The notes under the pieces were generated by a model. The model made no database searches and was not told where the DNA came from. It saw only the letters and a program-made list of their open reading frames with translations. Of a stretch of DNA of 64,000 nt, positions 1 to 64,000 are shown one piece after another (within the stretch, counting starts at the first letter, position 1; each line of letters begins with the position of its first letter). The stretch comes from Loxodes magnus (lineage: Eukaryota > Ciliophora > Karyorelictea > Loxodida > Loxodidae). The DNA lies in the NCBI GenBank assembly GCA_946699065.1, contig CAMPDV010002021.1, positions 17,624 through 81,623 of the forward strand, written 5' to 3'. Both the position numbers and the translations under genes were made by a program.

Positions 1-24
1 ATATTTTAGTGCTTGCTACGCAAA

Positions 25-186
25 CTTATCATTAGATATTCTTTTCTTACTTTACTTCTTCACTTTTCTATAGGCTAACTTTCATCTACAAGCATATCTT
101 GACTAACTGGATACAGATTCGTAATTATTACATTATTACTAACATTTTGGATATTCTAACTTATATTTTAGTACCTGCTACGCAAA
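25..186 (+). repeat. Representative 162-bp monomer with two 81-bp halves
   Basis: This is the first complete unit, used as the reference copy. Half A (34-114) and half B (115-195, running into the next unit) are both 81 bp. Aligned without gaps by eye, they match at about 38 of 81 positions overall and 33 of the first 54. Base composition alone predicts about 31%. Shared landmarks are agat at the start, ttac in the tract, tttt, ata, and ctaactt at position 42 of each half. Half A carries a pyrimidine-rich tract (34-69). Half B carries the direct repeat attattac twice in tandem and a TATA-like tatatttta. I infer that the monomer arose as a dimer of an 81-bp unit which then diverged. Confidence 0.75.
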
Positions 187-347
187 CTTATCATTAGATA
201 TTCTTTTCTTACTTTACTTCTTCACTTTTCTAAAGCTAACTTTCATCTACAAGCATATCTTGACAAACTGAATACAGATTCGTGATTATTACATTATTAC
301 TAACATTTTGGATATTCTAACTTATATTTTAGTACCTGCTACGCAAA
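187..347 (+). repeat. Representative 161-bp monomer (taaag type)
   Basis: This unit differs from its 162-bp neighbours by the shorter site A (ctaaagc), by caaactga at site B, cgtgatt at site C and acctgctacgc at site E. This combination (d4gGx in the shorthand used here: A allele d, B type 4, C = g, D = G, E = x) is among the commonest in the first half of the array. It is absent from the last 3.6 kb of region 1. The linked alleles travel together, so it behaves as a distinct monomer class. Confidence 0.9.
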
Positions 348-3300
348 CTTATCATTAGATATTCTTTTCTTACTTTACTTCTTCACTTTTCAATAGGCTA
401 ACTTTCATCTACAAGCATATCTTGACAAACCGAATACAGATTCGTAATTATTACATTATTACTAACATTTTGGATATTCTAACTTATATTTTAGTACCTG
501 CTACGCAAACTTATCATTAGATATTCTTTTCTTACTTTACTTCTTCACTTTTCTAAAGCTAACTTTCATCTACAAGCATATCTTGACAAACTGAATACAG
601 ATTCGTGATTATTACATTATTACTAACATTTTGGATATTCTAACTTATATTTTAGTACCTGCTACGCAAACTTATCATTAGATATTCTTTTCTTACTTTA
701 CTTCTTCACTTTTCTATAGGCTAACTTTCATCTACAAGCATATCTTGACTAACCGAATATAGATTCGTAATTATTACATTATTACTAACATTTTGGATAT
801 TCTAACTTATATTTTAGTGCTTGATACGAAAACTTATCATTAGATATTCTTTTCTTACTTTACTTCTTCACTTTTCAATAGGCTAACTTTCATCTACAAG
901 CATATCTTGACTAACTGGATACAGATTCGTGATTATTACATTATTACTAACATTTTGGATATTCTAACTTATATTTTAGTACCTGCTACGCAAACTTATC
1001 ATTAGATATTCTTTTCTTACTTTACTTCTTCACTTTTCTAAAGCTAACTTTCATCTACAAGCATATCTTGACAAACTGAATACAGATTCGTGATTATTAC
1101 ATTATTACTAACATTTTGGATATTCTAACTTATATTTTAGTACCTGCTACGCAAACTTATCATTAGATATTCTTTTCTTACTTTACTTCTTCACTTTTCT
1201 AAAGCTAACTTTCATCTACAAGCATATCTTGACAAACTGAATACAGATTCGTGATTATTACATTATTACTAACATTTTGGATATTCTAACTTATATTTTA
1301 GTACCTGCTACGCAAACTTATCATTAGATATTCTTTTCTTACTTTACTTCTTCACTTTTCTAAAGCTAACTTTCATCTACAAGCATATCTTGACTAACCG
1401 AATATAGATTCGTAATTATTACATTATTACTAACATTTTGGATATTCTAACTTATATTTTAGTGCTTGATACGAAAACTTATCATTAGATATTCTTTTCT
1501 TACTTTACTTCTTCACTTTTCAATAGGCTAACTTTCATCTACAAGCATATCTTGACAAACCGAATACAGATTCGTAATTATTACATTATTACTAACATTT
1601 TGGATATTCTAACTTATATTTTAGTGCTTGATACGAAAACTTATCATTAGATATTCTTTTCTTACTTTACTTCTTCACTTTTCAATAGGCTAACTTTCAT
1701 CTACAAGCATATCTTGACAAACCGAATACAGATTCGTGATTATTACATTATTACTAACATTTTGGATATTCTAACTTATATTTTAGTACCTGCTACGCAA
1801 ACTTATCATTAGATATTCTTTTCTTACTTTACTTCTTCACTTTTCTAAAGCTAACTTTCATCTACAAGCATATCTTGACTAACTGGATACAGATTCGTGA
1901 TTATTACATTATTACTAACATTTTGGATATTCTAACTTATATTTTAGTACCTGCTACGCAAACTTATCATTAGATATTCTTTTCTTACTTTACTTCTTCA
2001 CTTTTCTAAAGCTAACTTTCATCTACAAGCATATCTTGACTAACCGAATATAGATTCGTAATTATTACATTATTACTAACATTTTGGATATTCTAACTTA
2101 TATTTTAGTGCTTGATACGAAAACTTATCATTAGATATTCTTTTCTTACTTTACTTCTTCACTTTTCAATAGGCTAACTTTCATCTACAAGCATATCTGA
2201 CAAACCGAATACAGATTCGTAATTATTACATTATTACTAACATTTTGGATATTCTAACTTATATTTTAGTGCTTGATACGAAAACTTATCATTAGATATT
2301 CTTTTCTTACTTTACTTCTTCACTTTTCAATAGGCTAACTTTCATCTACAAGCATATCTTGACAAACCGAATACAGATTCGTAATTATTACATTATTACT
2401 AACATTTTGGATATTCTAACTTATATTTTAGTGCTTGATACGAAAACTTATCATTAGATATTCTTTTCTTACTTTACTTCTTCACTTTTCAATAGGCTAA
2501 CTTTCATCTACAAGCATATCTTGACAAACTGAATACAGATTCGTGATTATTACATTATTACTAACATTTTGGATATTCTAACTTATATTTTAGTACCTGC
2601 TACGCAAACTTATCATTAGATATTCTTTTCTTACTTTACTTCTTCACTTTTCTAAAGCTAACTTTCATCTACAAGCATATCTTGACAAACCGAATACATG
2701 GATTCGTGATTATTACATTATTACTAACATTTTGGATATTCTAACTTATATTTTAGTACCTGCTACGCAAACTTATCATTAGATATTCTTTTCTTACTTT
2801 ACTTCTTCACTTTTCTAAAGCTAACTTTCATCTACAAGCATATCTTGACAAACTGAATACAGATTCGTGATTATTACATTATTACTAACATTTTGGATAT
2901 TCTAACTTATATTTTAGTACCTGCTACGCAAACTTATCATTAGATATTCTTTTCTTACTTTACTTCTTCACTTTTCTAAAGCTAACTTTCATCTACAAGC
3001 ATATCTTGACTAACCGAATATAGATTCGTAATTATTACATTATTACTAACATTTTGGATATTCTAACTTATATTTTAGTGCTTGATACGAAAACTTATCA
3101 TTAGATATTCTTTTCTTACTTTACTTCTTCACTTTTCAATAGGCTAACTTTCATCTACAAGCATATCTTGACTAACTGGATACAGATTCGTAATTATTAC
3201 ATTATTACTAACATTTTGGATATTCTAACTTATATTTTAGTACCTGCTACGCAAACTTATCATTAGATATTCTTTTCTTACTTTACTTCTTCACTTTTCT

Positions 3301-4872
3301 AAAGCTAACTTTCATCTACAAGCATATCTTGACAAACTGAATACAGATTCGTGATTATTACATTATTACTAACATTTTGGATATTCTAACTTATATTTTA
3401 GTACCTGCTACGCAAACTTATCATTAGATATTCTTTTCTTACTTTACTTCTTCACTTTTCTAAAGCTAACTTTCATCTACAAGCATATCTTGACTAACCG
3501 AATATAGATTCGTAATTATTACATTATTACTAACATTTTGGATATTCTAACTTATATTTTAGTGCTTGATACGAAAACTTATCATTAGATATTCTTTTCT
3601 TACTTTACTTCTTCACTTTTCAATAGGCTAACTTTCATCTACAAGCATATCTTGACTAACTGGATACAGATTCGTAATTATTACATTATTACTAACATTT
3701 TAAATATTCTAACTTATATTTTAGTGCTTGCTACGCAAACTTATCATTAGATATTCTTTTCTTACTTTACTTCTTCACTTTTCTATAGGCTAACTTTCAT
3801 CTACAAGCATATCTTGACTAACTGGATACAGATTCGTGATTATTACATTATTACTAACATTTTGGATATTCTAACTTAATATTTTAGTACCTGCTACGCA
3901 AAACTTATCATTAGATATTCTTTTCTTACTTTACTTCTTCACTTTTCTAAAGCTAACTTTCATCTACAAGCATATCTTGACAAACTGAATACAGATTCGT
4001 GATTATTACATTATTACTAACATTTTGGATATTCTAACTTATATTTTAGTACCTGCTACGCAACTTATCATTAGATATTCTTTTCTTAACTTTACTTCTT
4101 CACTTTTCTAAAGCTAACTTCATCTACAAGCATATCTTGACTAACCGAATATAGATTCGTAATTATTACATTATTACTAACATTTTGGATATTCTAACTT
4201 ATATTTTAGTGCTTGATACGAAAACTTATCATTAGATATTCTTTTCTTACTTTACTTCTTCACTTTTCAATAGGCTAACTTTCATCTACAAGCATATCTT
4301 GACTAACTGGATACAGATTCGTGATTATTACATTATTACTAACATTTTGGATATTCTAACTTATATTTTAGTACCTGCTACGCAAACTTATCATTAGATA
4401 TTCTTTTCTTACTTTACTTCTTCACTTTTCTAATAGGCTAACTTTCATCTACAAGCATATCTTGACTAACCGAATATAGATTCGTAATTATTACATTATT
4501 ACTAACATTTTGGATATTCTAACTTATATTTTAGTGCTTGATACGAAAACTTATCATTAGATATTCTTTTCTTACTTTACTTCTTCACTTTTCAATAGGC
4601 TAACTTTCATCTACAAGCATATCTTGACTAACTGGATACAGATTCGTGATTATTACATTATTACTAACATTTTGGATATTCTAACTTATATTTTAGTACC
4701 TGCTACGCAAACTTATCATTAGATATTCTTTTCTTACTTTACTTCTTCACTTTTCTAAAGCTAACTTTCATCTACAAGCATATCTTGACTAACTGGATAC
4801 AGATTCGTGATTATTACATTATTACTAACATTTTGGATATTCTAACTTATATTTTAGTACCTGCTACGCAAA

Positions 4873-4992
4873 CTTATCATTAGATATCTTTTCTTACTTT
4901 ATCTTGACTAACTGGATACAGATTCGTGATTATTACATTATTACTAACATTTTGGATATTCTAACTTATATTTTAGTGCTACGATACGAAAA
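4873..4992 (+). repeat. Truncated 120-bp monomer
   Basis: The spacing between successive cttatcat landmarks falls to 120 bp. About 41 bp are missing between cttactttа-type sequence at the end of the pyrimidine tract and tatcttgac at the start of site B, with ta shared at the junction. Site E also reads gctacgatacga, one base longer than usual. The deletion is not half-unit sized, unlike the one at 39,088. Confidence 0.85.
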
Positions 4993-5734
4993 CTTATCAT
5001 TAGATATTCTTTTCTTACTTTACTTCTTCACTTTTCAATAGGCTAACTTTCATCTACAAGCATATCTTGACAAACCGAATATAGATTCGTAATTATTACA
5101 TTATTACTAACATTTTGGATATTCTAACTTATATTTTAGTGCTTGATACGAAAACTTATCATTAGATATTCTTTTCTTACTTTACTTCTTCACTTTTCAA
5201 TAGGCTAACTTTCATCTACAAGCATATCTTGACTAACTGGATACAGATTCGTGATTATTACATTATTACTAACATTTTGGATATTCTAACTTATATTTTA
5301 GTACCTGCTACGCAAACTTATCATTAGATATTCTTTTCTTACTTTACTTCTTCACTTTTCTAAAGCTAACTTTCATCTACAAGCATATCTTGACAAACCG
5401 AATACAGATTCGTGATTATTACATTATTACTAACATTTTGGATATTCTAACTTATATTTTAGTACCTGCTACGCAAACTTATCATTAGATATTCTTTTCT
5501 TACTTTACTTCTTCACTTTTCTAAAGCTAACTTTCATCTACAAGCATATCTTGACTAACCGAATATAGATTCGTGATTATTACATTATTACTAACATTTT
5601 GGATATTCTAACTTATATTTTAGTACCTGCTACGCAAACTTATCATTAGATATTCTTTTCTTACTTTACTTCTTCACTTTTCTAAAGCTAACTTTCATCT
5701 ACAAGCATATCTTGACAAACTGAATACAGATTCG

Positions 5735-5746
5735 TGATTATTACTA
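5735..5746 (+). repeat. 8-bp slippage deletion of a tandem octamer
   Basis: Other monomers have attattac twice in a row followed by taac. Here only one octamer remains before taac. This is the expected outcome of replication slippage or unequal pairing across an adjacent direct repeat. Confidence 0.8.
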
Positions 5747-7549
5747 ACATTTTGGATATTCTAACTTATATTTTAGTACCTGCTACGCAAACTTATCATT
5801 AGATATTCTTTTCTTACTTTACTTCTTCACTTTTTCAATAGGCTAACTTTCATCTACAAGCATATCTTGACAAACCGAATACAGATTCGTAATTATTACA
5901 TTATTACTAACATTTTGGATATTCTAACTTATATTTTAGTGCTTGATACGAAAACTTTATCATTAGATATTCTTTTCTTACTTTACTTCTTCACTTTTCA
6001 ATAGGCTAACTTTCATCTACAAGCATATCTTGACAAACCGAATACAGATTCGTAATTATTACATTATTACTAACATTTTGGATATTCTAACCTTATATTT
6101 TAGTACCTGCTACGCAAACTTATCATTAGATATTCTTTTCTTACTTTACTTCTTCACTTTTCTAAAGCTAACTTTCATCTACAAGCATATCTTGACAAAC
6201 TGAATACAGATTCGTGATTATTACATTATTACTAACATTTTGGATATTCTAACTTATATTTTAGTACCTGCTACGCAAACTTATCATTAGATATTCTTTT
6301 CTTACTTTACTTCTTCACTTTTCTATAGGCTAACTTTCATCTACAAGCATATCTTGACTAACCGAATATAGATTCGTAATTATTACATTATTACTAACAT
6401 TTTGGATATTCTAACTTATATTTTAGTGCTTGATACGAAAACTTATCATTAGATATTCTTTTCTTACTTTACTTCTTCACTTTTCAATAGGCTAACTTTC
6501 ATCTACAAGCATATCTTGACTAACTGGATACAGATTCGTGATTATTACATTATTACTAACATTTTGGATATTCTAACTTATATTTTAGTACCTGCTACGC
6601 AAACTTATCATTAGATATTCTTTTCTTACTTTACTTCTTCACTTTTCTAAAGCTAACTTTCATCTACAAGCATATCTTGACAAACTGAATACAGATTCGT
6701 GATTATTACATTATTACTAACATTTTGGATATTCTAACTTATATTTTAGTACCTGCTACGCAAACTTATCATTAGATATTCTTTTCTTACTTTACTTCTT
6801 CACTTTTCAATAGGCTAACTTTCATCTACAAGCATATCTTGACAAACCGAATACAGATTCGTAATTATTACATTATTACTAACATTTTGGATATTCTAAC
6901 TTATATTTTAGTACCTGCTACGCAAACTTATCATTAGATATTCTTTTCTTACTTTACTTCTTCACTTTTCTAAAGCTAACTTTCATCTACAAGCATATCT
7001 TGACAAACTGAATACAGATTCGTGATTATTACATTATTACTAACATTTTGGATATTCTAACTTATATTTTAGTACCTGCTACGCAAACTTATCATTAGAT
7101 ATTCTTTTCTTACTTTACTTCTTCACTTTTCTATAGGCTAACTTTCATCTACAAGCATATCTTGACTAACCGAATATAGATTCGTAATTATTACATTATT
7201 ACTAACATTTTGGATATTCTAACTTATATTTTAGTGCTTGATACGAAAACTTATCATTAGATATTCTTTTCTTACTTTACTTCTTCACTTTTCAATAGGC
7301 TAACTTTCATCTACAAGCATATCTTGACTAACTGGATACAGATTCGTGATTATTACATTATTACTAACATTTTGGATATTCTAACTTATATTTTAGTACC
7401 TGCTACGCAAACTTATCATTAGATATTCTTTTCTTACTTTACTTCTTCACTTTTCAATAGGCTAACTTTCATCTACAAGCATATCTTGACTAACTGGATA
7501 CAGATTCGTGATTATTACATTATTACTAACATTTTAAATATTCTAACTT

Positions 7550-10075
7550 ATATTTTAGTGCTTGCTACGCAAACTTATCATTAGATATTCTTTTCTTACT
7601 TTACTTCTTCACTTTTCTATAGGCTAACTTTCATCTACAAGCATATCTTGACTAACTGGATACAGATTCGTAATTATTACATTATTACTAACATTTTGGA
7701 TATTCTAACTTATATTTTAGTACCTGCTACGCAAACTTATCATTAGATATTCTTTTCTTACTTTACTTCTTCACTTTTCTAAAGCTAACTTTCATCTACA
7801 AGCATATCTTGACAAACTGAATACAGATTCGTGATTATTACATTATTACTAACATTTTGGATATTCTAACTTATATTTTAGTACCTGCTACGCAAACTTA
7901 TCATTAGATATTCTTTTCTTACTTTACTTCTTCACTTTTCAATAGGCTAACTTTCATCTACAAGCATATCTTGACAAACCGAATACAGATTCGTAATTAT
8001 TACATTATTACTAACATTTTGGATATTCTAACTTATATTTTAGTACCTGCTACGCAAACTTATCATTAGATATTCTTTTCTTACTTTACTTCTTCACTTT
8101 TCTAAAGCTAACTTTCATCTACAAGCATATCTTGACAAACTGAATACAGATTCGTGATTATTACATTATTACTAACATTTTGGATATTCTAACTTATATT
8201 TTAGTACCTGCTACGCAAACTTATCATTAGATATTCTTTTCTTACTTTACTTCTTCACTTTTCTATAGGCTAACTTTCATCTACAAGCATATCTTGACTA
8301 ACCGAATATAGATTCGTAATTATTACATTATTACTAACATTTTGGATATTCTAACTTATATTTTAGTGCTTGATACGAAAACTTATCATTAGATATTCTT
8401 TTCTTACTTTACTTCTTCACTTTTCAATAGGCTAACTTTCATCTACAAGCATATCTTGACTAACTGGATACAGATTCGTGATTATTACATTATTACTAAC
8501 ATTTTGGATATTCTAACTTATATTTTAGTACCTGCTACGCAAACTTATCATTAGATATTCTTTTCTTACTTTACTTCTTCACTTTTCTAAAGCTAACTTT
8601 CATCTACAAGCATATCTTGACAAACTGAATACAGATTCGTGATTATTACATTATTACTAACATTTTGGATATTCTAACTTATATTTTAGTACCTGCTACG
8701 CAAACTTATCATTAGATATTCTTTTCTTACTTTACTTCTTCACTTTTCTAAAGCTAACTTTCATCTACAAGCATATCTTGACAAACTGAATACAGATTCG
8801 TGATTATTACATTATTACTAACATTTTGGATATTCTAACTTATATTTTAGTACCTGCTACGCAAACTTATCATTAGATATTCTTTTCTTACTTTACTTCT
8901 TCACTTTTCTAAAGCTAACTTTCATCTACAAGCATATCTTGACTAACCGAATATAGATTCGTAATTATTACATTATTACTAACATTTTGGATATTCTAAC
9001 TTATATTTTAGTGCTTGATACGAAAACTTATCATTAGATATTCTTTTCTTACTTTACTTCTTCACTTTTCAATAGGCTAACTTTCATCTACAAGCATATC
9101 TTGACAAACCGAATACAGATTCGTAATTATTACATTATTACTAACATTTTGGATATTCTAACTTATATTTTAGTGCTTGATACGAAAACTTATCATTAGA
9201 TATTCTTTTCTTACTTTACTTCTTCACTTTTCAATAGGCTAACTTTCATCTACAAGCATATCTTGACAAACCGAATACAGATTCGTGATTATTACATTAT
9301 TACTAACATTTTGGATATTCTAACTTATATTTTAGTACCTGCTACGCAAACTTATCATTAGATATTCTTTTCTTACTTTACTTCTTCACTTTTCTAAAGC
9401 TAACTTTCATCTACAAGCATATCTTGACTAACTGGATACAGATTCGTGATTATTACATTATTACTAACATTTTGGATATTCTAACTTATATTTTAGTACC
9501 TGCTACGCAAACTTATCATTAGATATTCTTTTCTTACTTTACTTCTTCACTTTTCTAAAGCTAACTTTCATCTACAAGCATATCTTGACTAACCGAATAT
9601 AGATTCGTAATTATTACATTATTACTAACATTTTGGATATTCTAACTTATATTTTAGTGCTTGATACGAAAACTTATCATTAGATATTCTTTTCTTACTT
9701 TACTTCTTCACTTTTCAATAGGCTAACTTTCATCTACAAGCATATCTTGACAAACCGAATACAGATTCGTAATTATTACATTATTACTAACATTTTGGAT
9801 ATTCTAACTTATATTTTAGTGCTTGATACGAAAACTTATCATTAGATATTCTTTTCTTACTTTACTTCTTCACTTTTCAATAGGCTAACTTTCATCTACA
9901 AGCATATCTTGACAAACCGAATACAGATTCGTAATTATTACATTATTACTAACATTTTGGATATTCTAACTTATATTTTAGTGCTTGATACGAAAACTTA
10001 TCATTAGATATTCTTTTCTTACTTTACTTCTTCACTTTTCAATAGGCTAACTTTCATCTACAAGCATATCTTGAC
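7550..10075 (+). repeat. Segmental duplicate of 1-2,525
   Basis: This is the second copy of the monomer order found at the start of the window, 7,549-7,550 bp downstream. It leads directly into the first complete 13-monomer block. The counterpart in 1-2,525 also contains the first seven members of that block but then diverges, so the block was shared before the left copy was altered or recombined. Confidence 0.85.
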
Positions 10076-11008
10076 TAACTGGATACAGATTCGTGATTAT
10101 TACATTATTACTAACATTTTGGATATTCTAACTTATATTTTAGTACCTGCTACGCAAACTTATCATTAGATATTCTTTTCTTACTTTACTTCTTCACTTT
10201 TCTAAAGCTAACTTTCATCTACAAGCATATCTTGACAAACCGAATACAGATTCGTGATTATTACATTATTACTAACATTTTGGATATTCTAACTTATATT
10301 TTAGTACCTGCTACGCAAACTTATCATTAGATATTCTTTTCTTACTTTACTTCTTCACTTTTCTAAAGCTAACTTTCATCTACAAGCATATCTTGACTAA
10401 CCGAATATAGATTCGTGATTATTACATTATTACTAACATTTTGGATATTCTAACTTATATTTTAGTACCTGCTACGCAAACTTATCATTAGATATTCTTT
10501 TCTTACTTTACTTCTTCACTTTTCTAAAGCTAACTTTCATCTACAAGCATATCTTGACTAACCGAATATAGATTCGTAATTATTACATTATTACTAACAT
10601 TTTGGATATTCTAACTTATATTTTAGTGCTTGATACGAAAACTTATCATTAGATATTCTTTTCTTACTTTACTTCTTCACTTTTCAATAGGCTAACTTTC
10701 ATCTACAAGCATATCTTGACTAACTGGATACAGATTCGTAATTATTACATTATTACTAACATTTTAAATATTCTAACTTATATTTTAGTGCTTGCTACGC
10801 AAACTTATCATTAGATATTCTTTTCTTACTTTACTTCTTCACTTTTCTAAAGCTAACTTTCATCTACAAGCATATCTTGACAAACTGAATACAGATTCGT
10901 GATTATTACATTATTACTAACATTTTGGATATTCTAACTTATATTTTAGTACCTGCTACGCAAACTTATCATTAGATATTCTTTTCTTACTTTACTTCTT
11001 CACTTTTC
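8910..11008 (+). repeat. 13-monomer higher-order block, copy 1
   Basis: This 2,099-bp block has the type order d2aGy, a3aGy, a3gGx, d1gGx, d2aGy, a3aGy, a3aGy, a1gGx, d3gGx, d2gGx, d2aGy, a1aAz, d4gGx. The same order recurs at 12,953, 15,861 and 26,214. Keeping thirteen ordered variants is far beyond chance and shows duplication of the block as a unit. Confidence 0.88.
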
Positions 11009-11494
11009 TATAGGCTAACTTTCATCTACAAGCATATCTTGACTAACCGAATATAGATTCGTAATTATTACATTATTACTAACATTTTGGATATTCTAAC
11101 TTATATTTTAGTGCTTGATACGAAAACTTATCATTAGATATTCTTTTCTTACTTTACTTCTTCACTTTTCAATAGGCTAACTTTCATCTACAAGCATATC
11201 TTGACTAACTGGATACAGATTCGTAATTATTACATTATTACTAACATTTTAAATATTCTAACTTATATTTTAGTGCTTGCTACGCAAACTTATCATTAGA
11301 TATTCTTTTCTTACTTTACTTCTTCACTTTTCTATAGGCTAACTTTCATCTACAAGCATATCTTGACTAACCGAATATAGATTCGTAATTATTACATTAT
11401 TACTAACATTTTGGATATTCTAACTTATATTTTAGTGCTTGATACGAAAACTTATCATTAGATATTCTTTTCTTACTTTACTTCTTCACTTTTC

Positions 11495-12466
11495 AATAGG
11501 CTAACTTTCATCTACAAGCATATCTTGACTAACTGGATACAGATTCGTGATTATTACATTATTACTAACATTTTGGATATTCTAACTTATATTTTAGTAC
11601 CTGCTACGCAAACTTATCATTAGATATTCTTTTCTTACTTTACTTCTTCACTTTTCAATAGGCTAACTTTCATCTACAAGCATATCTTGACTAACCGAAT
11701 ATAGATTCGTAATTATTACATTATTACTAACATTTTGGATATTCTAACTTATATTTTAGTGCTTGATACGAAAACTTATCATTAGATATTCTTTTCTTAC
11801 TTTACTTCTTCACTTTTCAATAGGCTAACTTTCATCTACAAGCATATCTTGACTAACTGGATACAGATTCGTGATTATTACATTATTACTAACATTTTGG
11901 ATATTCTAACTTATATTTTAGTACCTGCTACGCAAACTTATCATTAGATATTCTTTTCTTACTTTACTTCTTCACTTTTCAATAGGCTAACTTTCATCTA
12001 CAAGCATATCTTGACTAACCGAATATAGATTCGTAATTATTACATTATTACTAACATTTTGGATATTCTAACTTATATTTTAGTGCTTGATACGAAAACT
12101 TATCATTAGATATTCTTTTCTTACTTTACTTCTTCACTTTTCAATAGGCTAACTTTCATCTACAAGCATATCTTGACTAACTGGATACAGATTCGTGATT
12201 ATTACATTATTACTAACATTTTGGATATTCTAACTTATATTTTAGTACCTGCTACGCAAACTTATCATTAGATATTCTTTTCTTACTTTACTTCTTCACT
12301 TTTCAATAGGCTAACTTTCATCTACAAGCATATCTTGACTAACCGAATATAGATTCGTAATTATTACATTATTACTAACATTTTGGATATTCTAACTTAT
12401 ATTTTAGTGCTTGATACGAAAACTTATCATTAGATATTCTTTTCTTACTTTACTTCTTCACTTTTC
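11495..12466 (+). repeat. 324-bp dimer run (a1gGx + a2aGy, three copies)
   Basis: Six 162-bp monomers alternate strictly between ctaactgga/cgtgatt/acctgctacgc and ctaaccgaatata/cgtaatt/gcttgatacga. This gives three copies of a 324-bp dimer (972 bp). It looks like a small recent amplification inside the larger array. Confidence 0.85.
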
Positions 12467-12952
12467 AATAGGCTAACTTTCATCTACAAGCATATCTTGA
12501 CAAACCGAATACAGATTCGTAATTATTACATTATTACTAACATTTTAAATATTCTAACTTATATTTTAGTACCTGCTACGCAAACTTATCATTAGATATT
12601 CTTTTCTTACTTTACTTCTTCACTTTTCAATAGGCTAACTTTCATCTACAAGCATATCTTGACAAACCGAATACAGATTCGTAATTATTACATTATTACT
12701 AACATTTTGGATATTCTAACTTATATTTTAGTGCTTGATACGAAAACTTATCATTAGATATTCTTTTCTTACTTTACTTCTTCACTTTTCAATAGGCTAA
12801 CTTTCATCTACAAGCATATCTTGACAAACCGAATACAGATTCGTGATTATTACATTATTACTAACATTTTGGATATTCTAACTTATATTTTAGTACCTGC
12901 TACGCAAACTTATCATTAGATATTCTTTTCTTACTTTACTTCTTCACTTTTC

Positions 12953-15051
12953 TAAAGCTAACTTTCATCTACAAGCATATCTTGACTAACCGAATATAGA
13001 TTCGTAATTATTACATTATTACTAACATTTTGGATATTCTAACTTATATTTTAGTGCTTGATACGAAAACTTATCATTAGATATTCTTTTCTTACTTTAC
13101 TTCTTCACTTTTCAATAGGCTAACTTTCATCTACAAGCATATCTTGACAAACCGAATACAGATTCGTAATTATTACATTATTACTAACATTTTGGATATT
13201 CTAACTTATATTTTAGTGCTTGATACGAAAACTTATCATTAGATATTCTTTTCTTACTTTACTTCTTCACTTTTCAATAGGCTAACTTTCATCTACAAGC
13301 ATATCTTGACAAACCGAATACAGATTCGTGATTATTACATTATTACTAACATTTTGGATATTCTAACTTATATTTTAGTACCTGCTACGCAAACTTATCA
13401 TTAGATATTCTTTTCTTACTTTACTTCTTCACTTTTCTAAAGCTAACTTTCATCTACAAGCATATCTTGACTAACTGGATACAGATTCGTGATTATTACA
13501 TTATTACTAACATTTTGGATATTCTAACTTATATTTTAGTACCTGCTACGCAAACTTATCATTAGATATTCTTTTCTTACTTTACTTCTTCACTTTTCTA
13601 AAGCTAACTTTCATCTACAAGCATATCTTGACTAACCGAATATAGATTCGTAATTATTACATTATTACTAACATTTTGGATATTCTAACTTATATTTTAG
13701 TGCTTGATACGAAAACTTATCATTAGATATTCTTTTCTTACTTTACTTCTTCACTTTTCAATAGGCTAACTTTCATCTACAAGCATATCTTGACAAACCG
13801 AATACAGATTCGTAATTATTACATTATTACTAACATTTTGGATATTCTAACTTATATTTTAGTGCTTGATACGAAAACTTATCATTAGATATTCTTTTCT
13901 TACTTTACTTCTTCACTTTTCAATAGGCTAACTTTCATCTACAAGCATATCTTGACAAACCGAATACAGATTCGTAATTATTACATTATTACTAACATTT
14001 TGGATATTCTAACTTATATTTTAGTGCTTGATACGAAAACTTATCATTAGATATTCTTTTCTTACTTTACTTCTTCACTTTTCAATAGGCTAACTTTCAT
14101 CTACAAGCATATCTTGACTAACTGGATACAGATTCGTGATTATTACATTATTACTAACATTTTGGATATTCTAACTTATATTTTAGTACCTGCTACGCAA
14201 ACTTATCATTAGATATTCTTTTCTTACTTTACTTCTTCACTTTTCTAAAGCTAACTTTCATCTACAAGCATATCTTGACAAACCGAATACAGATTCGTGA
14301 TTATTACATTATTACTAACATTTTGGATATTCTAACTTATATTTTAGTACCTGCTACGCAAACTTATCATTAGATATTCTTTTCTTACTTTACTTCTTCA
14401 CTTTTCTAAAGCTAACTTTCATCTACAAGCATATCTTGACTAACCGAATATAGATTCGTGATTATTACATTATTACTAACATTTTGGATATTCTAACTTA
14501 TATTTTAGTACCTGCTACGCAAACTTATCATTAGATATTCTTTTCTTACTTTACTTCTTCACTTTTCTAAAGCTAACTTTCATCTACAAGCATATCTTGA
14601 CTAACCGAATATAGATTCGTAATTATTACATTATTACTAACATTTTGGATATTCTAACTTATATTTTAGTGCTTGATACGAAAACTTATCATTAGATATT
14701 CTTTTCTTACTTTACTTCTTCACTTTTCAATAGGCTAACTTTCATCTACAAGCATATCTTGACTAACTGGATACAGATTCGTAATTATTACATTATTACT
14801 AACATTTTAAATATTCTAACTTATATTTTAGTGCTTGCTACGCAAACTTATCATTAGATATTCTTTTCTTACTTTACTTCTTCACTTTTCTAAAGCTAAC
14901 TTTCATCTACAAGCATATCTTGACAAACTGAATACAGATTCGTGATTATTACATTATTACTAACATTTTGGATATTCTAACTTATATTTTAGTACCTGCT
15001 ACGCAAACTTATCATTAGATATTCTTTTCTTACTTTACTTCTTCACTTTTC
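12953..15051 (+). repeat. 13-monomer higher-order block, copy 2
   Basis: It has the same 2,099-bp length and type order as the block at 8,910, at an offset of 4,043 bp (25 monomers). Confidence 0.88.
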
Positions 15052-15860
15052 AATAGGCTAACTTTCATCTACAAGCATATCTTGACAAACCGAATACAGA
15101 TTCGTAATTATTACATTATTACTAACATTTTGGATATTCTAACTTATATTTTAGTGCTTGATACGAAAACTTATCATTAGATATTCTTTTCTTACTTTAC
15201 TTCTTCACTTTTCAATAGGCTAACTTTCATCTACAAGCATATCTTGACAAACCGAATACAGATTCGTGATTATTACATTATTACTAACATTTTGGATATT
15301 CTAACTTATATTTTAGTACCTGCTACGCAAACTTATCATTAGATATTCTTTTCTTACTTTACTTCTTCACTTTTCTAAAGCTAACTTTCATCTACAAGCA
15401 TATCTTGACTAACCGAATATAGATTCGTAATTATTACATTATTACTAACATTTTGGATATTCTAACTTATATTTTAGTGCTTGATACGAAAACTTATCAT
15501 TAGATATTCTTTTCTTACTTTACTTCTTCACTTTTCAATAGGCTAACTTTCATCTACAAGCATATCTTGACAAACCGAATACAGATTCGTAATTATTACA
15601 TTATTACTAACATTTTGGATATTCTAACTTATATTTTAGTGCTTGATACGAAAACTTATCATTAGATATTCTTTTCTTACTTTACTTCTTCACTTTTCAA
15701 TAGGCTAACTTTCATCTACAAGCATATCTTGACAAACCGAATACAGATTCGTGATTATTACATTATTACTAACATTTTGGATATTCTAACTTATATTTTA
15801 GTACCTGCTACGCAAACTTATCATTAGATATTCTTTTCTTACTTTACTTCTTCACTTTTC
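15052..15860 (+). repeat. Trimeric spacer leading into block copy 3
   Basis: The five monomers are a3aGy, a3gGx, d2aGy, a3aGy, a3gGx (809 bp). With the first three monomers of the next block they form repeats of the trimer d2aGy-a3aGy-a3gGx, with a period of 485 bp. This suggests that the start of the 13-monomer block was itself expanded locally. Confidence 0.75.
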
Positions 15861-17959
15861 TAAAGCTAACTTTCATCTACAAGCATATCTTGACTAACCG
15901 AATATAGATTCGTAATTATTACATTATTACTAACATTTTGGATATTCTAACTTATATTTTAGTGCTTGATACGAAAACTTATCATTAGATATTCTTTTCT
16001 TACTTTACTTCTTCACTTTTCAATAGGCTAACTTTCATCTACAAGCATATCTTGACAAACCGAATACAGATTCGTAATTATTACATTATTACTAACATTT
16101 TGGATATTCTAACTTATATTTTAGTGCTTGATACGAAAACTTATCATTAGATATTCTTTTCTTACTTTACTTCTTCACTTTTCAATAGGCTAACTTTCAT
16201 CTACAAGCATATCTTGACAAACCGAATACAGATTCGTGATTATTACATTATTACTAACATTTTGGATATTCTAACTTATATTTTAGTACCTGCTACGCAA
16301 ACTTATCATTAGATATTCTTTTCTTACTTTACTTCTTCACTTTTCTAAAGCTAACTTTCATCTACAAGCATATCTTGACTAACTGGATACAGATTCGTGA
16401 TTATTACATTATTACTAACATTTTGGATATTCTAACTTATATTTTAGTACCTGCTACGCAAACTTATCATTAGATATTCTTTTCTTACTTTACTTCTTCA
16501 CTTTTCTAAAGCTAACTTTCATCTACAAGCATATCTTGACTAACCGAATATAGATTCGTAATTATTACATTATTACTAACATTTTGGATATTCTAACTTA
16601 TATTTTAGTGCTTGATACGAAAACTTATCATTAGATATTCTTTTCTTACTTTACTTCTTCACTTTTCAATAGGCTAACTTTCATCTACAAGCATATCTTG
16701 ACAAACCGAATACAGATTCGTAATTATTACATTATTACTAACATTTTGGATATTCTAACTTATATTTTAGTGCTTGATACGAAAACTTATCATTAGATAT
16801 TCTTTTCTTACTTTACTTCTTCACTTTTCAATAGGCTAACTTTCATCTACAAGCATATCTTGACAAACCGAATACAGATTCGTAATTATTACATTATTAC
16901 TAACATTTTGGATATTCTAACTTATATTTTAGTGCTTGATACGAAAACTTATCATTAGATATTCTTTTCTTACTTTACTTCTTCACTTTTCAATAGGCTA
17001 ACTTTCATCTACAAGCATATCTTGACTAACTGGATACAGATTCGTGATTATTACATTATTACTAACATTTTGGATATTCTAACTTATATTTTAGTACCTG
17101 CTACGCAAACTTATCATTAGATATTCTTTTCTTACTTTACTTCTTCACTTTTCTAAAGCTAACTTTCATCTACAAGCATATCTTGACAAACCGAATACAG
17201 ATTCGTGATTATTACATTATTACTAACATTTTGGATATTCTAACTTATATTTTAGTACCTGCTACGCAAACTTATCATTAGATATTCTTTTCTTACTTTA
17301 CTTCTTCACTTTTCTAAAGCTAACTTTCATCTACAAGCATATCTTGACTAACCGAATATAGATTCGTGATTATTACATTATTACTAACATTTTGGATATT
17401 CTAACTTATATTTTAGTACCTGCTACGCAAACTTATCATTAGATATTCTTTTCTTACTTTACTTCTTCACTTTTCTAAAGCTAACTTTCATCTACAAGCA
17501 TATCTTGACTAACCGAATATAGATTCGTAATTATTACATTATTACTAACATTTTGGATATTCTAACTTATATTTTAGTGCTTGATACGAAAACTTATCAT
17601 TAGATATTCTTTTCTTACTTTACTTCTTCACTTTTCAATAGGCTAACTTTCATCTACAAGCATATCTTGACTAACTGGATACAGATTCGTAATTATTACA
17701 TTATTACTAACATTTTAAATATTCTAACTTATATTTTAGTGCTTGCTACGCAAACTTATCATTAGATATTCTTTTCTTACTTTACTTCTTCACTTTTCTA
17801 AAGCTAACTTTCATCTACAAGCATATCTTGACAAACTGAATACAGATTCGTGATTATTACATTATTACTAACATTTTGGATATTCTAACTTATATTTTAG
17901 TACCTGCTACGCAAACTTATCATTAGATATTCTTTTCTTACTTTACTTCTTCACTTTTC
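15861..17959 (+). repeat. 13-monomer higher-order block, copy 3
   Basis: It has the same 2,099-bp order, 2,908 bp after copy 2. It forms the left end of the roughly 9-kb duplicated segment. Confidence 0.88.
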
Positions 17960-18283
17960 TATAGGCTAACTTTCATCTACAAGCATATCTTGACTAACCG
18001 AATATAGATTCGTAATTATTACATTATTACTAACATTTTGGATATTCTAACTTATATTTTAGTGCTTGATACGAAAACTTATCATTAGATATTCTTTTCT
18101 TACTTTACTTCTTCACTTTTCAATAGGCTAACTTTCATCTACAAGCATATCTTGACTAACTGGATACAGATTCGTGATTATTACATTATTACTAACATTT
18201 TGGATATTCTAACTTATATTTTAGTGCTTGATACGAAAACTTATCATTAGATATTCTTTTCTTACTTTACTTCTTCACTTTTC

Positions 18284-19577
18284 AATAGGCTAACTTTCAT
18301 CTACAAGCATATCTTGACAAACCGAATACAGATTCGTAATTATTACATTATTACTAACATTTTAAATATTCTAACTTATATTTTAGTACCTGCTACGCAA
18401 ACTTATCATTAGATATTCTTTTCTTACTTTACTTCTTCACTTTTCAATAGGCTAACTTTCATCTACAAGCATATCTTGACAAACCGAATACAGATTCGTA
18501 ATTATTACATTATTACTAACATTTTAAATATTCTAACTTATATTTTAGTACCTGCTACGCAAACTTATCATTAGATATTCTTTTCTTACTTTACTTCTTC
18601 ACTTTTCAATAGGCTAACTTTCATCTACAAGCATATCTTGACAAACCGAATACAGATTCGTAATTATTACATTATTACTAACATTTTAAATATTCTAACT
18701 TATATTTTAGTACCTGCTACGCAAACTTATCATTAGATATTCTTTTCTTACTTTACTTCTTCACTTTTCTAAAGCTAACTTTCATCTACAAGCATATCTT
18801 GACAAACTGAATACAGATTCGTGATTATTACATTATTACTAACATTTTGGATATTCTAACTTATATTTTAGTACCTGCTACGCAAACTTATCATTAGATA
18901 TTCTTTTCTTACTTTACTTCTTCACTTTTCAATAGGCTAACTTTCATCTACAAGCATATCTTGACAAACCGAATACAGATTCGTAATTATTACATTATTA
19001 CTAACATTTTAAATATTCTAACTTATATTTTAGTACCTGCTACGCAAACTTATCATTAGATATTCTTTTCTTACTTTACTTCTTCACTTTTCAATAGGCT
19101 AACTTTCATCTACAAGCATATCTTGACAAACCGAATACAGATTCGTAATTATTACATTATTACTAACATTTTAAATATTCTAACTTATATTTTAGTACCT
19201 GCTACGCAAACTTATCATTAGATATTCTTTTCTTACTTTACTTCTTCACTTTTCAATAGGCTAACTTTCATCTACAAGCATATCTTGACAAACCGAATAC
19301 AGATTCGTAATTATTACATTATTACTAACATTTTAAATATTCTAACTTATATTTTAGTACCTGCTACGCAAACTTATCATTAGATATTCTTTTCTTACTT
19401 TACTTCTTCACTTTTCTAAAGCTAACTTTCATCTACAAGCATATCTTGACAAACTGAATACAGATTCGTGATTATTACATTATTACTAACATTTTGGATA
19501 TTCTAACTTATATTTTAGTACCTGCTACGCAAACTTATCATTAGATATTCTTTTCTTACTTTACTTCTTCACTTTTC
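18284..19577 (+). repeat. Tandem duplicate of a four-monomer block (2 x 647 bp)
   Basis: Three a3aAx monomers (aatagg, caaaccga, cgtaatt, ttaaata, acctgctacgc) followed by one d4gGx occur twice in a row, at 18,284-18,930 and 18,931-19,577. The second large segment at 26,214 has this block only once. An unequal exchange of four monomers in copy 1, or its loss from copy 2, therefore happened after the large duplication. Confidence 0.85.
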
Positions 19578-22500
19578 TATAGGCTAACTTTCATCTACAA
19601 GCATATCTTGACTAACCGAATATAGATTCGTAATTATTACATTATTACTAACATTTTGGATATTCTAACTTATATTTTAGTGCTTGATACGAAAACTTAT
19701 CATTAGATATTCTTTTCTTACTTTACTTCTTCACTTTTCAATAGGCTAACTTTCATCTACAAGCATATCTTGACTAACTGGATACAGATTCGTAATTATT
19801 ACATTATTACTAACATTTTGGATATTCTAACTTATATTTTAGTGCTTGATACAAAAACTTATCATTAGATATTCTTTTCTTACTTTACTTCTTCACTTTT
19901 CAATAGGCTAACTTTCATCTACAAGCATATCTTGACTAACTGGATACAGATTCGTAATTATTACATTATTACTAACATTTTAAATATTCTAACTTATATT
20001 TTAGTGCTTGCTACGCAAACTTATCATTAGATATTCTTTTCTTACTTTACTTCTTCACTTTTCTATAGGCTAACTTTCATCTACAAGCATATCTTGACAA
20101 ACCGAATACAGATTCGTAATTATTACATTATTACTAACATTTTAAATATTCTAACTTATATTTTAGTACCTGCTACGCAAACTTATCATTAGATATTCTT
20201 TTCTTACTTTACTTCTTCACTTTTCAATAGGCTAACTTTCATCTACAAGCATATCTTGACAAACCGAATACAGATTCGTAATTATTACATTATTACTAAC
20301 ATTTTAAATATTCTAACTTATATTTTAGTACCTGCTACGCAAACTTATCATTAGATATTCTTTTCTTACTTTACTTCTTCACTTTTCTAAAGCTAACTTT
20401 CATCTACAAGCATATCTTGACAAACTGAATACAGATTCGTGATTATTACATTATTACTAACATTTTGGATATTCTAACTTATATTTTAGTACCTGCTACG
20501 CAAACTTATCATTAGATATTCTTTTCTTACTTTACTTCTTCACTTTTCTAAAGCTAACTTTCATCTACAAGCATATCTTGACAAACTGAATACAGATTCG
20601 TGATTATTACATTATTACTAACATTTTGGATATTCTAACTTATATTTTAGTACCTGCTACGCAAACTTATCATTAGATATTCTTTTCTTACTTTACTTCT
20701 TCACTTTTCTATAGGCTAACTTTCATCTACAAGCATATCTTGACTAACCGAATATAGATTCGTAATTATTACATTATTACTAACATTTTGGATATTCTAA
20801 CTTATATTTTAGTGCTTGATACGAAAACTTATCATTAGATATTCTTTTCTTACTTTACTTCTTCACTTTTCAATAGGCTAACTTTCATCTACAAGCATAT
20901 CTTGACTAACTGGATACAGATTCGTAATTATTACATTATTACTAACATTTTAAATATTCTAACTTATATTTTAGTGCTTGCTACGCAAACTTATCATTAG
21001 ATATTCTTTTCTTACTTTACTTCTTCACTTTTCTATAGGCTAACTTTCATCTACAAGCATATCTTGACTAACCGAATATAGATTCGTAATTATTACATTA
21101 TTACTAACATTTTGGATATTCTAACTTATATTTTAGTGCTTGATACGAAAACTTATCATTAGATATTCTTTTCTTACTTTACTTCTTCACTTTTCAATAG
21201 GCTAACTTTCATCTACAAGCATATCTTGACTAACTGGATACAGATTCGTGATTATTACATTATTACTAACATTTTGGATATTCTAACTTATATTTTAGTG
21301 CTTGATACGAAAACTTATCATTAGATATTCTTTTCTTACTTTACTTCTTCACTTTTCAATAGGCTAACTTTCATCTACAAGCATATCTTGACAAACCGAA
21401 TACAGATTCGTAATTATTACATTATTACTAACATTTTAAATATTCTAACTTATATTTTAGTACCTGCTACGCAAACTTATCATTAGATATTCTTTTCTTA
21501 CTTTACTTCTTCACTTTTCAATAGGCTAACTTTCATCTACAAGCATATCTTGACAAACCGAATACAGATTCGTAATTATTACATTATTACTAACATTTTA
21601 AATATTCTAACTTATATTTTAGTACCTGCTACGCAAACTTATCATTAGATATTCTTTTCTTACTTTACTTCTTCACTTTTCAATAGGCTAACTTTCATCT
21701 ACAAGCATATCTTGACTAACTGGATACAGATTCGTAATTATTACATTATTACTAACATTTTAAATATTCTAACTTATATTTTAGTGCTTGCTACGCAAAC
21801 TTATCATTAGATATTCTTTTCTTACTTTACTTCTTCACTTTTCTATAGGCTAACTTTCATCTACAAGCATATCTTGACTAACCGAATATAGATTCGTAAT
21901 TATTACATTATTACTAACATTTTGGATATTCTAACTTATATTTTAGTGCTTGATACGAAAACTTATCATTAGATATTCTTTTCTTACTTTACTTCTTCAC
22001 TTTTCAATAGGCTAACTTTCATCTACAAGCATATCTTGACTAACTGGATACAGATTCGTGATTATTACATTATTACTAACATTTTGGATATTCTAACTTA
22101 TATTTTAGTGCTTGATACGAAAACTTATCATTAGATATTCTTTTCTTACTTTACTTCTTCACTTTTCAATAGGCTAACTTTCATCTACAAGCATATCTTG
22201 ACAAACCGAATACAGATTCGTAATTATTACATTATTACTAACATTTTAAATATTCTAACTTATATTTTAGTACCTGCTACGCAAACTTATCATTAGATAT
22301 TCTTTTCTTACTTTACTTCTTCACTTTTCTAAAGCTAACTTTCATCTACAAGCATATCTTGACAAACTGAATACAGATTCGTGATTATTACATTATTACT
22401 AACATTTTGGATATTCTAACTTATATTTTAGTACCTGCTACGCAAACTTATCATTAGATATTCTTTTCTTACTTTACTTCTTCACTTTTCTATAGGCTAA

Positions 22501-25500
22501 CTTTCATCTACAAGCATATCTTGACTAACCGAATATAGATTCGTAATTATTACATTATTACTAACATTTTGGATATTCTAACTTATATTTTAGTGCTTGA
22601 TACGAAAACTTATCATTAGATATTCTTTTCTTACTTTACTTCTTCACTTTTCTATAGGCTAACTTTCATCTACAAGCATATCTTGACTAACTGGATACAG
22701 ATTCGTAATTATTACATTATTACTAACATTTTAAATATTCTAACTTATATTTTAGTGCTTGCTACGCAAACTTATCATTAGATATTCTTTTCTTACTTTA
22801 CTTCTTCACTTTTCTAAAGCTAACTTTCATCTACAAGCATATCTTGACAAACTGAATACAGATTCGTAATTATTACATTATTACTAACATTTTAAATATT
22901 CTAACTTATATTTTAGTGCTTGCTACGCAAACTTATCATTAGATATTCTTTTCTTACTTTACTTCTTCACTTTTCTATAGGCTAACTTTCATCTACAAGC
23001 ATATCTTGACTAACCGAATATAGATTCGTAATTATTACATTATTACTAACATTTTGGATATTCTAACTTATATTTTAGTGCTTGATACGAAAACTTATCA
23101 TTAGATATTCTTTTCTTACTTTACTTCTTCACTTTTCAATAGGCTAACTTTCATCTACAAGCATATCTTGACTAACTGGATACAGATTCGTAATTATTAC
23201 ATTATTACTAACATTTTAAATATTCTAACTTATATTTTAGTGCTTGCTACGCAAACTTATCATTAGATATTCTTTTCTTACTTTACTTCTTCACTTTTCT
23301 ATAGGCTAACTTTCATCTACAAGCATATCTTGACTAACCGAATATAGATTTCGTAATTATTACATTATTACTAACATTTTGGATATTCTAACTTAATATT
23401 TTAGTGCTTGATACGAAAACTTATCATTAGATATTCTTTTCTTACTTTACTTCTTCACTTTTCAATAGGCTAACTTTCATCTACAAGCATATCTTGACTA
23501 ACTGGATACAGATTCGTGATTATTACATTATTACTAACATTTTAAATATTCTAACTTATATTTTAGTGCTTGCTACGCAAACTTATCATTAGATATTCTT
23601 TTCTTACTTTACTTCTTCACTTTTCTATAGGCTAACTTTCATCTACAAGCATATCTTGACTAACTGGATACAGATTCGTAATTATTACATTATTACTAAC
23701 ATTTTAAATATTCTAACTTATATTTTAGTGCTTGCTACGCAAACTTATCATTAGATATTCTTTTCTTACTTTACTTCTTCACTTTTCTAAAGCTAACTTT
23801 CATCTACAAGCATATCTTGACAAACTGAATACAGATTCGTAATTATTACATTATTACTAACATTTTAAATATTCTAACTTATATTTTAGTGCTTGATACG
23901 AAAACTTATCATTAGATATTCTTTTCTTACTTTACTTCTTCACTTTTCTATAGGCTAACTTTCATCTACAAGCATATCTTGACTAACTGGATACAGATTC
24001 GTAATTATTACATTATTACTAACATTTTAAATATTCTAACTTATATTTTAGTGCTTGCTACGCAAACTTATCATTAGATATTCTTTTCTTACTTTACTTC
24101 TTCACTTTTCTAAAGCTAACTTTCATCTACAAGCATATCTTGACAAACTGAATACAGATTCGTAATTATTACATTATTACTAACATTTTAAATATTCTAA
24201 CTTATATTTTAGTGCTTGCTACGCAAACTTATCATTAGATATTCTTTTCTTACTTTACTTCTTCACTTTTCTATAGGCTAACTTTCATCTACAAGCATAT
24301 CTTGACTAACCGAATATAGATTCGTAATTATTACATTATTACTAACATTTTGGATATTCTAACTTATATTTTAGTGCTTGATACGAAAACTTATCATTAG
24401 ATATTCTTTTCTTACTTTACTTCTTCACTTTTCAATAGGCTAACTTTCATCTACAAGCATATCTTGACTAACTGGATACAGATTCGTAATTATTACATTA
24501 TTACTAACATTTTAAATATTCTAACTTATATTTTAGTGCTTGCTACGCAAACTTATCATTAGATATTCTTTTCTTACTTTACTTCTTCACTTTTCTATAG
24601 GCTAACTTTCATCTACAAGCATATCTTGACTAACCGAATATAGATTCGTAATTATTACATTATTACTAACATTTTGGATATTCTAACTTATATTTTAGTG
24701 CTTGATACGAAAACTTATCATTAGATATTCTTTTCTTACTTTACTTCTTCACTTTTCAATAGGCTAACTTTCATCTACAAGCATATCTTGACTAACTGGA
24801 TACAGATTCGTGATTATTACATTATTACTAACATTTTAAATATTCTAACTTATATTTTAGTGCTTGCTACGCAAACTTATCATTAGATATTCTTTTCTTA
24901 CTTTACTTCTTCACTTTTCTATAGGCTAACTTTCATCTACAAGCATATCTTGACTAACCGAATATAGATTCGTAATTATTACATTATTACTAACATTTTG
25001 GATATTCTAACTTATATTTTAGTGCTTGATACGAAAACTTATCATTAGATATTCTTTTCTTACTTTACTTCTTCACTTTTCAATAGGCTAACTTTCATCT
25101 ACAAGCATATCTTGACTAACTGGATACAGATTCGTGATTATTACATTATTACTAACATTTTGGATATTCTAACTTATATTTTAGTGCTTGATACGAAAAC
25201 TTATCATTAGATATTCTTTTCTTACTTTACTTCTTCACTTTTCAATAGGCTAACTTTCATCTACAAGCATATCTTGACAAACCGAATACAGATTCGTAAT
25301 TATTACATTATTACTAACATTTTAAATATTCTAACTTATATTTTAGTACCTGCTACGCAAACTTATCATTAGATATTCTTTTCTTACTTTACTTCTTCAC
25401 TTTTCTAAAGCTAACTTTCATCTACAAGCATATCTTGACAAACTGAATACAGATTCGTGATTATTACATTATTACTAACATTTTGGATATTCTAACTTAT

Positions 25501-26213
25501 ATTTTAGTACCTGCTACGCAAACTTATCATTAGATATTCTTTTCTTACTTTACTTCTTCACTTTTCAATAGGCTAACTTTCATCTACAAGCATATCTTGA
25601 CAAACCGAATACAGATTCGTAATTATTACATTATTACTAACATTTTGGATATTCTAACTTATATTTTAGTACCTGCTACGCAAACTTATCATTAGATATT
25701 CTTTTCTTACTTTACTTCTTCACTTTTCTAAAGCTAACTTTCATCTACAAGCATATCTTGACAAACCGAATACAGATTCGTGATTATTACATTATTACTA
25801 ACATTTTGGATATTCTAACTTATATTTTAGTACCTGCTACGCAAACTTATCATTAGATATTCTTTTCTTACTTTACTTCTTCACTTTTCAATAGGCTAAC
25901 TTTCATCTACAAGCATATCTTGACTAACCGAATACAGATTCGTAATTATTACATTATTACTAACATTTTGGATATTCTAACTTATATTTTAGTGCTTGAT
26001 ACGAAAACTTATCATTAGATATTCTTTTCTTACTTTACTTCTTCACTTTTCAATAGGCTAACTTTCATCTACAAGCATATCTTGACAAACCGAATACAGA
26101 TTCGTAATTATTACATTATTACTAACATTTTGGATATTCTAACTTATATTTTAGTGCTTGATACGAAAACTTATCATTAGATATTCTTTTCTTACTTTAC
26201 TTCTTCACTTTTC

Positions 26214-28314
26214 TAATAGGCTAACTTTCATCTACAAGCATATCTTGACTAACCGAATATAGATTCGTAATTATTACATTATTACTAACATTTTGGATAT
26301 TCTAACTTATATTTTAGTGCTTGATACGAAAACTTATCATTAGATATTCTTTTCTTACTTTACTTCTTCACTTTTCAATAGGCTAACTTTCATCTACAAG
26401 CATATCTTGACAAACCGAATACAGATTCGTAATTATTACATTATTACTAACATTTTGGATATTCTAACTTATATTTTAGTGCTTGATACGAAAACTTATC
26501 ATTAGATATTCTTTTCTTACTTTACTTCTTCACTTTTCAATAGGCTAACTTTCATCTACAAGCATATCTTGACAAACCGAATACAGATTCGTGATTATTA
26601 CATTATTACTAACATTTTGGATATTCTAACTTATATTTTAGTACCTGCTACGCAAACTTATCATTAGATATTCTTTTCTTACTTTACTTCTTCACTTTTC
26701 TAAAGCTAACTTTCATCTACAAGCATATCTTGACTAACTGGATACAGATTCGTGATTATTACATTATTACTAACATTTTGGATATTCTAACTTATATTTT
26801 AGTACCTGCTACGCAAACTTATCATTAGATATTCTTTTCTTACTTTACTTCTTCACTTTTCTAAAGCTAACTTTCATCTACAAGCATATCTTGACTAACC
26901 GAATATAGATTCGTAATTATTACATTATTACTAACATTTTGGATATTCTAACTTATATTTTAGTGCTTGATACGAAAACTTATCATTAGATATTCTTTTC
27001 TTACTTTACTTCTTCACTTTTCAATAGGCTAACTTTCATCTACAAGCATATCTTGACAAACCGAATACAGATTCGTAATTATTACATTATTACTAACATT
27101 TTGGATATTCTAACTTATATTTTAGTGCTTGATACGAAAACTTATCATTAGATATTCTTTTCTTACTTTACTTCTTCACTTTTCAATAGGCTAACTTTCA
27201 TCTACAAGCATATCTTGACAAACCGAATACAGATTCGTAATTATTACATTATTACTAACATTTTGGATATTCTAACTTATATTTTAGTGCTTGATACGAA
27301 AACTTATCATTAGATATTCTTTTCTTACTTTACTTCTTCACTTTTCAATAGGCTAACTTTCATCTACAAGCATATCTTGACTAACTGGATACAGATTCGT
27401 GATTATTACATTATTACTAACATTTTGGATATTCTAACTTATATTTTAGTACCTGCTACGCAAACTTATCATTAGATATTCTTTTCTTACTTTACTTCTT
27501 CACTTTTCTAAAGCTAACTTTCATCTACAAGCATATCTTGACAAACCGAATACAGATTCGTGATTATTACATTATTACTAACATTTTGGATATTCTAACT
27601 TATATTTTAGTACCTGCTACGCAAACTTATCATTAGATATTCTTTTCTTACTTTACTTCTTCACTTTTCTAAAGCTAACTTTCATCTACAAGCATATCTT
27701 GACTAACCGAATATAGATTCGTGATTATTACATTATTACTAACATTTTGGATATTCTAACTTATATTTTAGTACCTGCTACGCAAACTTATCATTAGATA
27801 TTCTTTTCTTACTTTACTTCTTCACTTTTCTAAAGCTAACTTTCATCTACAAGCATATCTTGACTAACCGAATATAGATTCGTAATTATTACATTATTAC
27901 TAACATTTTGGATATTCTAACTTATATTTTAGTGCTTGATACGAAAACTTATCATTAGATATTCTTTTCTTACTTTACTTCTTCACTTTTCAATAGGCTA
28001 ACTTTCATCTACAAGCATATCTTGACTAACTGGATACAGATTCGTAATTATTACATTATTACTAACATTTTAAATATTCTAACTTATATTTTAGTGCTTG
28101 CTACGCAAACTTATCATTAGATATTCTTTTCTTACTTTACTTCTTCACTTTTCTAAAGCTAACTTTCATCTACAAGCATATCTTGACAAACTGAATACAG
28201 ATTCGTGATTATTACATTATTACTAACATTTTGGATATTCTAACTTATATTTTAGTACCTGCTACGCAAACTTATCATTAGATATTCTTTTCTTACTTTA
28301 CTTCTTCACTTTTC
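26214..28314 (+). repeat. 13-monomer higher-order block, copy 4
   Basis: It has the same order as the other three copies, 10,355 bp after copy 3. Its first site A reads taatagg, a hybrid of taaag and aatagg, at the exact left boundary of the duplicated segment. It may mark the recombination junction. Confidence 0.87.
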
Positions 28315-31300
28315 TATAGGCTAACTTTCATCTACAAGCATATCTTGACTAACCGAATATAGATTCGTAATTATTACATTATTACTAACATTTTGGATAT
28401 TCTAACTTATATTTTAGTGCTTGATACGAAAACTTATCATTAGATATTCTTTTCTTACTTTACTTCTTCACTTTTCAATAGGCTAACTTTCATCTACAAG
28501 CATATCTTGACTAACTGGATACAGATTCGTGATTATTACATTATTACTAACATTTTGGATATTCTAACTTATATTTTAGTGCTTGATACGAAAACTTATC
28601 ATTAGATATTCTTTTCTTACTTTACTTCTTCACTTTTCAATAGGCTAACTTTCATCTACAAGCATATCTTGACAAACCGAATACAGATTCGTAATTATTA
28701 CATTATTACTAACATTTTAAATATTCTAACTTATATTTTAGTACCTGCTACGCAAACTTATCATTAGATATTCTTTTCTTACTTTACTTCTTCACTTTTC
28801 AATAGGCTAACTTTCATCTACAAGCATATCTTGACAAACCGAATACAGATTCGTAATTATTACATTATTACTAACATTTTAAATATTCTAACTTATATTT
28901 TAGTACCTGCTACGCAAACTTATCATTAGATATTCTTTTCTTACTTTACTTCTTCACTTTTCAATAGGCTAACTTTCATCTACAAGCATATCTTGACAAA
29001 CCGAATACAGATTCGTAATTATTACATTATTACTAACATTTTAAATATTCTAACTTATATTTTAGTACCTGCTACGCAAACTTATCATTAGATATTCTTT
29101 TCTTACTTTACTTCTTCACTTTTCTAAAGCTAACTTTCATCTACAAGCATATCTTGACAAACTGAATACAGATTCGTGATTATTACATTATTACTAACAT
29201 TTTGGATATTCTAACTTATATTTTAGTACCTGCTACGCAAACTTATCATTAGATATTCTTTTCTTACTTTACTTCTTCACTTTTCTATAGGCTAACTTTC
29301 ATCTACAAGCATATCTTGACTAACCGAATATAGATTCGTAATTATTACATTATTACTAACATTTTGGATATTCTAACTTATATTTTAGTGCTTGATACGA
29401 AAACTTATCATTAGATATTCTTTTCTTACTTTACTTCTTCACTTTTCAATAGGCTAACTTTCATCTACAAGCATATCTTGACTAACTGGATACAGATTCG
29501 TAATTATTACATTATTACTAACATTTTGGATATTCTAACTTATATTTTAGTGCTTGATACAAAAACTTATCATTAGATATTCTTTTCTTACTTTACTTCT
29601 TCACTTTTCAATAGGCTAACTTTCATCTACAAGCATATCTTGACTAACTGGATACAGATTCGTAATTATTACATTATTACTAACATTTTAAATATTCTAA
29701 CTTATATTTTAGTGCTTGCTACGCAAACTTATCATTAGATATTCTTTTCTTACTTTACTTCTTCACTTTTCTATAGGCTAACTTTCATCTACAAGCATAT
29801 CTTGACAAACCGAATACAGATTCGTAATTATTACATTATTACTAACATTTTAAATATTCTAACTTATATTTTAGTACCTGCTACGCAAACTTATCATTAG
29901 ATATTCTTTTCTTACTTTACTTCTTCACTTTTCAATAGGCTAACTTTCATCTACAAGCATATCTTGACAAACCGAATACAGATTCGTAATTATTACATTA
30001 TTACTAACATTTTAAATATTCTAACTTATATTTTAGTACCTGCTACGCAAACTTATCATTAGATATTCTTTTCTTACTTTACTTCTTCACTTTTCTAAAG
30101 CTAACTTTCATCTACAAGCATATCTTGACAAACTGAATACAGATTCGTGATTATTACATTATTACTAACATTTTGGATATTCTAACTTATATTTTAGTAC
30201 CTGCTACGCAAACTTATCATTAGATATTCTTTTCTTACTTTACTTCTTCACTTTTCTAAAGCTAACTTTCATCTACAAGCATATCTTGACAAACTGAATA
30301 CAGATTCGTGATTATTACATTATTACTAACATTTTGGATATTCTAACTTATATTTTAGTACCTGCTACGCAAACTTATCATTAGATATTCTTTTCTTACT
30401 TTACTTCTTCACTTTTCTATAGGCTAACTTTCATCTACAAGCATATCTTGACTAACCGAATATAGATTCGTAATTATTACATTATTACTAACATTTTGGA
30501 TATTCTAACTTATATTTTAGTGCTTGATACGAAAACTTATCATTAGATATTCTTTTCTTACTTTACTTCTTCACTTTTCAATAGGCTAACTTTCATCTAC
30601 AAGCATATCTTGACTAACTGGATACAGATTCGTAATTATTACATTATTACTAACATTTTAAATATTCTAACTTATATTTTAGTGCTTGCTACGCAAACTT
30701 ATCATTAGATATTCTTTTCTTACTTTACTTCTTCACTTTTCTATAGGCTAACTTTCATCTACAAGCATATCTTGACTAACCGAATATAGATTCGTAATTA
30801 TTACATTATTACTAACATTTTGGATATTCTAACTTATATTTTAGTGCTTGATACGAAAACTTATCATTAGATATTCTTTTCTTACTTTACTTCTTCACTT
30901 TTCAATAGGCTAACTTTCATCTACAAGCATATCTTGACTAACTGGATACAGATTCGTGATTATTACATTATTACTAACATTTTGGATATTCTAACTTATA
31001 TTTTAGTGCTTGATACGAAAACTTATCATTAGATATTCTTTTCTTACTTTACTTCTTCACTTTTCAATAGGCTAACTTTCATCTACAAGCATATCTTGAC
31101 AAACCGAATACAGATTCGTAATTATTACATTATTACTAACATTTTAAATATTCTAACTTATATTTTAGTACCTGCTACGCAAACTTATCATTAGATATTC
31201 TTTTCTTACTTTACTTCTTCACTTTTCAATAGGCTAACTTTCATCTACAAGCATATCTTGACAAACCGAATACAGATTCGTAATTATTACATTATTACTA

Positions 31301-34300
31301 ACATTTTAAATATTCTAACTTATATTTTAGTACCTGCTACGCAAACTTATCATTAGATATTCTTTTCTTACTTTACTTCTTCACTTTTCAATAGGCTAAC
31401 TTTCATCTACAAGCATATCTTGACTAACTGGATACAGATTCGTAATTATTACATTATTACTAACATTTTAAATATTCTAACTTATATTTTAGTGCTTGCT
31501 ACGCAAACTTATCATTAGATATTCTTTTCTTACTTTACTTCTTCACTTTTCTATAGGCTAACTTTCATCTACAAGCATATCTTGACTAACCGAATATAGA
31601 TTCGTAATTATTACATTATTACTAACATTTTGGATATTCTAACTTATATTTTAGTGCTTGATACGAAAACTTATCATTAGATATTCTTTTCTTACTTTAC
31701 TTCTTCACTTTTCAATAGGCTAACTTTCATCTACAAGCATATCTTGACTAACTGGATACAGATTCGTGATTATTACATTATTACTAACATTTTGGATATT
31801 CTAACTTATATTTTAGTGCTTGATACGAAAACTTATCATTAGATATTCTTTTCTTACTTTACTTCTTCACTTTTCAATAGGCTAACTTTCATCTACAAGC
31901 ATATCTTGACAAACCGAATACAGATTCGTAATTATTACATTATTACTAACATTTTAAATATTCTAACTTATATTTTAGTACCTGCTACGCAAACTTATCA
32001 TTAGATATTCTTTTCTTACTTTACTTCTTCACTTTTCTAAAGCTAACTTTCATCTACAAGCATATCTTGACAAACTGAATACAGATTCGTGATTATTACA
32101 TTATTACTAACATTTTGGATATTCTAACTTATATTTTAGTACCTGCTACGCAAACTTATCATTAGATATTCTTTTCTTACTTTACTTCTTCACTTTTCTA
32201 TAGGCTAACTTTCATCTACAAGCATATCTTGACTAACCGAATATAGATTCGTAATTATTACATTATTACTAACATTTTGGATATTCTAACTTATATTTTA
32301 GTGCTTGATACGAAAACTTATCATTAGATATTCTTTTCTTACTTTACTTCTTCACTTTTCTATAGGCTAACTTTCATCTACAAGCATATCTTGACTAACT
32401 GGATACAGATTCGTAATTATTACATTATTACTAACATTTTAAATATTCTAACTTATATTTTAGTGCTTGCTACGCAAACTTATCATTAGATATTCTTTTC
32501 TTACTTTACTTCTTCACTTTTCTAAAGCTAACTTTCATCTACAAGCATATCTTGACAAACTGAATACAGATTCGTAATTATTACATTATTACTAACATTT
32601 TAAATATTCTAACTTATATTTTAGTGCTTGCTACGCAAACTTATCATTAGATATTCTTTTCTTACTTTACTTCTTCACTTTTCTATAGGCTAACTTTCAT
32701 CTACAAGCATATCTTGACTAACCGAATATAGATTCGTAATTATTACATTATTACTAACATTTTGGATATTCTAACTTATATTTTAGTGCTTGATACGAAA
32801 ACTTATCATTAGATATTCTTTTCTTACTTTACTTCTTCACTTTTCAATAGGCTAACTTTCATCTACAAGCATATCTTGACTAACTGGATACAGATTCGTA
32901 ATTATTACATTATTACTAACATTTTAAATATTCTAACTTATATTTTAGTGCTTGCTACGCAAACTTATCATTAGATATTCTTTTCTTACTTTACTTCTTC
33001 ACTTTTCTATAGGCTAACTTTCATCTACAAGCATATCTTGACTAACCGAATATAGATTCGTAATTATTACATTATTACTAACATTTTGGATATTCTAACT
33101 TATATTTTAGTGCTTGATACGAAAACTTATCATTAGATATTCTTTTCTTACTTTACTTCTTCACTTTTCAATAGGCTAACTTTCATCTACAAGCATATCT
33201 TGACTAACTGGATACAGATTCGTGATTATTACATTATTACTAACATTTTAAATATTCTAACTTATATTTTAGTGCTTGCTACGCAAACTTATCATTAGAT
33301 ATTCTTTTCTTACTTTACTTCTTCACTTTTCTATAGGCTAACTTTCATCTACAAGCATATCTTGACTAACTGGATACAGATTCGTAATTATTACATTATT
33401 ACTAACATTTTAAATATTCTAACTTATATTTTAGTGCTTGCTACGCAAACTTATCATTAGATATTCTTTTCTTACTTTACTTCTTCACTTTTCTAAAGCT
33501 AACTTTCATCTACAAGCATATCTTGACAAACTGAATACAGATTCGTAATTATTACATTATTACTAACATTTTAAATATTCTAACTTATATTTTAGTGCTT
33601 GATACGAAAACTTATCATTAGATATTCTTTTCTTACTTTACTTCTTCACTTTTCTATAGGCTAACTTTCATCTACAAGCATATCTTGACTAACTGGATAC
33701 AGATTCGTAATTATTACATTATTACTAACATTTTAAATATTCTAACTTATATTTTAGTGCTTGCTACGCAAACTTATCATTAGATATTCTTTTCTTACTT
33801 TACTTCTTCACTTTTCTAAAGCTAACTTTCATCTACAAGCATATCTTGACAAACTGAATACAGATTCGTAATTATTACATTATTACTAACATTTTAAATA
33901 TTCTAACTTATATTTTAGTGCTTGCTACGCAAACTTATCATTAGATATTCTTTTCTTACTTTACTTCTTCACTTTTCTATAGGCTAACTTTCATCTACAA
34001 GCATATCTTGACTAACCGAATATAGATTCGTAATTATTACATTATTACTAACATTTTGGATATTCTAACTTATATTTTAGTGCTTGATACGAAAACTTAT
34101 CATTAGATATTCTTTTCTTACTTTACTTCTTCACTTTTCAATAGGCTAACTTTCATCTACAAGCATATCTTGACTAACTGGATACAGATTCGTAATTATT
34201 ACATTATTACTAACATTTTAAATATTCTAACTTATATTTTAGTGCTTGCTACGCAAACTTATCATTAGATATTCTTTTCTTACTTTACTTCTTCACTTTT

Positions 34301-34625
34301 CTATAGGCTAACTTTCATCTACAAGCATATCTTGACTAACCGAATATAGATTCGTAATTATTACATTATTACTAACATTTTGGATATTCTAACTTATATT
34401 TTAGTGCTTGATACGAAAACTTATCATTAGATATTCTTTTCTTACTTTACTTCTTCACTTTTCAATAGGCTAACTTTCATCTACAAGCATATCTTGACTA
34501 ACTGGATACAGATTCGTGATTATTACATTATTACTAACATTTTAAATATTCTAACTTATATTTTAGTGCTTGCTACGCAAACTTATCATTAGATATTCTT
34601 TTCTTACTTTACTTCTTCACTTTTC
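26214..34625 (+). repeat. Large higher-order segment, copy 2 (8,412 bp)
   Basis: This is the second copy of the segment at 15,861-24,919, collinear in monomer-type order, including the acaaaaac variant at 29,559 and the a1gAz monomers near 33,223 and 34,517. The match breaks down at 34,626. There site A reads taaggc and the next units carry mixed alleles not found at the corresponding place in copy 1. Confidence 0.87.
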
Positions 34626-35352
34626 TAAGGCTAACTTTCATCTACAAGCATATCTTGACTAACCGAATACAGATTCGTAATTATTACATTATTACTAACA
34701 TTTTGGATATTCTAACTTATATTTTAGTGCTTGATACGAAAACTTATCATTAGATATTCTTTTCTTACTTTACTTCTTCACTTTTCAATAGGCTAACTTT
34801 CATCTACAAGCATATCTTGACTAACTGGATACAGATTCGTGATTATTACATTATTACTAACATTTTGGATATTCTAACTTATATTTTAGTGCTTGCTACG
34901 AAAACTTATCATTAGATATTCTTTTCTTACTTTACTTCTTCACTTTTCAATAGGCTAACTTTCATCTACAAGCATATCTTGACAAACCGAATACAGATTC
35001 GTAATTATTACATTATTACTAACATTTTGGATATTCTAACTTATATTTTAGTACCTGCTACGCAAACTTATCATTAGATATTCTTTTCTTACTTTACTTC
35101 TTCACTTTTCTAATAGCTAACTTTCATCTACAAGCATATCTTGACAAACTGAATACAGATTCGTGATTATTACATTATTACTAACATTTTGGATATTCTA
35201 ACTTATATTTTAGTACCTGCTACGCAAACTTATCATTAGATATTCTTTTCTTACTTTACTTCTTCACTTTTCTATAGGCTAACTTTCATCTACAAGCATA
35301 TCTTGACTAACCGAATACAGATTCGTAATTATTACATTATTACTAACATTTT

Positions 35353-35369
35353 ATTCTTTTCTTACTTTA
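35353..35369 (+). repeat. 17-bp insertion copied from the pyrimidine tract
   Basis: The usual ttttggatattc of site D is replaced by tttt, then about 17 bases matching the pyrimidine tract of half A (attcttttcttacttta), then tattc. The insert matches the satellite itself, so template switching or a short gene conversion between the two halves is likely. Confidence 0.7.
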
Positions 35370-37511
35370 TATTCTAACTTATATTTTAGTAACCTGCTAC
35401 GCAAACTTATCATTAGATATTCTTTTCTTACTTTACTTCTTCACTTTTCTAATAGCTAACTTTCATCTACAAGCATATCTTGACAAACTGAATACAGATT
35501 CGTGATTATTACATTATTACTAACATTTTGGATATTCTAACTTATATTTTAGTGCTTGCTACGAAAACTTATCATTAGATATTCTTTTCTTACTTTACTT
35601 CTTCACTTTTCAATAGGCTAACTTTCATCTACAAGCATATCTTGACTAACTGAATACAGATTCGTAATTATTACATTATTACTAACATTTTAAATATTCT
35701 AACTTATATTTTAGTGCTTGCTACGCAAACTTATCATTAGATATTCTTTTCTTACTTTACTTCTTCACTTTTCTATAGGCTAACTTTCATCTACAAGCAT
35801 ATCTTGACTAACCGAATATAGATTCGTAATTATTACATTATTACTAACATTTTGGATATTCTAACTTATATTTTAGTGCTTGATACGAAAACTTATCATT
35901 AGATATTCTTTTCTTACTTTACTTCTTCACTTTTCAATAGGCTAACTTTCATCTACAAGCATATCTTGACTAACCGGATACAGATTCGTAATTATTACAT
36001 TATTACTAACATTTTGGATATTCTAACTTATATTTTAGTGCTTGCTACGCAAACTTATCATTAGATATTCTTTTCTTACTTTACTTCTTCACTTTTCTAT
36101 AGGCTAACTTTCATCTACAAGCATATCTTGACTAACCGAATATAGATTCGTAATTATTACATTATTACTAACATTTTGGATATTCTAACTTATATTTTAG
36201 TGCTTGATACGAAAACTTATCATTAGATATTCTTTTCTTACTTTACTTCTTCACTTTTCAATAGGCTAACTTTCATCTACAAGCATATCTTGACTAACTG
36301 GATACAGATTCGTGATTATTACATTATTACTAACATTTTGGATATTCTAACTTATATTTTAGTGCTTGATACGAAAACTTATCATTAGATATTCTTTTCT
36401 TACTTTACTTCTTCACTTTTCAATAGGCTAACTTTCATCTACAAGCATATCTTGACAAACCGAATACAGATTCGTAATTATTACATTATTACTAACATTT
36501 TAAATATTCTAACTTATATTTTAGTACCTGCTACGCAAACTTATCATTAGATATTCTTTTCTTACTTTACTTCTTCACTTTTCTAAAGCTAACTTTCATC
36601 TACAAGCATATCTTGACAAACTGAATACAGATTCGTGATTATTACATTATTACTAACATTTTGGATATTCTAACTTATATTTTAGTACCTGCTACGCAAA
36701 CTTATCATTAGATATTCTTTTCTTACTTTACTTCTTCACTTTTCTAAGGCTAACTTTCATCTACAAGCATATCTTGACTAACCGAATATAGATTCGTAAT
36801 TATTACATTATTACTAACATTTTGGATATTCTAACTTATATTTTAGTGCTTGCTACGAAAACTTATCATTAGATATTCTTTTCTTACTTTACTTCTTCAC
36901 TTTTCAATAGGCTAACTTTCATCTACAAGCATATCTTGACTAACTGAATACAGATTCGTAATTATTACATTATTACTAACATTTTGGATATTCTAACTTA
37001 TATTTTAGTGCTTGCTACGCAAACTTATCATTAGATATTCTTTTCTTACTTTACTTCTTCACTTTTCTATAGGCTAACTTTCATCTACAAGCATATCTTG
37101 ACTAACCGAATACAGATTCGTAATTATTACATTATTACTAACATTTTGGATATTCTAACTTATATTTTAGTGCTTGCTACGCAAACTTATCATTAGATAT
37201 TCTTTTCTTACTTTACTTCTTCACTTTTCAATAGGCTAACTTTCATCTACAAGCATATCTTGACTAACTGAATACAGATTCGTGATTATTACATTATTAC
37301 TAACATTTTGGATATTCTAACTTATATTTTAGTACCTGCTACGCAAACTTATCATTAGATATTCTTTTCTTACTTTACTTCTTCACTTTTCAAAATAGGC
37401 TAACTTTCATCTACAAGCATATCTTGACAAACCGAATACAGATTCGTAATTATTACATTATTACTAACATTTTGGATATTCTAACTTATATTTTAGTGCT
37501 TGATACGAAAA

Positions 37512-37634
37512 CTTATCATTAGATATTCTTTTCTTACTTTACTTCTTCACAATTAACTTTCATCTAAGCATATCTTGACTTGGATATTCTATTACATTAT
37601 TACTAAGCATTTTTATTCTAACCTGCTACGCAAA
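37512..37634 (+). repeat. Degenerate 123-bp monomer
   Basis: Landmark spacing drops to 123 bp. Several short deletions affect site A, the tacaag segment, site B and the sequence from site D to site E, and there are private changes such as actaagcat. Order and orientation of the remaining pieces are preserved. Confidence 0.75.
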
Positions 37635-39087
37635 CTTATCATTAGATATTCTTTTCTTACTTTACTTCTTCACTTTTCTATAGGCTAACTTTCATCTACA
37701 AGCATATCTTGACTAACCGAATATAGATTCGTAATTATTACATTATTACTAACATTTTGGATATTCTAACTTATATTTTAGTGCTTGATACGAAAACTTA
37801 TCATTAGATATTCTTTTCTTACTTTACTTCTTCACTTTTCAATAGGCTAACTTTCATCTACAAGCATATCTTGACTAACTGGATACAGATTCGTAATTAT
37901 TACATTATTACTAACATTTTGGATATTCTAACTTATATTTTAGTACCTGCTACGCAAACTTATCATTAGATATTCTTTTCTTACTTTACTTCTTCACTTT
38001 TCTATAGGCTAACTTTCATCTACAAGCATATCTTGACTAACTGGATACAGATTCGTAATTATTACATTATTACTAACATTTTGGATATTCTAACTTATAT
38101 TTTAGTGCTTGCTACGCAAACTTATCATTAGATATTCTTTTCTTACTTTACTTCTTCACTTTTCTATAAGCTAACTTTCATCTACAAGCATATCTTGACT
38201 AACTGGATACAGATTCGTGATTATTACATTATTACTAACATTTTGGATATTCTAACTTATATTTTAGTGCTTGATACGAAAACTTATCATTAGATATTCT
38301 TTTCTTACTTTACTTCTTCATCAATAGGCTAACTTTCATCTACAAGCATATCTTGACAAACCGAATACAGATTCGTAATTATTACATTATTACTAACATT
38401 TTAAATATTCTAACTTATATTTTAGTACCTGCTACGCAAACTTATCATTAGATATTCTTTTCTTACTTTACTTCTTCACTTTTCTAAAGCTAACTTTCAT
38501 CTACAAGCATATCTTGACAAACTGAATACAGATTCGTGATTATTACATTATTACTAACATTTTGGATATTCTAACTTATATTTTAGTACCTGCTACGCAA
38601 ACTTATCATTAGATATTCTTTTCTTACTTTACTTCTTCACTTTTCTATAGGCTAACTTTCATCTACAAGCATATCTTGACTAACCGAATATAGATTCGTA
38701 ATTATTACATTATTACTAACATTTTGGATATTCTAACTTATATTTTAGTGCTTGATACGAAAACTTATCATTAGATATTCTTTTCTTACTTTACTTCTTC
38801 ACTTTTCTATAGGCTAACTTTCATCTACAAGCATATCTTGACTAACTGGATACAGATTCGTAATTATTACATTATTACTAACATTTTAAATATTCTAACT
38901 TATATTTTAGTGCTTGCTACGCAAACTTATCATTAGATATTCTTTTCTTACTTTACTTCTTCACTTTTCTATAAGCTAACTTTCATCTACAAGCATATCT
39001 TGACAAACTGAATACAGATTCGTAATTATTACATTATTACTAACATTTTGGATATTCTAACTTATATTTTAGTGCTTGATACGAAAA

Positions 39088-39166
39088 CTTATCATTAGAT
39101 ATTCTTTTCTTACTTTATTACTAACATTTTGGATATTCTAACTTATATTTTAGTGCTTGATACAAA
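39088..39166 (+). repeat. 79-bp half-length monomer
   Basis: Landmark spacing is 79 bp. Sequence runs from cttacttta of half A straight into ttactaac of half B, losing about 83 bp. In the alignment of the two halves these points correspond (cttactttacttcttcac opposite attacattattactaac). The deletion is therefore in half-unit register, as expected from unequal recombination between halves A and B. It is independent of the S units of region 2, which join the halves at a different point. Confidence 0.75.
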
Positions 39167-39280
39167 CTTATCATTAGATATTCTTTTCTTACTTTACTTC
39201 TTCACTTTTCTATAGGCTAACTTTCATCTACAAGCATATCTTGACTAACCGAATATAGATTCGTAATTATTACATTATTA

Positions 39281-39405
39281 CTTCTTCACTTTTCAATATT
39301 CTAACTTATCATTCTACAAGCTTGATACTTGAAAACTTATCATACAGATTATTCACTTTTACTTACATTTTGGATATTCTTCACTTATTCAATAGTGCTA
39401 ACTTT
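39281..39405 (+). repeat. Scrambled monomer segment
   Basis: About 125 bp is a patchwork of short monomer pieces out of their normal order: cttcttcacttttcaata, then ttctaacttatc, attctacaag, cttgatacttgaaaac, ttatcatacagattattc, acattttggatattc, and finally a return to normal near aatagtgctaac. All pieces read in the same orientation and no foreign DNA is included. Repeated template switching could explain it; a misassembled or low-quality stretch is the alternative. Confidence 0.7.
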
Positions 39406-42400
39406 CATCTACAAGCATATCTTGACTAACTGGATACAGATTCGTAATTATTACATTATTACTAACATTTTAAATATTCTAACTTATATTTTAGTGCTTG
39501 CTACGCAAACTTATCATTAGATATTCTTTTCTTACTTTACTTCTTCACTTTTCTATAGGCTAACTTTCATCTACAAGCATATCTTGACTAACCGAATATA
39601 GATTCGTAATTATTACATTATTACTAACATTTTGGATATTCTAACTTACTAAGTGCTTGATACGAAGACTTATCATTAGATATTCTTTTCTTACTTTACT
39701 TCTTCACTTTTCAATAGGCTAACTTTCATCTACAAGCATATCTTGACTAACTGGATACAGATTCGTAATTATTACATTATTACTAACATTTTAAATATTC
39801 TAACTTATATTTTAGTGCTTGCTACGCAAACTTATCATTAGATATTCTTTTCTTACTTTACTTCTTCACTTTTCTATAGGCTAACTTTCATCTACAAGCA
39901 TATCTTGACTAACCGAATATAGATTCGTAATTATTACATTATTACTAACATTTTGGATATTCTAACTTATATTTTAGTGCTTGATACGAAAACTTATCAT
40001 TAGATATTCTTTTCTTACTTTACTTCTTCACTTTTCAATAGGCTAACTTTCATCTACAAGCATATCTTGACTAACTGGATACAGATTCGTGATTATTACA
40101 TTATTACTAACATTTTAAATATTCTAACTTATATTTTAGTGCTTGATACGAAAACTTATCATTAGATATTCTTTTCTTACTTTACTTCTTCACTTTTCTA
40201 ATAGGCTAACTTTCATCTACAAGCATATCTTGACAAACCGAATACAGATTCGTAATTATTACATTATTACTAACATTTTGGATATTCTAACTTATATTTT
40301 AGTACCTGCTACGCAAACTTATCATTAGATATTCTTTTCTTACTTTACTTCTTCACTTTTCTATAAGCTAACTTTCATCTACAAGCATATCTTGACAAAC
40401 TGAATACAGATTCGTGATTATTACATTATTACTAACATTTTAAATATTCTAACTTATATTTTAGTACCTGCTACGCAAACTTATCATTAGATATTCTTTT
40501 CTTACTTTACTTCTTCACTTTTCTATAAGCTAACTTTCATCTACAAGCATATCTTGACTAACCGAATATAGATTCGTAATTATTACATTATTACTAACAT
40601 TTTGGATATTCTAACTTATATTTTAGTGCTTGATACGAAAACTTATCATTAGATATTCTTTTCTTACTTTACTTCTTCACTTTTCAATAGGCTAACTTTC
40701 ATCTACAAGCATATCTTGACTAACTGGATACAGATTCGTAATTATTACATTATTACTAACATTTTGGATATTCTAACTTATATTTTAGTGCTTGCTACGC
40801 AAACTTATCATTAGATATTCTTTTCTTACTTTACTTCTTCACTTTTCTATAGGCTAACTTTCATCTACAAGCATATCTTGACTAACCGAATATAGATTCG
40901 TAATTATTACATTATTACTAACATTTTGGATATTCTAACTTATATTTTAGTGCTTGATACGAAAACTTATCATTAGATATTCTTTTCTTACTTTACTTCT
41001 TCACTTTTCTAATAGGCTAACTTTCATCTACAAGCATATCTTGACAAACTGAATACAGATTCGTGATTATTACATTATTACTAACATTTTGGATATTCTA
41101 ACTTATATTTTAGTACCTGCTACGCAAACTTATCATTAGATATTCTTTTCTTACTTTACTTCTTCACTTTTCTATAGGCTAACTTTCATCTACAAGCATA
41201 TCTTGACTAACCGAATATAGATTCGTAATTATTACATTATTACTAACATTTTGGATATTCTAACTTATATTTTAGTGCTTGATACGAAAACTTATCATTA
41301 GATATTCTTTTCTTACTTTACTTCTTCACTTTTCAATAGGCTAACTTTCATCTACAAGCATATCTTGACTAACTGGATACAGATTCGTAATTATTACATT
41401 ATTACTAACATTTTAAATATTCTAACTTATATTTTAGTGCTTGCTACGCAAACTTATCATTAGATATTCTTTTCTTACTTTACTTCTTCACTTTTCTATA
41501 GGCTAACTTTCATCTACAAGCATATCTTGACTAACCGAATATAGATTCGTAATTATTACATTATTACTAACATTTTGGATATTCTAACTTATATTTTAGT
41601 GCTTGATACGAAAACTTATCATTAGATATTCTTTTCTTACTTTACTTCTTCACTTTTCAATAGGCTAACTTTCATCTACAAGCATATCTTGACTAACTGG
41701 ATACAGATTCGTAATTATTACATTATTACTAACATTTTGGATATTCTAACTTATATTTTAGTACCTGCTACGCAAACTTATCATTAGATATTCTTTTCTT
41801 ACTTTACTTCTTCACTTTTCTAAAGCTAACTTTCATCTACAAGCATATCTTGACTAACCGAATATGGATTCGTAATTATTACATTATTACTAACATTTTA
41901 AATATTCTAACTTATATTTTAGTGCTTGCTACGCAAACTTATCATTAGATATTCTTTTCTTACTTTACTTCTTCACTTTTCTATAGGCTAACTTTCATCT
42001 ACAAGCATATCTTGACTAACCGAATATAGATTCGTAATTATTACATTATTACTAACATTTTGGATATTCTAACTTATATTTTAGTGCTTGATACGAAAAC
42101 TTATCATTAGATATTCTTTTCTTACTTTACTTCTTCACTTTTCAATAGGCTAACTTTCATCTACAAGCATATCTTGACAAACCGAATACAGATTCGTAAT
42201 TATTACATTATTACTAACATTTTGGATATTCTAACTTATATTTTAGTACCTGCTACGCAAACTTATCATTAGATATTCTTTTCTTACTTTACTTCTTCAC
42301 TTTTCTATAAGCTAACTTTCATCTACAAGCATATCTTGACAAACTGAATACAGATTCGTGATTATTACATTATTACTAACATTTTGGATATTCTAACTTA

Positions 42401-42423
42401 TATTTTAGTGCTTGATACGAAAA

Positions 42424-42540
42424 CTTATCATTAGATATTCTTTTCTTACTTTACTTCTTCACTTTTCAATCTAACTTTCATCTACAAGCATATCTTGACT
42501 AACTGGATACAGATTCGTGATTATTACATTATTACGCAAA
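42424..42540 (+). repeat. Truncated 117-bp monomer
   Basis: Landmark spacing is 117 bp. Site A lacks three bases (caatctaac), and the stretch from attattac to gcaaac has lost sites D and most of E, joining at a short shared tac/ac. Confidence 0.8.
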
Positions 42541-42584
42541 CTTATCATTAGATATTCTTTTCTTACTTTACTTCTTCACTTTTC

Positions 42585-45500
42585 TAAAGCTAACTTTCAT
42601 CTACAAGCATATCTTGACAAACTGAATACAGATTCGTGATTATTACATTATTACTAACATTTTGGATATTCTAACTTATATTTTAGTACCTGCTACGCAA
42701 ACTTATCATTAGATATTCTTTTCTTACTTTACTTCTTCACTTTTCTATAAGCTAACTTTCATCTACAAGCATATCTTGACTAACCGAATATAGATTCGTA
42801 ATTATTACATTATTACTAACATTTTGGATATTCTAACTTATATTTTAGTGCTTGATACGAAAACTTATCATTAGATATTCTTTTCTTACTTTACTTCTTC
42901 ACTTTTCAATAGGCTAACTTTCATCTACAAGCATATCTTGACTAACTGGATACAGATTCGTAATTATTACATTATTACTAACATTTTGGATATTCTAACT
43001 TATATTTTAGTGCTTGATACAAAAACTTATCATTAGATATTCTTTTCTTACTTTACTTCTTCACTTTTCAATAGGCTAACTTTCATCTACAAGCATATCT
43101 TGACTAACTGGATACAGATTCGTAATTATTACATTATTACTAACATTTTAAATATTCTAACTTATATTTTAGTGCTTGCTACGCAAACTTATCATTAGAT
43201 ATTCTTTTCTTACTTTACTTCTTCACTTTTCTATAGGCTAACTTTCATCTACAAGCATATCTTGACAAACCGAATACAGATTCGTAATTATTACATTATT
43301 ACTAACATTTTGGATATTCTAACTTATATTTTAGTACCTGCTACGCAAACTTATCATTAGATATTCTTTTCTTACTTTACTTCTTCACTTTTCAATAGGC
43401 TAACTTTCATCTACAAGCATATCTTGACTAACCGAATACAGATTCGTAATTATTACATTATTACTAACATTTTGGATATTCTAACTTATATTTTAGTGCT
43501 TGATACGAAAACTTATCATTAGATATTCTTTTCTTACTTTACTTCTTCACTTTTCAATAGGCTAACTTTCATCTACAAGCATATCTTGACAAACTGAATA
43601 CAGATTCGTGATTATTACATTATTACTAACATTTTGGATATTCTAACTTATATTTTAGTACCTGCTACGCAAACTTATCATTAGATATTCTTTTCTTACT
43701 TTACTTCTTCACTTTTCTAAAGCTAACTTTCATCTACAAGCATATCTTGACAAACTGAATACAGATTCGTGATTATTACATTATTACTAACATTTTGGAT
43801 ATTCTAACTTATATTTTAGTACCTGCTACGCAAACTTATCATTAGATATTCTTTTCTTACTTTACTTCTTCACTTTTCTATAGGCTAACTTTCATCTACA
43901 AGCATATCTTGACTAACCGAATATAGATTCGTAATTATTACATTATTACTAACATTTTGGATATTCTAACTTATATTTTAGTGCTTGATACGAAAACTTA
44001 TCATTAGATATTCTTTTCTTACTTTACTTCTTCACTTTTCAATAGGCTAACTTTCATCTACAAGCATATCTTGACTAACTGGATACAGATTCGTAATTAT
44101 TACATTATTACTAACATTTTAAATATTCTAACTTATATTTTAGTGCTTGCTACGCAAACTTATCATTAGATATTCTTTTCTTACTTTACTTCTTCACTTT
44201 TCTATAGGCTAACTTTCATCTACAAGCATATCTTGACTAACCGAATATAGATTCGTAATTATTACATTATTACTAACATTTTGGATATTCTAACTTATAT
44301 TTTAGTGCTTGATACGAAAACTTATCATTAGATATTCTTTTCTTACTTTACTTCTTCACTTTTCAATAGGCTAACTTTCATCTACAAGCATATCTTGACT
44401 AACTGGATACAGATTCGTGATTATTACATTATTACTAACATTTTGGATATTCTAACTTATATTTTAGTGCTTGATACGAAAACTTATCATTAGATATTCT
44501 TTTCTTACTTTACTTCTTCACTTTTCAATAGGCTAACTTTCATCTACAAGCATATCTTGACTAACCGAATACAGATTCGTAATTATTACATTATTACTAA
44601 CATTTTAAATATTCTAACTTATATTTTAGTACCTGCTACGCAAACTTATCATTAGATATTCTTTTCTTACTTTACTTCTTCACTTTTCTATAGGCTAACT
44701 TTCATCTACAAGCATATCTTGACAAACTGAATACAGATTCGTAATTATTACATTATTACTAACATTTTGGATATTCTAACTTATATTTTAGTACCTGCTA
44801 CGCAAACTTATCATTAGATATTCTTTTCTTACTTTACTTCTTCACTTTTCTATAGGCTAACTTTCATCTACAAGCATATCTTGACTAACTGGATACAGAT
44901 TCGTAATTATTACATTATTACTAACATTTTAAATATTCTAACTTATATTTTAGTGCTTGCTACGCAAACTTATCATTAGATATTCTTTTCTTACTTTACT
45001 TCTTCACTTTTCTATAGGCTAACTTTCATCTACAAGCATATCTTGACTAACTGGATACAGATTCGTAATTATTACATTATTACTAACATTTTGGATATTC
45101 TAACTTATATTTTAGTGCTTGCTACGCAAACTTATCATTAGATATTCTTTTCTTACTTTACTTCTTCACTTTTCAATAGGCTAACTTTCATCTACAAGCA
45201 TATCTTGACTAACTGGATACAGATTCGTGATTATTACATTATTACTAACATTTTGGATATTCTAACTTATATTTTAGTGCTTGATACGAAAACTTATCAT
45301 TAGATATTCTTTTCTTACTTTACTTCTTCACTTTTCAATAGGCTAACTTTCATCTACAAGCATATCTTGACAAACTGAATACAGATTCGTAATTATTACA
45401 TTATTACTAACATTTTAAATATTCTAACTTATATTTTAGTACCTGCTACGCAAACTTATCATTAGATATTCTTTTCTTACTTTACTTCTTCACTTTTCTA

Positions 45501-46630
45501 AAGCTAACTTTCATCTACAAGCATATCTTGACAAACTGAATACAGATTCGTGATTATTACATTATTACTAACATTTTGGATATTCTAACTTATATTTTAG
45601 TACCTGCTACGCAAACTTATCATTAGATATTCTTTTCTTACTTTACTTCTTCACTTTTCTATAGGCTAACTTTCATCTACAAGCATATCTTGACTAACCG
45701 AATATAGATTCGTAATTATTACATTATTACTAACATTTTGGATATTCTAACTTATATTTTAGTGCTTGATACGAAAACTTATCATTAGATATTCTTTTCT
45801 TACTTTACTTCTTCACTTTTCTATAGGCTAACTTTCATCTACAAGCATATCTTGACTAACTGGATACAGATTCGTAATTATTACATTATTACTAACATTT
45901 TAAATATTCTAACTTATATTTTAGTGCTTGCTACGCAAACTTATCATTAGATATTCTTTTCTTACTTTACTTCTTCACTTTTCTAAAGCTAACTTTCATC
46001 TACAAGCATATCTTGACAAACTGAATACAGATTCGTAATTATTACATTATTACTAACATTTTAAATATTCTAACTTATATTTTAGTGCTTGCTACGCAAA
46101 CTTATCATTAGATATTCTTTTCTTACTTTACTTCTTCACTTTTCTATAGGCTAACTTTCATCTACAAGCATATCTTGACTAACCGAATATAGATTCGTAA
46201 TTATTACATTATTACTAACATTTTGGATATTCTAACTTATATTTTAGTGCTTGATACGAAAACTTATCATTAGATATTCTTTTCTTACTTTACTTCTTCA
46301 CTTTTCAATAGGCTAACTTTCATCTACAAGCATATCTTGACTAACTGGATACAGATTCGTAATTATTACATTATTACTAACATTTTAAATATTCTAACTT
46401 ATATTTTAGTGCTTGCTACGCAAACTTATCATTAGATATTCTTTTCTTACTTTACTTCTTCACTTTTCTATAGGCTAACTTTCATCTACAAGCATATCTT
46501 GACTAACCGAATATAGATTCGTAATTATTACATTATTACTAACATTTTGGATATTCTAACTTATATTTTAGTGCTTGATACGAAAACTTATCATTAGATA
46601 TTCTTTTCTTACTTTACTTCTTCACTTTTC
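42585..46630 (+). repeat. Diverged third copy of the large higher-order segment
   Basis: Monomer order follows copy 1 from 19,417 onward at a nearly constant offset of 23,168-23,169 bp, and copy 2 at 13,460 bp. The private acaaaaac change recurs at 43,019. The distinctive run t2aGy, t1aAz, d4aAz, t2aGy, a1aAz recurs around 45,765-46,410. Unlike copies 1 and 2, several monomers have swapped alleles at single sites, for example t3aGx for t3aAx and a4aAx for a3aAx. It is therefore an older copy, or one reworked by gene conversion. Confidence 0.75.
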
Positions 46631-47115
46631 AATAGGCTAACTTTCATCTACAAGCATATCTTGACTAACTGGATACAGATTCGTGATTATTACATTATTA
46701 CTAACATTTTGGATATTCTAACTTATATTTTAGTGCTTGATACGAAAACTTATCATTAGATATTCTTTTCTTACTTTACTTCTTCACTTTTCAATAGGCT
46801 AACTTTCATCTACAAGCATATCTTGACAAACCGAATACAGATTCGTAATTATTACATTATTACTAACATTTTAAATATTCTAACTTATATTTTAGTACCT
46901 GCTACGCAAACTTATCATTAGATATTCTTTTCTTACTTTACTTCTTCACTTTTCTAAAGCTAACTTTCATCTACAAGCATATCTTGACAAACTGAATACA
47001 GATTCGTGATTATTACATTATTACTAACATTTTGGATATTCTAACTTATATTTTAGTACCTGCTACGCAAACTTATCATTAGATATTCTTTTCTTACTTT
47101 ACTTCTTCACTTTTC

Positions 47116-50100
47116 TATAGGCTAACTTTCATCTACAAGCATATCTTGACTAACCGAATATAGATTCGTAATTATTACATTATTACTAACATTTTGGATA
47201 TTCTAACTTATATTTTAGTGCTTGATACGAAAACTTATCATTAGATATTCTTTTCTTACTTTACTTCTTCACTTTTCAATAGGCTAACTTTCATCTACAA
47301 GCATATCTTGACTAACTGGATACAGATTCGTAATTATTACATTATTACTAACATTTTAAATATTCTAACTTATATTTTAGTGCTTGCTACGCAAACTTAT
47401 CATTAGATATTCTTTTCTTACTTTACTTCTTCACTTTTCTATAGGCTAACTTTCATCTACAAGCATATCTTGACTAACCGAATATAGATTCGTAATTATT
47501 ACATTATTACTAACATTTTGGATATTCTAACTTATATTTTAGTGCTTGATACGAAAACTTATCATTAGATATTCTTTTCTTACTTTACTTCTTCACTTTT
47601 CAATAGGCTAACTTTCATCTACAAGCATATCTTGACAAACTGAATACAGATTCGTGATTATTACATTATTACTAACATTTTGGATATTCTAACTTATATT
47701 TTAGTACCTGCTACGCAAACTTATCATTAGATATTCTTTTCTTACTTTACTTCTTCACTTTTCTATAGGCTAACTTTCATCTACAAGCATATCTTGACTA
47801 ACCGAATATAGATTCGTAATTATTACATTATTACTAACATTTTGGATATTCTAACTTATATTTTAGTGCTTGATACGAAAACTTATCATTAGATATTCTT
47901 TTCTTACTTTACTTCTTCACTTTTCAATAGGCTAACTTTCATCTACAAGCATATCTTGACTAACTGGATACAGATTCGTAATTATTACATTATTACTAAC
48001 ATTTTAAATATTCTAACTTATATTTTAGTGCTTGCTACGCAAACTTATCATTAGATATTCTTTTCTTACTTTACTTCTTCACTTTTCTATAGGCTAACTT
48101 TCATCTACAAGCATATCTTGACTAACCGAATATAGATTCGTAATTATTACATTATTACTAACATTTTGGATATTCTAACTTATATTTTAGTGCTTGATAC
48201 GAAAACTTATCATTAGATATTCTTTTCTTACTTTACTTCTTCACTTTTCAATAGGCTAACTTTCATCTACAAGCATATCTTGACTAACTGGATACAGATT
48301 CGTAATTATTACATTATTACTAACATTTTGGATATTCTAACTTATATTTTAGTACCTGCTACGCAAACTTATCATTAGATATTCTTTTCTTACTTTACTT
48401 CTTCACTTTTCTATAGGCTAACTTTCATCTACAAGCATATCTTGACTAACCGAATATAGATTCGTAATTATTACATTATTACTAACATTTTGGATATTCT
48501 AACTTATATTTTAGTGCTTGATACGAAAACTTATCATTAGATATTCTTTTCTTACTTTACTTCTTCACTTTTCAATAGGCTAACTTTCATCTACAAGCAT
48601 ATCTTGACTAACTGGATACAGATTCGTAATTATTACATTATTACTAACATTTTAAATATTCTAACTTATATTTTAGTGCTTGCTACGCAAACTTATCATT
48701 AGATATTCTTTTCTTACTTTACTTCTTCACTTTTCTATAGGCTAACTTTCATCTACAAGCATATCTTGACTAACCGAATATAGATTCGTAATTATTACAT
48801 TATTACTAACATTTTGGATATTCTAACTTATATTTTAGTGCTTGATACGAAAACTTATCATTAGATATTCTTTTCTTACTTTACTTCTTCACTTTTCAAT
48901 AGGCTAACTTTCATCTACAAGCATATCTTGACTAACTGGATACAGATTCGTAATTATTACATTATTACTAACATTTTGGATATTCTAACTTATATTTTAG
49001 TACCTGCTACGCAAACTTATCATTAGATATTCTTTTCTTACTTTACTTCTTCACTTTTCTATAGGCTAACTTTCATCTACAAGCATATCTTGACTAACCG
49101 AATATAGATTCGTAATTATTACATTATTACTAACATTTTGGATATTCTAACTTATATTTTAGTGCTTGATACGAAAACTTATCATTAGATATTCTTTTCT
49201 TACTTTACTTCTTCACTTTTCAATAGGCTAACTTTCATCTACAAGCATATCTTGACTAACTGGATACAGATTCGTAATTATTACATTATTACTAACATTT
49301 TAAATATTCTAACTTATATTTTAGTGCTTGCTACGCAAACTTATCATTAGATATTCTTTTCTTACTTTACTTCTTCACTTTTCTATAGGCTAACTTTCAT
49401 CTACAAGCATATCTTGACTAACCGAATATAGATTCGTAATTATTACATTATTACTAACATTTTGGATATTCTAACTTATATTTTAGTGCTTGATACGAAA
49501 ACTTATCATTAGATATTCTTTTCTTACTTTACTTCTTCACTTTTCAATAGGCTAACTTTCATCTACAAGCATATCTTGACTAACTGGATACAGATTCGTA
49601 ATTATTACATTATTACTAACATTTTAAATATTCTAACTTATATTTTAGTGCTTGCTACGCAAACTTATCATTAGATATTCTTTTCTTACTTTACTTCTTC
49701 ACTTTTCTATAGGCTAACTTTCATCTACAAGCATATCTTGACTAACCGAATATAGATTCGTAATTATTACATTATTACTAACATTTTGGATATTCTAACT
49801 TATATTTTAGTGCTTGATACGAAAACTTATCATTAGATATTCTTTTCTTACTTTACTTCTTCACTTTTCAATAGGCTAACTTTCATCTACAAGCATATCT
49901 TGACTAACTGGATACAGATTCGTAATTATTACATTATTACTAACATTTTAAATATTCTAACTTATATTTTAGTGCTTGCTACGCAAACTTATCATTAGAT
50001 ATTCTTTTCTTACTTTACTTCTTCACTTTTCAATAGGCTAACTTTCATCTACAAGCATATCTTGACTAACTGGATACAGATTCGTAATTATTACATTATT

Positions 50101-50679
50101 ACTAACATTTTAAATATTCTAACTTATATTTTAGTGCTTGCTACGCAAACTTATCATTAGATATTCTTTTCTTACTTTACTTCTTCACTTTTCTATAGGC
50201 TAACTTTCATCTACAAGCATATCTTGACTAACCGAATATAGATTCGTAATTATTACATTATTACTAACATTTTGGATATTCTAACTTATATTTTAGTGCT
50301 TGATACGAAAACTTATCATTAGATATTCTTTTCTTACTTTACTTCTTCACTTTTCAATAGGCTAACTTTCATCTACAAGCATATCTTGACTAACTGGATA
50401 CAGATTCGTAATTATTACATTATTACTAACATTTTAAATATTCTAACTTATATTTTAGTGCTTGCTACGCAAACTTATCATTAGATATTCTTTTCTTACT
50501 TTACTTCTTCACTTTTCTATAGGCTAACTTTCATCTACAAGCATATCTTGACTAACCGAATATAGATTCGTAATTATTACATTATTACTAACATTTTGGA
50601 TATTCTAACTTATATTTTAGTGCTTGCTACGCAAACTTATCATTAGATATTCTTTTCTTACTTTACTTCTTCACTTTTC
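47116..50679 (+). repeat. 324-bp dimer sub-array at the end of region 1
   Basis: Twenty-two monomers, all 162 bp, mostly alternate t2aGy (tatagg, ctaaccgaatata, gcttgatacga) with a1aAz (aatagg, ctaactgga, ttaaata, gcttgctacgc). In the middle, every fourth monomer is a1aGx or a4gGx, giving a 648-bp tetramer. No 161-bp unit is present. The final monomer is a hybrid (t2aG with gcttgctacgc) and abuts the composite array. Confidence 0.87.
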
Positions 50680-50759
50680 AAAATACTTATTACTTCTCAA
50701 AGCATACTCCTTAAAACTGAAATTCTATCTTCTTTTCATACTCTACTTCTTCACTTTTC
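50680..50759 (+). repeat. S unit, type Sa (representative, 80 bp)
   Basis: After cacttttc the unit begins aaaatacttattacttctc, continues through agcatactcc and ttaaaactgaaattc, and ends with ttttcatactctac and the shared cttcttcacttttc. Its last half matches half A of the monomer. Its first half aligns with the ctaacttt-to-gaatacagatt stretch of half A (agcata, ctt, aaactgaa shared) but has diverged. The whole of half B is missing. I read it as a lone half-A unit. Confidence 0.8.
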
Positions 50760-50921
50760 AATAGGCTAACTTTCATCTACAAGAATATCTTGAAAAACCG
50801 AATACAGATTCGTAATTATTATATTATCACTAACATTTTGGATATTCTAACTTATATTTTAGTGCTTGCTACGAAAACTTATCATTAGATATTCTTTTCT
50901 TACTTTACTTCTTCACTTTTC
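50760..50921 (+). repeat. M unit, type M1 (representative, 162 bp)
   Basis: M1 carries cttgaaaaaccg at site B and tattatcactaac in half B. Everywhere in region 2 that I could follow, M1 is immediately followed by the Sb type of S unit. Confidence 0.85.
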
Positions 50922-51001
50922 TAAATACTTATTACTCCTCAAAGCATACTCCTTAAAACTGAAATTCTATCTTCTTTTCTTACTTTACTTCTTCACTTTT
51001 C
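50922..51001 (+). repeat. S unit, type Sb (representative, 80 bp)
   Basis: Sb starts taaatacttattactcctc and ends with ttttcttactttac, the same ending as M units. In every case seen it is followed by another S unit, never by M, so it is the first S of the 322-bp module. Confidence 0.85.
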
Positions 51002-51081
51002 TAAATACTTATTACTTCTCAAAGCATACTCCTTAAAACTGAAATTCTATCTTCTTTTCATACTCTACTTCTTCACTTTTC
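51002..51081 (+). repeat. S unit, type Sc (representative, 80 bp)
   Basis: Sc starts taaatacttattacttctc and ends ttttcatactctac. It differs from Sa essentially at its first bases (taaatac against aaaatac). It is followed by M. Confidence 0.85.
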
Positions 51082-51243
51082 AATAGGCTAACTTTCATCT
51101 ACAAGAATATCTTGACAAACCGAATACAGATTCGTAATTATTATATTATTACTAACATTTTGGATATTCTAACTTATATTTTAGTGCTTGCTACGAAAAC
51201 TTATCATTAGATATTCTTTTCTTACTTTACTTCTTCACTTTTC
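51082..51243 (+). repeat. M unit, type M2 (representative, 162 bp)
   Basis: M2 carries cttgacaaaccg at site B and tattattactaac in half B. It is the commoner M type in region 2, and is followed by Sa, or less often by Sb, Sc or Sd. Confidence 0.85.
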
Positions 51244-51807
51244 AAAATACTTATTACTTCTCAAAGCATACTCCTTAAAACTGAAATTCTATCTTCTTTT
51301 CATACTCTACTTCTTCACTTTTCAATAGGCTAACTTTCATCTACAAGAATATCTTGACAAACCGAATACAGATTCGTAATTATTATATTATTACTAACAT
51401 TTTGGATATTCTAACTTATATTTTAGTGCTTGCTACGAAAACTTATCATTAGATATTCTTTTCTTACTTTACTTCTTCACTTTTCTAAATACTTATTACT
51501 TCTCAAAGCATACTCCTTAAAACTGAAATTCTATCTTCTTTTCATACTCTACTTCTTCACTTTTCAATAGGCTAACTTTCATCTACAAGAATATCTTGAA
51601 AAACCGAATACAGATTCGTAATTATTATATTATCACTAACATTTTGGATATTCTAACTTATATTTTAGTGCTTGCTACGAAAACTTATCATTAGATATTC
51701 TTTTCTTACTTTACTTCTTCACTTTTCTAAATACTTATTACTCCTCAAAGCATACTCCTTAAAACTGAAATTCTATCTTCTTTTCTTACTTTACTTCTTC
51801 ACTTTTC

Positions 51808-51886
51808 TAAATACTTATTACTTCTCAAAGCATACTCCTTAAAACTGAAATTCTATCTTCTTTTATTAGTTTACTTCTTCACTTTT
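51808..51886 (+). repeat. S unit, type Sd, before the aaaggg variant (79 bp)
   Basis: Sd ends ttttattagtttac. In six places it lacks its final c and is followed by an M unit beginning aaagggc in place of aataggc. These six landmarks (51,887, 53,176, 56,801, 58,170, 60,425, 62,680) mark the higher-order repeat boundaries used here. One Sd near 52,350 is followed by a normal aataggc instead. Confidence 0.85.
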
Positions 51887-53175
51887 AAAGGGCTAACTTT
51901 CATCTACAAGAATATCTTGACAAACCGAATACAGATTCGTAATTATTATATTATTACTAACATTTTGGATATTCTAACTTATATTTTAGTGCTTGCTACG
52001 AAAACTTATCATTAGATATTCTTTTCTTACTTTACTTCTTCACTTTTCAAAATACTTATTACTTCTCAAAGCATACTCCTTAAAACTGAAATTCTATCTT
52101 CTTTTCATACTCTACTTCTTCACTTTTCAATAGGCTAACTTTCATCTACAAGAATATCTTGACAAACCGAATACAGATTCGTAATTATTATATTATTACT
52201 AACATTTTGGATATTCTAACTTATATTTTAGTGCTTGCTACGAAAACTTATCATTAGATATTCTTTTCTTACTTTACTTCTTCACTTTTCTAAATACTTA
52301 TTACTTCTCAAAGCATACTCCTTAAAACTGAAATTCTATCTTCTTTTATTAGTTTACTTCTTCACTTTTCAATAGGCTAACTTTCATCTACAAGAATATC
52401 TTGACAAACCGAATACAGATTCGTAATTATTATATTATTACTAACATTTTGGATATTCTAACTTATATTTTAGTGCTTGCTACGAAAACTTATCATTAGA
52501 TATTCTTTTCTTACTTTACTTCTTCACTTTTCAAAATACTTATTACTTCTCAAAGCATACTCCTTAAAACTGAAATTCTATCTTCTTTTCATACTCTACT
52601 TCTTCACTTTTCAATAGGCTAACTTTCATCTACAAGAATATCTTGACAAACCGAATACAGATTCGTAATTATTATATTATTACTAACATTTTGGATATTC
52701 TAACTTATATTTTAGTGCTTGCTACGAAAACTTATCATTAGATATTCTTTTCTTACTTTACTTCTTCACTTTTCAAAATACTTATTACTTCTCAAAGCAT
52801 ACTCCTTAAAACTGAAATTCTATCTTCTTTTCATACTCTACTTCTTCACTTTTCAATAGGCTAACTTTCATCTACAAGAATATCTTGAAAAACCGAATAC
52901 AGATTCGTAATTATTATATTATCACTAACATTTTGGATATTCTAACTTATATTTTAGTGCTTGCTACGAAAACTTATCATTAGATATTCTTTTCTTACTT
53001 TACTTCTTCACTTTTCTAAATACTTATTACTCCTCAAAGCATACTCCTTAAAACTGAAATTCTATCTTCTTTTCTTACTTTACTTCTTCACTTTTCTAAA
53101 TACTTATTACTTCTCAAAGCATACTCCTTAAAACTGAAATTCTATCTTCTTTTATTAGTTTACTTCTTCACTTTT
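51887..53175 (+). repeat. Composite higher-order block, 1,289 bp
   Basis: The order is M2' Sa M2 Sd M2 Sa M2 Sa M1 Sb Sd (five M, six S; M2' begins aaaggg). It contains the only Sd followed by a normal M unit. Confidence 0.85.
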
Positions 53176-56100
53176 AAAGGGCTAACTTTCATCTACAAGA
53201 ATATCTTGACAAACCGAATACAGATTCGTAATTATTATATTATTACTAACATTTTGGATATTCTAACTTATATTTTAGTGCTTGCTACGAAAACTTATCA
53301 TTAGATATTCTTTTCTTACTTTACTTCTTCACTTTTCAAAATACTTATTACTTCTCAAAGCATACTCCTTAAAACTGAAATTCTATCTTCTTTTCATACT
53401 CTACTTCTTCACTTTTCAATAGGCTAACTTTCATCTACAAGAATATCTTGAAAAACCGAATACAGATTCGTAATTATTATATTATCACTAACATTTTGGA
53501 TATTCTAACTTATATTTTAGTGCTTGCTACGAAAACTTATCATTAGATATTCTTTTCTTACTTTACTTCTTCACTTTTCTAAATACTTATTACTCCTCAA
53601 AGCATACTCCTTAAAACTGAAATTCTATCTTCTTTTCTTACTTTACTTCTTCACTTTTCTAAATACTTATTACTTCTCAAAGCATACTCCTTAAAACTGA
53701 AATTCTATCTTCTTTTCATACTCTACTTCTTCACTTTTCAATAGGCTAACTTTCATCTACAAGAATATCTTGACAAACCGAATACAGATTCGTAATTATT
53801 ATATTATTACTAACATTTTGGATATTCTAACTTATATTTTAGTGCTTGCTACGAAAACTTATCATTAGATATTCTTTTCTTACTTTACTTCTTCACTTTT
53901 CAAAATACTTATTACTTCTCAAAGCATACTCCTTAAAACTGAAATTCTATCTTCTTTTCATACTCTACTTCTTCACTTTTCAATAGGCTAACTTTCATCT
54001 ACAAGAATATCTTGAAAAACCGAATACAGATTCGTAATTATTATATTATCACTAACATTTTGGATATTCTAACTTATATTTTAGTGCTTGCTACGAAAAC
54101 TTATCATTAGATATTCTTTTCTTACTTTACTTCTTCACTTTTCTAAATACTTATTACTCCTCAAAGCATACTCCTTAAAACTGAAATTCTATCTTCTTTT
54201 CTTACTTTACTTCTTCACTTTTCAAAATACTTATTACTTCTCAAAGCATACTCCTTAAAACTGAAATTCTATCTTCTTTTCATACTCTACTTCTTCACTT
54301 TTCAATAGGCTAACTTTCATCTACAAGAATATCTTGAAAAACCGAATACAGATTCGTAATTATTATATTATCACTAACATTTTGGATATTCTAACTTATA
54401 TTTTAGTGCTTGCTACGAAAACTTATCATTAGATATTCTTTTCTTACTTTACTTCTTCACTTTTCTAAATACTTATTACTCCTCAAAGCATACTCCTTAA
54501 AACTGAAATTCTATCTTCTTTTCTTACTTTACTTCTTCACTTTTCTAAATACTTATTACTTCTCAAAGCATACTCCTTAAAACTGAAATTCTATCTTCTT
54601 TTCATACTCTACTTCTTCACTTTTCAATAGGCTAACTTTCATCTACAAGAATATCTTGACAAACCGAATACAGATTCGTAATTATTATATTATTACTAAC
54701 ATTTTGGATATTCTAACTTATATTTTAGTGCTTGCTACGAAAACTTATCATTAGATATTCTTTTCTTACTTTACTTCTTCACTTTTCAAAATACTTATTA
54801 CTTCTCAAAGCATACTCCTTAAAACTGAAATTCTATCTTCTTTTCATACTCTACTTCTTCACTTTTCAATAGGCTAACTTTCATCTACAAGAATATCTTG
54901 ACAAACCGAATACAGATTCGTAATTATTATATTATTACTAACATTTTGGATATTCTAACTTATATTTTAGTGCTTGCTACGAAAACTTATCATTAGATAT
55001 TCTTTTCTTACTTTACTTCTTCACTTTTCTAAATACTTATTACTCCTCAAAGCATACTCCTTAAAACTGAAATTCTATCTTCTTTTCTTACTTTACTTCT
55101 TCACTTTTCTAAATACTTATTACTTCTCAAAGCATACTCCTTAAAACTGAAATTCTATCTTCTTTTCATACTCTACTTCTTCACTTTTCAATAGGCTAAC
55201 TTTCATCTACAAGAATATCTTGACAAACCGAATACAGATTCGTAATTATTATATTATTACTAACATTTTGGATATTCTAACTTATATTTTAGTGCTTGCT
55301 ACGAAAACTTATCATTAGATATTCTTTTCTTACTTTACTTCTTCACTTTTCAAAATACTTATTACTTCTCAAAGCATACTCCTTAAAACTGAAATTCTAT
55401 CTTCTTTTCATACTCTACTTCTTCACTTTTCAATAGGCTAACTTTCATCTACAAGAATATCTTGACAAACCGAATACAGATTCGTAATTATTATATTATT
55501 ACTAACATTTTGGATATTCTAACTTATATTTTAGTGCTTGCTACGAAAACTTATCATTAGATATTCTTTTCTTACTTTACTTCTTCACTTTTCAAAATAC
55601 TTATTACTTCTCAAAGCATACTCCTTAAAACTGAAATTCTATCTTCTTTTCATACTCTACTTCTTCACTTTTCAATAGGCTAACTTTCATCTACAAGAAT
55701 ATCTTGAAAAACCGAATACAGATTCGTAATTATTATATTATCACTAACATTTTGGATATTCTAACTTATATTTTAGTGCTTGCTACGAAAACTTATCATT
55801 AGATATTCTTTTCTTACTTTACTTCTTCACTTTTCTAAATACTTATTACTCCTCAAAGCATACTCCTTAAAACTGAAATTCTATCTTCTTTTCTTACTTT
55901 ACTTCTTCACTTTTCTAAATACTTATTACTTCTCAAAGCATACTCCTTAAAACTGAAATTCTATCTTCTTTTCATACTCTACTTCTTCACTTTTCAATAG
56001 GCTAACTTTCATCTACAAGAATATCTTGACAAACCGAATACAGATTCGTAATTATTATATTATTACTAACATTTTGGATATTCTAACTTATATTTTAGTG

Positions 56101-56800
56101 CTTGCTACGAAAACTTATCATTAGATATTCTTTTCTTACTTTACTTCTTCACTTTTCAAAATACTTATTACTTCTCAAAGCATACTCCTTAAAACTGAAA
56201 TTCTATCTTCTTTTCATACTCTACTTCTTCACTTTTCAATAGGCTAACTTTCATCTACAAGAATATCTTGACAAACCGAATACAGATTCGTAATTATTAT
56301 ATTATTACTAACATTTTGGATATTCTAACTTATATTTTAGTGCTTGCTACGAAAACTTATCATTAGATATTCTTTTCTTACTTTACTTCTTCACTTTTCA
56401 AAATACTTATTACTTCTCAAAGCATACTCCTTAAAACTGAAATTCTATCTTCTTTTCATACTCTACTTCTTCACTTTTCAATAGGCTAACTTTCATCTAC
56501 AAGAATATCTTGAAAAACCGAATACAGATTCGTAATTATTATATTATCACTAACATTTTGGATATTCTAACTTATATTTTAGTGCTTGCTACGAAAACTT
56601 ATCATTAGATATTCTTTTCTTACTTTACTTCTTCACTTTTCTAAATACTTATTACTCCTCAAAGCATACTCCTTAAAACTGAAATTCTATCTTCTTTTCT
56701 TACTTTACTTCTTCACTTTTCTAAATACTTATTACTTCTCAAAGCATACTCCTTAAAACTGAAATTCTATCTTCTTTTATTAGTTTACTTCTTCACTTTT
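53176..56800 (+). repeat. Composite higher-order block, 3,625 bp
   Basis: Thirteen M and nineteen S units lie between two aaaggg landmarks. The beginning (M2' Sa M1 Sb Sc M2 Sa) and the end (M2 Sa M2 Sa M1 Sb Sd) resemble the 2,255-bp unit. The interior has extra modules, including Sb followed by Sa near 54,225. Confidence 0.85.
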
Positions 56801-58169
56801 AAAGGGCTAACTTTCATCTACAAGAATATCTTGACAAACCGAATACAGATTCGTAATTATTATATTATTACTAACATTTTGGATATTCTAACTTATATTT
56901 TAGTGCTTGCTACGAAAACTTATCATTAGATATTCTTTTCTTACTTTACTTCTTCACTTTTCAAAATACTTATTACTTCTCAAAGCATACTCCTTAAAAC
57001 TGAAATTCTATCTTCTTTTCATACTCTACTTCTTCACTTTTCAATAGGCTAACTTTCATCTACAAGAATATCTTGAAAAACCGAATACAGATTCGTAATT
57101 ATTATATTATCACTAACATTTTGGATATTCTAACTTATATTTTAGTGCTTGCTACGAAAACTTATCATTAGATATTCTTTTCTTACTTTACTTCTTCACT
57201 TTTCTAAATACTTATTACTCCTCAAAGCATACTCCTTAAAACTGAAATTCTATCTTCTTTTCTTACTTTACTTCTTCACTTTTCTAAATACTTATTACTT
57301 CTCAAAGCATACTCCTTAAAACTGAAATTCTATCTTCTTTTCATACTCTACTTCTTCACTTTTCAATAGGCTAACTTTCATCTACAAGAATATCTTGACA
57401 AACCGAATACAGATTCGTAATTATTATATTATTACTAACATTTTGGATATTCTAACTTATATTTTAGTGCTTGCTACGAAAACTTATCATTAGATATTCT
57501 TTTCTTACTTTACTTCTTCACTTTTCAAAATACTTATTACTTCTCAAAGCATACTCCTTAAAACTGAAATTCTATCTTCTTTTCATACTCTACTTCTTCA
57601 CTTTTCAATAGGCTAACTTTCATCTACAAGAATATCTTGACAAACCGAATACAGATTCGTAATTATTATATTATTACTAACATTTTGGATATTCTAACTT
57701 ATATTTTAGTGCTTGCTACGAAAACTTATCATTAGATATTCTTTTCTTACTTTACTTCTTCACTTTTCAAAATACTTATTACTTCTCAAAGCATACTCCT
57801 TAAAACTGAAATTCTATCTTCTTTTCATACTCTACTTCTTCACTTTTCAATAGGCTAACTTTCATCTACAAGAATATCTTGAAAAACCGAATACAGATTC
57901 GTAATTATTATATTATCACTAACATTTTGGATATTCTAACTTATATTTTAGTGCTTGCTACGAAAACTTATCATTAGATATTCTTTTCTTACTTTACTTC
58001 TTCACTTTTCTAAATACTTATTACTCCTCAAAGCATACTCCTTAAAACTGAAATTCTATCTTCTTTTCTTACTTTACTTCTTCACTTTTCTAAATACTTA
58101 TTACTTCTCAAAGCATACTCCTTAAAACTGAAATTCTATCTTCTTTTATTAGTTTACTTCTTCACTTTT
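56801..58169 (+). repeat. Composite higher-order block, 1,369 bp
   Basis: The order is M2' Sa M1 Sb Sc M2 Sa M2 Sa M1 Sb Sd. This equals the 2,255-bp unit without an internal run of three M and five S units (886 bp), so the two forms differ by one module-level gain or loss. Confidence 0.87.
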
Positions 58170-60424
58170 AAAGGGCTAACTTTCATCTACAAGAATATCT
58201 TGACAAACCGAATACAGATTCGTAATTATTATATTATTACTAACATTTTGGATATTCTAACTTATATTTTAGTGCTTGCTACGAAAACTTATCATTAGAT
58301 ATTCTTTTCTTACTTTACTTCTTCACTTTTCAAAATACTTATTACTTCTCAAAGCATACTCCTTAAAACTGAAATTCTATCTTCTTTTCATACTCTACTT
58401 CTTCACTTTTCAATAGGCTAACTTTCATCTACAAGAATATCTTGAAAAACCGAATACAGATTCGTAATTATTATATTATCACTAACATTTTGGATATTCT
58501 AACTTATATTTTAGTGCTTGCTACGAAAACTTATCATTAGATATTCTTTTCTTACTTTACTTCTTCACTTTTCTAAATACTTATTACTCCTCAAAGCATA
58601 CTCCTTAAAACTGAAATTCTATCTTCTTTTCTTACTTTACTTCTTCACTTTTCTAAATACTTATTACTTCTCAAAGCATACTCCTTAAAACTGAAATTCT
58701 ATCTTCTTTTCATACTCTACTTCTTCACTTTTCAATAGGCTAACTTTCATCTACAAGAATATCTTGACAAACCGAATACAGATTCGTAATTATTATATTA
58801 TTACTAACATTTTGGATATTCTAACTTATATTTTAGTGCTTGCTACGAAAACTTATCATTAGATATTCTTTTCTTACTTTACTTCTTCACTTTTCTAAAT
58901 ACTTATTACTCCTCAAAGCATACTCCTTAAAACTGAAATTCTATCTTCTTTTCTTACTTTACTTCTTCACTTTTCTAAATACTTATTACTTCTCAAAGCA
59001 TACTCCTTAAAACTGAAATTCTATCTTCTTTTCATACTCTACTTCTTCACTTTTCAATAGGCTAACTTTCATCTACAAGAATATCTTGACAAACCGAATA
59101 CAGATTCGTAATTATTATATTATTACTAACATTTTGGATATTCTAACTTATATTTTAGTGCTTGCTACGAAAACTTATCATTAGATATTCTTTTCTTACT
59201 TTACTTCTTCACTTTTCAAAATACTTATTACTTCTCAAAGCATACTCCTTAAAACTGAAATTCTATCTTCTTTTCATACTCTACTTCTTCACTTTTCAAT
59301 AGGCTAACTTTCATCTACAAGAATATCTTGAAAAACCGAATACAGATTCGTAATTATTATATTATCACTAACATTTTGGATATTCTAACTTATATTTTAG
59401 TGCTTGCTACGAAAACTTATCATTAGATATTCTTTTCTTACTTTACTTCTTCACTTTTCTAAATACTTATTACTCCTCAAAGCATACTCCTTAAAACTGA
59501 AATTCTATCTTCTTTTCTTACTTTACTTCTTCACTTTTCTAAATACTTATTACTTCTCAAAGCATACTCCTTAAAACTGAAATTCTATCTTCTTTTCATA
59601 CTCTACTTCTTCACTTTTCAATAGGCTAACTTTCATCTACAAGAATATCTTGACAAACCGAATACAGATTCGTAATTATTATATTATTACTAACATTTTG
59701 GATATTCTAACTTATATTTTAGTGCTTGCTACGAAAACTTATCATTAGATATTCTTTTCTTACTTTACTTCTTCACTTTTCAAAATACTTATTACTTCTC
59801 AAAGCATACTCCTTAAAACTGAAATTCTATCTTCTTTTCATACTCTACTTCTTCACTTTTCAATAGGCTAACTTTCATCTACAAGAATATCTTGACAAAC
59901 CGAATACAGATTCGTAATTATTATATTATTACTAACATTTTGGATATTCTAACTTATATTTTAGTGCTTGCTACGAAAACTTATCATTAGATATTCTTTT
60001 CTTACTTTACTTCTTCACTTTTCAAAATACTTATTACTTCTCAAAGCATACTCCTTAAAACTGAAATTCTATCTTCTTTTCATACTCTACTTCTTCACTT
60101 TTCAATAGGCTAACTTTCATCTACAAGAATATCTTGAAAAACCGAATACAGATTCGTAATTATTATATTATCACTAACATTTTGGATATTCTAACTTATA
60201 TTTTAGTGCTTGCTACGAAAACTTATCATTAGATATTCTTTTCTTACTTTACTTCTTCACTTTTCTAAATACTTATTACTCCTCAAAGCATACTCCTTAA
60301 AACTGAAATTCTATCTTCTTTTCTTACTTTACTTCTTCACTTTTCTAAATACTTATTACTTCTCAAAGCATACTCCTTAAAACTGAAATTCTATCTTCTT
60401 TTATTAGTTTACTTCTTCACTTTT
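58170..60424 (+). repeat. 2,255-bp higher-order repeat, copy 1
   Basis: The order is M2' Sa M1 Sb Sc M2 Sb Sc M2 Sa M1 Sb Sc M2 Sa M2 Sa M1 Sb Sd: eight M and twelve S units. The predicted length (8 x 162 + 12 x 80 - 1) equals the observed 2,255 bp. Confidence 0.92.
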
Positions 60425-62679
60425 AAAGGGCTAACTTTCATCTACAAGAATATCTTGACAAACCGAATACAGATTCGTAATTATTATATTATTACTAACA
60501 TTTTGGATATTCTAACTTATATTTTAGTGCTTGCTACGAAAACTTATCATTAGATATTCTTTTCTTACTTTACTTCTTCACTTTTCAAAATACTTATTAC
60601 TTCTCAAAGCATACTCCTTAAAACTGAAATTCTATCTTCTTTTCATACTCTACTTCTTCACTTTTCAATAGGCTAACTTTCATCTACAAGAATATCTTGA
60701 AAAACCGAATACAGATTCGTAATTATTATATTATCACTAACATTTTGGATATTCTAACTTATATTTTAGTGCTTGCTACGAAAACTTATCATTAGATATT
60801 CTTTTCTTACTTTACTTCTTCACTTTTCTAAATACTTATTACTCCTCAAAGCATACTCCTTAAAACTGAAATTCTATCTTCTTTTCTTACTTTACTTCTT
60901 CACTTTTCAAAATACTTATTACTTCTCAAAGCATACTCCTTAAAACTGAAATTCTATCTTCTTTTCATACTCTACTTCTTCACTTTTCAATAGGCTAACT
61001 TTCATCTACAAGAATATCTTGACAAACCGAATACAGATTCGTAATTATTATATTATTACTAACATTTTGGATATTCTAACTTATATTTTAGTGCTTGCTA
61101 CGAAAACTTATCATTAGATATTCTTTTCTTACTTTACTTCTTCACTTTTCTAAATACTTATTACTCCTCAAAGCATACTCCTTAAAACTGAAATTCTATC
61201 TTCTTTTCTTACTTTACTTCTTCACTTTTCTAAATACTTATTACTTCTCAAAGCATACTCCTTAAAACTGAAATTCTATCTTCTTTTCATACTCTACTTC
61301 TTCACTTTTCAATAGGCTAACTTTCATCTACAAGAATATCTTGACAAACCGAATACAGATTCGTAATTATTATATTATTACTAACATTTTGGATATTCTA
61401 ACTTATATTTTAGTGCTTGCTACGAAAACTTATCATTAGATATTCTTTTCTTACTTTACTTCTTCACTTTTCAAAATACTTATTACTTCTCAAAGCATAC
61501 TCCTTAAAACTGAAATTCTATCTTCTTTTCATACTCTACTTCTTCACTTTTCAATAGGCTAACTTTCATCTACAAGAATATCTTGAAAAACCGAATACAG
61601 ATTCGTAATTATTATATTATCACTAACATTTTGGATATTCTAACTTATATTTTAGTGCTTGCTACGAAAACTTATCATTAGATATTCTTTTCTTACTTTA
61701 CTTCTTCACTTTTCTAAATACTTATTACTCCTCAAAGCATACTCCTTAAAACTGAAATTCTATCTTCTTTTCTTACTTTACTTCTTCACTTTTCTAAATA
61801 CTTATTACTTCTCAAAGCATACTCCTTAAAACTGAAATTCTATCTTCTTTTCATACTCTACTTCTTCACTTTTCAATAGGCTAACTTTCATCTACAAGAA
61901 TATCTTGACAAACCGAATACAGATTCGTAATTATTATATTATTACTAACATTTTGGATATTCTAACTTATATTTTAGTGCTTGCTACGAAAACTTATCAT
62001 TAGATATTCTTTTCTTACTTTACTTCTTCACTTTTCAAAATACTTATTACTTCTCAAAGCATACTCCTTAAAACTGAAATTCTATCTTCTTTTCATACTC
62101 TACTTCTTCACTTTTCAATAGGCTAACTTTCATCTACAAGAATATCTTGACAAACCGAATACAGATTCGTAATTATTATATTATTACTAACATTTTGGAT
62201 ATTCTAACTTATATTTTAGTGCTTGCTACGAAAACTTATCATTAGATATTCTTTTCTTACTTTACTTCTTCACTTTTCAAAATACTTATTACTTCTCAAA
62301 GCATACTCCTTAAAACTGAAATTCTATCTTCTTTTCATACTCTACTTCTTCACTTTTCAATAGGCTAACTTTCATCTACAAGAATATCTTGAAAAACCGA
62401 ATACAGATTCGTAATTATTATATTATCACTAACATTTTGGATATTCTAACTTATATTTTAGTGCTTGCTACGAAAACTTATCATTAGATATTCTTTTCTT
62501 ACTTTACTTCTTCACTTTTCTAAATACTTATTACTCCTCAAAGCATACTCCTTAAAACTGAAATTCTATCTTCTTTTCTTACTTTACTTCTTCACTTTTC
62601 TAAATACTTATTACTTCTCAAAGCATACTCCTTAAAACTGAAATTCTATCTTCTTTTATTAGTTTACTTCTTCACTTTT
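60425..62679 (+). repeat. 2,255-bp higher-order repeat, copy 2
   Basis: It has the same twenty-unit order and exact length as the preceding copy. The one difference in unit type that I could see is the fifth unit, Sa near 60,908 where copy 1 has Sc. Confidence 0.92.
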
Positions 62680-64000
62680 AAAGGGCTAACTTTCATCTAC
62701 AAGAATATCTTGACAAACCGAATACAGATTCGTAATTATTATATTATTACTAACATTTTGGATATTCTAACTTATATTTTAGTGCTTGCTACGAAAACTT
62801 ATCATTAGATATTCTTTTCTTACTTTACTTCTTCACTTTTCAAAATACTTATTACTTCTCAAAGCATACTCCTTAAAACTGAAATTCTATCTTCTTTTCA
62901 TACTCTACTTCTTCACTTTTCAATAGGCTAACTTTCATCTACAAGAATATCTTGAAAAACCGAATACAGATTCGTAATTATTATATTATCACTAACATTT
63001 TGGATATTCTAACTTATATTTTAGTGCTTGCTACGAAAACTTATCATTAGATATTCTTTTCTTACTTTACTTCTTCACTTTTCTAAATACTTATTACTCC
63101 TCAAAGCATACTCCTTAAAACTGAAATTCTATCTTCTTTTCTTACTTTACTTCTTCACTTTTCTAAATACTTATTACTTCTCAAAGCATACTCCTTAAAA
63201 CTGAAATTCTATCTTCTTTTCATACTCTACTTCTTCACTTTTCAATAGGCTAACTTTCATCTACAAGAATATCTTGACAAACCGAATACAGATTCGTAAT
63301 TATTATATTATTACTAACATTTTGGATATTCTAACTTATATTTTAGTGCTTGCTACGAAAACTTATCATTAGATATTCTTTTCTTACTTTACTTCTTCAC
63401 TTTTCTAAATACTTATTACTCCTCAAAGCATACTCCTTAAAACTGAAATTCTATCTTCTTTTCTTACTTTACTTCTTCACTTTTCTAAATACTTATTACT
63501 TCTCAAAGCATACTCCTTAAAACTGAAATTCTATCTTCTTTTCATACTCTACTTCTTCACTTTTCAATAGGCTAACTTTCATCTACAAGAATATCTTGAC
63601 AAACCGAATACAGATTCGTAATTATTATATTATTACTAACATTTTGGATATTCTAACTTATATTTTAGTGCTTGCTACGAAAACTTATCATTAGATATTC
63701 TTTTCTTACTTTACTTCTTCACTTTTCAAAATACTTATTACTTCTCAAAGCATACTCCTTAAAACTGAAATTCTATCTTCTTTTCATACTCTACTTCTTC
63801 ACTTTTCAATAGGCTAACTTTCATCTACAAGAATATCTTGAAAAACCGAATACAGATTCGTAATTATTATATTATCACTAACATTTTGGATATTCTAACT
63901 TATATTTTAGTGCTTGCTACGAAAACTTATCATTAGATATTCTTTTCTTACTTTACTTCTTCACTTTTCTAAATACTTATTACTCCTCAAAGCATACTCC
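62680..64000 (+). repeat. 2,255-bp higher-order repeat, copy 3 (cut by window end)
   Basis: The order M2' Sa M1 Sb Sc M2 Sb Sc M2 Sa M1 Sb matches copy 1 exactly until the window ends inside the Sb unit. The array therefore continues past the window. Confidence 0.9.

What the first reader, a model, noticed from the sequence alone, without database searches (positions are those of the whole stretch)
50680..51081. The 80-bp S unit appears to be a lone half-A unit born by half-register exchange
S keeps only half A: its end matches the pyrimidine tract and cttcttcacttttc, and its start aligns with the second part of half A. The missing roughly 80 bp equals half B. The join falls between agatt (start of half B) and agatattc (start of half A), the same point in both halves. 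A simple model is unequal crossing over between the halves, followed by divergence and amplification.
Basis: partly seen in the sequence, partly recalled or inferred. Interest (0 to 1): 0.7.

Follow-up and report, generated by a model that had tools for sequence, protein, structure and literature searches.

The report
80-bp satellite mixed into 162-bp array

Summary
M is an old dimer of ~81-bp halves: lag 81 is its best self-match (38-40 of 81; 1-2 of 2000 shuffles reach it).

The birth story is not supported. An S probe matches 463,332 places in the source assembly (705.7 Mb, inferred to be Loxodes magnus MAC), an M probe 84,683, reversed controls 0. S also stands in stretches without M. The S head is about as close to half B (25/46) as to half A (27/46), though over the whole unit S is closer to A. 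A fresh half-A fusion has no match. Real half-register products occur, look like M and not S, and are few in what was read.

Best reading: S, A and B are sister ~81-bp units; M is a diverged dimer; S enters M arrays by exchange in a shared ~29-bp tail (604 of 606 M/S joints in seven contig stretches). Which came first is open; S-first is mildly favoured.

The parts
50680..50759 (+). S unit, type CAAAATACTT..., tail x (CATACTC)
50760..50921 (+). M unit (162 bp), region-2 type (GAATATC)
50922..51001 (+). S unit, type CTAAATACTTATTACTCC, tail y (as in M)
51002..51081 (+). S unit, type CTAAATACTTATTACTTC, tail x
50680..64000 (+). Region 2: mixed array, single M units separated by one S (27 runs) or two S (21 runs); continues to the contig end
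1..50679 (+). Region 1: M array (161-162 bp), no S unit found in it
38969..39209 (+). 241-bp odd unit with a +81 diagonal jump from A1 to B1 (an added half): a half-register product
39210..39293 (+). 84-bp odd unit with a +78 jump from B1 to A1 (a lost half); followed by scrambled sequence, so possibly affected by assembly errors

Best explanation
S is a unit of an abundant, independent 80-bp satellite of this genome. S and the two halves of the 162-bp M monomer descend from one ~81-bp unit (shown: the three align in register with one single-base gap; inferred: common descent). M is most simply an old dimer of that unit whose halves drifted apart and which was then amplified as 162 bp (inferred). 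S and M consensus units still share an identical ~29-bp pyrimidine-rich tail. Exchange inside that tail (unequal crossing over, conversion or other short-homology recombination) puts S units into M arrays and M units into S arrays without a scar (inferred from joint positions and from two loci where M and S share a changed tail). Mixed M-S and M-S-S blocks are then amplified as higher-order repeats, giving region 2 (shown: few distinct units in exact copies; two contigs that differ by whole blocks). So the S units at 50680-51081 most likely came from the S satellite and were not made on the spot from half A.
For: S probe 463,332 matches, M probe 84,683, reversed controls 0. Stretches with S and no M: C5:1-5000 (55 S, 0 M) and C9:1922501-1926500 (46 S, 0 M). 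40,952 M-to-S joints genome-wide, about 48% of M matches but 9% of S matches. 604 of 606 M/S joints in seven contig stretches lie at the shared tail. Each mixed locus read has its own S variant. M and S share a non-consensus tail at C36 and C1144. Three-way counts in the head: S=A2 only 13, S=B2 only 11, A2=B2 only 5, i.e. S has the shortest branch in 90% of bootstraps; tail S=A1 14, S=B1 0. Among S variants the tail varies at least as much as the head (0.099 against 0.073), so constraint alone does not explain the S/M tail identity. No match for the direct half-A fusion.
Against: In 6 of 8 mixed stretches M and S share no changed tail, and in region 2 the changed S tails x and z (48 of 69) are absent from the 49 M tails. 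Within M the tail is among the less variable stretches (17 of 162 windows as low or lower), so some constraint is possible. The 604 joints are mostly amplified copies of few events, and C2021 and C2549 share much of the same array. The sign tests for the short S branch are not significant (p = 0.21 and 0.10). Over the whole unit S is closer to half A than to half B (58 against 42 of 80). S-first is not shown.
Confidence: 0.7

Rival explanations
1. One reading: S is half A of M, cut loose by in-register exchange between the halves, then diverged, amplified and spread genome-wide.
For: S is closer to half A than to half B over the whole unit (58 and 42 of 80); A2+A1 is the best-scoring combination for S; the head match to A2 beats the one to B2 with gaps and shuffles; half-register products exist in C2021.
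Against: The head alone shows no preference (13 to 11 columns); S is 5.5 times commoner than M by probe and stands without M; 0 direct A2-A1 fusions at up to 3 mismatches; head and tail diverge unevenly (p = 0.002); S consensus units differ more between loci than M ones (0.070 against 0.045).
Confidence: 0.2
2. M is S with an unrelated ~81-bp insert (B1+B2) at the S2/S1 border; the half structure of M is chance.
For: Gapped alignment of halves A and B is weak (38-138 of 1000 shuffles reach it); B1 matches S1 at only 17 of 34.
Against: Lag 81 is the top lag of M, reached by 1-2 of 2000 shuffles, and by 1, 0 and 0 of 500 when any lag may win; half-register jumps of 78-81 show that the halves recombine at matching places.
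Confidence: 0.08
3. S in the M array is an assembly artefact.
For: The assembly has flaws here: scrambled units at window 37555 and 39294-39552, and C2549 turns to the opposite strand at about 50 kb with a mirrored spacing pattern.
Against: C2021 and C2549 hold 105 identical units in the same order over the shared part; S and M-to-S joints are found tens to hundreds of thousands of times; the presumed source paper reports HiFi reads (PMC11441545, passages).
Confidence: 0.01

Closest known systems
Meloidogyne chitwoodi / M. fallax satellite library with Box 1 / Box 2 junctions (PMC3694981; abstract and sections 13 and 14 read)
   Same: Diverged monomers occur both in simple arrays and in mixed higher-order arrays; joints lie in short conserved segments, one of them (Box 2) a 20-bp T/C/A tract; simple arrays can be dimers of diverged monomers.
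   Different: Other organism and sequences; here the shared segment is ~29 bp at the unit end and the two repeats are a unit and a diverged dimer of one family. The CENP-B-like Box 1 was not looked for here.
Alpha satellite of primates (as described in PMC3694981, section 14)
   Same: Monomers arranged as simple arrays and as higher-order repeats; an ancient dimer of diverged monomers is mentioned for the marmoset.
   Different: ~171-bp monomers; no half-length autonomous satellite mixed in is mentioned in what I read.
Tandem repeats of Loxodes magnus (PMC11441545; abstract, sections 12 and 16, and passages read)
   Same: Probably the very assembly: MAC 706 Mbp, of which 231 Mbp tandem repeats.
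   Different: The main text has 0 occurrences of 'satellite', 'monomer', '80 bp' and '162'; its supplement was not available to me, so I cannot say the repeats are undescribed.

Membership tests
Satellite DNA | Head-to-tail arrays of one unit in high copy | tested here: met
   S 463,332 and M 84,683 probe matches; tandem spacing of 80 and 162 bp
Satellite DNA | Recent local homogenisation | tested here: met
   8 distinct units among 118 in region 2
Mixed satellite with conserved-box junctions (Meloidogyne type) | Same monomers in simple and in mixed arrays | tested here: met
   M alone in region 1, S alone at C5 and C9, both mixed in region 2, C2538, C5844, C36, C1144
Mixed satellite with conserved-box junctions (Meloidogyne type) | Joints between different monomers lie in a shared short segment | tested here: met
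   604 of 606 M/S joints; joints are not independent events
Mixed satellite with conserved-box junctions (Meloidogyne type) | CENP-B-box-like motif | not tested
   no motif search made
   best of 80 rotations to both halves
   tail yes (14 to 0), head no (13 to 11); whole unit 58 and 42 of 80
   0 matches for one 43-base fusion at up to 3 mismatches, both strands; indels and other variants not covered
Centromeric satellite | Bound by the centromeric H3 variant | not testable with these tools
   no chromatin data held

The most novel reading that the evidence does not exclude
S and M are the chromosome-wide structural (perhaps centromeric) satellite pair of a karyorelict ciliate, built by doubling of an ~80-bp unit to the ~160-bp nucleosome repeat reported for Loxodes, with the shared ~29-bp tail acting as an exchange or protein-binding site that keeps two diverged families recombining.
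Probability: 0.15. Interest if true: 0.65.

Novelty: new member of a known kind. Interest (0 to 1): 0.3.

Why it matters
It turns a local story of repeat birth into a genome-wide one: a satellite pair of roughly 50 Mb (probe counts and 21 times unit length) in which a short monomer and a diverged dimer of the same family are mixed through one shared tail. It offers a countable system for how diverged satellites keep exchanging, and a candidate for structural chromosome DNA in a ciliate lineage; the listings showed me no paper that describes a Loxodes satellite.

Tried and rejected
A 40-bp substructure of S (doubling 40 to 80 to 160): not supported, 432 of 1000 shuffles reach the score. Constraint as the only reason for the identical tail: not favoured, because among S variants the tail varies at least as much as the head; in M the tail is among the less variable parts, so it is not excluded. 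Nucleosome phase as a limit on S number: runs of one S (27) outnumber runs of two (21) in the window, and 114 against 67 in C2549, so a 160-bp phase is not kept. Gapped alignment of halves A and B was weak (38-138 of 1000); the ungapped lag test was clearer. A literature search for 80-bp or 162-bp satellites found two papers, on a liverwort and on melon (listing only). A genome search with S as DNA scored 40 of 478 candidates and listed only C2549 and C2021, which misled until the pattern search. The count of A2-to-B2 joints (2) is a lower bound: the one at C2021:14300 differs by an indel and is not among them.

Full report
WHAT IS THERE. The window is satellite DNA from end to end by Tandem Repeats Finder and unit spacing. 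Positions 1-50679 hold M units of mostly 161-162 bp plus a few odd ones; from 50680 to the end, M units are separated by one or two 80-bp S units.

WHOSE GENOME. The mitochondrial COX1 on contig C5505 is best matched by chains 7w5z and 8b6h, which I recall to be Tetrahymena. The assembly size fits the 706 Mbp macronuclear assembly of Loxodes magnus (PMC11441545, passages).

THE OBSERVATION. M is an old dimer. Of all circular lags 81 gives the highest self-identity (38, 40 and 39 of 81 positions for three M variants; other lags about 31%, sd 3.2-3.5%), reached by 1, 2 and 2 of 2000 dinucleotide shuffles. S aligns to alpha and beta in one register with one single-base gap: 44/80 and 56/80, each the best of 80 rotations. 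The last 34 columns of S match A1 at 31 and B1 at 17. The head of S matches A2 at 27/46 and B2 at 25/46, while A2 and B2 match each other at 20/47. So S matches half A at 58/80 and half B at 42/80, the difference coming from the tail. With gaps and shuffles the head's match to A2 is marginal (5 to 95 of 1000, by M variant) and the one to B2 is not above chance (333 to 630).

WHY THE BIRTH STORY FAILS. A 32-base S-head probe with up to 3 mismatches has 463,332 matches and none when read backwards; a 35-base M probe has 84,683 and none. At 80 and 162 bp each this is about 37 and 14 Mb, rough figures because probes differ. S stands without M in two stretches (C5:1-5000 with 55 S, C9:1922501-1926500 with 46 S). 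The 43-base fusion that a fresh lone half A would carry has no match at up to 3 mismatches. Half-register exchange does occur: diagonal jumps of -80, +81, +81 and +78 in C2021. The other jumps in the eight odd units examined, of sixteen listed in the script, were 42, 42, 51, -65, 8, several of 1-3 bases, and 81, 27, -31, -74 inside a scrambled stretch. These products read as stitched M and do not resemble S. One A2-to-B2 joint has 2 matches genome-wide, a lower bound.

THREE-WAY COMPARISON. With consensus units over 9 S loci and 10 M loci, the 46 head columns give 14 shared by all, 13 S=A2 only, 11 S=B2 only, 5 A2=B2 only, 3 all different; the tail gives 17, 14 S=A1 only, 0 S=B1 only, 2, 1. 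The head is close to a star with S on the shortest branch (90% of bootstraps, but sign tests p = 0.21 and 0.10); S groups with A2 in 62% and with B2 in 30%. S differs from half A at 19/46 head and 3/34 tail sites (Fisher p = 0.002). One birth with even divergence does not give this; continued exchange in the tail would. Among S variants the tail is as variable as the head or more (0.099 against 0.073); among M variants it is less variable than A2, B1 and B2 (0.027 against 0.079, 0.042, 0.059), so constraint may play a part.

HOW IT WORKS, AS FAR AS SHOWN. In seven contig stretches 604 of 606 M/S joints lie at the shared tail, though most are amplified copies of few events and C2021 and C2549 overlap. 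Genome-wide 40,952 M-to-S joints were counted at up to 3 mismatches, about 48% of M matches and 9% of S matches. At C36 (1 of 3 M, 15 of 38 S) and C1144 (4 of 9 M, 3 of 19 S) M and S share a non-consensus tail; in the other six mixed stretches (C2021 left, C2021 right, C2549, C2538, C1706, C5844) they do not. Amplification is recent: region 2 has 8 distinct units among 118, and C2021 and C2549 share 105 identical units in order, with 3 mismatched units and gaps of whole blocks.

WHAT IT IS LIKE. The nearest precedent I read is the Meloidogyne case, where diverged satellites are mixed and joints lie in conserved boxes, one a 20-bp T/C/A tract (PMC3694981, abstract and sections 13-14). The present case works like that. 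I found no description of S or M in the main text of the Loxodes paper ('satellite', 'monomer', '80 bp', '162' absent) or in the listings; the supplement was not available to me, so I do not claim it is unreported.

LIMITS. The order of events cannot be settled without an outgroup. Satellite stretches of 11 contigs were read. The variability counts drop units whose tail is not at the expected place and count small shifts as mismatches.

Noticed in passing
G000:C2549:50001-61403 (L027, L031): The array turns to the opposite strand at about 50 kb and its unit spacings mirror those just before: a fold-back, probably an assembly artefact; not aligned base by base.
   Followed up: partly
G000:C1706 and G000:C4654 (L034, L035): Two more head-to-head inversions of the M array are visible at array ends; artefact or real macro-palindromes.
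   Followed up: no
G000:C2021:1-2600 (L023), left of the window: A second mixed M/S array with another S variant (AAACGTAAATTC) and region-1 type M; the M array of region 1 is thus flanked by mixed arrays on both sides.
   Followed up: yes
G000:C2021:1907-2114: A 208-bp unit joins M (..TCATTAGA) to S (AATACTTATT..) outside the shared tail: one of the 2 exceptions among 606 M/S joints.
   Followed up: partly
G000:C1144:93001-96000 (L040): One unit joins an S head to the end of B2 at AAAACT, within about one base of register: a direct S/M recombinant away from the tail.
   Followed up: no
window 4755 and 42467: Two odd units show diagonal jumps of 42, near a quarter of M.
   Followed up: no
G000:C5505 and C5958: Each contig carries COX1 twice in opposite orientation about 11 kb apart: inverted duplicate mitochondrial contigs, real or fold-back.
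   Followed up: no
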